Below, piece by piece: positions 1 to 64,000 of a stretch of 64,000 nt of DNA. Positions within the stretch are counted from its first letter, which is position 1, and the number at the start of each line of letters is the position of its first letter. Source of the DNA: Senegalimassilia faecalis (lineage in GTDB: Bacteria; Actinomycetota; Coriobacteriia; Coriobacteriales; Eggerthellaceae); assembly GCF_004135645.1 (NCBI RefSeq), contig NZ_SDPW01000001.1:930001-994000 (forward strand). The letters are read 5' to 3'. A model generated the notes under the pieces. The model made no database searches. It was not told the DNA's origin and was given only the letters and a program-made list of their open reading frames with translations. A program made the translations under genes and the position numbers.

Positions 1-3000
1 TCGCGGCCGGTCAGCACCTTGGTGCCGTGAATCGCCGTATCGCCCTCGAGCTTAGCGGAATCGGGTTTGTACGAGTTATCGAAACTGAACATGGCGCCGG
101 TAATCGGCTCTTCGCTATCGTTCTCGTAGTACTTGGCGCTCAATTCAAGCGTGCCGCCAACGTCCGCGATAGTCACCTTCGCGGCCCACACCGTCTGGTC
201 GTACACCATGCCGGCCGGGTCGAAGGTCTTGTCCGCCAGGACATCTCGCACGGCACGCCACGTATCGCCGACCTTAACCACCTCGACGATCTTGTATTCG
301 AAGGTGGCGTCGAGCGTTTCGGGATCGAGATTCCCGTACGTGAACGTCGCCTGCGGGAACGCGATGCCGCCGCCTGCCTCGACCGCGGTCAGGGCGCCAT
401 ACCACATCTTGCCGCCCCACTCGTGATCGATACGCATCGCGCCTTCGCCTTGGGGCAACGGCGCATCAGGGTTGTCCGTGCAGGCGATCACGTGGAACAT
501 GCCCGGCTTAAGGGGGTTCTCACCTGTCGCGTCCGTATACGTCTTCGTGCCGCTAGGAGTCCACTTCACCTCAAAGCGGTTGTACTCGTTCACGAACGAC
601 GCCGTATCGTCCTCGATGGGCTGCGGCTTCTCATATTTCACGCCGTCATCGCCTACCAGCTTCGTCATCTTAGACTCCACCGTCAGCGTACCATTGTGGT
701 CCTTGTCGGTTACCGTCACGACGACCTGGTACAACGCCTGGGATGCGCTCACGCCGGGATTCAAAGTGCTGAGCGCCTCGGACTCCCAAATCTCATACGT
801 GTACGTGCCCGGCTTCGTGTAGCTGATGTCCTGGAACTGGAAGTGCACCTTTGTATCAGCTGGAGTGCCATACGGCTGCGTTACCTTGACACGCGTCTCG
901 CCCAGGGTGTCGGTCGGCGGCATCGGCGCCTCAACGGACGTGTCGGCATCCTTCAGAATGAACGTGAACTCGTCGGTTTCAAGCCAAGCGCGTCCGGTCA
1001 GCACCTTCTCGCCCTTGAGGTACGTCTCGCCATCCAGCGTGCCGGATGCGGCATATGTGTTCTTGTACGTTACCGCGCTCGTGTTACCGGCAGCGATCTG
1101 ACCTTCCGCACCAGCGGCCTCTGCCGTGAAGCCGTCGCGGTGCGTCTCGCTTACCTTATAGTCCCAGCCTGCGGAAAGCCCGTACACGTACAGGGTCTCG
1201 CCCGGCTTCAGGGAATGCTTCGCCTGGCCGTCCTGGCCGAACGCCAGCACGAACTTATCGCCTTGCTGCTCGCCGTTCGCGTTCTTCACCACGGCGTTAA
1301 AGCTCTTGCCGGCGGCATCTTGCATGGTGATGGCGAACTCGAAGGATTCGTTCGCGAAATCAGCCGCGTTATACCCATCGGGCAGCTGCAGCTGCTTCGT
1401 CACCGTCAGCGTGCCGGGTACATCGACGCTCAGCTTGCCGTTGTTGCCCAGATAGGCGTTGATGAGCGTTTGCGCGGAGGACTGCTCAATGCCGCTCCAC
1501 TTCGGGTTCAGCACGTCATCGGCCGTGGCCGTGGGATTATCGGTCTTGACCTTGTGCAGTTCGTTGATGTAGGTCAAACGCGGCGTGCCGGACTTGAAGT
1601 AGCAGGCACCCGTGGAATCCCAGGCGATAGAGCCCTCGACCTTCTCAGCGGCGTCGCCCGGGAAGGACACATGCTCGGTCTTCGCAACGGGCTTGCCGTT
1701 GTCCATGGCGTAGTAGTTGTGCTTGTAGTAGTACGTAGAGCCTTTCTCTACCGACTTCGCAGGAACAGTGCACGCCTCATCGGTGTAGATAGGCGTGTCC
1801 TGCGTGAAGTAATAGTAGCTATTGCCCGCTGCCGGCTCGAACGTGGCGACCACGTCGCCCGTTTCCTTGCCGGTCCACTTGTTGGCGTAGAAGCTCACCT
1901 TGCCCGTTGCGTCGGTGTTCTTCTCCATATACGCCTTCATGGCGTCATCGGGATTCTCCAGCAGATCGAGCGCCGCCGGCTTCACGCCGGAGGAGTACAG
2001 CACCGAGATTGGCGTGGTGTTCGAGACGCTCATGGTATCCTTCGCCAGGTCGATGGCGAAGTTGCGCAGCGGGATCAAGGATGCGGGCACCTTCACCTGC
2101 ACCTTGTCGCCCACCGCAACGTCGTTCGAACGCGTGACGGTGATCACGACGTCCTTCAGATCGGCAGCAGCCAAGCCGGAATGCACGTCACCGCTGAAAT
2201 GGTACGTGTCGACGTTTCCGTCCGTGGTCTTGGACTTGCAGCCGTACACCGTTCCGTTGTACACGAGCTTGGACAGGTCGGTGACCTGCATGTAATCGCC
2301 CAGCTGATCATCAAAGGTGATGTAGCCGGTCTCGTGCTCGAAGCCTTCGCTCGTCTCCGTCGGATAGCCGGCGCCCGTCGAGATCTCCTTGGAGATGTCG
2401 TCGAACACGCGCTTCAACTCGTCGGCGTTGGTCGCGCTCTTGTAGAACGCGGCGTCTTTACCGTCGGAGCCCTTCGCGCGGTCGCCGAAGCTCCATTTGT
2501 ATTCGCCCGGCCACCAACTCGTTTTCTCATATGAATACGTCGCAGACGGGTAGTTGCTCGACACGGCATGCATGAGCTTATTCTCGTTGGAAACGCCCTG
2601 CTCGCTGGGATACTTGGCCGGATCTGCGCCCTCGAAGATGCCGATGGAGTACACCGCAGCACCCGCGTCCTTCATATCCTTAGCGTTTCCAACGGCGCTC
2701 GAGGCGACGTCCGGAGAGAAACTGCTCTGGGTCGTCGGCGTGCCATCGGTGAAGAAGATGACGACCTTCTTGGCATCGGAACGACCAGAGGTCTGACCCT
2801 TCGCAAGCTCCAAGCCTGCGGCGGCATTCGTTGCGCCGGCGGGCTTGATGGCGTTCACCTGGGACGAGAAAGCATCTTTCGTCTCATCGGTACACGGAGC
2901 CAGCGTCTTCATCACCTGGCTGTAGTTGTACGAATATCCGCCGTCGCGATACGTGTCGTTGCCGACCTTGTCGGTCTTGTTCCCAGCGAACTTCACGATG

Positions 3001-3509
3001 GCGACCTGATGCTGCTTAGCCGCATCCTTGACCGTCGCATTCTGCTTGGCGATCTCATCGATGAACGAGTTCGCTGCGCTCTTGAGCGCAGCGATGCGCT
3101 TTGTGTCATCGCCGCCGCCCATGGCGTCATCCATCGACCCAGATGCGTCAAGCACCAGCACGATGTCGAGCGGCGTGGTTGCCGTATCGGATAGGTTAGA
3201 GGTGGACGACAACGCCGTGAGCGCGGTCAGGAAGTCCGCACCATTCTCCTTGGATATGGTGACGCCGTTCTTGCTGATCTCGCCATCTGACACGGTCTTG
3301 TCGGTCCAGATACGTCCAACGCTCGACGTGTCGCTCTTGATAAGCCCCGACCAATCCCAAATGGTCGAGGGGTCCGTGACGGCGGTCTTGTTTCCGCTGT
3401 ACGTTGCCGCCGATGAGCCTTCTGCGAACGCCGCGCCGCCGAACAGCGGCGACAACGCAAGCACCAGCACAGCGGCTAACGCTGCTTTAAAACGCTTCGT
3501 CGATTTCAT
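1..3509 (-). CDS. Secreted VWA-domain adhesin with pilin-type isopeptide repeats (3' end beyond window)
   Basis: Start ATG at 3509 follows a strong GGAGG ribosome site. The frame stays open to the left edge, so at least 1169 residues are seen and the C-terminus, where a sortase signal would lie, is missing. Residues 1-30 form a signal peptide ending in AFAEG. A von Willebrand factor A domain follows, with a MIDAS motif DASGS at 121-125. The second half holds tandem domains like the Spy0128/FctA streptococcal pilin repeats: KVLTGR starts, YTKPGTYTYEIWE segments and terminal F-x-N-x-Y asparagines that in that family form Lys-Asn isopeptide bonds. A fresh KVLTGR begins right at the window edge. 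By family knowledge this is a cell-wall adhesin or pilus tip/backbone protein. It is divergent from the MFS-LuxR gene at 4008; regulation by it is only inferred. Confidence 0.85.
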   Translation of the reverse strand, partial: MKSTKRFKAALAAVLVLALSPLFGGAAFAEGSSAATYSGNKTAVTDPSTIWDWSGLIKSDTSSVGRIWTDKTVSDGEISKNGVTISKENGADFLTALTALSSTSNLSDTATTPLDIVLVLDASGSMDDAMGGGDDTKRIAALKSAANSFIDEIAKQNATVKDAAKQHQVAIVKFAGNKTDKVGNDTYRDGGYSYNYSQVMKTLAPCTDETKDAFSSQVNAIKPAGATNAAAGLELAKGQTSGRSDAKKVVIFFTDGTPTTQSSFSPDVASSAVGNAKDMKDAGAAVYSIGIFEGADPAKYPSEQGVSNENKLMHAVSSNYPSATYSYEKTSWWPGEYKWSFGDRAKGSDGKDAAFYKSATNADELKRVFDDISKEISTGAGYPTETSEGFEHETGYITFDDQLGDYMQVTDLSKLVYNGTVYGCKSKTTDGNVDTYHFSGDVHSGLAAADLKDVVITVTRSNDVAVGDKVQVKVPASLIPLRNFAIDLAKDTMSVSNTTPISVLYSSGVKPAALDLLENPDDAMKAYMEKNTDATGKVSFYANKWTGKETGDVVATFEPAAGNSYYYFTQDTPIYTDEACTVPAKSVEKGSTYYYKHNYYAMDNGKPVAKTEHVSFPGDAAEKVEGSIAWDSTGACYFKSGTPRLTYINELHKVKTDNPTATADDVLNPKWSGIEQSSAQTLINAYLGNNGKLSVDVPGTLTVTKQLQLPDGYNAADFANESFEFAITMQDAAGKSFNAVVKNANGEQQGDKFVLAFGQDGQAKHSLKPGETLYVYGLSAGWDYKVSETHRDGFTAEAAGAEGQIAAGNTSAVTYKNTYAASGTLDGETYLKGEKVLTGRAWLETDEFTFILKDADTSVEAPMPPTDTLGETRVKVTQPYGTPADTKVHFQFQDISYTKPGTYTYEIWESEALSTLNPGVSASQALYQVVVTVTDKDHNGTLTVESKMTKLVGDDGVKYEKPQPIEDDTASFVNEYNRFEVKWTPSGTKTYTDATGENPLKPGMFHVIACTDNPDAPLPQGEGAMRIDHEWGGKMWYGALTAVEAGGGIAFPQATFTYGNLDPETLDATFEYKIVEVVKVGDTWRAVRDVLADKTFDPAGMVYDQTVWAAKVTIADVGGTLELSAKYYENDSEEPITGAMFSFDNSYKPDSAKLEGDTAIHGTKVLTGR

Positions 3510-4007
3510 GCCCTCGCCTCCTTCCACCGCATCGCGGCTTTCCGTATCCCCTTGCGCTTGCATATGCGCGCGCTCGGGCTTTTCCGGTACCCTGACATAT
3601 TCATGGGCCCACTCCTTCCCGCACGGCCCTCCCATGCCATCGCGCCCGCCGACGTCGGCCTCACTCGCCGATCGCCGGACGCGCGCATAGCCCGTAACCG
3701 CGCATCGCGCCAGCGGTGCAAACGGCATCGAGCCGCTACACCTCCTCTAAACATCATTGCCAAAGGGGGTACACGGAACCACGCCGTATTTACGAACGCG
3801 AGACTTAGACGATTTGTTTTCGCAGGTGGGTGAAGCGGCGTCAGGAGGTCGTATAAACGACCCCCTGGACAAAACAGCCAAACCGCGGACGCCCCCCGAG
3901 AACTCACGGCCAAAGTTAACCCCTTCGGAAAAATTAAAAAACGATGGCAACGCGACAAGGGATACAATAAGGAAAAGGGTGCGGACACACTTGGAAGGAA
4001 GGGCGCG
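3510..4007. other. Divergent intergenic region (498 bp), no gene
   Basis: This stretch separates the minus-strand adhesin from the plus-strand LuxR-type gene. It must hold both promoters. A possible -10 box TACAAT lies at about 3963-3968 for the plus-strand gene, without a convincing -35. Reading frames here lack ribosome sites and any recognisable product. No repeat or RNA was recognised. Confidence 0.5.
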
Positions 4008-5783
4008 ATGGGCAACGCGAAACGTGAAAACAGCCTGCTCTTTTGCGCACTTGCGTTGTTCTTCTTCGTGTTCCTTGAGTCGACGCTGTTCTTCCAAACC
4101 AACCTAGCTCAACACGGAGGGCACGCTCCCTTCCTCTTGCAGCTCCCCATCCAAGGCGCCAGCACCCTGGGCCTTCTGGCCTTTCCCCTCAAGAACCGTC
4201 TTGTCGGCGAAAAAGGCCGACCTGTGTTCATGGGAGTCGTCACCGTCCTTGGGGTCGCGTGCCTTGTCGGCGTCGCTTTCGCATCCTCGCCGCTGGTGAT
4301 CGCGTGCACGGGTGCGGGCGGGTTCTTCCTTATCGGGCTCGCCGGCGCCACCGCGTACTGGGCAACGTGCGTGAGGTCGCGCAACATCGCGCGATTCGCA
4401 ACGCTGATCGGAGGTAGCCACGCGCTCGGCGTGCTCGCGCAGATCCCCTTGTTCAAATTCACGTCGAACCACCTGATCGAGGCCGTCGTGCTTTCCGCGG
4501 GAATCATCGCCCTGGGCGCGATCAATGCGCGCATATGGCCGCCCCGATCCGCACTCGCAGACTTTTCCGCACAGCGGGAACAACGCGGAGGAAATCACCT
4601 CGTAAGCAGCAAGTTCGCCGGATGGCGTCTCGACCATATGACCCCTCGCACCGCCGTCATCGCGATCTTCGCCTTAGTGCTGCTGTTTTCCGTGCTGTTC
4701 AACACGCTCTACACCTTTATCGACATTGGCTCGCCCTGGACCAGCCAATACACCAACGTAACGCCCCGCGTTCTGATGGCCGTCGGAGGCTTTGCCGGCG
4801 GCGTGCTGTTCGACCTGCACCGGGCGCGTTACCTGGGCATCGTCATGTTCTGGATGATGCTGCTCTCGGTCGGCGCGATGCTCGGAGTGGAGGCAGGCGG
4901 GCCGTACGTCATCGGGGAAGTCGTCTACTTCTTGGGCTCAGGTGTGTTCATGACGTTCTACACCACGATGTTCATCTGGATAGCGCAGCTCCTGCGTGCC
5001 CCCGACCTGTGGTGCAGCATGGGACGAGCGCTCAACAACGTGACCGCCATCGCAATCGGCGCACCCGCGCTGCTGGTGATCGACCTGACGAGCCCCGTGG
5101 CCGTGATCGCGCTGCTGATTCCCCTGATCATCGGCATCAACGCGCTGCTCTTCGCCGCCGGCATGCTGGACTTGCATCCGCGCCCGAGGGGCGACGAAGT
5201 CGCAGGGCACACTGGGCAGCAAGCCGGCGTGCCTGGGTCCGCCGGCAATATCACGCCTGGTCAAACGGAGGTCGGCGAGTACACGCCTGCTGCCGGCAAC
5301 ACTATGCCCGGCCCCGACGGCAGCGACGCATCCGCCCAAAGGGCAGCTGATGGGATGCCGGAAGCCGCGGAGGGCCCGACACCCGGCGCCGCGCCCTCCG
5401 CAGACGATGCCGCCATCGACCCCGAAGCGCACCTTGCGGATTTCGCCGGCCGTTTCTCACTCACGCCGCGCGAGATCGAGGTGCTTGCCACCGTCACCGC
5501 CGACGAGCGCCCACTCAAGCATGTGGCCGCGGACATGGGCATCTCCCTGCGCGTGCTCCAGCGGCACCTGACCTCGCTCTACCAGAAAACCGGCACGCAA
5601 TCCCGCGTCGGCCTCACGAAGCTGTTCTGGGAGCAGCTTCCCCCCCCCCGCCACCCCCCGCGCGCAATATCGCACGCCGTAGGAGAGTCCCGAGAAGGCT
5701 ACGCCACCAACCGGCAAACCCCGCGAAACCGTTCACCCGCTTCCCCATTGCGAGCTGCCCCCTTCGACCCATACGCCCCGTAA
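4008..5783 (+). CDS. MFS-like membrane protein with C-terminal LuxR helix-turn-helix
   Basis: 591 residues; the ATG start has a GGAAGG site 7 bases upstream. About twelve hydrophobic helices fill residues 1-390, followed by a hydrophilic Pro/Ala/Gly-rich linker and a LuxR-type helix-turn-helix (FSLTPREIEVLATV ... GISLRVLQRHLTSLYQKTG, about 483-540). Proteins with this N-terminal permease-like module fused to a LuxR domain are expanded in Eggerthellaceae and are thought to be one-component membrane sensors of small molecules; the ligand is unknown. Divergence from the adhesin suggests, but does not show, that the adhesin is a target. After the HTH the frame passes through a run of ten C at 5640-5649 and ends in a 50-residue Pro-rich tail of no known fold, so slippage there would change only the tail. 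Confidence 0.85.
   Translation: MGNAKRENSLLFCALALFFFVFLESTLFFQTNLAQHGGHAPFLLQLPIQGASTLGLLAFPLKNRLVGEKGRPVFMGVVTVLGVACLVGVAFASSPLVIACTGAGGFFLIGLAGATAYWATCVRSRNIARFATLIGGSHALGVLAQIPLFKFTSNHLIEAVVLSAGIIALGAINARIWPPRSALADFSAQREQRGGNHLVSSKFAGWRLDHMTPRTAVIAIFALVLLFSVLFNTLYTFIDIGSPWTSQYTNVTPRVLMAVGGFAGGVLFDLHRARYLGIVMFWMMLLSVGAMLGVEAGGPYVIGEVVYFLGSGVFMTFYTTMFIWIAQLLRAPDLWCSMGRALNNVTAIAIGAPALLVIDLTSPVAVIALLIPLIIGINALLFAAGMLDLHPRPRGDEVAGHTGQQAGVPGSAGNITPGQTEVGEYTPAAGNTMPGPDGSDASAQRAADGMPEAAEGPTPGAAPSADDAAIDPEAHLADFAGRFSLTPREIEVLATVTADERPLKHVAADMGISLRVLQRHLTSLYQKTGTQSRVGLTKLFWEQLPPPRHPPRAISHAVGESREGYATNRQTPRNRSPASPLRAAPFDPYAP
5640..5649 (+). repeat. Ten-C homopolymer tract inside the LuxR gene
   Basis: Ten consecutive C bases encode the Pro-Pro-Pro run just after the helix-turn-helix; a second C6 run lies 4 bases beyond. 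Long C tracts are classical slippage sites. A frame change would alter only the C-terminal tail of the regulator. Confidence 0.8.
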
Positions 5784-5787
5784 CGCG

Positions 5788-5823
5788 AAAAACCCCGCCG
5801 CAACCAAGGTTGCGACGGGGTTT
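5788..5823. terminator. Bidirectional terminator between LuxR gene and cstA
   Basis: A hairpin AACCCCG-CGCAAC / GTTGCG-CGGGGTT with A-run on the left and T-run on the right sits between two convergent genes, so it can end transcription from both sides. Confidence 0.8.
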
Positions 5824-5875
5824 CGAATCTCAGAAGGCGCAGGGTCGCGCGGCTTCCCTTTAGCGGAGCACCAGC

Positions 5876-7672
5876 TTACGCGGCGTTGCGCTTGACGGTG
5901 GCCACGATGGTCTTCACACCCTTGACGGCCAGCACCACGGCCAGCACGAACAGCAGCACAGCCAGGATTGCCTGCACGGCGGGGGCGAAGATGTCGCCGC
6001 CCTTCATGATGAGCAGCATCTTCTGGTAGAACGTGATGCCCAGCGAGGTCAGCGTGGCGGCCAGCATGAAGGCCATGGGCACGAAGAACATCTTGTTGTT
6101 GCGGCCCGCGTTGCCCAGCCATGCAGCCACGGCCAGCAGAGCCAGGGCGGCCAGCAGCTGGTTAGCAGCACCGAACAGCGGCCAGATGATGGTGTAGCCG
6201 GTCATGCCCAGGAACACGCCGATGACCACGGTGATGATGGTGGCAACGTAGGGGTTCGCCATAACCTTGCGCGCGCCCGTGAGGTCCTCGGGCTTCGTGT
6301 CGACGGGCGTCCACAGCTCCTGGAACATGTAGCGAGCCAAGCGGGTTGCGGTATCGAGCGAAGTGAGGCAGAACGCGGAAACGGCCAGGATGAGCAGCGC
6401 GTATGCCAGACCCTGCACGTCGGCCAGGCCAGGGATGCACGCGAGCATCTGGGACAGGCCGTCAGCGAAAACAGCGGTCGGAGAAGCGTAGCCGCCCGCG
6501 GCGTACTTGCTCCACACGAAGCCGACGGCGCACAGCGAGATGACGGCCAGCAGGCACTCGATGAGCATGCCGCCGTAGCCGATGGGCTGCGCCTGGCTTT
6601 CCTTATCCAGCTGCTTGGACGTGGTACCCGAAGCAACCAGGCTGTGGAAGCCGGAGATGGCGCCGCACGCGATGGTGATGAACAGCGCGGGGAACAGGAA
6701 GCCAGAAGCGGCGGCCTTGTTCGTGATGGCCTTGCCCGCCTCGTCGACCAGTGCCTGGCCGGTGGAAGCGTCGAAGGCGGCGTTCGTGGCAACAAAGCCG
6801 GTGAACGCGGGGATCTGCAGGTTCGTGGCGGCACCCATGAGCGATGCGCCCACGATGCCGATGACGGCCAGGATGATCATGCCGTACAGCAGGTAGCTGG
6901 ACAGGTAATCGCGCGGCTGCAGCAGAATCCACACGGGGGCAACGGAGGCGATAAGGATGTACACGCCCAGGATGATCATCCAGGTGTTGTAATCAAGCGC
7001 CAGGGAAATGCCCATGAGCGGCAGGTTGTAGCCGATGGCAACCATGATGATGATCAGGATGATGGCGGTGACGATGTTCACCGGGCCGGGGATGTTGCGG
7101 CCACGGGTCAAGAAGCCGTACACCACGGCCACGCCGATGAAGATGATCGAGATCATAGCCGTCTGCTCGTTGGCCAGGTTCGACGCGGCGGCAGCGGTGG
7201 CGCTGACGGCGAACGTGTTGGCAACGATGGAGGCAAATGCGGCAACGACCAGCAGCAACGTCAGATACGCGAAGATGCAGAACAGCTTCTTCGCCGTGTT
7301 GTCGATGTTCTCGGCAACAACAACGGCCAGCGTCTGGCCCTTATGGCGCAGCGACGCGAACAAGCTACCGAAGTCGTGCATAGCGCCGAAGAAGATGCCA
7401 CCGATGAGCACCCACAAAAGCACGGGCACCCAGCCGAACACGGCCGCCTGGATGGGGCCGTTGATGGGGCCTGCGCCGGCGATGGACGAGAAATGGTGGC
7501 CCAGCACCACGTAGGGCGGCGCGGGCACGTAGTCTACGCCGTCTTCCAGCTCATGGGCCGGAGTCGGGCGCTTCGGGTCAACTCCCCATTGCTTGGCAAG
7601 CCAGCCACCGTAGCACACATAGCCGATGACCAGGATGACCGCAGCAACAAGGAGGATAAGCAATGCGTTCAT
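5876..7672 (-). CDS. cstA: CstA family transporter (carbon starvation/pyruvate-type)
   Basis: 598 residues, the length typical of Gram-positive CstA proteins and shorter than the roughly 700-residue enterobacterial form. Start ATG at 7672 is preceded by AGAGGA. The protein has many membrane helices and the family signature near residues 50-75 (PPYVVLGHHFSSIAGAGPI) plus GAMHDFGSLFASLRHKGQT. Members import pyruvate or peptides with protons when carbon is scarce. It lies 29 bases downstream of the gene at 7702-8373 on the same strand, so both are probably one transcript. The function of the partner is unknown; exact substrate of this CstA is inferred from family only. Confidence 0.93.
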   Translation of the reverse strand: MNALLILLVAAVILVIGYVCYGGWLAKQWGVDPKRPTPAHELEDGVDYVPAPPYVVLGHHFSSIAGAGPINGPIQAAVFGWVPVLLWVLIGGIFFGAMHDFGSLFASLRHKGQTLAVVVAENIDNTAKKLFCIFAYLTLLLVVAAFASIVANTFAVSATAAAASNLANEQTAMISIIFIGVAVVYGFLTRGRNIPGPVNIVTAIILIIIMVAIGYNLPLMGISLALDYNTWMIILGVYILIASVAPVWILLQPRDYLSSYLLYGMIILAVIGIVGASLMGAATNLQIPAFTGFVATNAAFDASTGQALVDEAGKAITNKAAASGFLFPALFITIACGAISGFHSLVASGTTSKQLDKESQAQPIGYGGMLIECLLAVISLCAVGFVWSKYAAGGYASPTAVFADGLSQMLACIPGLADVQGLAYALLILAVSAFCLTSLDTATRLARYMFQELWTPVDTKPEDLTGARKVMANPYVATIITVVIGVFLGMTGYTIIWPLFGAANQLLAALALLAVAAWLGNAGRNNKMFFVPMAFMLAATLTSLGITFYQKMLLIMKGGDIFAPAVQAILAVLLFVLAVVLAVKGVKTIVATVKRNAA

Positions 7673-7701
7673 GGGTTCCTCTTACTATTGCGTCGTGGTT
7701 C

Positions 7702-8373
7702 TTACGCTTGAACGGACAGGGTCGCCTCAATCGTCTGCTTGAGTTGCTTGCCCATCGCGTTCGTGGTCACGCGCTTCGTGGAAAGGTCGGCAACGGCCAC
7801 GCGGAGGTCCGCCCAGCCGCGGATACCGAAGGCGAAGTTCTTGCGGAACTTGGTTTTGCGCACCAGCCGCAACGCTTCTTCGGTACAGGAATCCGCCACG
7901 ATCACCAGGGAAATGGCCGACGACATATGGTTCGGTTCGGGAACCACTTTCGCAAGCCCGTCGTTTTCCATGAACGACACGAGGTCACGCACCTGAGTTT
8001 CGTCCAGGCGGTTGGCCAGGACAAAGAACAGATACTCGTGCGTGTCGACTTCCCACAGCTTTGCGCGCTTGACCAGCACGTACTTTTCGCCGTAGGAATG
8101 GAATTCGGCGTACCCAGGGAAGGTGCGGCCGGCGTATTCGTACTCACGTTGCACATCGAACCAGCGCTCGTGTGCAGCGAGAATACGTTTCAATACGAGG
8201 TGCTTTTCGTCCTTTGCCGGGGAGGGTTGCTCCCCAGGCCGAAGGGCTTGCTCTCCAACATGCGCGGCAGCCTGTTCCTCCGCCTCGCACTTGGCCTTTC
8301 CCGACGCATCCGCTTGTTGAGCGGCCTGCGCGGTGCCTTCCGCACTCGCCTGAATAGCCGTTTGATCGCTCAA
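7702..8373 (-). CDS. Conserved hypothetical cytosolic protein, co-transcribed with cstA
   Basis: 223 residues. The likely start is TTG at 8373, 11 bases after AAGGAG; no in-frame ATG with a ribosome site is closer. Residues 1-55 are a low-complexity Ala/Gln/Glu-rich segment. The remainder is a compact alpha/beta domain without membrane helices or signal peptide (for example FPGYAEFHSYGEKYVLVKRAKLW). I do not recognise the family. The 29-base gap to cstA suggests a role in the uptake or sensing of the same carbon source, which is inference from position only. Confidence 0.75.
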   Translation of the reverse strand: MSDQTAIQASAEGTAQAAQQADASGKAKCEAEEQAAAHVGEQALRPGEQPSPAKDEKHLVLKRILAAHERWFDVQREYEYAGRTFPGYAEFHSYGEKYVLVKRAKLWEVDTHEYLFFVLANRLDETQVRDLVSFMENDGLAKVVPEPNHMSSAISLVIVADSCTEEALRLVRKTKFRKNFAFGIRGWADLRVAVADLSTKRVTTNAMGKQLKQTIEATLSVQA

Positions 8374-8429
8374 ATGCCCGCAATCTCCTTTTGGTATCTC
8401 GCCTTTCTCACGTCAAGCGTGAGCACCTT

Positions 8430-8458
8430 ATTGTAGTGGCTTGGCAACGGATTCGTAA
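8430..8458 (-). promoter_or_regulatory. Candidate promoter for the 7702-8373/cstA transcript
   Basis: Read on the minus strand, TTACGA (8458-8453) and TACAAT (8435-8430) are 17 bases apart. A small hairpin CTCACG/CGTGAG at 8407-8423 lies in the presumed leader. The -35 match is weak. Confidence 0.4.
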
Positions 8459-8543
8459 CATGAAATGCCCACATTTTTCCGTTAAGTGGCGCAAACGCGG
8501 GGTGAAATGACACAAAAGCGATCGCGTTGTAGGACAAACACAC

Positions 8544-8577
8544 AAAAATGCCCCGAAAGCACGAACTTTCGGGGCAT
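8544..8577 (-). terminator. Rho-independent terminator upstream of the aldolase end
   Basis: On the minus strand a 12-bp stem ATGCCCCGAAAG/CTTTCGGGGCAT with a 6-base loop is followed by TTTTT, 27 bases beyond the stop codon of the aldolase gene. Confidence 0.85.
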
Positions 8578-8603
8578 GTGGGAATGCAAGATTGTCTCAA
8601 CCG

Positions 8604-9554
8604 CTAGTCTTCCCAGGCGAAATCGGCTTCGCCGTTGAACACCTTCAGGGCGTCGGCAACGGTGTAGTCGGCCAGCGTGATGGCGCTGATGGCCTTCGTC
8701 AGACGAACGGCCTCGTCCAGGCTGCGCTGGTGGATGTTGCGGCCGGTGGCGTTACCGTCGGCACCGCCCACGTGAATCTGGTCGTGCAGCTGGGTGAGGA
8801 ACGTCTCGGCGTCAACGGTGGAACCGCCGGCGCACACCAGGCCCGTGCGGCCCGCAGCCATGGAAGCGATCTTCAGCGCCTCGGCAGGCGTGCGCTTGTC
8901 GTCGCCTTCCGGCTTGGGCGGGTTGACCTTCACGAAGTCGGCACCCAAGCACAGCGCCACGCCAGCAGCGCCGGCGATGAGGTCCGGGTCCTTCTCGGCG
9001 GTAACGGCCTTGCCGCGCGGGTAGATCCACAGCACCACCAGCAGGCCGTTCGCATGAGCGGCGGCAATGAGCTCGCCAGCTTCAGCCAGCATGGTGGACT
9101 CGTATTCGCTGCCCAGGTAGATGGTGTAGCCCAGGCCAACGATGTTTACGCCGTTTTCGCGCATGGCCAGCACGGCGTCCAGGTCGTACAGCTGCGGGCT
9201 GTACGGATCTTCCTGGGCCGTTTTGACCAGGTTGGTCTTGGAGTTCATCTTCACCAGGTAGTTGATGTTGGGGTAATCGGCAGCGTACTGCGCAATTAGG
9301 CCGCGCTGACCAGCCAAAACACCGCACACACCCTGGTCGCCGATCTTGAAGAGATGCTCGGGCTCGGCGTCGGCGATGTCGATTCCCTCGCCGTAGAAGT
9401 CCTTGTTCAGATGCTCAACTTTCTGGTCGCACGCGAACAACATGAGGCGGCCGGTCCCACGGGTGGCCTTCATGTAGTTGTCGACGTACGTCTCGCGGAC
9501 GTCAGCCAGGACGTCGGCAGGTACCTTCACCTGGTCGCGAGTGATCTTGGGCAT
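8604..9554 (-). CDS. Class I (DhnA/archaeal-type) fructose-bisphosphate aldolase
   Basis: 316 residues; the ATG at 9554 follows a perfect AAAGGAGG site. The TIM-barrel DeoC/LacD/DhnA aldolase family is recognised by LMLFACDQKVEHLN near the N-terminus, WIYPRG around 176-181 and the Schiff-base segment DFVKVNPP with the likely catalytic lysine K209. GGSTVDAETFL and GNATGRNIHQR form the C-terminal phosphate site. It cleaves fructose-1,6-bisphosphate to triose phosphates without a metal. It stands alone between terminators. Some family members act on other aldol substrates, so the exact substrate is a family-based inference. Confidence 0.88.
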   Translation of the reverse strand: MPKITRDQVKVPADVLADVRETYVDNYMKATRGTGRLMLFACDQKVEHLNKDFYGEGIDIADAEPEHLFKIGDQGVCGVLAGQRGLIAQYAADYPNINYLVKMNSKTNLVKTAQEDPYSPQLYDLDAVLAMRENGVNIVGLGYTIYLGSEYESTMLAEAGELIAAAHANGLLVVLWIYPRGKAVTAEKDPDLIAGAAGVALCLGADFVKVNPPKPEGDDKRTPAEALKIASMAAGRTGLVCAGGSTVDAETFLTQLHDQIHVGGADGNATGRNIHQRSLDEAVRLTKAISAITLADYTVADALKVFNGEADFAWED

Positions 9555-9667
9555 GATGTTCCTCCTTTAAGGATGCAAATTCCAAGGAAAGGCAGCGCAC
9601 CTTGCGCGCCACACGTTGGGTTCATTCTAGCGAAGCCGCAAGCCCCGCCGCGGCCATACACGGAAAA

Positions 9668-9703
9668 AGCCCCGACCAACCCGGTAAGCGGCCACTCACC
9701 GGG
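9668..9703 (-). terminator. Probable terminator of the TM2 protein gene
   Basis: On the minus strand a CCGGTGAG...ACCGG hairpin nested in CCCC...GGGG is followed by CTTTTT just downstream of the stop at 9717. Confidence 0.5.
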
Positions 9704-9716
9704 GAAAGCCCGCCGC

Positions 9717-10334
9717 TTAAAACCACTCGCGTTTGTTGAGGACGTACATTTGCTCGAACTCGGTTTGAGATTTTGTGAGGTAGAAGATGCCCTCGACGAT
9801 GGCGATGACCCAGATGGCCCACACCGCCACGGACAGCGTGACGATGCCGCCGAGCACCGACACGCCCAGCATGATGAACCCGGACGTGTTGTAGCCCAGA
9901 TAGAACTTGTGCACGCCCAGCCATCCCAGGAAAATAGCCAAAAGACCTGCGGCAACGTGATCTTTTTCGCCGACCGTGGGGGCTACGTAGGGCTGCTGAT
10001 ATTGCTGCGCGTATGGGTTTTGCGGTGCGCCGTACGCACCCGGCTGCGGCTGCGCATAGGGCTGCTGCGCACCATAAGGTTGCTGTGTGCCGGTGGGCGT
10101 CTGACCAGGTTGCACGTAGGGCTGCGCGCCAGTGCCCTGACCAGGCTGCGTGTACGGCGGTTGCTGCTGTGCGGTGCCATACGGCTGCTGCGGCTGGGCT
10201 TCGACCTGCGGCGATGTCGCTTGCTCGCTTGCCATGCGCGCCCGCGCCGCGTCCAGACGCGCCTGCGCCGCACGCACTTCCGCTTCTGCCGCCGCAACCT
10301 CTTCGGCCGCGCTGCGATTGTTCATCGAGTCCAT
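9717..10334 (-). CDS. TM2-domain membrane protein with Gln/Pro-rich N-terminus
   Basis: 205 residues; start ATG at 10334 behind GGAGGG. Residues 1-40 are a charged, probably coiled-coil segment (AAEEVAAAEAEVRAAQARLDAA). Residues about 45-125 are Gln/Pro/Tyr/Gly-rich (YGAQQPYAQPQPGAYG). The C-terminal part is a TM2 domain with two membrane helices and the family motif GWLGVHKFYLGY. TM2 proteins are widespread; the function is unknown. The Q/P/Y-rich linker resembles that of the fhaA product at 42774 in composition. Confidence 0.85.
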   Translation of the reverse strand: MDSMNNRSAAEEVAAAEAEVRAAQARLDAARARMASEQATSPQVEAQPQQPYGTAQQQPPYTQPGQGTGAQPYVQPGQTPTGTQQPYGAQQPYAQPQPGAYGAPQNPYAQQYQQPYVAPTVGEKDHVAAGLLAIFLGWLGVHKFYLGYNTSGFIMLGVSVLGGIVTLSVAVWAIWVIAIVEGIFYLTKSQTEFEQMYVLNKREWF

Positions 10335-10478
10335 TGCGCTTCCCTCCGCAACTTACACCATCGGCACTTTCGCCAAACGCTTCTTATTACCTGCCAGCCT
10401 TATCGCCGCCGCAAAACCGTTCGCCAGCAAACGAATCCAACCGCCGCTGTGCCGGCGGTTAGCCCAACGACTCTCCCG

Positions 10479-11372
10479 CTACTTCTTCTTCGACAGCTTC
10501 TCAACTGCGCCGACAATCTGGTCGCGGAAAATCAGGCACACCACGGCCACCACGGCCAGCGCCGCGAAAGTGACGATGCTGCCCCACACGTTGCCGTCGA
10601 CCAGGCCACTTGCCGCGTACGTGGAAATGAGGATGCCCGGAATGCGGCCGACGTTCGACAGCACCAAAAACGTGCGCATGCGCATGCTGGTCAGCGGCAC
10701 CAGGTACGTGAAGATATCCTTCGGCATGGCGGGGATAAGGAACAGCACGAATACCGTCAGCTCAAGCTTACCCGATTTCTCAAAGCGCTCGAACTTGTCG
10801 AGCCATTTGTCCGACACCATGTCGCGCACGAACGGCGCACCCAAGCGATGCACCACCACGAACACGAACGCGCTTGACAGGATGCTGCCGATAAGGATGA
10901 CCAAGCCGCCAACCCAGGGGCCGTACAGTATGCCGGCTGCCATTTGCGTGGCCTCGCCGGGGATGAATGCCACCACGATCTGCAGAAACTGCAGCGCCAG
11001 CAGAATGAGGAAGCCAAGCGGACCGGCGTTGCGCACGTCGTTGATGACCTCGTTGATGCCGCCGGGCTCGAACAGCGTGTGGATGTAGGGCCACAAAAGC
11101 CAGCCAAGCAGCCCGATTATGGCCACGAATGCCACCAGGCCGACGATCTTGAAGATATCGCCGCGGCGCACGGGCCTGCCGCGCAGTTCCGTTTCCTCGT
11201 TGGCTTTTGCGCGAATGACCTCTCTGCGCTCCTGCACGCGCTCTTTTCGTTCCTGGCGGCGACCGCCGCGTTCAGTTTGCTGCTTTGCGCGCTTCGTCCG
11301 CTTGCGGGAGCTTGCTGTTTGCTTCTTGCGCGATTGAGCGGCGATAGTTTTGTTGCGTTTCATAGCGCTCAC
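10479..11372 (-). CDS. VTT-domain (TVP38/TMEM64, DedA-like) membrane protein
   Basis: 297 residues from a GTG at 11372, 12 bases after the stop of the preceding gene; an ATG three codons further is also possible. Residues 1-70 are extremely basic (KKQTASSRKRTKRAKQQ). The rest has six hydrophobic segments with the family features FIPGEATQMAAGILYGPWVGG and PAMPKDIFTYL. VTT/DedA-family proteins are linked to lipid carrier or phospholipid translocation. It follows the PRC-barrel gene closely and is probably co-transcribed. The basic tail, which may bind anionic lipid or nucleic acid, is unusual. Confidence 0.85.
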   Translation of the reverse strand: MSAMKRNKTIAAQSRKKQTASSRKRTKRAKQQTERGGRRQERKERVQERREVIRAKANEETELRGRPVRRGDIFKIVGLVAFVAIIGLLGWLLWPYIHTLFEPGGINEVINDVRNAGPLGFLILLALQFLQIVVAFIPGEATQMAAGILYGPWVGGLVILIGSILSSAFVFVVVHRLGAPFVRDMVSDKWLDKFERFEKSGKLELTVFVLFLIPAMPKDIFTYLVPLTSMRMRTFLVLSNVGRIPGILISTYAASGLVDGNVWGSIVTFAALAVVAVVCLIFRDQIVGAVEKLSKKK

Positions 11373-11384
11373 TTCGCTTTCGGG

Positions 11385-12320
11385 TTAGTCGCCGTTGCGG
11401 GCCTTGTCGTACTCTTCCTTGAACGATGCGAACATGTTCTTCTTTTTGGGAGCAGCTTTCTTTTTGGCCGTTGACGTGGTCTTTTTCGTGCTGGAAGACG
11501 ACGTTTTCTTCGTGGTGCCCGACGGTGCCACGGCCTTGTCGTACTCGCTCTTGAAGTCCTGGAACATGTGCTTGGACTTGCTGATCTGCTTGCCCGTGGC
11601 GTAGGCGCCCTTGTTCACGGCCTCGCCGGTTTTCTTCGCGGCGTTGCTGACGACGGGCTTGGCCTTGTCAACGGTGGTGTGCACCTTGTCCACGGCCACC
11701 GCAGTTGCGGCGCCGGCCGCCTCGGCCACGCCGCCTTCGCTGTTCAGGTCGGCAACTTCGTTCGACACCAACATGGCGCCCAGCTGCACCTCGTCGGTTT
11801 CGGTGCCTTCGTCGCCCATCTGTGCAAGCGCTGCGCCCACGCCGCGCTTGAAGCCGCGCACCATGTCCGCCGGAATGGTGCGCTTGCCCAGCAGCGTGTT
11901 GGACGCGGCGCCGTTATCGGTTTCGAACGATTTGACCGTGCCGGTGAGGCGATTGAAAGTGACGTTGCCCACGTAACCATAGGACTCGCCGTCTTGGGAC
12001 ATGACGGGCAGGCCAACCCACAACACGCAATCGTCCCAGTTCAGGCCCGCTTGCTTGCAGTACGCCTTGCCGCTGGTTGCCGCTTCGGGGCGAATGACGA
12101 TGCGCCCGTCCACCAAGTCGTAGCCGTCGATGGGCACGAACAGGTCCGAGCGGTGGAACATCCACAGCAGGTCGGGACGCTTCACCACGAACCCGATGAC
12201 GCGCTTCTCCTTCGGGTGGAACACGAAACGACGCACCTTGCCGATGCGCTTCGTGCCTTTCTTGCCGCCGATTACGCGCGTGCCGGTCAGCTCTTTTGTG
12301 GTGATGAGTTTGCTCGCCAT
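11385..12320 (-). CDS. PRC-barrel domain protein with Lys/Ala-rich C-terminus
   Basis: 311 residues if translation starts at ATG 12320, preceded by a weak AAAGAAAG; a GTG 16 codons upstream has no ribosome site. Two PRC-barrel-like units are seen (about 5-85 and 95-170: KELTGTRVIGGKKGTKRIGKVRRF, and ESYGYVGNVTFNRLTGTVKSF). Residues about 220-311 are rich in Lys, Ser, Thr and Ala and contain two copies of a motif FxxFKxEYDKA. The gene lies between the VTT and YtxH-like genes on the same strand. Function is unknown; PRC barrels often mediate protein contacts in RNA processing or photosynthetic assembly. Confidence 0.78.
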   Translation of the reverse strand: MASKLITTKELTGTRVIGGKKGTKRIGKVRRFVFHPKEKRVIGFVVKRPDLLWMFHRSDLFVPIDGYDLVDGRIVIRPEAATSGKAYCKQAGLNWDDCVLWVGLPVMSQDGESYGYVGNVTFNRLTGTVKSFETDNGAASNTLLGKRTIPADMVRGFKRGVGAALAQMGDEGTETDEVQLGAMLVSNEVADLNSEGGVAEAAGAATAVAVDKVHTTVDKAKPVVSNAAKKTGEAVNKGAYATGKQISKSKHMFQDFKSEYDKAVAPSGTTKKTSSSSTKKTTSTAKKKAAPKKKNMFASFKEEYDKARNGD

Positions 12321-12419
12321 GAGACTTTCTTTCCCCCGTACAGCACGAAACGGCGCGCCCTTTTGCACCCGGGTAGGTTGAGGACGCGTCGTTTCGTCAT
12401 GATGATTGTGAAACGTGAA

Positions 12420-12923
12420 CTATTCTTCTTCGGCCTTTTCCTCGGCTGCAGGTGCGGGCTCGGCGTCTGCCGCGGCCGCGGGCTCGGGCTCGACGGCCTC
12501 AGCGGCAACCTCGACCGGAGCCTCGGCTGCTTCGCCGGATTCCTCGGCGTTCTTGGCAACCTGGTTGGCAATACGCTGGCGAGCGGCTTCGATCTTCTCG
12601 CGCAGCTCGTCGTTGTCCTGCGTGAAGGACGGCTTCACCTTTGCGGCAACCTCCTGCACGCGAGCAGCCGCCTGACCAGCAACTTCCTGGCCGCGAGCCT
12701 GCACGTTGGACACGACTTCTTGACCGCGAGCAGCAACGTTTTGGTACGCATGCTGAGCGTTCGAGCCAGCATCAGCGCCGATGTTCTGCGCCTGGCCCCA
12801 AGCAGCGTTCACCTTTTCCGCAACCAGCGTGCGAGCTTCCTGACCCGTGCGGGGGGCGCACAGCAAAGCCACTGCAGCGCCAGCAACGCCGCCTGCCAGG
12901 AAAATACCGAGTTTGTTGCTCAT
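12420..12923 (-). CDS. YtxH-like small envelope protein
   Basis: 167 residues from ATG 12923, which follows AAGGAGG. A Gly/Ala-rich N-terminal hydrophobic stretch (LGIFLAGGVAGAAVALLCAPRTGQEAR) matches the start of YtxH-type proteins. A long amphipathic helix with repeats of RGQEV/ARVQEVAAKV follows, then an Ala/Glu/Pro-rich acidic tail (130-167). Such proteins are anchored at the membrane and often stress induced; no activity is known. A -10 like TATAAT at 12974-12969 on the minus strand may drive it. Confidence 0.75.
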   Translation of the reverse strand: MSNKLGIFLAGGVAGAAVALLCAPRTGQEARTLVAEKVNAAWGQAQNIGADAGSNAQHAYQNVAARGQEVVSNVQARGQEVAGQAAARVQEVAAKVKPSFTQDNDELREKIEAARQRIANQVAKNAEESGEAAEAPVEVAAEAVEPEPAAAADAEPAPAAEEKAEEE

Positions 12924-13120
12924 AACGGCCTCCTTAAAGGTCCACGATTGAATATCGCTTTTCCGCTTATTATAGGTGCTCGCAACCGCTCGGCCGCTCA
13001 AATCGCAGCTTGACCAAAAATCAGTTGCCATTTCGTTAGGTTCGCGCGAAAGACGGGCTTAGAGCGCGCTTCACTTTTTGCGGAAATCGACGAAATTATG
13101 CCAGGAGCCTTTGCGTGAAA

Positions 13121-13152
13121 AATGCCGCGCTGCTGGATGCTGCACGGCATGT
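13121..13152 (-). terminator. Terminator of the ligase gene
   Basis: On the minus strand ATGCCG ... CGGCAT closes a hairpin that is followed by TTTTT, about 40 bases after the stop at 13190. Confidence 0.65.
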
Positions 13153-13189
13153 TCTTGGAATCTCTGGATTGATTGAAGCGCGGAAGGGC

Positions 13190-14182
13190 TTATGCGTCGA
13201 GGGCGCTTTCGGCCAGTTCGTTAAGCAGGTTGGGCAGCGTGAGGCCGGCGGCTTTTGCCGCTTGGGCGAACGGGGCTTCGGCGGCGAAGTTGGGGTTCGC
13301 GGTGGCCTCGAGGATGATGGCCTGGGCGCCGTCCCAGATCAGGTCGATGCAGCCGCAGTCGCGCATGCCGAGCGCGCGGTAGACCTCCAGCACAGCGCGC
13401 TCGATTTCGGCGCGGATGGCCTGGGCGTCCGGCTCGCTGGGGGACAAAGACGCGTTGCGCACGGGCGTATGGAGCTCCACGGCGCCGGCGGTTGCGCGCG
13501 CGGCGGCGTCGTACCAGCCGGCGTTCGGCACAATCTCCACCGGCGGCAGCGCGAACGCATTCCAGCCCGTGCCGATAACGGGAACGGTCAGTTCGACGCC
13601 TTCGACCCACTGCTGCACCAGCGCGCGGTCGGCAAGCTTCAGGGCCTCGTGCAGCGCCTCGGAAAGCTGCTCGGCGTTCTCCACGCGGCAAACGCCTTGG
13701 GCGGCGCTGGCGCTTGCAGGTTTCACGCACAGAGGATAGCCGCTTGAAATACGGCTTTCTACCTGGGACAACACCGCTTCGGCACCCCATGCTTCGAACG
13801 CGCGGCGCGACAGCGTCAGCGACTGTGCCGTAACCGCGGTGGTCACGTCTTCCGTAAGGTTGTGGTACGCCTGCAGCGCTTCGGCAAGGCCCGCCTTGTC
13901 GTAGGCGCGGCGGCACACGGCCGCGCTGCTGCCCACGCATGGCACGTTGGCAGCTTCAAGGGCGTCCTGGATGTCGCCGGATTCGCCGTCCGCTCCGCGC
14001 AGGCAGTTGATGGCCACATCGGGCTGGGAACGCAGCAGCGTGTCCACCAGGCCGCCGTCAACCATAACAAGTTCCGGCTCGTGTTCTGCTTCTTTCAGCG
14101 CTGCGATGACGTCGTTCGCCGCGGCCACCGAACGCTCCGATTCGAACGTTCCCCCAGCTAGCACTGCGATTTTCAAACCCAT
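13190..14182 (-). CDS. D-alanine-D-alanine ligase-like ATP-grasp protein with altered metal site
   Basis: 330 residues from ATG 14182, which follows AAAGGAG. The fold is that of D-Ala-D-Ala ligases: N-terminal LAGGTFESERSVA, the LRGADGESGDIQDALE segment equivalent to HGxxGEDGxxQG, and an ATP-grasp body (YPLCVKPASASAAQGV, WVEGVELTVPVIG). The last motif differs: family members read E-x-N-T-x-P-G where E and N bind Mg2+; here it is EATANPNF (E292, Thr 294 in place of the Asn). The aspartate D280 is kept. The protein could be a bona fide but divergent ligase, a dipeptide ligase of other specificity or an inactive paralogue. A typical genome also carries a canonical ddl elsewhere, which cannot be tested here. 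Confidence 0.8.
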   Translation of the reverse strand: MGLKIAVLAGGTFESERSVAAANDVIAALKEAEHEPELVMVDGGLVDTLLRSQPDVAINCLRGADGESGDIQDALEAANVPCVGSSAAVCRRAYDKAGLAEALQAYHNLTEDVTTAVTAQSLTLSRRAFEAWGAEAVLSQVESRISSGYPLCVKPASASAAQGVCRVENAEQLSEALHEALKLADRALVQQWVEGVELTVPVIGTGWNAFALPPVEIVPNAGWYDAAARATAGAVELHTPVRNASLSPSEPDAQAIRAEIERAVLEVYRALGMRDCGCIDLIWDGAQAIILEATANPNFAAEAPFAQAAKAAGLTLPNLLNELAESALDA

Positions 14183-14335
14183 GGCGGTCTCCTTTCGATC
14201 CGCTTTCGAAGTTCTATCTTTGTGTTGCACGTTTTGTGTACAACGTAGTGGTACTCATGCCGCAAGCGAGCTGGCTTGCGAAAGCCGGCTGCTGGACGAG
14301 GGCGACGGGTACTTGCTCCCCGTTCGGCAGACGGC

Positions 14336-14845
14336 TTATTCCGCGCCGCGCAGCGTTTCGTTCAAGAACGCCACCGCATCGCGAAACGCCCGCAGCGCAA
14401 CCTGATCGTCGGCGAACGACACATCGATGCGCGCAAGACCGGCGCGCTCATCGGCCCATTCGCTGGTACCGACAATCGGCCGCTCGCGCGGGGTGGGCTC
14501 CGCTTGAGCGGCCGAGCCCGCGTACGCGTCAGTGCGCGAAGCGGTGGGCGCAACGCTGCGCGATGCCGTGCCCACCCTTGCATGCTGCGCAATCTGCGAG
14601 CGAACCTGCAGGTCAACCACCAGGTGTTCCAGCAGATGCGGCAGCGGCGTGCAATCCATCACGGCGGCGAACATGGCGCCGCGCTCGTTCACGCACGCAT
14701 GTTGCGGCAGCGTCGGGAACGCCGGCAACACGCGCCGCATCAAGCTTGCAGACGTCACGCGCGGTGCGTCGGCAAACGACACCAGGCACACCAGATGGCC
14801 GCGATGCACCTCCATGCGCGTGACGCGAACAGGGTCGACAGCCAC
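14336..14845 (-). CDS. Small protein resembling the cyanophycin synthetase N-terminal domain
   Basis: 169 residues from a GTG that overlaps the stop codon of the upstream gene by one base (TAGTG), so the two are translationally coupled. The segment DCTPLPHLLEHLVVDLQVRSQ resembles the EHxALELQ motif of the N-terminal domain of cyanophycin synthetase and related amide ligases. No ATP-grasp or Mur-ligase part is present. The neighbouring ATP-grasp protein at 13190 makes a link to amino-acid ligation conceivable. The similarity is short and the assignment is tentative. Confidence 0.55.
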   Translation of the reverse strand: MAVDPVRVTRMEVHRGHLVCLVSFADAPRVTSASLMRRVLPAFPTLPQHACVNERGAMFAAVMDCTPLPHLLEHLVVDLQVRSQIAQHARVGTASRSVAPTASRTDAYAGSAAQAEPTPRERPIVGTSEWADERAGLARIDVSFADDQVALRAFRDAVAFLNETLRGAE

Positions 14846-16473
14846 TACAGCGACCCGCTTTTCAACTGTTCGAGCGTTACCGCGTTGCTGCCGGCCGAAT
14901 CGATACCGCCTTCCGCAACCGCGCCTTGGAACGAGCTCTCGCCCGATGTGCTGGAGTCCTGAGCGCTATCCGATTGAGGATCGGCTTTTTCGCCAGCGGA
15001 AACGCCTGCCAAGCTATCGGCAGAAGACGCATCGGCCTCTGCGTCCACACCCGCGTCCGCAGCGGCGGAGCCGTCAGCCACGGCGTCGGATTCCGCGTCC
15101 GCACTGTTGTCGCTTGCGCTTTTCGCCTGGTCAGCGCCAGAAGCGCTTGTCGGAGCGGTGGCGCCTTGCGTTTGCGTGCGGTCGAGCACCGTCACGCCAT
15201 CAACCACAGCCTCTCGCTCGATCTCTTGGCCTTGCATACTGCGAATGGCCTGATCCAGCTGCCACACAATGTCGCTGAACAGGTTGCCCCAGAACGAGAA
15301 ATCGTTGCCATCGGTGATGACCAGCTCCGAGCGATCAACGGAAAACCGGTAGCGACCATGGCCTTCCATCTGGCCAAACGTGAACGTGATGGTTTTCGCG
15401 CCCGTGTCCAGCGTGTAATTGTAGGCAACGTCGTCCGTCAGGTGAATCTTCTCGCCATCCACGGTGACGATTGATGTTGTACCGTTTGCGTACCACATTC
15501 CCTGGAAATCGGCCGCGTCGTCATAGCGAAGCCAGCGCCCCCACGAGAACACCGACACTACAACCACAATGATCGCAAGCACCGCCAGCGCCAAGCCCAA
15601 AGGCCAGCTCATATGGAATGCAGGCACCTTGCGCTTTCGGGTCGCAGCGGCATCCGCAGCCTCGGGGTCGGCGGCAGCGTTCGCGTCGGCGCCATCCGCG
15701 GCGCCAGCCGCAAACCCGCGCGCGCCGCCCGCGCGACGACGCCTGCTGACTCCAGCGCCAAACGAACCCGTTGATCCCACGGCATCTTCTTCGCCAGCGC
15801 GCGCAGCATTCGAGTTGCTGCCCGGCTCTTCCTGGTGCGCCAATTTGCGCTGCCGACGTTCCAGTCGACGTTTGGCCGCATCGGCCGCAAGCGATGCGCG
15901 CGCTGCATCCTCAGCAGATTTCGCGTCGACGGTAGAGACTTTCCCTTCAAGCTGTTGCGCCTGGTCAGACGCAGCTTTATCAGCCTTTGCAACCGAGAAT
16001 CGCTTCGGTTTGCGCGTTTTCGGCTGCCCGCTGGCGCCCGAAACGCTCGGCCGCTTTCCGTCCGAAGACGCGTTCGCGGCCTCAGAACCGGCAGCCCCCG
16101 CGCCGGTCGAAGAGCCCGCTAGCGGCGTGCGCGCCTTCGTAGGCTTCGCCGCACCGCCCGCCGCCGGCGCATCGGCACCCGCTGACGTCGACTGCCCCGC
16201 GCCGTTCGCCGCTTGATTCTGCTTCAGACGCGATGAGCTTTGCGGCATAGCGATGCGCCGCTTGGGCTTGCTCGGTTTCGCCGGCTGCGCCGCGCTCGCG
16301 GCCGCCGCGCCAGCGCCCTTCGCTGACTGCGCGTCCGCTTCCTTCGCGTCCGCCTCGGGACGCACCTGTCCATGGGCAACCGTTTTGCCCTTAACGGAAG
16401 GGCGCGCCGGTTTGGCCGGCGCGCCCTGAACGTTATTCTGCTTCGGTGGCTTTCGCTTCGTTACCACGTGCAA
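14845..16473 (-). CDS. Single-pass membrane protein with long Ala-rich cytosolic part and extracellular domain
   Basis: About 542 residues. The start is uncertain: TTG at 16473 or GTG at 16467, both behind a weak AAGG. Residues 1-285 are low-complexity Lys/Ala/Pro-rich sequence. One membrane helix (LGLALAVLAIIVVVVSVFSW, about 290-315) leads to an outside domain with FQGMWYANGTTSIVTVDGEKI and a beta-rich body (YNYTLDTGAKTITFTFGQMEG, broken here only for length), then an acidic Ser/Ala tail. This reads like a lipocalin-like or beta-barrel small domain used for stress-response envelope proteins. Family not recognised. It is coupled to the 14336 gene. Confidence 0.7.
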   Translation of the reverse strand: MHVVTKRKPPKQNNVQGAPAKPARPSVKGKTVAHGQVRPEADAKEADAQSAKGAGAAAASAAQPAKPSKPKRRIAMPQSSSRLKQNQAANGAGQSTSAGADAPAAGGAAKPTKARTPLAGSSTGAGAAGSEAANASSDGKRPSVSGASGQPKTRKPKRFSVAKADKAASDQAQQLEGKVSTVDAKSAEDAARASLAADAAKRRLERRQRKLAHQEEPGSNSNAARAGEEDAVGSTGSFGAGVSRRRRAGGARGFAAGAADGADANAAADPEAADAAATRKRKVPAFHMSWPLGLALAVLAIIVVVVSVFSWGRWLRYDDAADFQGMWYANGTTSIVTVDGEKIHLTDDVAYNYTLDTGAKTITFTFGQMEGHGRYRFSVDRSELVITDGNDFSFWGNLFSDIVWQLDQAIRSMQGQEIEREAVVDGVTVLDRTQTQGATAPTSASGADQAKSASDNSADAESDAVADGSAAADAGVDAEADASSADSLAGVSAGEKADPQSDSAQDSSTSGESSFQGAVAEGGIDSAGSNAVTLEQLKSGSL

Positions 16474-16518
16474 AATACCTTATCTACGTGCGGTTTTCCT
16501 ACGCTTGCTGCGCGTTTC

Positions 16519-17811
16519 CTACGCCTGGTCGCCGATGACCTCGACGCCGCCCATATAGGGCACCAGCACTTCGGGCACCTTGATGGTGCCATCGGCCTGC
16601 TGGTAGTTCTCCATGATGGCGGCCATGGTGCGACCAACCGCCAGGCCGGAGCCGTTGAGCGTGTGAACGTAGCGCGTGCCCTTGAAGTTCTCAGGGTCGC
16701 GGTACTTGATGTTCGCGCGGCGCGCCTGGAAGTCGACGCAGTTCGAGCAGGAGCTGATCTCCTTGTAGGCGCCGTAGCTGGGCAGCCACACCTCCAGGTC
16801 GTACGTCTTGGCGGCGGAGAATCCGATGTCGCCGGTGCACAGGCTGATCACGCGATACGGCAGGCCCAGCAGCTGCAGGATGTTCTCGGCATCGTTGACC
16901 ATGGACTCCAGCTCGTCGTAGCTTTCTTCGGGCTTGGCGTACTTCACCATTTCCACCTTGTCGAACTGGTGCACGCGGATAAGGCCGCGCGTGTCGCGAC
17001 CGGCGCTGCCGGCCTCTTCGCGGAAGCACGGCGTGTAAGCGCAGTAATGAAGCGGCAGGTCAGCGGCATCAAGCACCTCGCCGGCGTGAATGTTGGTCAG
17101 CTGCACCTCGGCCGTGGGGATAAGGTAGAGGCCCTCGCGGGTCTTGAACAGGTCGTCCTCGAACTTCGGCAGCTGGCCCGTGCCCGTAAGCGTGTTGGAG
17201 TTGGCCATGGCCGGGCACCACCACTCGGTGTAGCCGCGGGAAGAATGCGTGTCGGCCATGAAGTTGATGATGGCGCGCTCGAGGCGGGCAGCCTGGCCGC
17301 GCAGCAGCACGAAGCGGCTGGCAGCAAGCTTGACCGCACGCTCGGGCTCAAGCAGGTGCAGGTCAGCGCCCAGATCCCAGTGCGGTTTCATGGTGATGCC
17401 CTCGGCCTCGAAGTCGCGCGGGGTGCCCCAGCGGCGCACCTCGGGGTTGTCGTTTTCGTCGTCGCCCACCGGCGTGGTGTCGGCCGGCATGTTCGGCGTG
17501 TGCAGCAGGATATCGTGCAGCTCGGAGTCGGCGGCTTCGCGCTTTGCGGACACCTCGGCCAGCTGGTCGTTGATCTGGCGCACGCGCTCCTTGGCGGCCT
17601 CGGCCTCTTCCTTGTTGCCGGCGGCCATCATCTGGCCGATGCTTTTGGACGTGGCGTTGCGCTCAGCCTGCAGGGCCTCTTCCTCGGTGATGGCGGCACG
17701 ACGGGCTTCGTCAAGTTCGGAGAAGCGCGACGCGTCCCATGAAGCATGACGATTCTTCATCGCCTCGGCGACGGCTTCTTGGTTTTCGCGAACGAACTTT
17801 AGGTCTAGCAT
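16519..17811 (-). CDS. serS: Seryl-tRNA synthetase
   Basis: 430 residues, normal for the family. Start ATG 17811 follows AAGGAGA. The N-terminal coiled-coil arm (residues about 1-110) is followed by a class II aminoacyl-tRNA synthetase core with motif 2 ([27 protein letters not shown], split in the two conserved halves FREEAG and RVHQF) and motif 3 ([16 protein letters not shown]). It charges tRNA-Ser and tRNA-Sec with serine. A TATACT -10-like box lies at 17864-17859 on the minus strand. No T-box leader was recognised in the short upstream region. Confidence 0.97.
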
Positions 17812-17940
17812 TGCGCGCTCTCCTTCTATAAATCGGTTCTCGTAGAGCAGTTGAACCAGTATAGCGCAGCAAACGCGCGGGCGGCGCAACCGATGCAACG
17901 CCTTCACGGGAGCGGCACGCCCACATCCGCGGGGGCGCGA

Positions 17941-18747
17941 TTATCGACTGTGGTTTGCTAGCCAGTTCAGAGCGCTGGCGGCGTAGATGGTGGCGGCTTG
18001 GGGCAGGTAGTCCTCGTTGAAGCGCACGCGCGGGGTATGGTGGCCGAACGGGCCATTGGCCTCCGAAACCGTGTCCAGGACTCCGCGCTCACCAGGCGCA
18101 ACAGCGGACGAAGCGGAGAATATTTCCTGACAGCATGCCGACTTGCCCGCAGCAAGATGGCCATTCGCCATGCAATCAGCGGCGAACCTCGCTTCGCCGT
18201 CAATTCGGGCGCCGAGCACGAAGTAGGCGGTGGGGACGCGTTGGGCAACGATGGCGAAGTCCTCCGAGCCCATCGCGTGCAGGCCGCCCACTGGGTTCGC
18301 GTTGGGGATGGCGGCAGTTGCGGCCGCCAGGCATTCGCGCACCAAGGCGTCGTCGTTACGCAGTTCGGGGACGTCGGTGAGCGTTTCCACCCGGGCCGTT
18401 GCGCGATACGTTGCTGCCACCGCCGGCGCGATCTGCGCGATGCGCTCGACCAAAAATGCCCGCTGATCAGGGTCGAACGCGCGCAGCGTGCCCTCCATGA
18501 CCGCCTGCTCGGGGATGACGTTCGCCGCGTCGCCCGCCTGAAACTTGCCGATGGTCAGCACCGCCTCGGCGAACGGCGACTTTTCGCGCGACATCAGCGT
18601 CTCCAACGCCTCGTGGATTTTGATGGCCACCACGATAGGGTCGACGCAATTCTCGGGCGTGGAGCCGTGCCCGCCTTTGCCCGTCACCGTGATGCGGAAC
18701 CCATACACCGACGCCATGGTCACGCCGCCGAAACGCACCGTGCCCAC
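17941..18747 (-). pseudogene. 5'-truncated M20-family amidohydrolase
   Basis: The reading frame of 268 codons begins with GTG at 18747, directly after an in-frame TAG. It matches only the dimerisation domain and C-terminal catalytic part of M20D aminoacylase/amidohydrolases (GFRITVTGKGGHGSTPENCVDP, split HGSTP signature; GLHAMGSEDFA; NEDYLPQAATIYA). The N-terminal third with the first metal ligands (H-x-D) is absent, so an active enzyme is unlikely. An unusual 45-residue stretch with three cysteines interrupts the usual C-terminal region before GPFGHHTPRVRF. One of the 140-bp palindromic elements lies only 66 bases upstream, so loss of the 5' part may be linked to a rearrangement there. Confidence 0.75.
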
Positions 18748-18813
18748 GGTCCACCGCTAGCTCCTTCCATGTCGTCATTCCGACTTCCCAACTTTCGCTT
18801 CGAGGTCCTCTTT

Positions 18814-18960
18814 GTCCCAAACTCGCTCGAATTTGGGACTTAATTCCAGCGTGCCTTATAACAGTGAAAATGATTTCGCATTTCCCCAGTTCACAGCCTT
18901 GCTGTTTTCGTGATAGCTCGCAAGCTTTCAACAAGTCCCAAACTCGAGCGAGTTTGGGCT
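18814..18960. repeat. 147-bp palindromic element, variant 1 (core TTTCCCCAGTTCACA)
   Basis: Inverted arms of 28 bases (18814-18841 and 18933-18960; about 26 of 28 pair) are each themselves near-palindromes around GTCCCAAA/TTTGGGAC. The core TTTCCCCAGTTCACA at 18881-18895 sits at the exact centre. Spacing from arm to core is 39 and 37 bases, as in the elements at 19087 and 36718, although arm sequence differs. Confidence 0.8.
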
Positions 18961-19086
18961 CGCACCCTTACGGCAAGCCAGCGCTCAATCGTACGCGCCA
19001 CCACGCAATCACCTTCCAACCGCCTCAGCCGGAACCGCCGCCAGGAAATCGCCTTCCAAACGCCTCAGCCGGAGCCGCGCGTAACC

Positions 19087-19226
19087 AAAAATCGCTCATG
19101 TATGTGATTTGTTGCCGACCAACCGAGTAGTCGGCAAAATCGCTTTTTGTTTCCCCAGGTCACAAGGTTGCGCTTTCCTCTATTACTCGGTAACCACTCA
19201 GCAAATCACATACATGAGCGATTTTT
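19087..19226. repeat. 140-bp palindromic element, variant 2, copy a
   Basis: Arms containing AATCGCTCATGTATGTGATT and its complement (19087-19110 and 19203-19226) flank a centre with core TTTCCCCAGGTCACA (19150-19164). In the left half a TTGCCGAC/GTCGGCAA hairpin exposes ACCGAGTA, which is complementary to TACTCGGT in the right half. Both outer ends carry A/T runs, so it could also end transcription either way. Copy b is at 36718. Confidence 0.85.
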
Positions 19227-19245
19227 GTGGTAACCCTGCCGTCTG

Positions 19246-22200
19246 ATGGAAGATTTTGAGGCGCAAGCAACTCCGCCAGCGAGCATACAAGATAATGGGA
19301 GCATGAAAGCGATTTCGAACATAGCAAACCACATCTTTCGTCACACGCCACCAACGTTTCGCACGCAAGATAGTAGCGGCGGCAATGGCCTAATCCGCGA
19401 AAACCAAGACCGGCTGGAAGCCTTAGAAGGAACCAGCTCATCTGCGCCAAAAAGCGCCTCATCCAGGGCGGTGCCGAGCGCCGAGCCATCACCCCGTGCA
19501 ATCTCGATGGCGCAAAAGACCACGTCGCGGGCGTTTTGCGCTATCGATTGTCCGGGGCGTTGTCCGTTGGTGCTTGAGTTGCGCGACGGGGAACTTGCGC
19601 GCGTGCGCGCCAACAAGGCCGCGCCCGCGTGCCATCGCGGCCTGTCCATGCGCGCCTGGGCGAACAGCCCCGATCGCCTTATGTGGCCGATGCGCCGCGT
19701 CGGGCCGCGCGGGTCGGCGCAATTCGAGCGCATCACCTGGGACGAAGCGCTTGACACCGTAGCCCGCGAGTTGGCACGCGTGCGCTGCGAGTTTGGCAAC
19801 GACGCCATCTACCTGGCGTACAGCACGGGTCAATCGTGCACCACGGCCGACCCGTTCGAGCGCCTGCTCAACTGCTTCGGCGGCTTTCTCGACCGCTACA
19901 ACAATTACTCGAACCCACAGATCAACGCCATGGTGCGCGCTCTGTACGGCGAAGGCGCGCTTTACCCCGGCGGCAGCGACCTTGATGCGGCGGCCGATGC
20001 GAATCTGCTGCTTGTTTTCGGCGCTTCACCTGCGGAAACGGGAACCGGTCGCGCCACATGGCATGGCGCCTGGGACCGCGTATGCAAGCGAATGGCCGCG
20101 CGCGGCGGACGCATCGTGATGGTCGACCCGCGCCGCAACGGTTCCATCCGCGAAGCCGAGCAGGCGTTTGGCCGCGAAGCAGCGGAAAATAGTTTAGCCG
20201 CAGCGCGCCAATCAGCCGAAACACCGACTTCTACGAATGATGCTTTGCGTTCAAGCTCCCACGAAACCAGCCCTCTCGATCAAAGTTGCCCATCCGATAA
20301 GCAATCGAAAAGCTCGGTAGCGGAGCACAACCGCGAAGCCCCGCCCAATGCCAACGTCACATGGCTGCCCGTCAACCCTGGCACCGACGGGGCGCTGGTT
20401 GCGGCACTTTTGCACGAGCTGACGTTTACGCACAACGCGCTGGCCTGGGATTTCCTGCGCGAATGCTGCATCGGCTTCACTGACGACACGCTGCCTGCGC
20501 GCTGGCGCGGCAAGGGGCTTTCCGTCCTTGATTACCTGCAGGGCACCGGGTACGACCGCGTGGCGAAAACGCCTGCGTGGGCCGCGCGCATCACCGGCGC
20601 AAGCGAAACGGCCATCCGCGACCTTGCGCGCGAACTGGCGCGCACGCAACCCACGTTCATCATGCAAGGCTGGGGGCCGCAGCGTCGCAGCAACGGCGAG
20701 ATGACCAGCGGCATGATCATGCTGTTGGCGCTGGCGCTTGGCCAGGTGGGACTTCCGGGAACGAACAACGGCATGAACGTCGCGTGGGGTGGCGGGTTTC
20801 TTACGCATGTTTCCGCAGGTCGCAATAGCGTTCCCTTCCGCATTCCCGCCTATCGGTTCCTGGACGCCATCGAGGACGGCACGCGCCTGGGCGTCGCCGA
20901 AGGCGTGCGCGGGCTTGCGGCCGACCAGCGGCTGGCCCACGGCATCAAGGCCATCGTGTGCCACGGCGGCAACTGCCTGACGAACCAGCATGGCGACGTC
21001 AACCGCGCGCATCGCGTGCTGGCCGACACGAGCGCGTGCGAGTTCATCGTGAACATTGACGTGGAGTTCACCGACTCGGCGCGCTATGCCGACATCGTGC
21101 TGCCCGACCTGTTCCGCATGGAGCAGGTCAGCGTCATGGACGCGGACACATGGGGCCGGCGCATCGTTGCCGCCGATGGCGCGCTTGGGCCGCGCTTCGA
21201 GCGCCGCGGCGCATGGGATATGTGCTGCGACCTGGCGAAACGATGGGGCATCGAAGCCACGTTCGCCGAAGGGCTCACGGAAGCGGAGTGGATCCGCGAA
21301 CTGCACGAAACCGATCGCGAACGCACCGCGCAAGCCAGCAGGCGGCTGGCGCCCGAGAAAAAGCGCCTGACACCCGAAGGTACGCAAGCCGACAGCGAGC
21401 AAACCGATAGCGCTCAAACGCTTGGCGCACAACCCGCATGCCAAGCGCAGAAAACCCGCGACGACCACGCCGCAGAAAACACGCCCGTCAGCACCTTGCC
21501 TCCATTCGAGCATCTGCTTGAACAGGGCGTTTGCTTCCGCAAAGACGCAGCGGACGCGCCGTTCGTGGCGCTAGCCGACTGGCGATGCGACCCCGTAGCG
21601 CACCCGCTGGACACACCTTCAGGCAAAGCGGAAATCTTCAGCGAGCACCTGGCCGCCGTTGCCGAGTCGCTGCACGGCACGCCCGACGAAGGCGCCATCA
21701 CGCCCATTCCTACCTACGTGCCCGAATGGAGCGCGGCGGAATTCGGCGTAGACGAGCCCGAAGGCAAGTGCGAAAGAGGCGACCAACCGGCATCTGAAGG
21801 CGAACTCGCAAAAGCGCTCAAGCCAAACGCGGGTCAAAACGCCCGCAACTCTGCCAACCCAGCAAGCACAGCAGTGCCGCGCGCCTGCGAACAGGCGCTT
21901 CGCGTGTTTGGGTTCCATAGCGTTGCGCGCATTCACTCGTCGTGGGGCAACGTGTTCGCCATGCCGAAGCGGCCGCCGCAGGTCATCTCCATCAACCCCA
22001 CGGACGCCGCCGCGCGCGGCATCCGCACAGGCGACCTGGTAGAAGCCACCAACCGCTTCGGCGCGCTGCGCCTGCCCGCCGAAGTCACCGACGACGTGAT
22101 CGCCGGCACCGTCATCATGCCCCAAGGCGCCTGGTGGAAGGTCGATTCCGCAGCGTTCGCAACAAAGGCCTCAAGCAACCAAACGCGAAAGAGGACCGCC

Positions 22201-22335
22201 AGTGGCGCCGTAGCCGCCAGCCCCCGTCCCGTCGATGTTGGCGGCTGCATCAACACGCTCACGTCAAGCCGCCCCTCGCCGCTAGCGTTCGGCAACCCCC
22301 AGCACACCTGTTGGTGCCGTCTTCGGAGCGTGTAG
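19246..22335 (+). CDS. DMSO-reductase-family molybdopterin oxidoreductase, catalytic subunit
   Basis: 1029 residues from ATG 19246; there is no good ribosome site, and an internal ATG at 19507 just before the first cysteine motif is an alternative, because residues 1-88 match nothing. A 4Fe-4S motif is formed by C98, C102, C106 and C129. The bis-MGD core follows (STGQSCTTADPFERLLNCFGG; likely Mo-ligand Ser 222 in NNYSNPQI; INPTDAAARGIRTGDLVEATNR in the C-terminal domain). No Tat signal is present, unlike most DmsA-type enzymes, and no electron-transfer or membrane subunit gene is adjacent. Three Gln/Ser/Ala-rich insertions (about 300-365, 705-775, 840-890) are unusual. The end (NPQHTCWCRLRSV) departs from the family's usual terminus, and a +1 frame would read HLLVPSSERV. 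Substrate unknown. Confidence 0.85.
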   Translation: MEDFEAQATPPASIQDNGSMKAISNIANHIFRHTPPTFRTQDSSGGNGLIRENQDRLEALEGTSSSAPKSASSRAVPSAEPSPRAISMAQKTTSRAFCAIDCPGRCPLVLELRDGELARVRANKAAPACHRGLSMRAWANSPDRLMWPMRRVGPRGSAQFERITWDEALDTVARELARVRCEFGNDAIYLAYSTGQSCTTADPFERLLNCFGGFLDRYNNYSNPQINAMVRALYGEGALYPGGSDLDAAADANLLLVFGASPAETGTGRATWHGAWDRVCKRMAARGGRIVMVDPRRNGSIREAEQAFGREAAENSLAAARQSAETPTSTNDALRSSSHETSPLDQSCPSDKQSKSSVAEHNREAPPNANVTWLPVNPGTDGALVAALLHELTFTHNALAWDFLRECCIGFTDDTLPARWRGKGLSVLDYLQGTGYDRVAKTPAWAARITGASETAIRDLARELARTQPTFIMQGWGPQRRSNGEMTSGMIMLLALALGQVGLPGTNNGMNVAWGGGFLTHVSAGRNSVPFRIPAYRFLDAIEDGTRLGVAEGVRGLAADQRLAHGIKAIVCHGGNCLTNQHGDVNRAHRVLADTSACEFIVNIDVEFTDSARYADIVLPDLFRMEQVSVMDADTWGRRIVAADGALGPRFERRGAWDMCCDLAKRWGIEATFAEGLTEAEWIRELHETDRERTAQASRRLAPEKKRLTPEGTQADSEQTDSAQTLGAQPACQAQKTRDDHAAENTPVSTLPPFEHLLEQGVCFRKDAADAPFVALADWRCDPVAHPLDTPSGKAEIFSEHLAAVAESLHGTPDEGAITPIPTYVPEWSAAEFGVDEPEGKCERGDQPASEGELAKALKPNAGQNARNSANPASTAVPRACEQALRVFGFHSVARIHSSWGNVFAMPKRPPQVISINPTDAAARGIRTGDLVEATNRFGALRLPAEVTDDVIAGTVIMPQGAWWKVDSAAFATKASSNQTRKRTASGAVAASPRPVDVGGCINTLTSSRPSPLAFGNPQHTCWCRLRSV

Positions 22336-22456
22336 CCAGTTTGCGAAGCGTGGTTGTTCTTCGTTTGCGCCGCGGTTTCGCGGCAAGTGGTGTAGTATAC
22401 TTTGGCTTTGTAAATCGCGCCTGCGGGCGCAGTCGCATAAAACCGTGAGGATCAGC

Positions 22457-22645
22457 ATGGATTGGGTCGGCCTTTACCATTTTCTTTTCGAAACGTACGC
22501 CGGAATCGGCGCTATGGTTGGTGCAGGCATCGTCATCAGCCTTATCGCATGCGTCATCATGGAGCGTCGCACGCGCAAAACGTTCGTCGACCGTCCGAAG
22601 GGCGAGGACGATTGGTCGTTCTTCGACGACGATGATAACGAGTAG
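22457..22645 (+). CDS. Small single-pass membrane protein
   Basis: 62 residues. ATG 22457 follows GAGGA by 5 bases and is preferred over a GTG four codons upstream. One hydrophobic helix (GAMVGAGIVISLIACVIM, about 20-38) is followed by a basic stretch RRTRKTF and an acidic tail ending DDDDNE. It is monocistronic, ended by the terminator at 22699. Family not recognised. Confidence 0.7.
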   Translation: MDWVGLYHFLFETYAGIGAMVGAGIVISLIACVIMERRTRKTFVDRPKGEDDWSFFDDDDNE

Positions 22646-22698
22646 CATCTCACGTTAATCCACGGCGGCCACTCACTCACACGATTTGCCGCCATAGC

Positions 22699-22734
22699 AG
22701 CGCCGACGTCGCCAAACGTCGGCGCTTTTCTTTT
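22699..22734 (+). terminator. Strong terminator after the small membrane protein
   Basis: Stem GCGCCGACGT/ACGTCGGCGC with a 6-base loop followed by TTTTCTTTT. Confidence 0.9.
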
Positions 22735-22837
22735 GTAGAGGACTGTTTCACGTGCGCTTTTGATGCGCCATATTCGGTATAGCGGGGTCGTTCAGAAGGG
22801 GAGATCCGTTCCCGCCTATGCCTATGGAGGCACGCCC

Positions 22838-22966
22838 ATGGATGAGAAGAAACCCGCAGAGCCGCAGGAAATCTGCCGCGAAGAATTCATGAAGCGCCTG
22901 CGCCCCGAGTACCGCAAGAGGCAAGGCGAAAAGTGCCAGGCAGCAAGCCGGCGCCAAGCGCGCTAG
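22838..22966 (+). CDS. Small basic protein
   Basis: 42 residues from ATG 22838, 7 bases after TGGAGG. The sequence is highly charged (DEKKPAEPQEICREEF ... RRQAR) with two cysteines. It lies between two terminators, so it has its own short transcript. No family recognised; the ribosome site and isolated position are the main support. Confidence 0.45.
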   Translation: MDEKKPAEPQEICREEFMKRLRPEYRKRQGEKCQAASRRQAR

Positions 22967-22973
22967 AAACGAA

Positions 22974-23059
22974 TAGGGGACGAGCGACAGCTCGTCCCCT
23001 TCTCGCCAACGCCCGAAGGGCGCGTCACTGTTCTCCAATTCCAACGCCCGAAGGGCGCG
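22974..23059 (-). repeat. Structured intergenic repeat, copy B (also acts as terminator)
   Basis: Read on the minus strand, GTGACGCG, a hairpin CGCCC-TTC-GGGCG, and a GGGGACGAGC/GCTCGTCCCC hairpin follow each other. The same order and nearly the same bases occur at 60882-60935. A second copy of CCAACGCCCGAAGGGCGCG lies at 23041-23059. On the plus strand the GGGGACGAGC hairpin ends the 22838 gene. Confidence 0.7.
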
Positions 23060-23066
23060 CACTCCC

Positions 23067-23963
23067 TTACAGCTTGAAGCCGATGGAATCTAGGACGTAC
23101 TTCGGCACCATGAAGCGGACGGTCTTTTGCGGGTCGACCATCTGACACACTTCCACGTCGGCAACCAGCGACAGCAGCATGACCAGGTCGGCCTCCGTTT
23201 CATTGGTGCGCGACGCCAGCAGGTCCACCATCTGCTGAACGGCCAGGTCAGCGGCCGCATCCAGCGAGTCAGCCGACACGATGATGCCCAGATGCGTGTC
23301 GTTTTCGATCAGCGGGTTCACCAGCGAAAGCTCGGGCATGGCCGTCAGCGTGACGGTGGCATGGCCCGCAACTTCGGCGCCGGAAACGCTGATTTCGCCG
23401 TCGCCCATGGCCGCGTGCATGTCGCCGCAGCCGAACAGCGCGCCGTCAACGGCCACGGGGAAGTACAGCGTGGCGCCCGTGGTGATGGCCGTGTTGTCCA
23501 TGTTGCCGCCGTGCGTGCCCGGCGTGCCGCAGTTCACCGGCTCGCCCGCCGGCGCCACGCCGATGACGCCGATCATGGGGCGCAGCGGAATGCTCAGGCG
23601 CTCGTCCCACACCAGCGTGTTGCCCTGCACCTTGCAGTAATGCGTGGCCCAGTCCTCGAAGCGGTCGCCACACGGGCCTTCGTCCTTGCCCGTGCACGAG
23701 CACGTCTGCTCGTCGAACTCGATGTTGTCGATGTGCACCTTCAGCGCACCGCCGGCCACGGCGCCCTCGACGAAGATGGGGCCGGTCGCCGGGTTCACGG
23801 CATCCCAATCCAGGTCATCCATCTTGTCCTGCGGGCCGGTCAGCTGGTTGCTGAAGCAGTCCTTCGTACGGATGCGCACCGTTTCGCCAGACGGCACGGT
23901 CAGCACCGGCTCCAGGTCGCGGTCGAAGAAGAACAGCGTTTTGTCGTCGTTCAGCTCAATCAT
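23067..23963 (-). CDS. Acetamidase/formamidase family protein
   Basis: 298 residues from ATG 23963, 5 bases after GGGGA; upstream in-frame starts lack ribosome sites. Family features are VRIRTKDCFSNQL, NPATGPIFVEGAVAGG, the GTPGTHGGNMDN loop and CGDMHAAMGDGE (FGCGDMHAAMGDGEIS). These enzymes hydrolyse formamide or short amides to the acid and ammonia and use a metal held by His/Asp residues of the last motif. A Cys-rich loop (TCSCTGKDEGPCGD) is extra. No urea or amide transporter is next to it. The substrate is inferred from the family. Confidence 0.88.
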   Translation of the reverse strand: MIELNDDKTLFFFDRDLEPVLTVPSGETVRIRTKDCFSNQLTGPQDKMDDLDWDAVNPATGPIFVEGAVAGGALKVHIDNIEFDEQTCSCTGKDEGPCGDRFEDWATHYCKVQGNTLVWDERLSIPLRPMIGVIGVAPAGEPVNCGTPGTHGGNMDNTAITTGATLYFPVAVDGALFGCGDMHAAMGDGEISVSGAEVAGHATVTLTAMPELSLVNPLIENDTHLGIIVSADSLDAAADLAVQQMVDLLASRTNETEADLVMLLSLVADVEVCQMVDPQKTVRFMVPKYVLDSIGFKL

Positions 23964-24258
23964 CAGGTTCCCCATTCGTTCGTTTTCGCCATCCCCCTCG
24001 GGCATGGCGCTTGCCACATCTCACGCCGTGGCCGCGTTTTTGTTGTTATGCGCGATTGTGAAATCGCAGGTCAGCAAGCAGTTTGCGAAGTTAGCGCAGC
24101 GGAATAGCGAATCTCACCCAGCAAAGCAAGTTTCACGTGCGCAGCATTGCGCGCCGCGCCAGCCCGTGCGCGCGCCAGGCAAGCCCACAAGTTTCCGCCC
24201 AGCGAACCGCCGCCGCACCGCAGCTTCGGGCACCCCGGTCGCAAGCCATTGCGTTTCG

Positions 24259-26574
24259 CTATTCGTCGTCTTCGTCATAATACTCGGGATCGGGCAGAAG
24301 ATAGCTGGCAAACAGCATGATTGCCGCCGAAACCGCCAGCGAGGCGATGTCGAAGGCCGAAGGCGTCCAAGGCGCTTGTGCGGAAAGCGAAGCCGCCGCC
24401 AAAGCCAGACCGCCCGCCATAGCCGCCGTACCGGCCAGCGTGCCGAACGCCGCGAACAGCCGCGTGGGACGCCAGCGCAGCAGCGCGCAAACGCCCGCCG
24501 CCACAACCCAGCTTGCCACCACCGCCCACGTGCCCGGCTGCGAAAGCAGTGCCACCATGCGGTCGGAAACCACTTCGCCAGCGAACGCACCTGTGGAGAA
24601 ATGCCAGGTCACAAGCATGTTCCAGCCGAACAGCGAGCCGCTTCCCAGGCCAGCGAGCAGCAGCGCGCACATCGCCTGGAACGCCGCCGTTATCATGGCG
24701 GGCACTGGACGCAGACAGAACCCAGCAGCCAGCGGGGCCAGCGGGCCCAAGCTCACCGCGCCTGCAAGCGGCGCCGCCAGCACGGCGTTCGCCAACGCAT
24801 CGTCCGTGCGCCCGAGGTACCACCACCATACGCCCGCCGCAACCAGCAGCACGCAACCCGCCGCCGGGATGCCGCACGCGATGAGCATGCCCGAAAACGC
24901 CAGCAGCCCCAGCAGCGCACCCAGGTGCGGACGAAGCACTCCTGCAAGCGTGAACAGGCAAAACAGTCCCCAGAACAGAGGATTGTCGAAGCCCGACGCT
25001 TGCGGGATGTTCGCGAACGACACGAACGCCAGCACCGCCGAGCCCGCCGCGCCGCACCCGTGCGACGCCACGCGCAAAAGCATCGGCGTGATGCGGTCGC
25101 GCAGCGAAATGCGTGGGGCGCGGGGCGCAGGCGCAGGCGCCTCGTCCTCCGCCGGCCCCTGCACGATTTCGGCCAGCGCCGCGCGACCCTGCGCCGCGTC
25201 GCCCAAAAGCGGCGCGAGCTCTTCGGCGAAGTCGCGCACCGACTCGTAGCGCTCGTCGCGTTCGGGGTCCAGCGCGTAGAAGATCACGTCGTCGGCCGCT
25301 TCGTCCAGGTCGTCCCAGCACAGCGACGGCAGCACCAGCTCGCCGTCCTCGATCGCCTCCTGCGCTTGGAACAGGTCGGGCGCGAAAAACGGGTTTTCGC
25401 CGGCCAGCATCTCGTACGTCACCGACGCAAGCGCCCACTCGTCGCAACGCGCGTCCAGGTTTTCCTGCCGCATCTGCTCAAGCGGCATGTAGCCGATGGT
25501 ACCGCCGCCAGCCGGGCCGAACCCCGAGGCGTCGGCCAACGTGGCCAGGCCGAAGTCGGTCACTTTCACCTGGCCAGCGTGGTTGATCAGGATGTTGTCG
25601 GGTTTGATGTCCAGGTGCAGCACGCCGTTTTCGTGAGCAACCTCAAGCGCGTGCGCCACGCCATCGAACACGGCGGCCACGATGTCAAGCGTCAGCTCGG
25701 CGTCGTGATTGTGCAGCAGCTCCGTCAGCGTCATGCCCTCGACGTACTCCATGATCAGATACGCCGTGGAATCCTGGATTTCGAAGTCGTACACCGCCAC
25801 GATGTTCGGGTCGGAAAGCATGGCGGCTGTACGCGCCTCGTCAAGCCCGGGAATGCGCGACAGCGTGCGCACCAACGGCTCGTCGTCGGCAGCCTGCGTG
25901 AGGCTGACGGATACGCTTGGCGCAGGAATGGACGCACGAACTGCGGAAACGCGAGCGGCTTCTTCGCCGGAAACATCCGCTTGCGCCTGCGCTTCGGCCT
26001 GCGCCATGGCCCGACTGGTTGCGTTGAACAGCCAGGCTTCGGCAGCGTCTTCGTCCTGCGCGCGCGAGGTGCCCGCAACCAGCGCACGGTCGGAAGCCAC
26101 GCTGCCTACCGCAAGCAGGCTGTCGCCCGCTGCAACCGGCGCGGCCTCCGCATCGCTTTCCCCGCCCGCTTCGCCGCACGCTTCCGGCAAATCTTCCCAA
26201 GGCGGAATATCTTGTGGGTCGACGGCAGCTTGCGCGCGAGATGCAGCAGCCGAGTCCGCAACGCCAGCGCCCATCAACGACGCGTCCGCTCCCGATGCTC
26301 CGGCGCAGCCCGCGCTGCCAGGCTCGGCACCGGACGACGTCCCGTGCATCGCAGAGCCATAACTTCTCGCTTCGTCTTCCTCATCAGGCAAAACGATAGC
26401 ATCGGCACCCGGAAGCGCCGCGCGTTCAAGCTCGGCTTCGGAAAGCGGGATGCACTTTATGGCCACCTTGCGCTGGATACGCGTGTCCCACGCCACCTGC
26501 ACGGTGGCGAATCCGCCGGCCCCCGCTTTCCCCAGGGGCTTGTATCGATTCAGTATGAGCTGCTTTTTCGTCAT
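24259..26574 (-). CDS. Membrane Ser/Thr protein kinase with a large insertion in the N-lobe
   Basis: 771 residues from ATG 26574. Kinase motifs: Gly loop GKAGAGGFATV (15-25), lysine K40 (VAIK), alpha-C glutamate probably E246, HLD (320-322, in place of HRD) with DIKPDN, and DFG 340-342. Between K40 and alpha-C lies an insertion of roughly 190 residues (about 50-238), Ala/Glu/Asp-rich, which no ordinary Hanks kinase has. Behind the kinase domain (to about 450) come eight or more hydrophobic helices and an acidic end (DPEYYDEDDE). The gene is divergent from the nuclease at 26676. A TATAAT box lies 6 bases before the ATG, implying a leaderless mRNA. HLD instead of HRD suggests activation without loop phosphorylation. 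Confidence 0.88.
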   Translation of the reverse strand: MTKKQLILNRYKPLGKAGAGGFATVQVAWDTRIQRKVAIKCIPLSEAELERAALPGADAIVLPDEEDEARSYGSAMHGTSSGAEPGSAGCAGASGADASLMGAGVADSAAASRAQAAVDPQDIPPWEDLPEACGEAGGESDAEAAPVAAGDSLLAVGSVASDRALVAGTSRAQDEDAAEAWLFNATSRAMAQAEAQAQADVSGEEAARVSAVRASIPAPSVSVSLTQAADDEPLVRTLSRIPGLDEARTAAMLSDPNIVAVYDFEIQDSTAYLIMEYVEGMTLTELLHNHDAELTLDIVAAVFDGVAHALEVAHENGVLHLDIKPDNILINHAGQVKVTDFGLATLADASGFGPAGGGTIGYMPLEQMRQENLDARCDEWALASVTYEMLAGENPFFAPDLFQAQEAIEDGELVLPSLCWDDLDEAADDVIFYALDPERDERYESVRDFAEELAPLLGDAAQGRAALAEIVQGPAEDEAPAPAPRAPRISLRDRITPMLLRVASHGCGAAGSAVLAFVSFANIPQASGFDNPLFWGLFCLFTLAGVLRPHLGALLGLLAFSGMLIACGIPAAGCVLLVAAGVWWWYLGRTDDALANAVLAAPLAGAVSLGPLAPLAAGFCLRPVPAMITAAFQAMCALLLAGLGSGSLFGWNMLVTWHFSTGAFAGEVVSDRMVALLSQPGTWAVVASWVVAAGVCALLRWRPTRLFAAFGTLAGTAAMAGGLALAAASLSAQAPWTPSAFDIASLAVSAAIMLFASYLLPDPEYYDEDDE

Positions 26575-26580
26575 GCACAC

Positions 26581-26586
26581 ATTATA
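26581..26586 (-). promoter_or_regulatory. Consensus -10 box giving a leaderless kinase mRNA
   Basis: A perfect TATAAT on the minus strand is followed by six bases (GTGTGC) and the ATG of the kinase gene. Transcription would start at or beside the A of the ATG. No ribosome site exists upstream, in agreement. The -35 is not recognisable. Confidence 0.6.
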
Positions 26587-26675
26587 TTGGCCCGGTCGAT
26601 TCGGCCTATCCCCGCGCGGCGCATTTGGCTACAATCTTCGCGACCTACACAGCAACCCCCGCGAAAGGAAGCCTC

Positions 26676-28040
26676 GTGCAGCCTTCGAACCACCTCGACT
26701 TCACCGAGCGCGCCGCTCGTTCGACCAGCGCGAATCAAGATAGTCCCGAAAACCTGCCCGCCCGGAATCAGTCGGCCGACTTCGCCAACCCCGGCGCCAA
26801 GCCCAAATGTGCCAACGCATTCGTAAGCCTTTCCGCCAATGGCAAGCTGAAGTCGCGCAGCAACCGCAGCCTTGCCGGCCACGCCCACGCATGCAGCGCC
26901 AACCAGGCCGCTGTCCCGAAAACGCGCATCGTTTCGGCGTTTGCTGCATTGTTGCTTGCGCTCGCGCTGGCATTCTCGGGCTTCGGTTGCGCAGGCATCG
27001 CCGCACCCGACGGCGCAAGCACTGGCGGCAACGCGCCCGCCACCAGCCAGCCGCAGGACAACGGCGAGGTCGACAGCGCCACCGATTCCGCGCGTGCAAC
27101 TATCGCCGACATCCCGGCGTATTCGGGCGCCTTGTGCATCAACATCAACGGCGGCGTGCCCGGATTCACGACGCAAGACGAAGCCCGCGGCGCGTTTATG
27201 CAGTTCAGCGAGCTGGATTTCGAGGGCCGCTGCGGCGAGGCGTTCGCGCGCATCGACACCGACACCGTTTCCAACGACAAGCGCGGCGACATCTCGTCGG
27301 TTCACCCAAGCGGCTGGGTGCAGCGCAAGTACAGCTTCGTGGACGACGGCATGCTGTACAACCGCTGCCACCTGATTGCCCATCAGCTGTGCGGCGAAGA
27401 CGCCAACGAACGCAACCTCATCACCGGCACGCGCACGTTCAACGTGATAGGCATGCTGTATTACGAGGAGCTGGTGGGCGACTACGTGCGCGCAACCGGT
27501 AACCACGTGCTGTACCGCGTCACGCCGCTGTTCGCCGCAAACGACCTGGTGGCGCGCGGGGTGCAGATGGAGGCGAAGTCCATCGAGGACAACGGCGAGG
27601 CCGTGCAGTTCAACGTGTTCGTGTACAACGTGGAACCCGGCGTGGCCATCGATTACGTGACCGGCGAAAGCCAGGAGTCGGCCGACACGCCCGCCGTTGC
27701 CAGCAAAGGCGAGGACACCATCACCACCGCGGCCGCCGCGCGCGCCGCCCAAGCTGCGGGCGAAAGCGGGGCGAGCAGCTCCACCGGCAACGCGGGCGAA
27801 TCGAACGGCGCGAGCGCATCGGGTTCCAGCAGCGGCTCGACCAGCGCAAATGCCAGCGACACTGCCAGTTCGTCCGCCGAGCAGCACGACTACATCCTGA
27901 ACGCGAAGAACAAGAAGTTCCACCTGCCCACGTGCTCGGCAGTCAACGACATCGCCGCTGCAAACCGCCAAGACTTCACCGGCGCCCGCGACGAGCTCAT
28001 CGCGAAAGGCTACTCCCCCTGCGGCATCTGCAAACCATAG
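26676..28040 (+). CDS. Secreted DNA/RNA non-specific endonuclease (lipoprotein-like)
   Basis: 454 residues from GTG 26676, behind AAAGGA; an ATG 17 codons upstream has no ribosome site. After a basic N-terminal segment of about 80 residues comes a hydrophobic stretch (SAFAALLLALALAFSGFGC) whose final Cys could be a lipidation site, although a long N-region is unusual. The nuclease domain has YNRCHLIAHQLCGEDANERNL split motif (RCHLIAHQLCGEDANERN), the beta-beta-alpha-metal signature of NucA/Endonuclease_NS_2 enzymes, plus TGTRTFNVIGM. A Ser/Ala/Gly linker (about 345-400) ends in a small Cys domain (FHLPTCSAVNDI ... YSPCGICKP) like the zinc-binding unit seen in Ada and other extracellular nucleases. 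It may scavenge nucleic acids or harm competitors. Confidence 0.88.
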   Translation: MQPSNHLDFTERAARSTSANQDSPENLPARNQSADFANPGAKPKCANAFVSLSANGKLKSRSNRSLAGHAHACSANQAAVPKTRIVSAFAALLLALALAFSGFGCAGIAAPDGASTGGNAPATSQPQDNGEVDSATDSARATIADIPAYSGALCININGGVPGFTTQDEARGAFMQFSELDFEGRCGEAFARIDTDTVSNDKRGDISSVHPSGWVQRKYSFVDDGMLYNRCHLIAHQLCGEDANERNLITGTRTFNVIGMLYYEELVGDYVRATGNHVLYRVTPLFAANDLVARGVQMEAKSIEDNGEAVQFNVFVYNVEPGVAIDYVTGESQESADTPAVASKGEDTITTAAAARAAQAAGESGASSSTGNAGESNGASASGSSSGSTSANASDTASSSAEQHDYILNAKNKKFHLPTCSAVNDIAAANRQDFTGARDELIAKGYSPCGICKP

Positions 28041-28057
28041 AACAAACCGCGCCGTAC

Positions 28058-28117
28058 TGAGTATTTTTACTCATTGTACTGAGTAAAAATACTCAGTACA
28101 ATGAGTAAAAATACTCA
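28058..28117. promoter_or_regulatory. Perfect 60-bp palindrome with three phased boxes before the DUF4143 ATPase
   Basis: Two perfect 28-base arms meet at AAAA. Inside are three 16-bp boxes, TGAGTA-T4/A4-TACTCA, separated by TTGTAC and GTACAA, so box centres are 22 bp apart, about two helical turns. This fits an operator array for a dimeric DNA-binding protein; it lies 18 bases before the ATG of the ATPase gene. Confidence 0.75.
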
Positions 28118-28135
28118 ACACACCTAGGAGCGCCC

Positions 28136-29332
28136 ATGTTTGAACGCAATCAAGTCAGCACGCTTGTTTCCCGCCTTGCCGAAAGCAACAACCCCTTGTT
28201 GGAAGTAGTCGTGGGACCGCGCCAAACCGGCAAAAGCACCATTCTCGCCCAAGCGCTCGCAAAACTTAGCGTTCCTACTACGTTTATAAGCGCCGATGAC
28301 GCCATCGTCCCCTCAACAGATTGGCTGCAAACAGAATGGCAGCAGGCCAGAAACGCCACAGCCGGAGGCGCGCATCCGGCGGTACTTGCGATCGACGAAA
28401 TTCAAAAGGTTCCGCATTGGTCCGCCGCGGTCAAAGCTCTTTACGATGCCGACCGGCGCAATGCAGTACCGCTGCGAATCGTGCTCAGCGGCTCATCGTC
28501 GTTGCTTCTTCACAAAGGCTTGGAAGACTCGCTTATGGGACGCTTCGAGCTCATCCGTTCGCCGCATTGGAGCCTTGCCGAATGCGCGGAAGCTTTCGGT
28601 TTCACGCTTGACGACTTCCTCTATTTCGGAGGTTATCCGGGTGCAGCGCGTTTCACCGATGACGAAGCCCGCTGGAGCTCCTATGTTCGCGACGCCATCA
28701 TCGAGCCAACCATATCGCAAGACGTGCTGTCGCTCGGAGACATCAGAAAGCCAGCTTTGATGAAATCCCTGTTCAAACTGGGTGCCATCTACTCTTCCCA
28801 GGAACTTTCGTACACGAAAATGCTTGGGCAGCTGCAAGATGCGGGCAACACGGTGACAATTGCGCACTATCTTGACCTTTTGGGAAAGGCGGGAATGCTG
28901 TGCGGCCTGCAAAAATACGACGACAAAGAGCTATCACGCAGAAAAAGCTCTCCGCGTTTGATGGTGTACGACACTTCGCTTATGACCGCCACGTCCGACA
29001 AAAGCAAAACTGCATTCGAAACGCAACGTGACTTGCGAGGACACCTGGTGGAATCGGCAGTCGGGGCCCGTCTACTTGCGCGCGCGCCGGAAGAGGGCTT
29101 CACCGTTTCATGGTGGCGCGAAGGCAACAACGAGGTTGATTTCGTGTTGGCGAAAGGAACGGCGCTAGCGGCAATTGAAGTGAAAAGCGGGCACGAAACC
29201 GCCCAAAGCGGCATGGCCGAGTTCCTGAAGAAGCATCCAGAAGCAAAGCGAATCATCGTCGGCGGCGGCTCAGCAGGCGCCTGCAGCATCGAAAGCTTCC
29301 TTCGCGATGAAGTGCCGCTGTTTTACGAATAG
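28136..29332 (+). CDS. AAA_14/DUF4143 family ATPase
   Basis: 398 residues; ATG behind TAGGAG. The Walker A is VVGPRQTGKST (26-36), Walker B VLAIDEIQKV, sensor VLSGSSSLLL, followed by the DUF4143 C-terminal domain with a nuclease-like EVDFVLAKG ... AIEVKSG segment. Proteins of this family are multiplied in gut anaerobes; their role is not established and the C-terminal fold resembles PD-(D/E)XK enzymes. The gene stands alone, with more AT than neighbours, and is bracketed by related palindromes (28058-28117 and 29358-29399), which suggests a self-contained, possibly horizontally moving cassette. No transposase is nearby. Confidence 0.9.
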   Translation: MFERNQVSTLVSRLAESNNPLLEVVVGPRQTGKSTILAQALAKLSVPTTFISADDAIVPSTDWLQTEWQQARNATAGGAHPAVLAIDEIQKVPHWSAAVKALYDADRRNAVPLRIVLSGSSSLLLHKGLEDSLMGRFELIRSPHWSLAECAEAFGFTLDDFLYFGGYPGAARFTDDEARWSSYVRDAIIEPTISQDVLSLGDIRKPALMKSLFKLGAIYSSQELSYTKMLGQLQDAGNTVTIAHYLDLLGKAGMLCGLQKYDDKELSRRKSSPRLMVYDTSLMTATSDKSKTAFETQRDLRGHLVESAVGARLLARAPEEGFTVSWWREGNNEVDFVLAKGTALAAIEVKSGHETAQSGMAEFLKKHPEAKRIIVGGGSAGACSIESFLRDEVPLFYE

Positions 29333-29357
29333 ACCCATTCACCTGGCAAAATCTCAA

Positions 29358-29399
29358 TTACTCACTATACTGAGTATTTTTACTCAGTATAGTGAGTAA
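29358..29399. promoter_or_regulatory. Perfect 42-bp palindrome after the DUF4143 ATPase
   Basis: Arms of 19 bases meet at TTTT and contain the same central box TGAGTA-TTTT-TACTCA as the upstream array, with further half-sites TTACTCA and TGAGTAA placed outside at the 22-bp phase. It may be an operator or a hairpin end of the cassette. Confidence 0.7.
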
Positions 29400-29608
29400 A
29401 ATTGTTTTCAGGCTCATGCACAACGCGGCCCCGCTTCCCGTCAGCAGGCTTTTCGCCAACCGCGCGCGCATCCTCCTGCATCGCAAACCACTTCCCGTCA
29501 ATCGATTTCGCTCACGGCAGCCAACCATAGCCTCGCCGATGCCGTAAACAGCCGCAACCACCCAAAAGTCGCAAAATCGTTGACTTTTGCCCCTGCCAGG
29601 GTGCAAAA

Positions 29609-29646
29609 GTGGCAGAACCATACCGTTTTCGGTATAGTTCTGCCAC
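29609..29646. repeat. 38-bp palindrome with TTTT centre
   Basis: Arms GTGGCAGAACCATACCG and CGGTATAGTTCTGCCAC (one mismatch) are joined by TTTT, the same layout as the boxes around the ATPase but with a different sequence. Confidence 0.65.
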
Positions 29647-29755
29647 CCCGGAAGCAAGACAAGCCGTTTGCTCGGTCACGTTATCGTGCTTTTCCTTACG
29701 CGGGCGCCGCTATCGAATGGGCGAATCGGCTCATTGCCGAAATCGATTCGCATCG

Positions 29756-30454
29756 CTAGAACAGCGACGTTTGCTCAAACGGGGAATCGTGTTGCGGCGC
29801 GGCCGGTTGCACAGGGCGCGAGATCAACGCCACGTCGCTGCGATTCGCCAACCTATGCCAGCCGTTCGCGAAATCGGACCACGGCGCACGCAGCCACCAC
29901 ACAGCCTCTTGCGGGCTCAACACCAACGGCATGCGGTCATGAACAGGTGAAACGACCGCGTTCGGGCTGGTGGTCACCACGGAAAAGCAAGTTTCGTCCC
30001 GCACGCCCGCAAGCAGCAGCGGTACCTCGTTTTCGGCGCCGAAACGATACCGACGCTTGATGTTCCGGCCCGTTTTCGGACTGCGAACCGTCTCCGTCGC
30101 ATGCGTTTCGAAGAAGCCGCGCGCGGGCACCACGCAGCGCCCGCGCGATATCGGCCCCGCCCACATGCCAGGGTTCGGCCCCATCGCTTTCTCCAAGCGC
30201 GTGTTATACACCGGGCGTTGCGACCACTCAGCAGCAAATCCCCAGGTCAAACACAAAGTGGAAAGCACACCGCGCGAATCGGCAACAACCACGTCAACCG
30301 CAGACCCCGGAGCAGCATCCGTTGGCACCGCGCCAGCAGCCCCAACCAAGCGAGCAGGCCAATCGGGCATCACGTTAACAGGCGAGACCGCCTCAAGCAC
30401 GCGAACAACGTCCGCAACCTCGTCCCAACCCAAAACTTCAAAGCGCCCACACAC
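29756..30454 (-). CDS. SRAP-domain protein (YedK/HMCES family)
   Basis: 232 residues from GTG 30454 behind GAGGG. The mature N-terminus would be Cys-Gly-Arg-Phe, the invariant start of SRAP proteins whose cysteine 2 forms a thiazolidine link to abasic sites in single-stranded DNA. YNTRLEK, RGFFE and HDRMPLVL carry the other active-site residues. It starts 14 bases after the methyltransferase stop, on the same strand, so it belongs to the restriction-modification transcript. It could protect abasic sites arising from repair of deaminated 5-methylcytosine or from restriction damage; that link is inference. Confidence 0.92.
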   Translation of the reverse strand: MCGRFEVLGWDEVADVVRVLEAVSPVNVMPDWPARLVGAAGAVPTDAAPGSAVDVVVADSRGVLSTLCLTWGFAAEWSQRPVYNTRLEKAMGPNPGMWAGPISRGRCVVPARGFFETHATETVRSPKTGRNIKRRYRFGAENEVPLLLAGVRDETCFSVVTTSPNAVVSPVHDRMPLVLSPQEAVWWLRAPWSDFANGWHRLANRSDVALISRPVQPAAPQHDSPFEQTSLF

Positions 30455-30468
30455 CGCAAACCCTCGCT

Positions 30469-31728
30469 TTAATCAGCGTTTGCTTCGCGCGCAATCTCAA
30501 CGCCGATGCGGTGAGGCACGTCAACGACCAGGGCATTTCCCATGCAGAAGGCACGGCGACCATCGCTCATGCCCGTATTGGTCCAACCCTTCGGGAAGCC
30601 TTGCAGCTGGTCGAGTTCGTCGGGAACCAAACGACGATACTTGCCATCAATCTCAACGACATGCTTGAAACGAGAAGCGCCAATGCCGCCTTCACCCGTC
30701 AGAATCGTGCGAGACGGCTTCTCAAGTGAATCCGGGAAAGCCATCGATCCTTCCGAGTAGAAATACTTGAAGCCCGTCTTCTTATTGACGCGCTCTTCAC
30801 GCTTGCCGCCCTTGAGGTACTTCCACGATTCAAGTTTCTCATCAGGAATGTAAAACTCAGCAGGCACTTCCCCCTCGGGAACCAGCACATTGCCAAGCGC
30901 ACCAAGTTTGCCCTCGTACTTTTCAGCCGCGTCAAACGTCAAGACTTTGAAGTCCTGCATAACGCCAACCGAGCAAAAAGGCGATTTCTTGCCTGCAAGG
31001 TCAAAGTGCTGAGTGATGTCGTAGGGGTCGTGCTGAATCTCAAACTCCGAAATCGAATCCGGCTCCGCGACGGGGAACGCACGCGCCATCACGCCCTCGC
31101 GAGCACGCGCAGCCAAATCCCAATTGCTGCTCGTGAGTTCAGCAAAAACGTACACACGCTTGCGGCGCTGGTCAAAACCGTACTCGCCGCTGTTCACCAC
31201 ATGCCATTCAACCGAATATCCCAGGTCAGCCATGCAAGAAAGGATAATTGCGAAATCGCGGCCACGCTGCGTTGCAGGGCTTTTCAGCAGACGGTCCACA
31301 TTCTCAAGTAAAACGTACTTCGGTTCCTTCAGATGCAAAAACCGATAGATATCCCACCAAAGCACGCCCTTCTTGCCCTCGATGCCTCGAGCGGCAGACA
31401 GCGGTTTCGCAACGCTATAGTCCTGGCAGGGGAAGCCGCCGACCACCATGTCGACATCTGGAATGTCAATCTCGCCAGCCTCGTAGTCGTCCAGCACCTT
31501 ATTGATGTCTTCGTTTACGCAACTGCCTTCGCCAAAATGCTGCTCGTAGCAGCGCCAGGCGAACTGCTTGCCATCCGTTCCCGGCGGCTCCCATTGGTTC
31601 GCCCAAATCGTCTCAAAAGGACCGGCAGCGGGCATATCGAGCTCAGGATGATCGGCATTTCGGTAGCCCTCAAGGCCCAGGCGAAACCCGCCAACGCCAG
31701 CAAACAGCTCGGCCACCTTAATCGTCAT
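30469..31728 (-). CDS. DNA (cytosine-5) methyltransferase, probably GATC-specific
   Basis: 419 residues from ATG 31728, preceded by AAAGGATG; an ATG three codons upstream touches the AAGG and is less likely. The conserved C5-methyltransferase motifs are in order: I (AELFAGVGGFRLGLE), IV with catalytic Cys 101 (GGFPCQDYS), VI (LLENVDRLL), VIII (QRRKRVYVFA), IX/X (FPKGWTN, FCMGNALVV). Its partner at 31880 is a Sau3AI-like endonuclease, so the recognition sequence is probably GATC, methylated on C. Order is endonuclease, methyltransferase, SRAP, all minus strand. Confidence 0.93.
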   Translation of the reverse strand: MTIKVAELFAGVGGFRLGLEGYRNADHPELDMPAAGPFETIWANQWEPPGTDGKQFAWRCYEQHFGEGSCVNEDINKVLDDYEAGEIDIPDVDMVVGGFPCQDYSVAKPLSAARGIEGKKGVLWWDIYRFLHLKEPKYVLLENVDRLLKSPATQRGRDFAIILSCMADLGYSVEWHVVNSGEYGFDQRRKRVYVFAELTSSNWDLAARAREGVMARAFPVAEPDSISEFEIQHDPYDITQHFDLAGKKSPFCSVGVMQDFKVLTFDAAEKYEGKLGALGNVLVPEGEVPAEFYIPDEKLESWKYLKGGKREERVNKKTGFKYFYSEGSMAFPDSLEKPSRTILTGEGGIGASRFKHVVEIDGKYRRLVPDELDQLQGFPKGWTNTGMSDGRRAFCMGNALVVDVPHRIGVEIAREANAD

Positions 31729-31879
31729 ATTTCCCATCCTTTGCCTGATAAAAAGAAGCCGGCCGCTAGGCCTGCGCAAAAATCGAACCTATCCAGGATC
31801 GATAATCTTGCCCCAAAAGTCAACTCTCTGCATCTGGTTCTTTTATCAAAATCCGCAACTGGTCCCCAACGAATCGCAC

Positions 31880-33373
31880 TCACGAATCCGCCGCGTCAGA
31901 TTCATCCGTCTTTACCACTTTATAGATGTAGCTGTTATTCAGCCAGAAGCTCTGCTTCGTCATCATCCGGCCATCAGGAAGCGGATAAGCGTCTCTTTCG
32001 ACATCGCCCAATTCCGTTCCGTCAGCAAACCGATACGCAGATTTAGTTGCATGCGGGCGCACATGAGCAACGGCATTGTCTTCCGCCCCCGGCAAATTGT
32101 TCTTAACCCTAATGCTTCCGTCTCTCTGCCTTGTTACATCAAGATAGACACCTTCTTCAACAACCTTTTTCGTTGCCTGCCAACAATCATGAACAGGGCC
32201 GTCCAGATCCATCGTTGGCATAGACCAGAACAACGCGTCTTCCAAACGCGCGCAGCCATCTTCTTTCCTGAACACCACAAAGAAGAATCTTGTCTGCTCC
32301 AGATATTCAAATAGCGACGAGCCTTCCCAGTCTTCCTCTACCAAGTCAAGGAATTTGAACGTATCTAGCGATAAGTTTTCCTTTATCCCGCCCCTTGTTT
32401 CAAGGCGAACGGTTCGCACCGAGATATTTGCCTTCTCGAACTCCTGAGCCTTCTCACCTCTAACGCCGAGCATGGCGTACGACAAACTTGACCATTGCCG
32501 TTTATTGCCCTTGTATTCCAATCCAAACTCTTCGCAAAGTTCGCGATCGGTCTTTCCAAAATGGGGCTTGATCAGGGACAACACGTAATCTTCGAACGTC
32601 TGAGTTGCAGGAGCATCGCCCTTGACAATGCAATCAAGATCTTCGCTCTCATTCATTAGGTAGTGGTGCAGCACGTAATCCATGTATTGGCGCTTGAGAC
32701 AAAACGCGCGCTTCTTCGCCTTTGGACCACCTGGCGCATAATATTGGTCAACCCAGCTTTTGGCCGCTGTCGGCCCTTTCGTGCAAGCACCCAAATAGAC
32801 AGTCAAGCTTTCACTGAGCCGGTCCGCTTTTCCTTCTTGGACCAGCGATGCAATCTTGCGATAGTCATCGCGAATGATTTTCAAGTCATTCTCTGGGATT
32901 TCGAACAATTTCGCATAGCGAATTTGCTGCCGATAAGGATCAATCGCCTTGTCGCGATGGTAATACACCAGCATCATCTGCTTACACTTTCGTGCAACAA
33001 CAGCGTCATCGAATTCCGATTGTATAGGCTCATCGTAGGGAATCATCGAGACAACAAGCCGCTCACCAGCGGAATAATCGCCGTTTTTCTTCTTATCGAA
33101 GCACGAGACTTTCAGTTCAACGCCGGCCTCGGGAAAGTCCGCATCGTGGTCGCTATTTGCTTTATAACCGAAAAAGCGCTCTTCAACGAGCGTGCCCATT
33201 CCACCTTTGTATTGGCGGTTATCGTAATCGCGCGTTGCTCCATCCGGCGGATAAATTCCCATATCCAGGATGTCTTGGAATGTCTTCCCTTCGAGAACCG
33301 AAGCGCGCGAGGCAATGGCCTCAGGAGTTGAATAATCACCGCAAACTGACGTGCTAGGATTCGAAATCCCCAT
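31880..33373 (-). CDS. Sau3AI/MutH-family type II restriction endonuclease
   Basis: 497 residues from ATG 33373, 6 bases after GGAG; close to the length of Sau3AI. The catalytic N-domain has KGGMGTLVEERFFGY and the D-x6-E-x-K triad D79, E86, K88, exactly spaced as in MutH (D70, E77, K79). The C-terminal half repeats the fold without the triad, as in Sau3AI where it is the allosteric DNA-binding half. It cuts unmethylated GATC by family knowledge. The gene precedes the methyltransferase by 151 bases without a recognisable controller gene, so regulation must use promoter position or the DNA itself. Confidence 0.92.
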   Translation of the reverse strand: MGISNPSTSVCGDYSTPEAIASRASVLEGKTFQDILDMGIYPPDGATRDYDNRQYKGGMGTLVEERFFGYKANSDHDADFPEAGVELKVSCFDKKKNGDYSAGERLVVSMIPYDEPIQSEFDDAVVARKCKQMMLVYYHRDKAIDPYRQQIRYAKLFEIPENDLKIIRDDYRKIASLVQEGKADRLSESLTVYLGACTKGPTAAKSWVDQYYAPGGPKAKKRAFCLKRQYMDYVLHHYLMNESEDLDCIVKGDAPATQTFEDYVLSLIKPHFGKTDRELCEEFGLEYKGNKRQWSSLSYAMLGVRGEKAQEFEKANISVRTVRLETRGGIKENLSLDTFKFLDLVEEDWEGSSLFEYLEQTRFFFVVFRKEDGCARLEDALFWSMPTMDLDGPVHDCWQATKKVVEEGVYLDVTRQRDGSIRVKNNLPGAEDNAVAHVRPHATKSAYRFADGTELGDVERDAYPLPDGRMMTKQSFWLNNSYIYKVVKTDESDAADS

Positions 33374-33674
33374 CTCTATCTCCGCTCGCTTAAACTCGCA
33401 ACCACACATGCCGCACCCATCGTATCAAACAAGCACGAACGCTTCCGCAAGCACAAACAAGGCCGAGTTCTCTCCGGAACCTTTTCGCAAGCGAACGGCG
33501 AGCGAATCCCAAATGCGGCCGCGCGTCGAAATGTTCCTGCTCCGCAGCCAAGCGAACTAACGTTGTCTGGCCCGGGCTGGTCCCAGTAACCGCGCCAATC
33601 GGGGATGAGATGTGCAGCAATCACTTAGCTCCGGGCGCATGGATTGCGGCAAACGTTTGATTCCGATGCGCACG

Positions 33675-33841
33675 GATTCCGTTTTCGCGGGATGTGGGAA
33701 CGTTTTCATTCCCACATCCCGCGAAAACAGCACCAGACGGCCCTCCGCGGTTCCCATTTCTCCGGTTTCTGCACCCCGCACGACAGCCCGCGCCTCATCC
33801 AAAGACAAAAGCGTTCCCACTTCTCCCGAAAACGGAATTCC
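33675..33841. repeat. Inverted-repeat cluster with three related arms
   Basis: A perfect hairpin GTTTTCGCGGGATGTGGGAA (33681-33700) with its complement at 33709-33728 is followed by a further inverted copy at 33812-33841 (CGTTCCCAC ... CCCGAAAAC). One direct arm and two inverted arms give alternative hairpins of 48 and about 167 bp. Confidence 0.7.
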
Positions 33842-34050
33842 TCCCGCCCCGTTCATCCCACTTCGCCAAATTACGGAACCCACGCTTGGCGCGGCAGACA
33901 GTAAGCCAAGCATGATGTCACGACAGCGTTTGCGAGGCACAGGCTTTAGCCTGCTCGAGAAAACGCAACATTGCCCATCGTGCTTCTCAACCATTTCCGA
34001 CCAATCGTTTCCAGCCCCCGTTTGCTGCCCCATTTTCCCTATCTATCAAA

Positions 34051-34094
34051 TTTGCTAGACGTATCTATCGTTTTTGATAGCTGTATCTAGCAAA
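34051..34094. repeat. AT-rich imperfect hairpin
   Basis: TTTGCTAGA and TCTAGCAAA form the outer stem, CTATC and GATAG the inner stem around GTTTTT. Confidence 0.6.
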
Positions 34095-34150
34095 AATTGG
34101 AAGGTTCTTTATTCGTGTACAGACGTTAGCCCCAACGCTTCCTTACACCT

Positions 34151-34234
34151 CTTTATATGTTTTAGAAAAACGTATAAAGAAGCAAGGCGTTCCTTGGTTG
34201 CAACTTATACGTTTTGGCGAAACGTATAAGTTGC
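34151..34234. promoter_or_regulatory. Two copies of a TTATACGTTTT-type palindrome
   Basis: Copy 1 (34151-34179) reads CTTTATATGTTTT-AG-AAAAACGTATAAAG with one mismatch. Copy 2 (34200-34234) has perfect 15-base arms GCAACTTATACGTTT around TGGCG. Both share TTATACGTTT..AAACGTATAA, spaced about 52 bp centre to centre, as expected of two sites for one dimeric protein. No gene starts next to them now. Confidence 0.6.
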
Positions 34235-34359
34235 AGCACGCCCATCAAGGCGGCCGGCGGCCTTAGTCGCCGCTTTTCGCGCGAAAAAAGGGAGGCCCGC
34301 TTTCGCGAACCTCCCTATTCTGATAGCTATCGGGCAGGCAACAACCTGTGCGGTTGCGG

Positions 34360-35964
34360 CTATTTCTCTTCCGCTTCCTCGTCCTTCTTGTCGGCTTCGG
34401 TGATGCTGCAGTTCGTGATGAGGATCAGCCCCGCCACGGATGCGGCGGCCTGCAGAGCCGTCACCGTTACCTTCGCCGGATCGGCAACGCCCATGGAAAT
34501 CATGTTGCCGTACTTGCCGGTTTCGCAATCCAGGCCATAGCCCGGCTCGGCCTCAAGCGCCTTGGCCACCTCAACATCGCCGTTGTAGCCGGCGTTGCTG
34601 CACAGCGCGCGCATGGGCTCTTCGAGCGCCTTGCGCAGGATGTCCACGCCGAACTTCTCTTCGTCGCTGGCAACTTCCACCTGGTCAAGCGCCTTGGACG
34701 CCTGGATAAGCGCCACGCCGCCGCCAGCCAGAAGGCCCTGGCTTGCCGCGGAACGCGTTGCGCGCAGTGCGTCCTGGATGCGGCTACGCATCTCGTTCAT
34801 CTCGGACTCGGTGGCCGCGCCCACGCTCATGACGGCGATGCCGCCGGACAGCTTCGCCAGGCGCTCGCGCATAACGTCAAGCTCGTAATCGGAATGCGGG
34901 CGCTTCAGCTCGTTGCGAATAGCCTCGCAGCGCTGGTCGATGGCTTCCTGCTTGCCTTTACCGCCGATGATGAGCGTGCGGTCCTTCGTAATCTGCACGC
35001 TTGCAGCGCGACCGAGCATGCTCTTCTTCGCATCGGCCAAGGTCAGGCCGCGGTCGGGCGTGATAACCTCGCCGCCCGTCAGGATGGCCATGTCCTCCAG
35101 CTCGGCCTTGCGGCGCTCTTCGGCGCCCGGCGCCACCACGGCGGCGCTGATAAGCGTGCCGCGCTGGCGGTTCATCAACAGCGAGTTCAACGATTCGCCG
35201 CGCACGTCGTCGGCCACGATCAGCAGCGGATGGCCCGTCTGCATGACCTCCTCAAGCACCGGCACAACGTCCTTGAAGTTGTCGGCCAGGCGCTGGTCGG
35301 TGATAAAGATGTACGGCTGCTCGAGTTCGCCGGTCATCTTGCCCATGTCATCGGCCATATACGGCGAAATGAAGCCGCGGTCGAACAGCATGCCCTTCTT
35401 CACGTCCAGGCTGATGCCGAACTTCGTGGACTTCTCAACGGAGATGACGCCGTCCTGCCCGATCTCGTCGAGCGCCTCGGCGATGGTGTTGCCGATTTCC
35501 GGGTCGCCCGAGGACACGGTGGCGATTTCGGCCATCTGCTCGCGCGTGGTGACCTGCGTGGCGGACTTCAGCAGCGCATCGGACGCAACGTCGGCGGCCT
35601 TCTGGATGCCGCGGCGCAACGCCAACGGGTCATTGCCGGCGGTAACGTAGCGCACGCCCTCGCGCACGATGGCGTCGGCCAGAAGCGTTGCCGTGGACGT
35701 GCCGTCGCCGGCCTCGTTGTTGGCGGCAGTGGCGGCCTCGCGCACCACCTGCAGACCCATCTTCTCCACGCGATCGCGCGAACCGACGTGCGCGGCAACC
35801 GTAGCGCCGTCGTTCGACACGTACGGATGACGCTCGCCTTCCTTCGTGACGCCGACGTAGCGGCCCTTCGGACCGATGGTCACGCGAACCGTGTCGGCCA
35901 GCTTCGCCACGCCAGCCGCAAGTTTCTCGCGGGTTTCGTTATCGTACGAAATTTCTTTAGCCAT
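34360..35964 (-). CDS. groEL: GroEL-type chaperonin, divergent and without groES nearby
   Basis: 534 residues from ATG 35964 behind AAGGAAGGGG; normal GroEL length. The ATP-binding signatures VTIGPKGRYV and NNEAGDGTSTAT are clear but diverge from the usual GPKGRNV and DVAGDGTTTAT. The C-terminus ends in KKDEEAEEK without the GGM repeats. Apical and intermediate domains are complete (ISPYMADDMGKMTGELEQPYIFITD). No groES gene adjoins, so the cofactor is encoded elsewhere. A CIRCE operator upstream indicates heat-shock control by HrcA. Confidence 0.95.
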   Translation of the reverse strand: MAKEISYDNETREKLAAGVAKLADTVRVTIGPKGRYVGVTKEGERHPYVSNDGATVAAHVGSRDRVEKMGLQVVREAATAANNEAGDGTSTATLLADAIVREGVRYVTAGNDPLALRRGIQKAADVASDALLKSATQVTTREQMAEIATVSSGDPEIGNTIAEALDEIGQDGVISVEKSTKFGISLDVKKGMLFDRGFISPYMADDMGKMTGELEQPYIFITDQRLADNFKDVVPVLEEVMQTGHPLLIVADDVRGESLNSLLMNRQRGTLISAAVVAPGAEERRKAELEDMAILTGGEVITPDRGLTLADAKKSMLGRAASVQITKDRTLIIGGKGKQEAIDQRCEAIRNELKRPHSDYELDVMRERLAKLSGGIAVMSVGAATESEMNEMRSRIQDALRATRSAASQGLLAGGGVALIQASKALDQVEVASDEEKFGVDILRKALEEPMRALCSNAGYNGDVEVAKALEAEPGYGLDCETGKYGNMISMGVADPAKVTVTALQAAASVAGLILITNCSITEADKKDEEAEEK

Positions 35965-36018
35965 GCTAAGAGCCCCTTCCTTGAGCACGCGCACAACAAA
36001 ATATGCTACCTACGAAAG

Positions 36019-36045
36019 TTAGCACTCTTTGGCCTCGAGTGCTAG
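36019..36045 (-). promoter_or_regulatory. CIRCE operator (HrcA site) before groEL
   Basis: TTAGCACTC-N9-GAGTGCTAG, eight of nine bases in each arm pairing with the consensus TTAGCACTC/GAGTGCTAA, 55 bases upstream of the groEL ATG. Confidence 0.93.
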
Positions 36046-36092
36046 CCACAGCAGCCTATTAGTCAGAAAAGGGAAGCGTTTCGTTACCTTAT

Positions 36093-36626
36093 TTATCCTT
36101 CCAGCCACTCCACAAGAGGTTCGGGGGCGTTGAATACTTCGCAATCGCGACGCCAGTCAGTGGAGTTGAGGCCCGTTTCGCATGCGCGGTCGAGCATTTC
36201 CACCATTGGATCGAAGTACCCGCCCACGTTCAGAATGGCGCTTTTCGCATCGAGCTCGCCCGCCTTCACCTGCGACACGACCACGAAGAACTCGTCGAAC
36301 GTGCCCAGACCGCCCGGCATGGTCACGAACGCGTCCGCCAGCTCGATCATGCGCGTTTTGCGCGTGGCCAGGTCAGATTCGCAAATGAGCTCTTCACACG
36401 GGAAGATGTCGCGGCCCTTCTGGTTCAGGCCCTCGGTGACCACGCCGATAACGTTGCCGCCCTCGGCTGCAACGCCGTGCGCCACCGCGCCCATCAGCCC
36501 CACGTCGTAGCCGCCGAACACCATGCCGTGGCCGTGTTTCGCCAGCGTGCGCCCCAGCTCGAACGCCGCGTCCACGTACACCGCGTCCAGATTCAAGCTC
36601 GACGAGCCGAACACGCAAACCCTCAT
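36093..36626 (-). CDS. LOG-family (TIGR00730) nucleotide 5'-monophosphate phosphoribohydrolase
   Basis: 177 residues from ATG 36626, 6 bases after AAAGGG. The Rossmann-like fold begins VCVFGSSS; GGYDVGLMGAVA binds phosphate, and PGGLGTFDEFF (104-114) is the family signature PGGxGTxxE with Arg 89/Lys 90 nearby. Members release ribose phosphate from nucleotide monophosphates (cytokinin activation in plants, nucleotide salvage in bacteria). No functional link to neighbours is apparent. Confidence 0.9.
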   Translation of the reverse strand: MRVCVFGSSSLNLDAVYVDAAFELGRTLAKHGHGMVFGGYDVGLMGAVAHGVAAEGGNVIGVVTEGLNQKGRDIFPCEELICESDLATRKTRMIELADAFVTMPGGLGTFDEFFVVVSQVKAGELDAKSAILNVGGYFDPMVEMLDRACETGLNSTDWRRDCEVFNAPEPLVEWLEG

Positions 36627-36717
36627 GGCAAACCCTTTCGATCGCAAAATCACAACGCCGCATAGCGTACACCATCCGCAAAGCGAAAAAGCGATCCTCA
36701 CGAGTGCGCGCGTACAG

Positions 36718-36857
36718 AAAATCGCTCATGTATGTGATTTAATCGCACCAGCAAGCGTAGCAACGGCAACTCCATTTCCATTTCCCCAGGTCAAAGATGC
36801 GCGTCATACAACGCTACTTGGCACCTTTCCAGCAAATCACATACATGAGCGGTTTTT
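36718..36857. repeat. 140-bp palindromic element, variant 2, copy b
   Basis: Arms are the same as those of the element at 19087-19226 (AATCGCTCATGTATGTGATT at left, its complement at right with one change). The core TTTCCCCAGGTCAAA at 36781-36795 occupies the centre. The intervening 40 and 38 bases differ from copy a, so the arms and core are conserved while the interior is not. It lies between the LOG gene start and the torD terminator. Confidence 0.85.
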
Positions 36858-36946
36858 GCGCGCACGGCCAGCCGCAACCGGTTAGCACGGCCCGCCGCAC
36901 CCGACCTCGCCCGGACGAACGCCGCCCCCCGTGCTACCCGAAACGC

Positions 36947-36974
36947 AAAAGGGCCCGGCGCAACCGCCGGGCCC
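36947..36974 (-). terminator. Terminator of the torD operon
   Basis: On the minus strand a GGGCCCGGCG/CGCCGGGCCC stem with a 4-base loop is followed by TTTT, about 90 bases after the torD stop. Confidence 0.75.
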
Positions 36975-37062
36975 AACAGCAACCGCCGCGTTTTCGCAGC
37001 CTCTACCTTATTAGTAAGCAACGCTTCGCCGCAACAGCGCGAAACACGTTTGCGGCCTGCCG

Positions 37063-37767
37063 CTATGCCGCTTCCTCTACGCTGTCCAGCAGCTCTTCAA
37101 GCACGGCGGCGTCTTCCTCGACGTAGCCCATGACCAGCTGGGCCAAGCCCTGATAGAACGCGGTGTGTGAGAAGCGACGCATGTCCTCGGTCATCATGGG
37201 CAGCCAGTTCAGCAGGTGGTCCTGCGCGAACGTGCGCTGCGTCTCAAGCTGCTCGATGGCCTTGTCCTCGTCGCCGGCGCGCAGGGCGTCGGCCGTGCGC
37301 ATGGCCATGCGTTGCATGAACTCAAGCTCCAGCGCGATGTGGTCCTCGCCCTCGGTCCAGCGGCCGCGCTTGAGGTTGTTCTCGCGCAGCGTCTGCAGCA
37401 CCTCTGCGCGCGCCTCCTGCATCATCAGGCGACGCTCGGAGGTGTACACGCTTTCGAAGGGGTATGCGGCGGAAAAGCCGTTCACACCGTGGCCGATGAA
37501 CGTGCGCACGTAGTCGATGGCCAGATCAGTGATGCTATCGTCCCAGCTGGTGCGCAGGTAGTCGTACAGCATGTGGTAGCCCTCATCTACCTTCGCGTTG
37601 CCCGTGGCCGCCGGGAAGCGCATGCCCTGCAACTCAGTGAGCACCGCTTTGTCGACTTCCTTCAGGAACAAGCGTGCCATCAGGCCATACGTACGCGCGC
37701 GGCCGTCCATCAGCGCCGCCAGATCCATTTCCTCGGCCTCCTGCGCCGCAACCATTTCCTCTGCCAT
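37063..37767 (-). CDS. TorD/DmsD-family molybdoenzyme chaperone
   Basis: 234 residues from ATG 37767, three bases after the stop of the upstream gene. All-helical protein with family features AYPFESVYTSERRLMM, EGEDHIALELEFM and HLLNWLPMM. TorD proteins hold the apo-form and Tat signal of a molybdoenzyme until the cofactor is inserted. No molybdoenzyme with a Tat signal lies in this window; the one at 19246 lacks such a signal, so the client is probably elsewhere. Confidence 0.9.
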   Translation of the reverse strand: MAEEMVAAQEAEEMDLAALMDGRARTYGLMARLFLKEVDKAVLTELQGMRFPAATGNAKVDEGYHMLYDYLRTSWDDSITDLAIDYVRTFIGHGVNGFSAAYPFESVYTSERRLMMQEARAEVLQTLRENNLKRGRWTEGEDHIALELEFMQRMAMRTADALRAGDEDKAIEQLETQRTFAQDHLLNWLPMMTEDMRRFSHTAFYQGLAQLVMGYVEEDAAVLEELLDSVEEAA

Positions 37768-37770
37768 CCC

Positions 37771-38586
37771 TTATTCCCCCTTCTTCTCAACCTGCGCGTT
37801 CACCTCGGACAGCATCATGCGGCCCAGGTCAGTCAGCTGCCACGAGCGGTCCTTCCAATGCAGCACGTCGGTGCGCTCCAGCATGTCGATGAAGTGCCCG
37901 CCGAAACGGCGCGGGCTCTGCACAACTTCGAAACCGTCCACCAGCTGCTCGATGTCATCCTTCGAGCGCGGGCTTGCGGCAACGAAGTTCATGACCGCGC
38001 GGTACACCTCCACGTACTTCACGTCGCGGTTGAACACCATGTCGCGGAACGCCGACCCGTCGGTCATCTGGGCAAACACTTCTTTGCCGGCCTCGGTGGT
38101 ACGCCACGTGGGGTCGACGCGCTCCTTGATTTCCAGATACTCGACGCCCTCTTCGATGTCCTCGTGCTCCTCGACAGTCTCGGGCATCTCAAGTTCCAGC
38201 GCGCCGGCGCGTTCGAGCATGCGGCACAGCGTGGTGGTGCCGTACACGGAGCGGTTGTCGGCCTGCAGCGCGTCAACCTTCTCGGTCAGCCCGCTGTTCA
38301 GGCAGCCGCCTTCGCACCAACCCAGGATGGAAACGAGCACCGGACGACGCGCCGGGTTGTGATCGAGCATGGCAAGCACCGCTTCAACGGCGCCGCCTTG
38401 GCGCTCGGGGCTGTACACCGACTCGCGCTGCATGCCCTCGGGCATGTTGCGCATGGTGGGATAGTCCACCGTATCCAACGGGTTGTCGTCGTCCATGTCC
38501 TCCTGGTTGATGTCCAGATCGTCCACGGCCAACGGATCGAACTCGTCCTCTTCGTCCCACAAGTCGACGATTTGGTCTTCGGCCAT
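37771..38586 (-). CDS. Acidic protein of unknown function, coupled to the TorD gene
   Basis: 271 residues from ATG 38586. Residues 1-40 are strongly acidic (LWDEEDEFDPLAVDDLDINQ). Two segments resemble winged-helix units (RMLERAGALELEMPE; HFIDMLERTDVLHWKDRSWQLTDLGRMML), so it might bind DNA or act as an adaptor. Three cysteines (two in GWCEGGC) could bind metal. Tight linkage with torD suggests a role in molybdoenzyme assembly; not recognised by name. Confidence 0.7.
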   Translation of the reverse strand: MAEDQIVDLWDEEDEFDPLAVDDLDINQEDMDDDNPLDTVDYPTMRNMPEGMQRESVYSPERQGGAVEAVLAMLDHNPARRPVLVSILGWCEGGCLNSGLTEKVDALQADNRSVYGTTTLCRMLERAGALELEMPETVEEHEDIEEGVEYLEIKERVDPTWRTTEAGKEVFAQMTDGSAFRDMVFNRDVKYVEVYRAVMNFVAASPRSKDDIEQLVDGFEVVQSPRRFGGHFIDMLERTDVLHWKDRSWQLTDLGRMMLSEVNAQVEKKGE

Positions 38587-39026
38587 TGCCTTGTCCCCCT
38601 GTTCTCCGATCAGGCCGCCCGGCATCCGCGCGGCGTTGCGCGCGGGCCTTCGCAAGCTTGCACGGCGCGGGCCTTGCAAGCTCACCGCAAGCACTTGGCG
38701 GCGGCAACACATGCCGCACGCCGCGCCCCATGGCGGCGATTGCCCGTAAACCTGCAGGTCACGGGCGTTTCCTCTTCGCTGCGGCTCATTATAGGAAGCG
38801 CGGCGGGCGCCCTATCATCCCGCAAACCCTAAAATGGCGAACTTGTTGGCCCGCACGGGCCGCGCCGGGGCCTTCAAGCATCATACGCGCGGGCTTATTC
38901 TGCATTTCCCCAGTTCAAACGCGTGCGAATGCCTTGCGGCGAAAACGCACGCCCCGTATACTTCCAATCACGTTGCCGAAAGCGGGGCTTTCCGTTCCTC
39001 ACAGTTATGCGAGAAGGGAGGCTCTT
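38587..39026. other. Intergenic region (440 bp) between divergent genes
   Basis: No gene is supported. Hairpins GGCCCG/CGGGCC (38848-38861) and GCCCCG...CGGGGC (38951-38988) flank a lone copy of the core TTTCCCCAGTTCAAA (38905-38919), the same core as in the 140-bp elements but without clear arms. Confidence 0.5.
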
Positions 39027-39488
39027 ATGGTCAACGCATCTTGGGGCAAGAAGATTCTTGCCATCGCGGTTGCGTGCTGCGCATGCGCGCTGATCGCCGT
39101 ACCGGCCTACGCGTTCTACTACGTCCACAGCGATGAGGGCACTCAGGTGGAAAGCAAGGGTGTGTACGAGATCACGTGCGTGCTCGACGAAACCGCCCAG
39201 GGCGGCGCGATTCGTAGCGAGCTGGTCCTTGTCCCCGAGGGCAGCACGGTTGCAGACCTGCTGAACGAGGACGTTATGTCCAGCGAGAACCAGAATGGCA
39301 TCGACGCCATTCACAACTACGACGTCACCAGCTTGAAGGACTACCTGTCCGGCAAGCAGTACACGTGCACGGTGTATGCGGCCGAAAGCCAGAAGCCGGG
39401 CACGCAGACCACGCACGACGGCCAGGGCACCACGGGTGAGAGCACCCAGCTCAACCGTTACGACAACGTGGTCATCACGGTGGCATAG
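39027..39488 (+). CDS. Small secreted protein
   Basis: 153 residues from ATG 39027 behind AAGGGAGG. Residues 1-29 are a signal peptide or membrane anchor (AIAVACCACALIAVPAYAF). The mature part has VYEITCVLDETAQGG and ELVLVPEGSTVADLLNE, reminiscent of DUF4430-like cobalamin/surface domains, and two further Cys-free beta-type segments. Downstream hairpin at 39509. The family assignment is weak; an extracellular location is well supported. Confidence 0.75.
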   Translation: MVNASWGKKILAIAVACCACALIAVPAYAFYYVHSDEGTQVESKGVYEITCVLDETAQGGAIRSELVLVPEGSTVADLLNEDVMSSENQNGIDAIHNYDVTSLKDYLSGKQYTCTVYAAESQKPGTQTTHDGQGTTGESTQLNRYDNVVITVA

Positions 39489-39508
39489 CGTTTCGCCCGC
39501 CGCCTGCT

Positions 39509-39534
39509 CGGGGCTGGTCGACCAGCCAGCCCCG
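39509..39534 (+). terminator. GC-rich hairpin after the secreted-protein gene
   Basis: CGGGGCTGG/CCAGCCCCG stem 20 bases after the stop codon; the T-run is poor (CCCCTTTCG). Confidence 0.5.
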
Positions 39535-39569
39535 GCGGCCCCTTTCGCGATCGCGCAAGACGGCACGAG

Positions 39570-39631
39570 GGCGTCGCCGATGCCACCGAACGGGAAAACG
39601 GCGTTCCCCTTTCCCGGGCCTTGGCGACGCC
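39570..39631 (+). ncRNA. Possible structured RNA (nested hairpin) ahead of a terminator
   Basis: GGCGTCGCC (39570-39578) pairs with GGCGACGCC (39623-39631), and CGGGAAA with TTTCCCG inside. It lies between two hairpin terminators and far from any gene, so it may be part of a short transcript ending at 39812. No known family was recognised. Confidence 0.25.
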
Positions 39632-39789
39632 AATCCCGGCCCAACACCACCCGCCTGCCGCCCCAACGCCGCGGCAGCACAGAGACGCCGGAGATGCGCA
39701 TGCGAAGCCGTCTTCTTGAGCGTTCTCCATGAGCGCACTCAAGCGAAACAATCGAACGATTTCAGCCGATTCCGCCCCGCGCCCACGCC

Positions 39790-39812
39790 ATCATCCCCCG
39801 AGGATGATTTTT
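39790..39812 (+). terminator. Rho-independent terminator without an obvious upstream gene
   Basis: ATCATCC-CCCGA-GGATGAT followed by TTTT, 300 bases after the nearest upstream stop. Confidence 0.7.
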
Positions 39813-39946
39813 CCATATGCCCAGGTGAGACGCTTACCTTGACGCTTTCACCCTGAAAATTACCCCGCTCCCTCATACCACTGCCCCTTTGCGCCCGCTA
39901 TTATAGGGAATCGAAGAGGATGCAATAAAATAGGAGGGTTTTGCGT

Positions 39947-42052
39947 ATGGGGGTACGTGTTCCTCGAATCACGCTCAAGGCTGATTTCGGAGATGAAAGC
40001 GCCTTTGGAGAGCTCAGCATGCTGTCGGTGGGCTACGGCCTGCACCAAGCATGGGTGTTCGCGACCATGTTCGGCACCGCTTCGGTGTTCGGCGCGGCGC
40101 ACACGTTCAACGGCATCTACAACAGCAGCGTGTCGCTGCCTTACCTTATTTCTTCATGCGTTTACGTTTGCGCGCTTCTGTTCATGGCGCTGACGAACCA
40201 GCGCTTCCTGAAGGCCTACACCACCCGCACCTTGCTGTGCGTGGGTGCATGCCTGTCGTGCGTGGGCACGTTTCTGCTTATGGCGCCGCCGAGCACCGGG
40301 TTCCCGCTGTTCGAGCTGATTTCGGGCATCATGACCGGTATCGGTTCGGCCACGCTCATCATCTACTGGGGCACGGCGTTCGCCCGCTGCGACAGCGCGT
40401 CGATCGTGCTGAACACCGCCGTGGCCATCACCATCTCCATCGTGCTGTTCGCCAGCGTGCTGCATTACGCGCCCTTCCCCATCTCCGGCACGGCAACTGC
40501 GCTGGTTCCCCTGCTTGAGCTGGCCATTTTGTGGAAGAAAACGCCGGATGCGTACTTCAAACGCAACGATGTCCCCATTTTCAAGCCGCTGCCCATCAAC
40601 CGCGGCAAGTTCATCGTACGCTTCGGTATGCCGGTGCTGGCGCTGGGCATTGCGCTGGGCCTGCTGCGCAGCAATTCCCTGCAGAACCTGGTCATGAACC
40701 CCAGTGTGGGCACGCAGCCCATGCTGATGCTGGCCGCCGGGTGCGCCACCGTCATCGTGCTGGTCACCATCATGGCGCTGGGCGGCAGCGACCGCTGGAG
40801 CCGCTTTTTCCAGCCGCTGGTGCCCTTCGTTGCCGTCACCATGTTCTTCATCCCATTCGCCAGCACGGAAAACTACATGCTGACCAGCGTGTTTCTGCTG
40901 GTTGGGTTCCTGTGCTTCGAATCGCTTATGTGGATCTTCTTCGGCGATCTGTCGCAACGCTTCCGTCTGTCGCCCGTGTTCGTGTTCGGCCTGGGCCGCG
41001 GCATCCTAGCCTTCGCCATCATGATCGGAACGCTGGCGCCGGTGGCTGCCGTGAACTACGTGCATGCCCTGCCGTTTGGCGGCGAAACCGTGGTGCTGCT
41101 GATGCTGCTGGTCATCATGTTCGCCTACGCGCTGCTGCCGCGCGAGCGCGAGATCGAGGCCATTGTGGCTCCGTGTCCGCTGGTCAAGGCCGTGTCCGAA
41201 AGCTTTGAGAGCCAAAGGGAATCCGCCCGCGTGGCCCAGGCGCGCAACTGCGGCGAGGCCCAGGGCATGACGCGTTCGTTCATGGACGCCGTCCAGCGCG
41301 AACGCGAGCGTGCCACCGCGGCGGCGAGCAGTGCGCAGGCTGGTGCGCAAGCCGCTAGCCAGAGCGCATCCCAGGGTACGACGTCGGAAGCGACGACCAA
41401 TGTGGCCACGGGCACTGCGAACGCGAGCGTCGAAGGCGCTTCCCATCAGGAAGAACGCGCCGACGCGCACAACGCTGATGCCGCATCGGGCACGCCGGGC
41501 ACCTCGGCGGCGGCTGAAAACGCCGCAAGCTCCAGCAATGCCGCGCCCGACGCGCCTGCCGCAGTCGAAGGCACCGCAAGCGCCCAAACCCAGCAGCCCG
41601 CGCAAAACGGCGAAGGCGCTTTGGGCAACGCCGTCGCAACAAGCAGTGCCACAGCTTCTGCAACCGCCTCACCTGCGCAAACGCATAGCTCTTCCGCTTC
41701 TAGCGCTGCCGGTTCGATGCCTGCGAGCAGCACCGCCTTCGTCACCGTAAGCCGCACGCCGCTTACGCAGGAGCCGGCCGCAAAGCCCGCGAACGGCAAC
41801 GACGCCGTGCGCGGCGGCGGGCGCTTCCGCGGCAAGTGCGAGACGGTGGCCAACACGTTTTTGCTGTCGCGCCGGGAAACGGAAATCCTGTTCTTCCTGG
41901 CCAAGGGCCACAACGCCGCTTACATCCAGGAGAAGCTCTACATCTCCGAAGGCACGGCGAAGACCCACATTCGCCACATCTACCGCAAGTGCGACGTGCA
42001 CAACCAGCAAGACCTCATGCGCATGGTCGAAGATGCGCAACCAACCGAATAG
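39947..42052 (+). CDS. MFS-like membrane protein with C-terminal LuxR helix-turn-helix, long linker
   Basis: 701 residues from ATG 39947, 8 bases after AGGAGGG. About twelve helices fill residues 25-400 and a LuxR helix-turn-helix closes the protein (FLLSRRETEILFFLAKGHN ... GTAKTHIRHIYRKCDVHNQQDL, about 635-695). The two are joined by a 230-residue linker of Ala, Ser, Gln, Thr and Pro, much longer than in the gene at 4008. Like that gene it is probably a one-component membrane regulator. It is followed by the five-unit array and then the cell-wall operon, either of which might be its target; that is speculation. Confidence 0.88.
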   Translation: MGVRVPRITLKADFGDESAFGELSMLSVGYGLHQAWVFATMFGTASVFGAAHTFNGIYNSSVSLPYLISSCVYVCALLFMALTNQRFLKAYTTRTLLCVGACLSCVGTFLLMAPPSTGFPLFELISGIMTGIGSATLIIYWGTAFARCDSASIVLNTAVAITISIVLFASVLHYAPFPISGTATALVPLLELAILWKKTPDAYFKRNDVPIFKPLPINRGKFIVRFGMPVLALGIALGLLRSNSLQNLVMNPSVGTQPMLMLAAGCATVIVLVTIMALGGSDRWSRFFQPLVPFVAVTMFFIPFASTENYMLTSVFLLVGFLCFESLMWIFFGDLSQRFRLSPVFVFGLGRGILAFAIMIGTLAPVAAVNYVHALPFGGETVVLLMLLVIMFAYALLPREREIEAIVAPCPLVKAVSESFESQRESARVAQARNCGEAQGMTRSFMDAVQRERERATAAASSAQAGAQAASQSASQGTTSEATTNVATGTANASVEGASHQEERADAHNADAASGTPGTSAAAENAASSSNAAPDAPAAVEGTASAQTQQPAQNGEGALGNAVATSSATASATASPAQTHSSSASSAAGSMPASSTAFVTVSRTPLTQEPAAKPANGNDAVRGGGRFRGKCETVANTFLLSRRETEILFFLAKGHNAAYIQEKLYISEGTAKTHIRHIYRKCDVHNQQDLMRMVEDAQPTE

Positions 42053-42773
42053 CCCAGCGCGGATTTTTGTGAAGCCAGCTTCGCCAAAATCCTCGGCGCA
42101 CGAAGTCCAAATCTGGCAAGAAATTGAGATTCCTGTATCCTGCATGCCAAAATCGCGCTCTCGTGGCAAGAAAAACGGGTTTCTGTAGCTCCGATCCGCC
42201 GAGAAATCCTCTTTTTGGCAAGAAACCCCAATTCCTGTAGGGTTTCAAGAGTCCGAAAAGGGTTTCGCGCTACAGAAATGCCGATTTCTTGCCACGAGAG
42301 CGCCCGGGAGGTCATCGGGATACAGAAATGCCGATTTCTTGCCAAGCGCAGAAGCGCGAACGCTTTCCTGAACCGCCTGCGCCGCTCCGAAGAGCGCAAC
42401 GCTGCCGCTTTTATCCCTCCGCTTTCTAATGGGACAGAGGAAAGGGGAAAGGCCAGTCCCTTCGCCACTCGCTTCACACCGACCCGAGCGGCAACACGGT
42501 GGAAAGTCAGCCCCTTCGCCCCGCCTTCGCCGTCCCTTCACCCCGCCAATGCCATCGGCTACGCCCACGCCTTCGCCTTGCCTTTACCTTCCTCCCTGCC
42601 CCCCATTCGCAAGCGGGCGTGCCACCGGCGTGCACCAGGCAATTTTCCGCTTACGATAAAATGACGATTGCGTAAAAGGCCTGGGGCAGCCATTATGATT
42701 GTGTCATGATGGAGCATCGGATAATTTGCGGCACGCGCCGCCGATATATGAGACAGCGTTGCAAGGAGCGGTA
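42053..42773. other. Intergenic region (721 bp) holding the five-unit array
   Basis: The array covers 42114-42344. The remainder holds a degenerate stretch at 42430-42475 related to the GGGACA...GTCCC palindromes, and the promoter region of the fha operon with a TATGAT box at 42694-42699. No gene is supported. Confidence 0.6.
42114..42344. repeat. Five-unit inverted array TGGCAAGAAA-N6-TTYCTGTA
   Basis: Units begin at 42114, 42164, 42216 (plus) and 42271, 42321 (minus), i.e. every 50-55 bases. Each 24-base unit is AGAAA-N6-TTTCT with fixed flanks TGGCA and GTA; the six central bases are TTGAGA, AACGGG, CCCCAA, TCGGCA, TCGGCA. Units 1-2 with the intervening segment ending GCGCTCTCG are an inverted copy of units 5-4, so the whole forms a 231-bp imperfect palindrome with unit 3 near its centre. 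Confidence 0.85.
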
Positions 42774-43922
42774 ATGGGCATCTTCTCGAAGTTCGAGGGC
42801 AAAATGGAGGATACGTTCGAGGGCACTGCGGACAAAATGTTCGACGCCCCTATTTCCCCTGTTCAAATTGCTAAGAAAGCCGAAAAGCAGATGCGCCGCG
42901 AAAAGATGGTCGGCGCCGGCAAGCAATACGCGCCCACGCTGTACACCGTGCTGGTGAACCCCGACGACGACCGTCGCCTGTTCGGTTACTACCCCACGCT
43001 TGCAGGCGAAACGGAAACGTACCTGGCCGCGAAGGCGTCCGAGCAGGGCCTGATGATGGACGGCCAGCCGCTCGTGCGCTTTATCGTAGACGAGGGCCTC
43101 AAGCACGGCAAGTTCGACGTCATCGCCGAAGCCGTGGCCGCGCCCATCATCGCGCAGCTGCGCAACGAGGAAATGCAGCGTTACGGCCTGGCGAACAACG
43201 GCTACGGTGCGGAGGCCGCCTACCCTGCGCAGCAGTTCGGCCGCTCGGCTGCCGCCATGGCGCCTGAGCAGTACTTCGAGCAGGCCCCGTACGAGCAGCC
43301 GCACTATAACCAGTACGAGCAACCGTACGACCGGGGCTATCAGCAACCGGCCGTCCAGCAGGCAGCCCCCGCTTCCAACGGCTGGGAGCCGCAGGGCTAC
43401 CAGCCCGCGCCCGCGCCCGCGCCCATGCCGCAGCCCGACTTCGGCGCCGCGCCCATGGCCGGAGCGGCGGCCGCAGGTGCCGCAGCCGGTTACGCTGCTG
43501 CACAGGCCTCGCCCCAGCCGCAGGCCATCCCGCAGCCCGCGCCCCAGCAGTACGGCGCGCCCCAGCCGGCCGCTGCCGCCAACACCGTCGTGTTCGCAGG
43601 CAACCCGGCCGACCTGCAGCAGCCGCATCAGGCAGCTGGCCGTGCTCGCTTGATCGACACGGCCGCGAACCGCGCGTTCGACCTGGCCAGCGCCCGCGTT
43701 TCGCTCGGCCGCGAATCGCACAACACCATCACCATCCCCGACATCAACGTGTCGCGCAACCATGCCGAAATCACGTTGAGCCCGCAGGGCATGTGGATCA
43801 TCACCGACCTTGGCTCCACGAATGGCACGTACGTCAACGGCCGCGCCATCGCAAGCCAGCCGCTCAACGAGGGCGACCACATCTCCGTCGGCACCACCGA
43901 CCTTGTGTTCACCCTGGCATAA
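42774..43922 (+). CDS. fhaA: FHA-domain protein FhaA with DUF3662 N-terminus
   Basis: 382 residues from ATG 42774, behind AAGGAG. Residues 1-120 are the DUF3662 domain (GIFSKFEGKMEDTFEGTADKMF) and 305-382 an FHA domain (VSLGRESHNTITIPD, NVSRNHAEI, GSTNGTYVNG). A Gln/Pro/Tyr-rich linker lies between. FhaA binds phosphothreonine proteins, in mycobacteria including the phosphorylated pseudokinase MviN, and tunes peptidoglycan synthesis. It starts the operon fhaA-fhaB-pstP-rodA/pbpA-pknB. Confidence 0.93.
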   Translation: MGIFSKFEGKMEDTFEGTADKMFDAPISPVQIAKKAEKQMRREKMVGAGKQYAPTLYTVLVNPDDDRRLFGYYPTLAGETETYLAAKASEQGLMMDGQPLVRFIVDEGLKHGKFDVIAEAVAAPIIAQLRNEEMQRYGLANNGYGAEAAYPAQQFGRSAAAMAPEQYFEQAPYEQPHYNQYEQPYDRGYQQPAVQQAAPASNGWEPQGYQPAPAPAPMPQPDFGAAPMAGAAAAGAAAGYAAAQASPQPQAIPQPAPQQYGAPQPAAAANTVVFAGNPADLQQPHQAAGRARLIDTAANRAFDLASARVSLGRESHNTITIPDINVSRNHAEITLSPQGMWIITDLGSTNGTYVNGRAIASQPLNEGDHISVGTTDLVFTLA

Positions 43923-43943
43923 CGGAAAAGCGAAGGACACCCC

Positions 43944-44357
43944 GTGATTGACTACGCGCTACTTCTTATTCGCCTGCTGTTCGTTGCGCTGCTTTACCTG
44001 TTCCTGTTCGCCATCATGAAAACGGGAATCGGCGCCGTGCGCGGCCAGCGCAAGCGCGAGCGCACCTGGAGCCTTTCGGTCGAACGCGGCCCGAAAGAGC
44101 TGCGCGGCGTGTCCATCGTTGTGCGCGGGCCGGTCATCGTGGGCCGCAACCCCGGCGCAGACATCGTCATCGGCGCGGGCTATGTGTCGGGAAGGCACGC
44201 CCGCTTCAGCCTGATGGGGCAAAACCTCTTCGTCGAGGACCTTGGCTCCACCAACGGCACGGCCGTGAACGGCCAATTTATTACCGAGCCCACCGCCCTG
44301 CGTAGCGGCGACACCGTTAACGTGGGCGACGTGGCCATTCGTGTGAGGTTTTCATAA
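43944..44357 (+). CDS. fhaB: Membrane-anchored FHA protein FhaB
   Basis: 137 residues from GTG 43944 behind GAAGGA. One membrane helix (3-25) precedes an FHA domain (VIVGRNPGADIVIG, VSGRHARFSL, GSTNGTAVNG). It probably docks phosphothreonine-bearing kinase or PBP at the membrane. Its stop overlaps the start of pstP (TAATG), a sign of coupled translation. Confidence 0.92.
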   Translation: MIDYALLLIRLLFVALLYLFLFAIMKTGIGAVRGQRKRERTWSLSVERGPKELRGVSIVVRGPVIVGRNPGADIVIGAGYVSGRHARFSLMGQNLFVEDLGSTNGTAVNGQFITEPTALRSGDTVNVGDVAIRVRFS

Positions 44358-45472
44358 TGGCACGTGAACAGCGTTCCTATAAGTCCACGCAACGCACCCG
44401 CAAAGGCGCCGTCACCACGTTCGGCAGCCGCACCGACGTCGGCTGCGTACGCGACCACAACGAAGACAGCCTAATTGTCACGCCGCCGCTGTTCGCCGTT
44501 GCCGACGGCATGGGCGGCCATGCAGCGGGCGAAGTGGCATCGGAAATCGCCGTGAACGTGCTGGCGGAATTCGCCCCGAAAGATCTTGACGGAGCCGTAC
44601 TCGAGCACGCCGTCGAAGAGGCGAATCGCGAAATCATCCGCGCTGCGCACGACGGTCGCGGCCGCGACGGCATGGGCACCACCATGACCGCCTGCATGCT
44701 CGAGAACGAGCGCCTGCTTATCGCGCAGGTCGGCGACTCGCGCGCCTACCTGCTTCACCAGGGAAAACTCCAACAACTCACGCGCGATCACAGTTTGATG
44801 ACCGACATGATCGAAGCCGGCCAGCTCACGCCCGAAGAGGCACGCCATCATCCGCAGCGCTCCGTCATTACGCGCGCGCTTGGCAGCGACCCGCACACGC
44901 GCCCCGACATGTACGAGATCAACGTCGAAACCGGCGACAGGCTGCTGGTGTGCTCTGACGGCTTGTCGTCCATGATTCGCGACGAGCAGATCGAAGCCAC
45001 CATGCGCCGCGTGCGCGACCCGCAACGCTGCGCATCGCAGCTGGTCAACGAGGCAATCGCCGCCGGCGGCCACGACAACGTCACCGTCATCGTGGCCGAT
45101 GTCACGGGCTTCGCCGAGAAGCGCCGCAAGAAGATGGCGCGCAAAACGAAGCTGTCCGTGGCGCTGGTGTTCGTCCTGCTGCTTGCTATTCTTGGCGGCA
45201 CGGCCTGGGGCGTGCACACGTGGCTGCACACCACCGCCTACCTGGGCAACGACAACGGCAAGGTTGCCGTGTACAGCGGCGTGCCCGCCGACGTGTTCGG
45301 CATGCCGCTGCACAGCCAGGTGGAAACAACGGATGTGAACGTGTCCGACTTGCAGCCCGGCACCGCCGCGCGCCTGCAAGACGGCATTCGCGTAGACACG
45401 CTTGACGCCGCAAACGACCTGGTGCAGCAGTACCGCGACGAGGCGGCGCAGCACAACAAGGCGGAAGGATAG
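44357..45472 (+). CDS. pstP: PP2C-type Ser/Thr phosphatase PstP
   Basis: 371 residues from ATG 44357. PP2C motifs are RTDVGCVRDHNEDS, FAVADGMGGHAAGE, GDSRAYLL, SDGLSSMI and GGHDNVTVIVAD, with the metal-binding aspartates in place. A membrane helix follows (about 258-280) and a 90-residue outside domain. It reverses phosphorylation by the PASTA kinase at 48349. Confidence 0.95.
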   Translation: MAREQRSYKSTQRTRKGAVTTFGSRTDVGCVRDHNEDSLIVTPPLFAVADGMGGHAAGEVASEIAVNVLAEFAPKDLDGAVLEHAVEEANREIIRAAHDGRGRDGMGTTMTACMLENERLLIAQVGDSRAYLLHQGKLQQLTRDHSLMTDMIEAGQLTPEEARHHPQRSVITRALGSDPHTRPDMYEINVETGDRLLVCSDGLSSMIRDEQIEATMRRVRDPQRCASQLVNEAIAAGGHDNVTVIVADVTGFAEKRRKKMARKTKLSVALVFVLLLAILGGTAWGVHTWLHTTAYLGNDNGKVAVYSGVPADVFGMPLHSQVETTDVNVSDLQPGTAARLQDGIRVDTLDAANDLVQQYRDEAAQHNKAEG

Positions 45473-45478
45473 CCCGCC

Positions 45479-48274
45479 ATGTCCCGTCGCAACATAGAAC
45501 TCATCCTGCTGTTGGTGGCCGCTCCCGTGGTGGCCCTGCTGTTCGTGATGATCGCCATCAACGAAGGCCAGCAGGTCAACTTCGATTCGCTGAGCGTGCC
45601 CATCGGCATCTTCGCCGCTTTCGTGGTGGCGCATCTTGCCGTGCGCAAGCTCGCCCCCGGCGCCGACCCGGCACTTTTGCCGCTTGCGTTCTCGCTTTCG
45701 GGCATCGGCATCGCCTTCATCACGCGCATCGCCCCGTTCACCGACGCCCCCAACATGGCGCAAGGCCAGGTGATGTGGCTGTTCGTAGGCGTTGGCTGCA
45801 TGGTTTCGGTGCTGCTTTTGTTCCGCAACTTAGACAAGGTTGCCAACTATAAATACACGCTCATGCTTGCGGGCATCATCTTGCTGCTCAGCCCGCTTAT
45901 CCCGGGCCTGGGCCAAGAAATCTACGGCAGTAAAATCTGGCTGCATATCGGCGGCTTCTCGTTCCAACCAGGCGAAATCGCGAAAATCGTCATCGTGCTG
46001 TTCATGGCAAGCTATCTGGCGGAAAACCGCGAAATGCTGTCCGTGTTCACCGTGCGCATGGGGCCGCTGCGCCTGCCTGACATCCGCTCGCTGCTGCCGC
46101 TGCTGCTTATGTGGGGCGTGGCCATGCTCATCGTGGTCTTCGAGAAGGACCTCGGCAGCGCCATGGTGTTCTTCTTCGTGTTCCTGCTGATGCTCTATGT
46201 TGCCACAGGCAAGAAGTTTTACCTGATCATCGGCCTGGGCCTTATGGCCATTGGCGGCGTGGCGGCCTTCATGGCCTTCAGCCACGTGCAGGTGCGCGTG
46301 AACACGTGGCTTGACCCGTTCGCCGATGCGCAGAACACCGGCTACCAGCTGTGCCAGGCGCTGTACTCCATTGCCGACGGCGACCTGTTCGGCGTGGGCC
46401 TGGGCAATGGCCTTGCCGGCGGCACCGACGCGTTCAGCGCCATCCCCGTTGTGGAAAGCGACTTCATTTTCGCCGACATCGCCGAGGAAATCGGCCTGCT
46501 GGGCGCCTCGGGCGTGCTGCTGCTGTTCCTGTGCTTCGCCATCCGCGGCTTCTTGACGGCCGCGCGCGCGAAGTCCGACGTGTCCAGCTTCGTGGCCGTG
46601 GGCCTGACCAGCATGATCGTGCTGCAGGCGTTCATCATCGTCGGCGGCGTCACGCGCGTCATCCCGCTGACGGGCCTAACGCTTCCGTTCATCAGCCAGG
46701 GCGGCTCGTCGCTTCTGGGCAGCTTCATCATCGTGGGCTTTCTGCTGCGCGCGGGCGACGAGGCCACGGGCATCGAGTCCGAAATGCTGAACGGCACCAC
46801 GTCCAGCCTGCACTCCAACAGCGTGCTCGGCCGCATCAGCCTGGGCAAACGCCTGACGCACAGCATGTTGTTCTGCAGCGCGCTGTTCGCCATTTTGGTG
46901 GCGAACCTGACGCTGATCATGGTGGTGAACGCCGATTCCTACCAAAGCATGCCAGGCAACAACCACACGCTTGCCAAGGAAGCGAAAAGCGAGCGCGGCA
47001 CCATTTCCACATACGACGGCATCGTGCTGGCACGCAGCGTGCTTGACGACGACGGCAGCTACAGCCGCATCTACCCTGCCGGCGACCTGGCCAGCCACGT
47101 GGTGGGCTACGTGTCGCAGCAGTACGGCACGTCGGGCATTGAAGACGCGTACAACGACACGCTCAAAGGCCAGGAGAACTTCGCCACCTGGACTGATGTG
47201 CTCAACGACATGGCCGGCATCGGCACGACGGGCAACGACGTGACGCTCACCATCAACTCGAAGATCCAGCAGGCAGCGCAGGACGCCATCGCCGGCAAGA
47301 AGGGCGCTGCCGTGGTCATGGACCCGAAAACAGGCGCCGTCCTTGCCATGGCCAGCGCGCCGACCTACGACGCCGCCAACTTTGAGCAGGTCATCGCCGC
47401 GGCGAACGCCGACAGCTCCGACTCGTCGCTTATCAACCGCGCAACGGGCAACCTATACGCCCCCGGCTCCACGTTCAAGATGGTCACGTTGTCCACGGCG
47501 CTTGAGGACGATGTTGCCAACGAGTCCACCACGTTCTCGTCGCCGGGCACCATCGACATCGGAAACGCGTCCGTGTCGAACTTCAACCACATGAGCTACG
47601 GCACGCAAACGCTCGAGCAGGCCACCTGGTGGTCCGCCAACACCGTATACGGCCAGCTAGGCGTGCAAATGGGCGCCGACAAGCTGGTGGAAGGCGCCGA
47701 GCGCTTCGGGTTCAACCAAACGTTCGATTTCCCGCTGGTCATGTACACGTCGCTTATGGCAGACCCCAACGAAATGACCGAATGGGAAACCGCCTGGGCC
47801 GCCGCCGGCGTGCCCGTCAACCCCATGAACCACGAGAGCCCGGCCGGCCCGCAGGCCACCGTACTGCAGATGGCCATGGTGGGCAGCGCCATCGCCAACG
47901 ACGGCGTGCAGATGACGCCGTACCTGGTCGACGGCATCTACAACGCCAACGGCGAACGCAGCTTCACGGCGCAACCGCAAAAACTGCGCACGTCCATCAG
48001 CGCCGAAACCGCAAAACGCGTGCGCGAGGTGCTCAAGGGCGTCGTGAATAACGGCACCGGCACCGCTGCGCGCATCGACGGCGTGGACGTGGCCGGCAAA
48101 ACCGGCACCGCCGAGAAAAACGACGGCAACGACATGTGGTTCGTAGGCATGGCTCCCGCCGACGACGCAAGCATCGTGGTTGCCGTGGTAATCGAAGATG
48201 GCGAAGAAAGCGAAGGCACCATCAAAGCGCATGATATTTTGCAAACCGCTTTGGAAGTTCAGGGCCTTTTATAG
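45479..48274 (+). CDS. Fusion of SEDS glycosyltransferase (RodA/FtsW) and class B penicillin-binding protein
   Basis: 931 residues from ATG 45479 behind GGAAGGA. Residues 1-430 are a SEDS polymerase with the conserved WLDPF and PFISQGGSSLL motifs. After a further membrane helix the class B PBP starts at about 440. Its transpeptidase has SxxK at S664-K667 (APGSTFKM), SxN in WWSANTVY and KTGT at 874-877. In mycobacteria rodA and pbpA are adjacent separate genes. Here no stop or frameshift intervenes, so polymerase and crosslinker are one polypeptide. The protein should be both septal/lateral peptidoglycan polymerase and beta-lactam target. Confidence 0.93.
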   Translation: MSRRNIELILLLVAAPVVALLFVMIAINEGQQVNFDSLSVPIGIFAAFVVAHLAVRKLAPGADPALLPLAFSLSGIGIAFITRIAPFTDAPNMAQGQVMWLFVGVGCMVSVLLLFRNLDKVANYKYTLMLAGIILLLSPLIPGLGQEIYGSKIWLHIGGFSFQPGEIAKIVIVLFMASYLAENREMLSVFTVRMGPLRLPDIRSLLPLLLMWGVAMLIVVFEKDLGSAMVFFFVFLLMLYVATGKKFYLIIGLGLMAIGGVAAFMAFSHVQVRVNTWLDPFADAQNTGYQLCQALYSIADGDLFGVGLGNGLAGGTDAFSAIPVVESDFIFADIAEEIGLLGASGVLLLFLCFAIRGFLTAARAKSDVSSFVAVGLTSMIVLQAFIIVGGVTRVIPLTGLTLPFISQGGSSLLGSFIIVGFLLRAGDEATGIESEMLNGTTSSLHSNSVLGRISLGKRLTHSMLFCSALFAILVANLTLIMVVNADSYQSMPGNNHTLAKEAKSERGTISTYDGIVLARSVLDDDGSYSRIYPAGDLASHVVGYVSQQYGTSGIEDAYNDTLKGQENFATWTDVLNDMAGIGTTGNDVTLTINSKIQQAAQDAIAGKKGAAVVMDPKTGAVLAMASAPTYDAANFEQVIAAANADSSDSSLINRATGNLYAPGSTFKMVTLSTALEDDVANESTTFSSPGTIDIGNASVSNFNHMSYGTQTLEQATWWSANTVYGQLGVQMGADKLVEGAERFGFNQTFDFPLVMYTSLMADPNEMTEWETAWAAAGVPVNPMNHESPAGPQATVLQMAMVGSAIANDGVQMTPYLVDGIYNANGERSFTAQPQKLRTSISAETAKRVREVLKGVVNNGTGTAARIDGVDVAGKTGTAEKNDGNDMWFVGMAPADDASIVVAVVIEDGEESEGTIKAHDILQTALEVQGLL

Positions 48275-48348
48275 ATAAAGTGTGCTCGGCGCGGTACTAT
48301 GAGGGTTACGCAAATACCGCCCAGCATGTGACCTAAAGGAGTTTAAAC

Positions 48349-50388
48349 GTGACCGGAAACATGATCGGCAGGGTGTTCAACAACCGCTACCAAATAACCG
48401 AGCGCATCGGCATCGGCGGCATGGCCGAGGTGTACCGCGCGCAAGATAACGTCTTGGGTCGTATGGTGGCAGTAAAGGTGATGTTGCCCCAGTACGCCGC
48501 AGACCAAAGCTTCACCCAGCGCTTCAAGCAGGAAGCGGCAAGCGCTGCCAACCTGCAAAGCCCCTACATCGTCAACGTGTACGACTGGGGCCAGGACGAA
48601 GGCACCTACTACATCGTCATGGAATACGTGCGCGGCTCCGACCTGAAAACCGCCATCAACCAGCGCGGCGCCATCAACCAGCGCAAGGTCGCCGAAATCG
48701 GCAGCCAGGTGTGCCAGGCGCTTTCCGTGGCTCACGGTCTTGACATCATCCATCGCGACATCAAGCCGCAAAACATCATGGTGCAGCCCGACGGCAACGT
48801 GAAGGTCATGGACTTCGGCATTGCGCGTGCGAAGAACTCCACGAAAGAGCAAACGTCCAGCGTGCTGGGCACGGCGCACTATATCTCGCCTGAGCAGGCA
48901 CAAGGCAAGGAACTCACCGCCACCAGCGACATCTATTCGCTGGGCATCGTGCTGTACGAATCCGCCACGGGCAAGCTGCCGTTCGACGGCCCCGACGCCG
49001 TCAGCGTTGCCATGAAGCAGGTGCAGGACGAGCCGGTGCCTCCGCGCGAGCTGAACCCCGAGATCGATCCGTCGCTTGAGGCCATCATCATGAAGGCCAT
49101 GGCGAAAAACCCCATGGAGCGCTTCGCCACCGCAAAGGAAATGCGCTCGGCGCTCAACGACTACTTGGCCGGTCGCCCCGTTATGCTCGGCGGCGGCTTC
49201 ACCAGCGCGCAAACGCAGGTCATGAGCAACGTGCCTCCTATCAGCCCCATGGGCGACGGTACCGCAGTTATGCCTGCAGTCGGCGGCAACCAGCACGGTA
49301 CGTCCAAAAGCGGCCAAAGCCACTCGTATATGTCGGACAACACTGCGCCGAAGAACAACAAGAAGAAAATCGCCGCCATTGTTGCGGCCGTGGTTGCCGT
49401 GGTGGCGCTTATCGCCATCTGCGCGTTCGCGCTTGGCGGAAACGGCGACAGCAAGGAGCAGATCGAAGTTCCTGATGTCACGGGCCAAACGCTTGACGAG
49501 GCGAAATCCGCCATCCAGTCGGCCGGCTTCACGGTTGGCACCGTGCAGCAGCAATACTCCGACAAGGTGGAGTCCGGCAAGGTTATCAGCCAAGACCCCA
49601 TGGGCAAGTCGAAGAAAGCCAAGGGCTCCAGCATCAACTTGACGGTTTCGCAAGGAACCCAGGAAATCGAAGTGCCTGACCTTACGGGCAAAACCGCAGA
49701 TGAGGCTAAGAAACTCTTGCAGGCAAACGGCTTGAAGTTCAAGGCCGGCGCCGCTGAATACTCCGACACCGTCGACAAAGACCTTGTTGTGCGCCAGAAC
49801 GTTGAGGCCGGTTCGAAGGTTGCAAAGGACACTGTGGTCACGTACTACCTGTCGCTTGGTTCCGAAGGCTCCTCCGTGCCTAACGTGGTCGGCCAAACGC
49901 GCAGTGCCGCTACCACCACGCTGAACAACGCCGGCTTCTACGTCACGTACGATGAGCAGTACTCCGACAGCGTCGCCGAGGGCGTCGTCATCAGCCAAAC
50001 GCCCGAATCCGGCAGCAAGCTGAAGGCGGACGGCACTGTAAACATCGTGGTCAGCAAGGGTAAGGAAAGCAAGGCCGTCAGCGTGCCGAATGTTGTGGGC
50101 CAGTCTGAGGGTGCCGCAACCACCACGCTCAGCAACTCCGGCTTCCAGGTAACCACCGAATACCAAGCCAGCACTTCGGTTTCCGCCGGCAACGTTATCA
50201 GTCAAACGCCTTCAAGCGGGTCTGAACTTGATCCCGGCAAAACGGTGCACCTGGTCATCAGCACCGGCAGCGGGTCCACGGGCGGCGGTTCCGACAACAG
50301 CGGCAGCGGTGGCTCCAGCACGAGTGGCGGCTCTGGCGCCAATTCCACGGGCGGCGGCTCTGGCACTGGCTCCAACAGCACCAACTAA
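48349..50388 (+). CDS. pknB: PASTA-domain Ser/Thr protein kinase PknB
   Basis: 679 residues from GTG 48349 behind AAAGGAG. Kinase domain 13-275 with AVKVML lysine, HRDIKPQN, DFGIARA and a canonical activation loop. One membrane helix (about 345-367) leads to four PASTA domains (VPDVTGQTLDEA, VPDLTGKTADEA, VPNVVGQTRSAA, VPNVVGQSEGAA) that sense muropeptides or lipid II. A Ser/Gly tail ends the protein. pknA, its usual partner, is missing from the cluster. Confidence 0.97.
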   Translation: MTGNMIGRVFNNRYQITERIGIGGMAEVYRAQDNVLGRMVAVKVMLPQYAADQSFTQRFKQEAASAANLQSPYIVNVYDWGQDEGTYYIVMEYVRGSDLKTAINQRGAINQRKVAEIGSQVCQALSVAHGLDIIHRDIKPQNIMVQPDGNVKVMDFGIARAKNSTKEQTSSVLGTAHYISPEQAQGKELTATSDIYSLGIVLYESATGKLPFDGPDAVSVAMKQVQDEPVPPRELNPEIDPSLEAIIMKAMAKNPMERFATAKEMRSALNDYLAGRPVMLGGGFTSAQTQVMSNVPPISPMGDGTAVMPAVGGNQHGTSKSGQSHSYMSDNTAPKNNKKKIAAIVAAVVAVVALIAICAFALGGNGDSKEQIEVPDVTGQTLDEAKSAIQSAGFTVGTVQQQYSDKVESGKVISQDPMGKSKKAKGSSINLTVSQGTQEIEVPDLTGKTADEAKKLLQANGLKFKAGAAEYSDTVDKDLVVRQNVEAGSKVAKDTVVTYYLSLGSEGSSVPNVVGQTRSAATTTLNNAGFYVTYDEQYSDSVAEGVVISQTPESGSKLKADGTVNIVVSKGKESKAVSVPNVVGQSEGAATTTLSNSGFQVTTEYQASTSVSAGNVISQTPSSGSELDPGKTVHLVISTGSGSTGGGSDNSGSGGSSTSGGSGANSTGGGSGTGSNSTN

Positions 50389-50414
50389 CCAAAACGCGAC
50401 ACTCACTCGCGCCA

Positions 50415-50448
50415 ACGAGAAGAGCCCCCGCCAAGGGGCTCTTCTCGT
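50415..50448 (+). terminator. Terminator of the cell-wall/phosphorylation operon
   Basis: A 14-bp stem ACGAGAAGAGCCCC/GGGGCTCTTCTCGT follows pknB by 26 bases. The T-run is weak. Confidence 0.7.
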
Positions 50449-50464
50449 ATATACGGGACAAGGG

Positions 50465-50492
50465 TGGGACAAGGGGACAGTCCCTTGTCCCA
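50465..50492. repeat. REP-like palindrome TGGGACAAGGGGAC-A-GTCCCTTGTCCCA
   Basis: Near-perfect palindrome with one unpaired G around a single A. The related perfect palindrome is at 60724-60766. Confidence 0.7.
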
Positions 50493-51161
50493 TTCCGCAC
50501 CTGACAAACGACCTAGCGTCGTCAAGGAACCAGCTTCCCACAGAAAGCCCTTCGTGCGCGTTTCACCCAGCGCCGACATCAGGCCGCGGAAATTCCCCAT
50601 GCCCGTTGCCAAGTCCGTCACTTCGGCGGCACTGCGGTTGATGATGTAGCCGACGTATACCGTGGGCATGCCATCGGTGCCTTGCGTAAGCTTGTAATCG
50701 TACATCTTGCGGTCGGCATCAAGCGTGGTCTGCCTGCGATCATCGCCGCGCGCCGGCTCGGTCAAGGAGCACCCGTAGCTGAATGAGAACACCAGCGAAG
50801 AAGCAGGGTCGTTCTCCTTCAGAAGCTCGCTGCGGCAACGCGTCAACATCCAAAGAAGGCTGCATGACGTCGTCTTTCAGCAGCACGTCCACGTATGCTT
50901 CCAAAACGCCTTCGCCCTGTGCGGCAAGCGGAACCTCATCGTTGTTTTTCGGCTCATCTGGACTGGGCTTTTCGCTATTGATATTCTCCGAGCTATCGCT
51001 ATTTGATAACATCGCATCCCCTTCGGATTACCTTGTCGCAAGCGTTTACAAGCCCCTTGCCGCGCAATGCCTGCTCATCCTCTTCACTTCAAGTAAGCTC
51101 TATTGTTTTACGAACTTAACTGGTAACCAAAAAAATTTTTCTCATTTAACGAAATTAGGTA

Positions 51162-51190
51162 TTGACTTAGGGGCAAACGGCAGGCATAAT
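51162..51190 (+). promoter_or_regulatory. Promoter of the tRNA-Arg pair
   Basis: TTGACT and CATAAT separated by 17 bases, about 20 bases before the first tRNA. This is the best sigma-70-type promoter in the window. Confidence 0.8.
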
Positions 51191-51210
51191 AACCGTTGCT
51201 GTTTCAATGT

Positions 51211-51287
51211 GCGCCGTTACCTCAGCTGGATAGAGGGACTGACTACGAATCAGTACGTCGGGGGTTCGAATCCCTCACGGCGCACCA
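51211..51287 (+). tRNA. tRNA-Arg (anticodon ACG), copy 1
   Basis: 77 bases; acceptor GCGCCGT pairs with ACGGCGC, then A and an encoded CCA. Anticodon loop CTACGAA gives ACG (decodes CGN as inosine). T arm GGGGGTTCGAATCCCTC is normal. Confidence 0.97.
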
Positions 51288-51313
51288 TTTTAAACAGCGC
51301 CGCTTGACAATGT

Positions 51314-51390
51314 GCGCCGTTACCTCAGCTGGATAGAGGGACTGACTACGAATCAGTACGTCGGGGGTTCGAATCCCTCACGGCGCACCA
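51314..51390 (+). tRNA. tRNA-Arg (anticodon ACG), copy 2
   Basis: Identical in all 77 bases to the copy at 51211 and with the same five bases (AATGT) in front. A recent duplication on one transcript. Confidence 0.97.
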
Positions 51391-51407
51391 TTTTTAAGCT
51401 TTGAAAT

Positions 51408-51445
51408 CCGCAATGGCTCCATCGAGCACATGCGGTTTTTTGTTT
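51408..51445 (+). terminator. Terminator of the tRNA transcript
   Basis: CCGCA/TGCGG hairpin followed by TTTTTTGTTTT, 18 bases after the second tRNA. Confidence 0.7.
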
Positions 51446-51673
51446 TGTAGGCCAAGGAAAGGAATTCTGTTGAAGGTTCGAAAACCGAAACCTCACAGTA
51501 TGTAGCCTTCCTTCGACGCCATCCCTTACCGGCAGCCGAAGGTCAGGCTGCAACGCGCTCTCGTTTGACAGAGTCTTTACGCACCCGTGATGCCGCGTAG
51601 ATTCGGCGACGGTACTATCGCGGGCACGATGAAAACTCTACCGAACGCGAGCATGGACAGTAAGGGAAATCAC

Positions 51674-53026
51674 ATGCTCTATCTCTCTCAAATGCTGGGG
51701 AAGCCGGTTGTGGACTCAACCGGTGAGAAAATCGGCACCGTTTCCGACCTTGCCATCTCTACGGGCGAGGTTTTTCCGCGTATCACCAGCCTGGCCTTCC
51801 AGGGGCCGGGCAAAATCCCGTTCATGATCTCGTGGCGCAAGTACGTCGACGAATTCGACGACGACGGCATCACGCTGCAGGTTGAGGCGCACGACATCCG
51901 CTTCAGCTATCTGCAGCCCGACGAGGTGCTGCTTGCGCGCGACCTTATGAACCGCCAGATTGTGGACACGCAAGGCCTGAAAGTCGTGCGCGTAAACGAC
52001 CTGAAGCTTTCTGTTTCCGGCTCTCAACTGCGCCTTTTAGGCGCTGAAGTGGGCGTGCGCGGCATCCTGCGCGGCCTGGCGCCGTGGCTTGAGCGCGCCG
52101 TTGTTTCCGTGGCGAAGCTGTTCGGCAAGAAAATCGACGAGCAGATCATCGCCTGGAATTACATGGACCTGCTTGACCGCGACCTGTCCGAAGTGCAGCT
52201 GTCCGTCACGCACAAGCGCCTTGACGAGTTGCACCCCGCCGACGTGGCCGACATTCTGGAGCAGCTTGACCCGCAGCAGCGCGCCAACGTGTTCCAGCAC
52301 CTCGACGATGCGCAGGCCACCGAGGCCATTTCGGAGATGGAAGACGAGTACCAGTCCGACTTCATCGAAAGCTTGGACAACAAGCAGGCCGCAAACGTGC
52401 TGGGCAACATGGACCCCGACGACGCAGCCGACATTGTGCGCGACCTGTCCTACGAGCGCGCTGAAACGTTGTTGCGCCTGATGGGTGTGGAAGATGCCGC
52501 CGAGATTCGCCGCCTTCTGGGTTACAAGGACGGCACGGCCGGCGGCATGATGACCACGCAGTACGTGTCCGTAAGAGACACCGACACCGTTGGGCACGCC
52601 ATCGAGGTTTTGCGCGAGCTGCCTGAAGACCACCCCACCGTGCACTTCGTCTACGTACTTGACGAATACGACAAGCTGGTGGGTGTGTGCTCGCTGCGCA
52701 CGTTGGTGCTGACCGACGACAAAACGCCCATGTCGCAGTGCATGTACGACGACGTTATCACCGCAACGCCTGACGAAACCGAGGAAGACGTTTCGGCCGA
52801 CATCTTCAAGTACGACCTGCCCGCCATGCCCGTGGTCGACGAGCGCGGCGCGCTTCTGGGTATCGTCACCGTCGACGACGCATGGGACGCCATCGAAGAT
52901 GACGTGCAGGGCGACAAAACGAAGACGTCCGTCCTGAAATGGGTGGGCATCGCCACCGGCTCGCTGCTGTTCTTGGCGCTGTATACGCTGGTGCTGCTGC
53001 AAATCGTCGGATTCACGGGGAGATAA
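51674..53026 (+). CDS. PRC-barrel/MgtE-N/CBS cytosolic sensor with one C-terminal membrane helix
   Basis: 450 residues from ATG 51674, behind TAAGGGA. Order: PRC-barrel-like N-terminus (YLSQMLGKPVVDSTGEKIG), MgtE N-domain (HPADVADILEQLDPQQRANV, DPDDAADIVRDLSYERAETLL), two CBS domains (TVHFVYVLDEYDKLVGVCSLR, LPAMPVVDERGALLGIVTVDD, motif pieces only), and a final membrane helix. The five-helix transport domain of MgtE is missing. The stop is 3 bases before the transporter gene. In MgtE this module binds Mg2+ and closes the pore at high Mg2+; here it probably regulates the neighbouring transporter. Confidence 0.9.
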   Translation: MLYLSQMLGKPVVDSTGEKIGTVSDLAISTGEVFPRITSLAFQGPGKIPFMISWRKYVDEFDDDGITLQVEAHDIRFSYLQPDEVLLARDLMNRQIVDTQGLKVVRVNDLKLSVSGSQLRLLGAEVGVRGILRGLAPWLERAVVSVAKLFGKKIDEQIIAWNYMDLLDRDLSEVQLSVTHKRLDELHPADVADILEQLDPQQRANVFQHLDDAQATEAISEMEDEYQSDFIESLDNKQAANVLGNMDPDDAADIVRDLSYERAETLLRLMGVEDAAEIRRLLGYKDGTAGGMMTTQYVSVRDTDTVGHAIEVLRELPEDHPTVHFVYVLDEYDKLVGVCSLRTLVLTDDKTPMSQCMYDDVITATPDETEEDVSADIFKYDLPAMPVVDERGALLGIVTVDDAWDAIEDDVQGDKTKTSVLKWVGIATGSLLFLALYTLVLLQIVGFTGR

Positions 53027-53029
53027 GCC

Positions 53030-54394
53030 ATGGTTTTGAAGCACAAGGGCAAAACCGCAGCCGCCGTCGACATCGATGCTTCCAATCCGCTTGAGCGCAG
53101 CAGCTTCAAAACCGGCGAGGCAGCACGCGGCCCCGAAGAGGCGCTGGCCACCGAAAACGCCCCTAAGCAGAAAAGCAAGCTGCTGCTTATCCTGGCCGCG
53201 CTGGGCCCCGGCATCGTCACGGCCATGGCCGGCAACGACGCTGGCGGCATTTCCACGTACTCCACCGTGGGCGCGCAGTTCGGCTTCGCCACGCTGTGGG
53301 TCATCCCCGTCATGTGCGTGCTGCTTATCGTGGTGGAAATGACCGCTGCGAAAATGGGCGCTGTCACCGGCAAGGGCTTCGCCGCGCTTATTCGCGAGTC
53401 GTTCGGCATCCGCTTGACGGCCCTGGCCATGTTTTCCCTGCTCATCGGCAATGTTTGCACCACGTTCTCAGAATTCGCCGGCATTGCCTCGGGCATGGAG
53501 ATGTTCGGCGTCACGAAATACGTGGCCGTGCCCGTGGCCGCGGTGGCTGTGTGGCTGCTTATCGTGGGCGGCAGCTATAAGCGCGTGGAGAAGGTGTTCC
53601 TTATCCTGTCGCTCGTGTTCCTAACGTACGTGGTGGCCGCGTTTTTGGCCGAGCCGAATTGGGAAGAAACGGCCATCAACACGTTTGTGCCCCACGTGGT
53701 GTCCGACCAAAGCTTCGTGTCGCTGGTCATTTCCATGATCGGCACCACCATTGCGCCGTGGATGCTGTTCTTCAACCAAAGCAACGTGGTGGAGAAGGGC
53801 GTCACGCCCGACGATCTGTTTGCGCAGAAGGTCGACGTGGTGTCCGGTACCATCGCAGCTTGTTTGGTGGCCTGGTTCATCATCGTCACCACCGGCACCG
53901 TGCTGTTCCCGCAGGGCATCACCATCAACGACGCCGCCGACGCGGCGCGCGCGCTGGCACCGTTCGCAGGCCAATACGCCGAGGCGCTGTTCGCCATCGG
54001 CTTGATTGCCGCGTCGTTTTTGGCCGCGTGTGTTCTGCCGCTGACCACGGCGTTCGTTATCTGCGAAGCATTCGGCTGGGAAGCGGGCGTGTCCTTCAAA
54101 TGGAAGGAAGCGCCGCTGTTCAAGAGCATCTTCACGTTCGTCATCGTGTTCTCCGCCGTCATCGTGCTGATTCCGAACATCAACCTTATGGGCGTCATGC
54201 TGATGGCGCAGTTCATCAACGGCCTGGTGCTGCCGGTGCTGCTGGTGTTCATGGCGCTGATCTCGTCGGACAAGCGCGTGATGGGCAAGTACAAGTCCGG
54301 CCGCGTCACCCGCGTGCTCATCTGGATCACCGTGGCCATTGTTACCGTGCTGACGGCGGTGCTGCTGGTCATGCAAGTGCTCGGCATCGGATAG
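53030..54394 (+). CDS. NRAMP-related magnesium transporter (NRMT type)
   Basis: 454 residues. After a cytosolic tail of about 45 residues come eleven helices of the NRAMP fold. The canonical metal motif DPGN of helix 1 reads DAGG (70-73), and the helix 6 methionine motif VMPHN reads IAPWM (GTTIAPWML), i.e. Met to Ala. These changes match the NRAMP-related Mg2+ transporters described from Eggerthella lenta, which carry Mg2+ and Mn2+ and are not proton-coupled. Close linkage to the MgtE-type sensor gene supports Mg2+ as the substrate. Confidence 0.9.
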   Translation: MVLKHKGKTAAAVDIDASNPLERSSFKTGEAARGPEEALATENAPKQKSKLLLILAALGPGIVTAMAGNDAGGISTYSTVGAQFGFATLWVIPVMCVLLIVVEMTAAKMGAVTGKGFAALIRESFGIRLTALAMFSLLIGNVCTTFSEFAGIASGMEMFGVTKYVAVPVAAVAVWLLIVGGSYKRVEKVFLILSLVFLTYVVAAFLAEPNWEETAINTFVPHVVSDQSFVSLVISMIGTTIAPWMLFFNQSNVVEKGVTPDDLFAQKVDVVSGTIAACLVAWFIIVTTGTVLFPQGITINDAADAARALAPFAGQYAEALFAIGLIAASFLAACVLPLTTAFVICEAFGWEAGVSFKWKEAPLFKSIFTFVIVFSAVIVLIPNINLMGVMLMAQFINGLVLPVLLVFMALISSDKRVMGKYKSGRVTRVLIWITVAIVTVLTAVLLVMQVLGIG

Positions 54395-54428
54395 CGGTGC
54401 TCTGCTGCCCTGCAAGCTCAACCATATG

Positions 54429-54467
54429 AGAAGAGGAAGGCCCCGAAAGCCTCCCTCTTCTTGTTTT
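54429..54467 (+). terminator. Terminator after the Mg2+ transporter gene
   Basis: AAGAGGAAGGC/GCCTCCCTCTT (one mismatch) followed by CTTGTTTT. Confidence 0.85.
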
Positions 54468-54642
54468 CAGGTGGCAGGAGCGAAGCCGGGTATCCCAAGC
54501 CGAAGAGCAGCGCACCTCTTGCCCGGCCGGGTTCTCTTGTGATTCTTCCCCGCGTCATCCACTCAGCCAAATTGCTGCACGCGTGTACTCAATCGGCAGC
54601 AACGGACGCAACGCAATACGGCTCAACAGCAAAACCAACCGC

Positions 54643-54671
54643 AAAAAGGGGAGGTACAATGCCTCCCCTTT
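54643..54671 (-). terminator. Terminator of the Rrf2 gene
   Basis: On the minus strand AAAGGGGAGGCA/TACCTCCCCTTTTT hairpin 22 bases after the stop. Confidence 0.85.
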
Positions 54672-54692
54672 CGTTCGCTATTCGGTTCGCTG

Positions 54693-55157
54693 CTATTCAG
54701 CCAGCAAGCGATCGATTTGCTGCTGCATCTGATGCGCGATGAATTCGTTGTCGGGCTTTTCGCTGTGCATGTAGTCAAGCAGCATCTGCAGCGTCAACGC
54801 CGACATGTGCGCGTCAATGCCGCGCTCCACCATGTTGCACGCCGACACAACGCTGCGCGCGATATCCGTTTGGCGCGTGGCGACCTTTTTGCGCTTCGCG
54901 GGGCGCTTCTGGTCGTCCGCAAGCGCGTGCATCACATCGTAAACGCTAATCTGAGCTGGGTCTTTCGCAAGACTGTAGCCGCCGTGCTTACCAGGACGCG
55001 CGGCAATGATGCCCGCATTGCGCAGCAGCTGGGCAAGCTGAATAAGGTAATCGCGGGGAATCGACATCTCCTCCGCCACGTCGCGCGACGAGCACACCGT
55101 GCCCCTTTCTGCCAAATACAGCACTGTGCGCATCCCGTATTCAGTCGAAGCTTTCAA
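54693..55157 (-). CDS. Rrf2-family transcription regulator
   Basis: 154 residues if TTG 55157 is used; it sits 8 bases after AAAGGAGG and gives the family start M-K-A-S-T-E-Y-G. The ATG seven codons upstream would overlap that ribosome site. Winged helix: RDVAEEMSIPRDYLIQLAQLLRNAGI and RPGKHGGYSLAKDP. Only two cysteines are seen, in the N-terminal half and in SACNMVE, so the three-Cys cluster motif of IscR/NsrR is absent. Target unknown; no cysteine or Fe-S genes are adjacent. Confidence 0.9.
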   Translation of the reverse strand: MKASTEYGMRTVLYLAERGTVCSSRDVAEEMSIPRDYLIQLAQLLRNAGIIAARPGKHGGYSLAKDPAQISVYDVMHALADDQKRPAKRKKVATRQTDIARSVVSACNMVERGIDAHMSALTLQMLLDYMHSEKPDNEFIAHQMQQQIDRLLAE

Positions 55158-55423
55158 GCGTATAGCCTCCTTTAACATCCTCCGCTCGCACCCTCCAGGC
55201 GAGCATCGCAGGCTGACGCGTGCAGCGTATCAGCATCCCGCTCGTTGCAGGTGAAGCATACCAAAATGCCGCACCCTTGTCTTTTCATACCGCCAAAGCG
55301 AATCTTGTCGCTCATATTCCGCTTTGCGCATATGATTGCTAGATGAAGCAATGCCTAATATTCTAGTATATTACTGTACTTTCGACCAGGGTATATAACC
55401 AGCCTACATGATTGGACTTCCCA

Positions 55424-56041
55424 ATGGCATTAAAGGAATCTACCCGAAAACTTGTGCTCGAAAAACGCGATGCGATTCCAGCCGATCAGCGCGTAAAGAA
55501 AAGCCAGCGAATCTGCGATCAACTGATGCAAATCGCGCTTCACCATGTTGACGAATCGACGAATATCTCAAGGAACGGGCTGTTCATTGCGGCCTACGAG
55601 CCTATGCGCAGCGAAGTTGACGTGCATCCGTTCTTCCGCGAAGCATTCGCGCGCGGGTGGCATGTTTGCCTGCCTTGCATGGCGAAGGATACGGAAAGCG
55701 CCAAGGCGCGTATGGTGTTTTTCGAGCTGTCCGAGAAGCGCATTTTCGACGAGCGTCCAGCATTTCTCGACCACCCGGCACAGCCGTTTCTGCTTGCCGA
55801 CTTGCATGCCCAGGGATGGCACGAGATAGATGAGGTCCTGTTCGATATCGCGGTTATTCCCATGGTCGCGTTCGACAGCACGCTTATGCGCCTAGGATAC
55901 GGCGGCGGCAACTACGACCGATTCCTGCCGAAGCTACGCCCCGATTGCCTTGTTGCCGGCGTGGCATTCGCCGAACAACAGATTCCCGTCGTCCCTACCG
56001 AGCCGCACGACCTGTCGCTCCCCCGCATCATCCGCGCCTAG
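55424..56041 (+). CDS. 5-formyltetrahydrofolate cyclo-ligase
   Basis: 205 residues from ATG 55424; a TTG four codons upstream is the alternative, and neither has a strong ribosome site. Family motifs: the N-terminal helix LVLEKRDAIP, YEPMRSEVDV, and LMRLGYGGGNYDRFL (ATP site). It converts 5-formyl-THF to 5,10-methenyl-THF with ATP. An AT-rich promoter with TATATA lies at about 55392. Confidence 0.92.
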   Translation: MALKESTRKLVLEKRDAIPADQRVKKSQRICDQLMQIALHHVDESTNISRNGLFIAAYEPMRSEVDVHPFFREAFARGWHVCLPCMAKDTESAKARMVFFELSEKRIFDERPAFLDHPAQPFLLADLHAQGWHEIDEVLFDIAVIPMVAFDSTLMRLGYGGGNYDRFLPKLRPDCLVAGVAFAEQQIPVVPTEPHDLSLPRIIRA

Positions 56042-56246
56042 CAAGCAGCAAGCCACCCGCTTGCGGGATTATTTGCAAACAAAAGCGTTCTGAAGAGCTC
56101 GCATTGCGTAACGTTTGCCCCCCTGTAAGCGGCGCGCATCAACTGCGGTCCCACCTGCGACAATACTGCGACAACATCCTTCTTGGCCAGGCAGCCCTGC
56201 GTCTTTTAGCCAGGCAGCGCCACCGGCCAACTCCTTCCTCATCGCA

Positions 56247-56276
56247 TAAAAAGAGGGTGCCCGCAGGCACCCTCTC
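56247..56276 (-). terminator. Terminator of the nhaC-type gene
   Basis: GAGGGTGCC-CGCA-GGCACCCTC; on the minus strand followed by a run of T (A at 56247-56252 on the plus strand). Confidence 0.85.
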
Positions 56277-56339
56277 ATTCCGCTTGCTTTCGCCAGCTTT
56301 CCGTCAGGCTGTCAGCTTCTGCCGGCTTTTCGCCAGCCG

Positions 56340-57986
56340 CTATTTCTTCGCGCCGAAGCTGGACTTATGCAGGCACAGCACGGCCACAACGGTCAGCACC
56401 ACGCCAAGCGCCAGGGAAATCCACGGGTTCGCCGTGAAACCAGCCACGATGTAGCACACGAAGCACACCACCATGACGGTGGTGGCATACGGCAGCTGCG
56501 TAGCCACATGACGCAGGTGGTTGCACTTCGCGCCCGCCGACGACAGGATCGTCGTGTCCGAAATCGGCGAGATGTGGTCGCCGTACACAGCACCGGCCAG
56601 CGTTGCGCCAACCGCCACCAGGAACAGAGGGTCGCCCTCGGGGAACACGCCCACCACGATGGGCAGGATCAGCGCGATGGTACCCCAGCTGGTGCCCATG
56701 GCAAAGCCGATGAAGCCCGCCACCAGGAAGATAATGCACGGCAGAATGCCCAGGCCAACGCCCAAACCGTTCAGGAAATTGCTCACGAACTCGCCCGTGC
56801 CCAGCATATAGCGGCAGCAGCCGCCCAAGCTCCACGCCAGCACCAAAATCATGATGGCGCCCACCATGGAGCGCACGCCTTCGGAGATGCTCTCCACGAA
56901 GCCGCTCAGCGTGGTCAGGCCACGCGGCAGGAACATGGCGCCAGCAACGCACAGCGCCACGGTGGCGCCGATGCACAGGCCGCTGACCGGGTCTTCGCCA
57001 ACCGCGGTGGCGAAATCGACGCCTTCGAAGAAGCCGCCCGTGTACAGCATGCCCAGGATAGAGAACACGATGAGCACCAGAATAGGCACCACCAGGTCGT
57101 GCACCTTGCCCTTTTCGGAGATGTTCAAGCCCTTGTACTCTTCCATGGCCGGCGCAGCGGACATCTCGATGTCGGACTGCTCGGTAACCACCGACTCCAG
57201 GTTCGTATGGTCGTCAAGGTTCGCCTCGGCCTTGTCGGACAGACCCATGGTGGCCATCTTTTCAAGCGCGCCGCCTTCACGCACGATTTCGCCGCGGGCC
57301 TCTTCCTCAGCCGCGCGCATCGGGCCGTAATCGTTCTTGCCCGAAATCAGCATGAAGAACACGAAGAAGATGGTCAGCAGCGCGTAGAAGTTGTACGGAA
57401 TAGATTGTACGAACGTGGTGAAACCGTCTTCGCCCAGGTAACCGCCAACCGCAACGGCCCACGAGGACACCGGCGCGATGATGCACACCGGGGCAGCCGT
57501 GGAGTCGATGATCCATGCCAGCTTTTCGTGGCTGACGCGGAATTTGTCAGTGACGGGACGCATAACGGCGCCGACCGTCAGGCAGTTGAAGTAATCGTCC
57601 ACGAAGATGATGATGCCAAGCAGCGCCGTGAGCACCTGGGCCATCTTCGCGTTCTTGATATGGGTGGACACCCACTCCGCATACGCGCGGCTGCCGCCCG
57701 CCGTGGCGATGACCACGGTCAGCGCGCCCAGCAGCGCAAGGAATAGCAGCAGCGCTCCGTTGTCGGCGATTTGCATGGCCATGGCGCTGGGCACGTCGGT
57801 AAACGCCGTGACCAGCGGGTCGACACCCACGCCGTTGAGGGTGAACTGGTAGATGACCATGCCCACGAACACGCCGATGGTCAGCGACGAGTACACCTCC
57901 TTCGTGATGAGTGCCAGAGCCAGCGCCAGCAGCGGCGGCACGATTGACCACGCGCCGGTGCTGATAAGCTCGAAAGCCTCTTCCAT
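56340..57986 (-). CDS. NhaC-family Na+/H+ antiporter-type transporter
   Basis: 548 residues from ATG 57986 behind AGGAAGGG. Eleven or so helices with GTSWGTIALILPIV and GDHISPISDTTILSSAGAKCNH, hallmarks of the NhaC superfamily. A cytosolic loop of about 75 residues (about 225-300) divides the halves. Members exchange Na+ for H+, or malate/lactate, or carry amino acids; substrate not determined. Single-gene unit. Confidence 0.88.
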   Translation of the reverse strand: MEEAFELISTGAWSIVPPLLALALALITKEVYSSLTIGVFVGMVIYQFTLNGVGVDPLVTAFTDVPSAMAMQIADNGALLLFLALLGALTVVIATAGGSRAYAEWVSTHIKNAKMAQVLTALLGIIIFVDDYFNCLTVGAVMRPVTDKFRVSHEKLAWIIDSTAAPVCIIAPVSSWAVAVGGYLGEDGFTTFVQSIPYNFYALLTIFFVFFMLISGKNDYGPMRAAEEEARGEIVREGGALEKMATMGLSDKAEANLDDHTNLESVVTEQSDIEMSAAPAMEEYKGLNISEKGKVHDLVVPILVLIVFSILGMLYTGGFFEGVDFATAVGEDPVSGLCIGATVALCVAGAMFLPRGLTTLSGFVESISEGVRSMVGAIMILVLAWSLGGCCRYMLGTGEFVSNFLNGLGVGLGILPCIIFLVAGFIGFAMGTSWGTIALILPIVVGVFPEGDPLFLVAVGATLAGAVYGDHISPISDTTILSSAGAKCNHLRHVATQLPYATTVMVVCFVCYIVAGFTANPWISLALGVVLTVVAVLCLHKSSFGAKK

Positions 57987-58305
57987 TTCCTTTCCCTTCC
58001 TAAACTCGAGGAACTTGTTGCGCACCAGTATACCCACGCCAAGCGCCCACACGCAGACGATTCCGCAGACGGGTCACACGCGAAACAAGGGGCTTAGGGC
58101 AAACGCGCACAAGTTCCCCCATGGACCGAAGCGCATTCAAGGCGCGGTACAAGCGTGTGGGCGGCTTTAGAAGACATCTATGCCACGAACTTCCTTCGAC
58201 CCCCGCAGCTGCTAACAACCTGCCGCTTCAGCCCGCAAAACACGAGAAGGGAACTTGCGGCAAGTCACCCTTCCCTGTCCTAGGTATGTTCAGCTAGCGT
58301 TTGCG
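57987..58305. other. Intergenic region (319 bp)
   Basis: Between the putP-type gene end and the nhaC-type start. It contains the putP terminator (58247-58272) and the nhaC-type promoter, not clearly visible. No gene. Confidence 0.6.
58247..58272 (-). terminator. Terminator of the SSS transporter gene
   Basis: On the minus strand AAGGGTGACTTGC/GCAAGTTCCCTT hairpin, then GTGTTTT. Confidence 0.6.
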
Positions 58306-59856
58306 CTATTTCGCTTCGCTTTCGGCGGCCAGTTCTTGCTGGTATTCGCGGTCGATGGCGCCTTCGGGCGTGGGCGGATTCACCTCGAACGGCACCGCCT
58401 TCGTGAACAGGCTGACCACCGGCACGATAACCAGCGACAGCAGCATGGCCAGCGCGCCGCAGTTGATGGGGCTGGCGATCAGCGGCGTGCCCATAAGCGT
58501 GAGCACCATGTTTCCGCTGGTCAGGCATACGCCCACGATGAAGCTGCACCACACGGCAGCCTTGGAGATGCGGCCGGAGTACAAGCCCCACAGGAACGGG
58601 CCCAAAAATGCGCCAGCAAGCGCGCCCCAGGAAATGCCCATGAGCTGCGCGATGAACGTGATGGACGAATTGTACTGCACCAGCGCCAGCGCGGCGGAAA
58701 CCACGATGAACACCACGATCAGACCGCGCATCCAGCCGAGCTTCTTTTTCTCGCTCATGCCCTTCACCACGTTGCCCTGCAGCAGGTCAAGCGTCAGCGT
58801 GGACGACGAGGTGAGCACCAGCGACGACAGCGTGGACATGCTGGCCGAAAGCACCAGCACGATCACGATGCCGATGAGCAGGTCAGGCAGCGTGGACAGC
58901 ATAGTGGGGATGATGGAGTCGTACACCGGAGCGCCGTTGGCACCCATCTCGATCTGATCAGCGTATAAGCGGCCGAAACCGCCCAGGAAGTAGCTGCCGC
59001 CAGCAACCACGAACGCGAACAACGTGGAGATGATAGCGCCCTGCTTCACGGCCGGACCAGACTTGATGGCGTAAAACTTCTGCACCATCTGCGGCAGACC
59101 CCACGTGCCCAGGCTGGTCAGCACCACCACGCCAAGCAGGTTGAACAGGTCAGGGCCGAACATGCTGACGAACGGGCCGGCCATCTGCGAGCCCTCGGCA
59201 GGAATCTGAGACAGCGTGGTGATGGCCTCGCTGAAGCCGCCGTTGTTCAGGATAACCGCCGCGATAACGGCCACAATGCCGAACAGCATGACGATGCCCT
59301 GCAGAAAGTCGTTCATGACCGTGGCCATGTAGCCGCCAAGCACCACGTACAGGCAGGTGATAACGGCCATGCCGATGACGCATACCTCGTACGGCAGGCC
59401 AAATGCCATGCCGAATAGGCGCGACAGGCCGTTGTACACGCTGGCGGTGTAGGGGATCAGGAACACGAAGATGATGGCCGCGCTGGCAATGCGCAGGCCC
59501 TTCGACTTGAAGCGCTTGCCGAAGAACTCGGGCATGGTGGTGGCACCCAAGCGGTGCGTCATCTCGCGCGTGCGCGGGCCAAGCACCCACCAGGCCAGCA
59601 AGCTGCCCAGAATAGCATTGCCGATGCCGGCCCACACGGCGGCGATGCCGTATTTCCAGCCGAACTGGCCAGCGTAGCCGACGAACACCACAGCAGAGAA
59701 GTAGCTAGTGCCGTATGCGAACGCGCTCATCCAGGGGCCGACGTTGCGGCCGCCCAGCACGAAGCCATCGACGCTTGACGTTGTACGTCTACAGTACAAC
59801 CCTACGCCGACTGCCACGCCGATGAAAATCAAAACCATGCAGATTTTTGCAACCAT
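58306..59856 (-). CDS. Sodium:solute symporter (PutP-like, SSS family)
   Basis: 516 residues from ATG 59856 behind AAAGGA. Thirteen helices. Family features FVLGGRNVGPWMSAFAYGTSYFSAVVFVGYAG (start of fold; key GxxxA-S motifs), TSLGTWGLPQMVQKF and VLSASMSTLSSLVLTSSS, in which Ser/Thr residues bind Na+. It imports an amino acid such as proline, or a carboxylate, with Na+; the substrate is not determined. Confidence 0.9.
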   Translation of the reverse strand: MVAKICMVLIFIGVAVGVGLYCRRTTSSVDGFVLGGRNVGPWMSAFAYGTSYFSAVVFVGYAGQFGWKYGIAAVWAGIGNAILGSLLAWWVLGPRTREMTHRLGATTMPEFFGKRFKSKGLRIASAAIIFVFLIPYTASVYNGLSRLFGMAFGLPYEVCVIGMAVITCLYVVLGGYMATVMNDFLQGIVMLFGIVAVIAAVILNNGGFSEAITTLSQIPAEGSQMAGPFVSMFGPDLFNLLGVVVLTSLGTWGLPQMVQKFYAIKSGPAVKQGAIISTLFAFVVAGGSYFLGGFGRLYADQIEMGANGAPVYDSIIPTMLSTLPDLLIGIVIVLVLSASMSTLSSLVLTSSSTLTLDLLQGNVVKGMSEKKKLGWMRGLIVVFIVVSAALALVQYNSSITFIAQLMGISWGALAGAFLGPFLWGLYSGRISKAAVWCSFIVGVCLTSGNMVLTLMGTPLIASPINCGALAMLLSLVIVPVVSLFTKAVPFEVNPPTPEGAIDREYQQELAAESEAK

Positions 59857-60374
59857 TAGTCTATTCCTTTATCGAGGTCTATCGAGGTACAAATGACCCG
59901 ACACTGCGCATTTCACCAGGTCAAGCTGGCGTGAAATCAATTGGTTCGCTGCGTCGAGGAGCTTTGACACGCAAGAAGCACGCGCCAAAGCGCAAAGGCG
60001 CACACGCGATTTGCCCGAGTTTCGCCAAACGAAAGCACCGAAGAGCTAACGCACGGCAGCAAATCCCGTGTGCTAGATATATCGATAGGAATAGTAGGTG
60101 TAGAAGCAAGGCTCCATTGACCCGAATTCACCGGCCTTTATCCTCGCAAGATACATTGCCTGGACATCTGCGTTCGCAAGCGCGGTGAAGCGCATGAGCG
60201 CGGCAAGCTGCAGCTGCAGACGGCAGCGAGAAGATGCAGCGGTATGTCCCTGGGCGATGTTCATGGCGCATACTCTACCACACTATTTTGGTTAAGCGTT
60301 CACAATTTCTTCAATGGTTGCGGAGATTATCCTCATATTTTGATTCTCAGTTTTAGAATATTACCCGTATTTCA

Positions 60375-60403
60375 TTGCATACTTTCATTATAGGCGCAAC
60401 AAT
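60375..60403 (+). promoter_or_regulatory. Candidate promoter for the RNA at 60480
   Basis: TTGCAT and AACAAT are 17 bases apart in an AT-rich zone. TAAAAT at 60474-60479 is an alternative -10 closer to the structured part. Confidence 0.3.
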
Positions 60404-60479
60404 TGTCCTATAGGTTTCGCACATATTTACACAGATTCGCAAATATGTTTCTTTTCGAAGGGAATCGTAACCAGTAAAA

Positions 60480-60712
60480 TACTTGGTGTCGGGAGAGCAA
60501 TCCCCTTCGGTGAGCGACATGTCATCCCCTTTTACACAGTCGCCACCGGCATTCCTGACGTTGGTATGGTGTAGCGTCGGTGCCGCGTTTTCCCCTTATC
60601 GCGACATCGTGAACAACAACACTACATCGGTCGCGCGGCTATCGGCTGCCGACCACCCCTCCTCCTCCTTGCCGACCCGCGTCCCCTCACCTATGGCGGG
60701 TCGGCCTTTTTA
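60480..60712 (+). ncRNA. Candidate structured non-coding RNA
   Basis: Between an AT-rich upstream zone and a strong terminator lies about 190 bases with consecutive hairpins: GGTG-GCGAC/GTCGC-CACC (about 60510-60558), GGCA-GACG/CGTC-TGCC (60557-60596), and CGCGAC/GTCGCG (about 60610-60650). No plausible reading frame spans it. I do not recognise SRP RNA, tmRNA, RNase P or a known riboswitch, and there is no downstream gene on this strand. Confidence 0.4.
60672..60712 (+). terminator. Strong terminator of the candidate RNA
   Basis: Perfect 10-bp stem GCCGACCCGC/GCGGGTCGGC followed by CTTTTT. Confidence 0.9.
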
Positions 60713-60723
60713 TGCCTTCATGC

Positions 60724-60766
60724 GCCCGAATGGGACAAAGGGACAGTCCCTTTGTCCCATTCGGGC
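60724..60766. repeat. Perfect 43-bp REP-like palindrome
   Basis: Arms of 21 bases, GCCCGAATGGGACAAAGGG..., meet at one A. The inner part equals the palindrome at 50465-50492 with an A for a G. Such GGGACA...TGTCCC palindromes are dispersed in many genomes; no REP-associated transposase is in the window. Confidence 0.85.
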
Positions 60767-60881
60767 ATGCCGGTGCGAGCAACAAAGCCTATCAAGAAGA
60801 ATACGTAGCGTCGAGCGCAAGCTCGACCCCAAATAGAAAGCGCCAATGGCGCGCCACCAATTTCCCCATGAGTAAAATTTG

Positions 60882-60935
60882 GTGACGCGTCCTTTGGGCG
60901 CTGACTAAAAAGGGACGAGCTTTCGCTCGTCCCTA
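60882..60935 (+). repeat. Structured intergenic repeat, copy A
   Basis: GTGACGCG, then YCCTTYGGGCG hairpin, then GGGACGAGC/GCTCGTCCC hairpin: same order as copy B at 22974-23029 (minus strand). About 80 percent of bases agree by eye. A GTCGAGC/GCTCGAC hairpin lies at 60810-60827. Confidence 0.7.
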
Positions 60936-60939
60936 CGAT

Positions 60940-61027
60940 TTCGCTCGCATATCGATTTCAGGCCACATTCCCACACTTCGGTCGCATATCGATTTCCGGC
61001 CGCGTTCCCACGCTTCGGTCGAATTTC
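60940..61027. repeat. 37-bp tandem repeat, 2.3 copies
   Basis: Units 60940-60976 and 60977-61013 (TTCGSTCGCATATCGATTTC...) and a partial third, immediately after the paaK stop. Confidence 0.8.
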
Positions 61028-61044
61028 AACCTCGCCCTGCGCCC

Positions 61045-62286
61045 CTAGTAGCGGCTGTCGAAGATGCGCTTCGTTTTCTTTTCGCTGCGCGGAAGTTCGC
61101 CCATGGGAACGCCCTTTGCCTCGGGCGTGCAGCCGATCTTCGCCTTGAAGATGGCGGCCAGCTGCGCCTCGCAGCGCTCGAGCTCTTCGCCCTCAAGCGG
61201 CGTCTCGAACAGCACGGTCAGCACATCGTGCCCGTTCACGGCCTCGATCATCACCTGATACTCCGACGAAGCGCCGTCGGTAAACTGAATGACTTCCTCT
61301 ATCTGCGCCGGGAACATGTTGCAGCCCTTCACCTTCACCATGTCGTCGGTGCGGCCTGTCAGGATGTCGATGCGCGGGTGGTGGCAGCCGTACGCACACT
61401 TGCAGTCGCCCGGGATGATGCGCGTCAGGTCGTGCGTGCGGTAGCGGATAAGCGGCGCGCCCTGCTTGCGCAGCGTGGTCAGCACCAGCTCGCCCACTTC
61501 GCCGTCGGGCAGCGGCTCGCCCGTCTTCGGGTCGACGATCTCGCAGTACACGTAGTCTTCCCAGATGTGCATGCCGTGGTGCTCGTTGCACGAAATGCCG
61601 ATACCCGGGCCATATATCTCGGTCAAACCATAGATGTCGAAGATTTCGATGCCCATCTCGTTGGCGATGCGGTTGCGCATCTTGTCCCCCCAACGCTCGG
61701 AGCCGATCACGCCTTTGCGCAGGTCAAGCTTATCGCGCAGGCCGCGCTTGCTGATTTCCTCGGCCAGCAGCAGCGCATAGCTGCTAGTGCCGGTGATAAC
61801 GGTGGTGTGCAGGTCCTGCATCATCTTTAGCTGCTTTTCCGTGTTGCCGGGGCCCATGGGGATGGCCATGGCGCCCAAACGCTCGCAGCCCAGCTGAAAG
61901 CCGATGCCGGCAGTCCACAGGCCATAGCCCGGAGTGATCTGGATACGGTCCTTGTTCGTGATGCCCGCCGTTTCGTAGCAGCGCGCGAAAATGGTTGCCC
62001 AGTCGATGACGTCCTGCTGCGTGTACGGGATGATAACCGGCGTGCCCGTAGTGCCCGACGAGCTGTGGATGCGCACAACCTCTTCGTCGGGAACGGCCTG
62101 CAGTCCCAGCGGATACGCCTCGCGCAGGTCGGCCTTTTCCGAAAACGGCAGCTTCTCGAAATCTTCCTGCGTCTGCACGTCGGACAGGTCGATTCCCTTG
62201 AATTTCCGCGCGTAGAACGGCGAGCGGTCCTTCAGCGTTTTGAACTGGTTCTTGATGAGCTCAAGCTGCTCCGGCTTCATATCCAT
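61045..62286 (-). CDS. paaK: Phenylacetate-CoA ligase
   Basis: 413 residues from ATG 62286, 7 bases after GGGAG. AMP-forming ligase motifs: HSSSGTTGTPVIIPY (phosphate loop), YGLTEIYGPG, RYRTHDLTRIIPG, and the C-terminal lysine region RSEKKTKRIFD. It activates phenylacetate or a related aryl acetate to the CoA thioester. Next to iorBA it is a common archaeal/anaerobe arrangement in which aromatic amino acids are oxidised via arylpyruvates. Confidence 0.93.
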   Translation of the reverse strand: MDMKPEQLELIKNQFKTLKDRSPFYARKFKGIDLSDVQTQEDFEKLPFSEKADLREAYPLGLQAVPDEEVVRIHSSSGTTGTPVIIPYTQQDVIDWATIFARCYETAGITNKDRIQITPGYGLWTAGIGFQLGCERLGAMAIPMGPGNTEKQLKMMQDLHTTVITGTSSYALLLAEEISKRGLRDKLDLRKGVIGSERWGDKMRNRIANEMGIEIFDIYGLTEIYGPGIGISCNEHHGMHIWEDYVYCEIVDPKTGEPLPDGEVGELVLTTLRKQGAPLIRYRTHDLTRIIPGDCKCAYGCHHPRIDILTGRTDDMVKVKGCNMFPAQIEEVIQFTDGASSEYQVMIEAVNGHDVLTVLFETPLEGEELERCEAQLAAIFKAKIGCTPEAKGVPMGELPRSEKKTKRIFDSRY

Positions 62287-62766
62287 AGTAATCTCCCTTG
62301 GTAGGTGACGAATGATTCGATTGAATAGCAGGAAAAGTGCGAAAGGCGCTTCAAGCCCGTAAGCGAAGGGCAAGCGTGAACATCCAAGCCCCAAGCCTTG
62401 CAGGTCTTGAAGCTAAAGCCATCGACCAGCCAACGCGGTGCGCGCGGCTATGCGGGAAGATATGTCGGCTGCGAAAGTCATATCGCCATTGTAGGGCAAA
62501 CTGCAGAGCGCTCAATCCCCAAATAGCGAAGACGGGGCCGAAATAGGCCCCATCGGTGAAAAGTTTTGCATACTCGAGAGATGGTGCGCTCACGATGCGC
62601 GCCACAGTTTTGCGAAGACACTGCGTCGGCGGCGAACCGCACGCATGGCAACCCTCGTTAACGCGCACGCAGCGGCAAGTCGCAATGTTTCATACGCGAG
62701 ACCGCCATCGCGCGCAAACCGCGCGCCACGTTTCTCAACTAGCAATCGCCCGCAATAGCCTGTCAG
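62287..62766. other. Intergenic region (480 bp) between iorB and paaK
   Basis: No gene is supported; reading frames lack ribosome sites. A GGGGCC/GGCCCC hairpin at 62532-62555 might end the ior transcript. paaK then needs its own promoter, not clearly recognised. Confidence 0.55.
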
Positions 62767-63363
62767 CTACTCCGCCACAGCAATATCCACGGCACGCAGA
62801 TTCATGTCCACCAGCTTCGGCTTCACGCACGCGGCGATGGCGCTGCGCAGGTCAACCAAGCTGATAGGAATGCAACCCGTTTGCAGGGCTTTCGCCAGAA
62901 GCAGGTTGTTCAGCACCTTGCGGCTTCCCGCGGCCTCCACCAGCGCCTGGTCGTCCACGGGAATGAACGTTGCCTTCGTGCCCTCAAGCGCGCGCTGGAT
63001 GTTCGCCACCACGTCGATTGCACGGTACGGGTCGGTGGACAGCGCCGCCGTGACGGGCTGCACCGCCGTGGTTGCCGTGACCAGCGTGCCCGCCGGCGCC
63101 AAGTACGGAAGCACGCGCGCAGCCTCGGCCGGCTCGAACGCGATGACCAGGTCGGCCATGCCGCGGCTTACCAGCGATGCGTGCACCGTTTCGCCCTTGT
63201 CGCCGATGCGCACGTGCGACACCACGTTGCCGCCGCGCTGCGCCATGCCGATGGTTTCGGCCGTGCGCACCTGCCAGCCCTTTTCAAGCGCCGCCTGGGC
63301 CAACAACTTCGCCGCCAAAACGGTGCCCTGCCCGCCTACGCCTGCAAGTAAAACGTTAAGCAT
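62767..63363 (-). CDS. iorB: Indolepyruvate:ferredoxin oxidoreductase, beta subunit
   Basis: 198 residues from ATG 63363, which overlaps iorA's stop by 8 bases (coupled translation). The gamma-type fold shows NVLLAGVGGQGTVLAAKLLA and GMAQRGGNVVSHVRIG, diagnostic of IorB. With IorA it oxidises arylpyruvates to aryl-acetyl-CoA, reducing ferredoxin. Confidence 0.94.
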   Translation of the reverse strand: MLNVLLAGVGGQGTVLAAKLLAQAALEKGWQVRTAETIGMAQRGGNVVSHVRIGDKGETVHASLVSRGMADLVIAFEPAEAARVLPYLAPAGTLVTATTAVQPVTAALSTDPYRAIDVVANIQRALEGTKATFIPVDDQALVEAAGSRKVLNNLLLAKALQTGCIPISLVDLRSAIAACVKPKLVDMNLRAVDIAVAE

Positions 63364-64000
63364 TGTCGGCCCCTTCCCTCTTCGCAACCTGAATGCAATC
63401 GAACGGGCACACCTGCGTGCACAGCCCGCAACCGTTGCACTGGCTGGGGTCGATGAACGCCTGGCCGCGCTGGCCGCTTTTCGGGCCGCGCGCGTCGGCA
63501 TCGAATCCGATGCCCGGGCAGCCGATCTCGGTGATGCACTTCTTGCAGCCGGTGCAGCGCTGCGCGTCAAGCACCACGGGGACTTCGGGCTTGAACAGCT
63601 GCACGCACGGGCTTTCGAACAGAATGGCCGATGGACCCTCGAAATCGATGGCTTTCTTCGCCGCATCGATGGATTGTTGCAGGTCAAGCGGGTTTGCGTG
63701 CACGATACACTCCATGCCAAGCGCCTCAAGCACGCGCTCAATGGAGATGGGCTTGCGCTTCGGGCCCATCAGCGTCACGCCCGTGCCCGGATGCGGCTGG
63801 CTGCCCGTCATGGCCGTGGTAGCGTTGTCAAGCACGCACAGCGTGAAGTCGTGGCCGTTGTACACCGCGTTGGCCACACCGGTCATGCCGCTGGCGAAGA
63901 ACGTGGAGTCGCCGATGAACGCCAGCGCCTTCTTGCCGGGGTCGGCCACCGAAAAGCCCTGCGCCATGGTCACGCCGGCGCCCATGCAAAGGCACGTGTC
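63356..64000 (-). CDS. iorA: Indolepyruvate:ferredoxin oxidoreductase, alpha subunit (5' end beyond window)
   Basis: The last 214 codons are present; the frame is open at the right edge, so no start is seen. The TPP-binding segment (LAFIGDSTFFASGMTGVANAVYN, GDSTF motif) is followed by two 4Fe-4S ferredoxin motifs (CTGCKKCITEIGCPG; CNGCGLCTQVCPFDC). Ends by overlapping iorB. Confidence 0.94.
   Translation of the reverse strand, partial: DTCLCMGAGVTMAQGFSVADPGKKALAFIGDSTFFASGMTGVANAVYNGHDFTLCVLDNATTAMTGSQPHPGTGVTLMGPKRKPISIERVLEALGMECIVHANPLDLQQSIDAAKKAIDFEGPSAILFESPCVQLFKPEVPVVLDAQRCTGCKKCITEIGCPGIGFDADARGPKSGQRGQAFIDPSQCNGCGLCTQVCPFDCIQVAKREGADNA

Follow-up and report, generated by a model that had tools for sequence, protein, structure and literature searches.

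What reads the palindromes that bracket a single ATPase gene of Senegalimassilia faecalis? The window analysed here, a stretch of 64,000 nucleotides from the genome of this bacterium, contains a gene for an AAA_14-DUF4143 ATPase (28136-29332, + strand, 398 amino acids) that is preceded and followed by copies of the 16-bp box TGAGTA-N4-TACTCA. An initial annotation had described three such boxes at a 22-bp phase in a perfect 60-bp palindrome before the gene, and a perfect 42-bp palindrome with the same box after it, and had considered an autoregulatory operator array or the ends of a mobile cassette. Both palindromes are exact. A motif scan of the window places box 1 at 28058-28073, box 2 at 28080-28095 and box 3 at 28102-28117 (all +), each 22 bp from the one before. 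Together they span the upstream palindrome (28058-28117, +; 28-bp arms, 4-nt centre), which ends 18 bp before the ATG; a ribosome-binding-site-like AGGAG follows it (28126-28130, +). The downstream palindrome (29358-29399, without strand; 19-bp arms, 4-nt centre) begins 25 bp past the stop codon and encloses the fourth box (29371-29386). These four boxes are the only exact matches in the window and in the whole 2.75-Mb genome; shuffling the window leaves 0.59 matches on average even when two mismatches are tolerated. Box 2 forms the spacer of a promoter-like sequence with a weak -35 element, TTGTAC-17-TACAAT (28074-28102, +), which was recognised from the sequence and was weak and not called in a promoter scan.

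The encoded protein was assigned by profile matches to the PADLOC family PDC-S01, with model PDLC04791 matched at full length (1e-167, residues 1-394 of 398) and domain matches above the curated cut-offs for AAA_14 (5e-21) and DUF4143 (3e-26). The Walker A motif GPRQTGKST (residues 27-35; 28214-28240, +) was located by alignment conservation, and both Walker A (G27PRQTGKS/T) and Walker B (L84..D87E88) are conserved across 39 aligned sequences. A conserved PD-(D/E)XK-like signature, D335 ... E348-x-K350 with E306 upstream, lies near the C-terminus (29138-29185, +); it is recognised by motif only, the Pfam PDDEXK_5 match being weak (E 0.055). PDC-S01 has been described as a single-gene phage-defence candidate in which an ATPase is fused to a domain of the PD-(D/E)XK superfamily, and was reported to rank fourth in frequency among defence calls or candidates in prokaryotes, without experimental validation (PMC12988326). 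The ATPase of the window is thus a PDC-S01 phage-defence candidate with a putative role in protection against phage.

Structural comparisons bear mainly on the AAA+ part of the protein. Foldseek supports the AAA+ core only, which resembles clamp loaders, ORC and Orc1 at low TM-score, and a sequence search of solved structures likewise found the AAA+ core only, weakly, the profile match to 2FNA having an E-value of 0.25. The archaeal ATPase SSO1545 (PDB 2FNA) and Orc1/Cdc6 have the AAA+ core in common with the window ATPase and carry a winged helix C-terminal to it; homology at the sequence level is established for the core only. AlphaFold models built from four input sequences are poor in the DNA-binding middle domain (pLDDT under 50), and the proposed winged-helix fold of this part is therefore deduced from the sequence and from helix predictions.

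The initial annotation had suggested comparing the flanks of related genes. In a first set of 44 relatives of the ATPase (46-74% identity; boxes read by eye), drawn from Eggerthellaceae, Lancefieldella, Slackia and one distant actinomycete, palindromic boxes at a 21-22 bp phase were found directly upstream of the start codon in all 44, so that homologs lacking palindromes were not encountered. The centre of the boxes is A/T-rich, mostly AAA/TTT, and the half-sites vary with the protein (TGAGTA, TGAGCA, TGAACA, CTCGCA, CTCACA, CTATCA). In several relatives (L040, L043, L070, L076, L078) a good -35/-10 pair is separated by 17 bp that the box takes up completely. Many regulators typically act on palindromes with a 22-bp phase, and another transcription factor of the host might bind the boxes. 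Paralogs of one and the same genome nevertheless differ in their half-sites (G044, G045, G049 and G067; for example L042, L075 and L079 in G045), which argues against one shared host regulator and led us to reject it. Furthermore, no conserved regulator gene is found nearby, and any one neighbouring gene is common to at most 3 of the 44 loci. With the covariation described below, which falls inside the ATPase itself, binding by another host factor is extremely improbable.

The reverse question, whether the boxes occur at unrelated loci without the gene, was addressed with 397 genomes from the order. These contain the phased TGAGTA double box at 29 loci, 24 of which belong to an ATPase gene, either intact and directly downstream (22) or reduced to a C-terminal remnant (2). 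At the two remnant loci (L275 and L277, in two genomes) the array is retained before ATPase C-terminal residues 343-397. Five double boxes have no ATPase nearby (L271, L272, L278, L289, L290); some of these resemble terminator hairpins, and the one at L290 comes after an open reading frame whose end resembles another DUF4143 protein.

The box sequence covaries with residues of the ATPase. For this analysis, half-sites were assigned by eye to a training set of 39 aligned proteins, and a partial Mantel statistic related half-site distance to the distance in windows of nine residues with whole-protein distance removed. The correlation peaks at r 0.58 in residues 224-244, where DUF4143 has a conserved segment resembling a helix-turn-helix. 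In the window this segment comprises residues 224-245 (LSYTKMLGQLQDAGNTVTIAHY; 28805-28870, +), and its residues 227, 236, 239 and 240 covary with the box. Base -4 of the half-site is best predicted, over all approximately 400 residues, by residue 227, with arginine accompanying C in 26/26 cases and any other residue accompanying T in 13/13. Base -5 is best predicted by residue 239 (alanine with A, 6/7; threonine with G or T, 32/32) and bases -8/-7 by residue 236 (alanine with TG; lysine, arginine or glutamine with CT; one exception), while base -6 goes with residue 240.

On a tree from which residues 215-250 had been left out, A239 together with A(-5) originates at four separate places, one of them nested in a TGAGCA/T239 clade (L051); the independent changes are too few for a sign test to reach significance. 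Residues 48-66 also track the box class by eye, with a partial correlation of 0.28 that is far below the 0.58 of the helix. A second peak was observed at residues 115-131 (window positions 28478-28528), near the AAA+ sensor, with a partial r of 0.45; it could be due to contact or to common descent. Among more distant proteins, one from a scaffold in a phage collection (44% identity) also fits the residue-to-base rule, and a Bacteroides protein (L151, 43%) violates it at base -4.

The predictive value of the rule was determined on 63 unseen relatives, many of them from other families, after the rule had been fixed in writing before the data were read. Scored by the commonest coded half-site of each gene, predictions were correct for 45/63, 11 of these being tied with another coded half-site; 1000 shuffled predictions averaged 16.3 and never exceeded 24. 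Leaving out the commonest class (TGAGTA), 19/33 remained correct (shuffled mean 6.7, maximum 12). For L190 the rule predicted CTAGTA, which no training gene has, and this half-site was found. The 18 misses include six near-copies that are one base off, with CTAGCA instead of CTATCA. Because it has clades in common with the training set, the blind set tests the rule and not independence.

Conservation in all 44 relatives, a box sequence that tracks the protein and not the host, and covariation with the helix-turn-helix residues together give strong support to the putative autoregulatory operator array of the initial annotation. We consider it likely that the ATPase binds the array at its own promoter through the helix-turn-helix of DUF4143 and thereby regulates itself, probably by repression. 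Dimers would bind one to each palindromic box via a winged-helix-type helix-turn-helix at the start of DUF4143, and the phase of about 22 bp would set adjacent dimers on the same face of the DNA helix and allow cooperative binding. Binding would most likely repress transcription, since the boxes take up the gene's own promoter between -35 and -10 and over the start region. Such repression would keep a nuclease-like defence ATPase, presumed to have nuclease activity, at a low level until infection or foreign DNA titrates it away from the array or alters its ATP state. In an Argonaute-positive strain of Thermus, a DUF4143 gene was up 6.6-fold with plasmid DNA present (PMC4406477), and by analogy this rise possibly hints at inducibility.

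The ATPase might instead read the array chiefly as a loading, sentinel or self-marking site, comparable to an iteron or origin, from which DNA is surveyed, with effects on transcription being secondary. The similarity of the AAA+ part to clamp loaders, ORC and Orc1 noted above would suit such a role, as would the retained PD-(D/E)XK signature and the iteron-like classes with 23-bp direct repeats described below. Yet the arrays lie at the gene's own promoter and ribosome-binding site, they occupy the whole stretch between -35 and -10 in several relatives, and they are seldom repeated downstream or at a distance, which makes this function unlikely as the principal one.

Arrays were also searched for across the wider DUF4143 family. 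Upstream self-repeats were detected by a segment-pair score evaluated against dinucleotide shuffles (significant at p<=0.01), which was used instead of k-mer and ungapped palindrome statistics as these are too weak for gapped half-sites. Significant self-repeats were present upstream of 140/205 family genes (71/114 in the first set, then 49/63 and 20/28 among later family genes) versus 12/156 intergenic control genes of the same genome. The upstream array is thus a general feature of the family. The arrays are private to each gene and consist of palindromes or direct repeats with a phase of 21-23 bp; the periods of the direct repeats cluster at 21-23, 32-34 and 40-46 bp. In a second subfamily the arrays are mostly direct repeats of 23 bp, present in two to five copies and forming no hairpins. 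Further examples of arrays were found in Bacteroides, Thermus, Azotobacter and a scaffold in a phage collection. On a Thermus plasmid (L157), the palindrome CTGAATGATTATCATTCAG stands just before the ATG at 1779 of a DUF4143 gene. In a sample of the wider phylum, which is of unequal power, only 18/42 genes were significant, and arrays are likely to be general outside Coriobacteriia as well.

The genome of S. faecalis itself harbors eleven full-length DUF4143/PDC-S27 genes, ten of which were scored; seven of the ten have significant upstream self-repeats, and each array has its own sequence. The eleventh gene (L005) shows clear direct repeats by eye, with four copies like TTTCGCAATCGGTTGGT upstream of the start. 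Three consecutive DUF4143 genes are located at 2.081-2.085 Mb of this genome (G000, L027; L003, L005, L006). In addition, a 54-bp palindrome occupies positions 2720-2773 of L013, right before the start of a PDC-S27 gene, and the array pattern may therefore extend to PDC-S27.

These results also bear on a purely RNA-based explanation, with the upstream palindrome as an attenuator or leader hairpin, the downstream one as a terminator, and no reading of the DNA by a protein. Both palindromes are very stable when folded as RNA (-43 kcal/mol upstream, -29 kcal/mol downstream), and the downstream one is a strong terminator-like hairpin with a T-rich tail. Many members of the family, however, have only 23-bp direct repeats and no hairpin (L081, L083, L086, L234, L241, L247), and the box sequence covaries with protein residues. 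RNA hairpins in place of protein binding are accordingly quite improbable, and an RNA attenuator was rejected as a general explanation, the potential for hairpins not being conserved in the direct-repeat classes. A terminator role is possible for the downstream copy alone; this copy may equally serve as an operator for looping or be left over from a copy since lost.

The downstream copy was also the basis for the second proposal of the initial annotation, the ends of a mobile cassette. On this view the two inverted palindromes would bound a unit that the ATPase or some other enzyme mobilises. The window has one copy on each side of the gene in inverted orientation, L001 and L101 likewise have a downstream copy, and the content of the chromosomal slot differs from species to species. 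The two genus mates have an unrelated HNH_2 gene at this position, with the same two genes flanking it, and the ATPase gene is thus accessory. Against the cassette, a convincing downstream box is exceptional, occurring in about 3/114 family genes; beyond the window, such copies were seen at L001 and L101, with a half copy at L009. The cassette is therefore not supported and was rejected as an explanation; the arrays follow the promoter, an empty site was found in neither genus mate, both slots being taken by the HNH_2 gene, and we regard cassette ends as highly improbable. A megablast search of the ATPase locus against plasmids gave no match, and scans of viral contigs for relatives of the ATPase or for the double box found nothing. 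Upstream of the HNH_2 gene of one genus mate (G002, L169, approximately 3580-3640), CTATCA-like/GCTAG repeats occur at about 22 bp and perhaps represent a relic, resembling the operator of another ATPase class. Beside the ATPase lies a type II restriction-modification pair consisting of a C5-cytosine methylase and, after it, a restriction enzyme of the MutH/Sau3AI type (30469-33409, -).

Among open-access papers other than preprints, no mention was found of a promoter array or of DNA reading by the PDC-S01 family. A similar known system is RptR of type I restriction islands, which represses its own promoter via three repeated boxes overlapping the -10 element and is, like the ATPase proposed here, linked to defence and self-repressing (PMC12255303). 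In that system a separate helical repressor recognises a 6-bp box, whereas here the defence ATPase itself would be the reader of gene-specific 16-bp boxes at a 22-bp phase. Self-encoded sites at their own promoters are also used by autoregulating antitoxins and by the controller (C) proteins of type II restriction systems (PMC12255303); in contrast to the ATPase, they are encoded by separate regulator genes, and their DNA reader has no ATPase or nuclease domain. For the LacI family, residue-base rules have been inferred from operators beside the regulator genes (PMC2978694), but these proteins are classical transcription factors and not a defence ATPase.

For the family as a whole we propose, tentatively and with somewhat more doubt than confidence, that each AAA+/winged-helix/nuclease protein reads a private phased array, palindromic or iteron-like, by a residue-to-base code and that dozens of paralogs can coexist without cross-talk. 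The array may in addition be where the ATPase rests while it monitors for invading DNA. Private arrays would account for the presence of many paralogs in one genome. For a helix-turn-helix catalogued in public models as a domain of unknown function, the rule amounts to a recognition code. In addition, a DNA ligand predicted for each PDC-S01 member from its own sequence provides a biochemical handle for probes, reporters, specificity swaps and the search for inducers.
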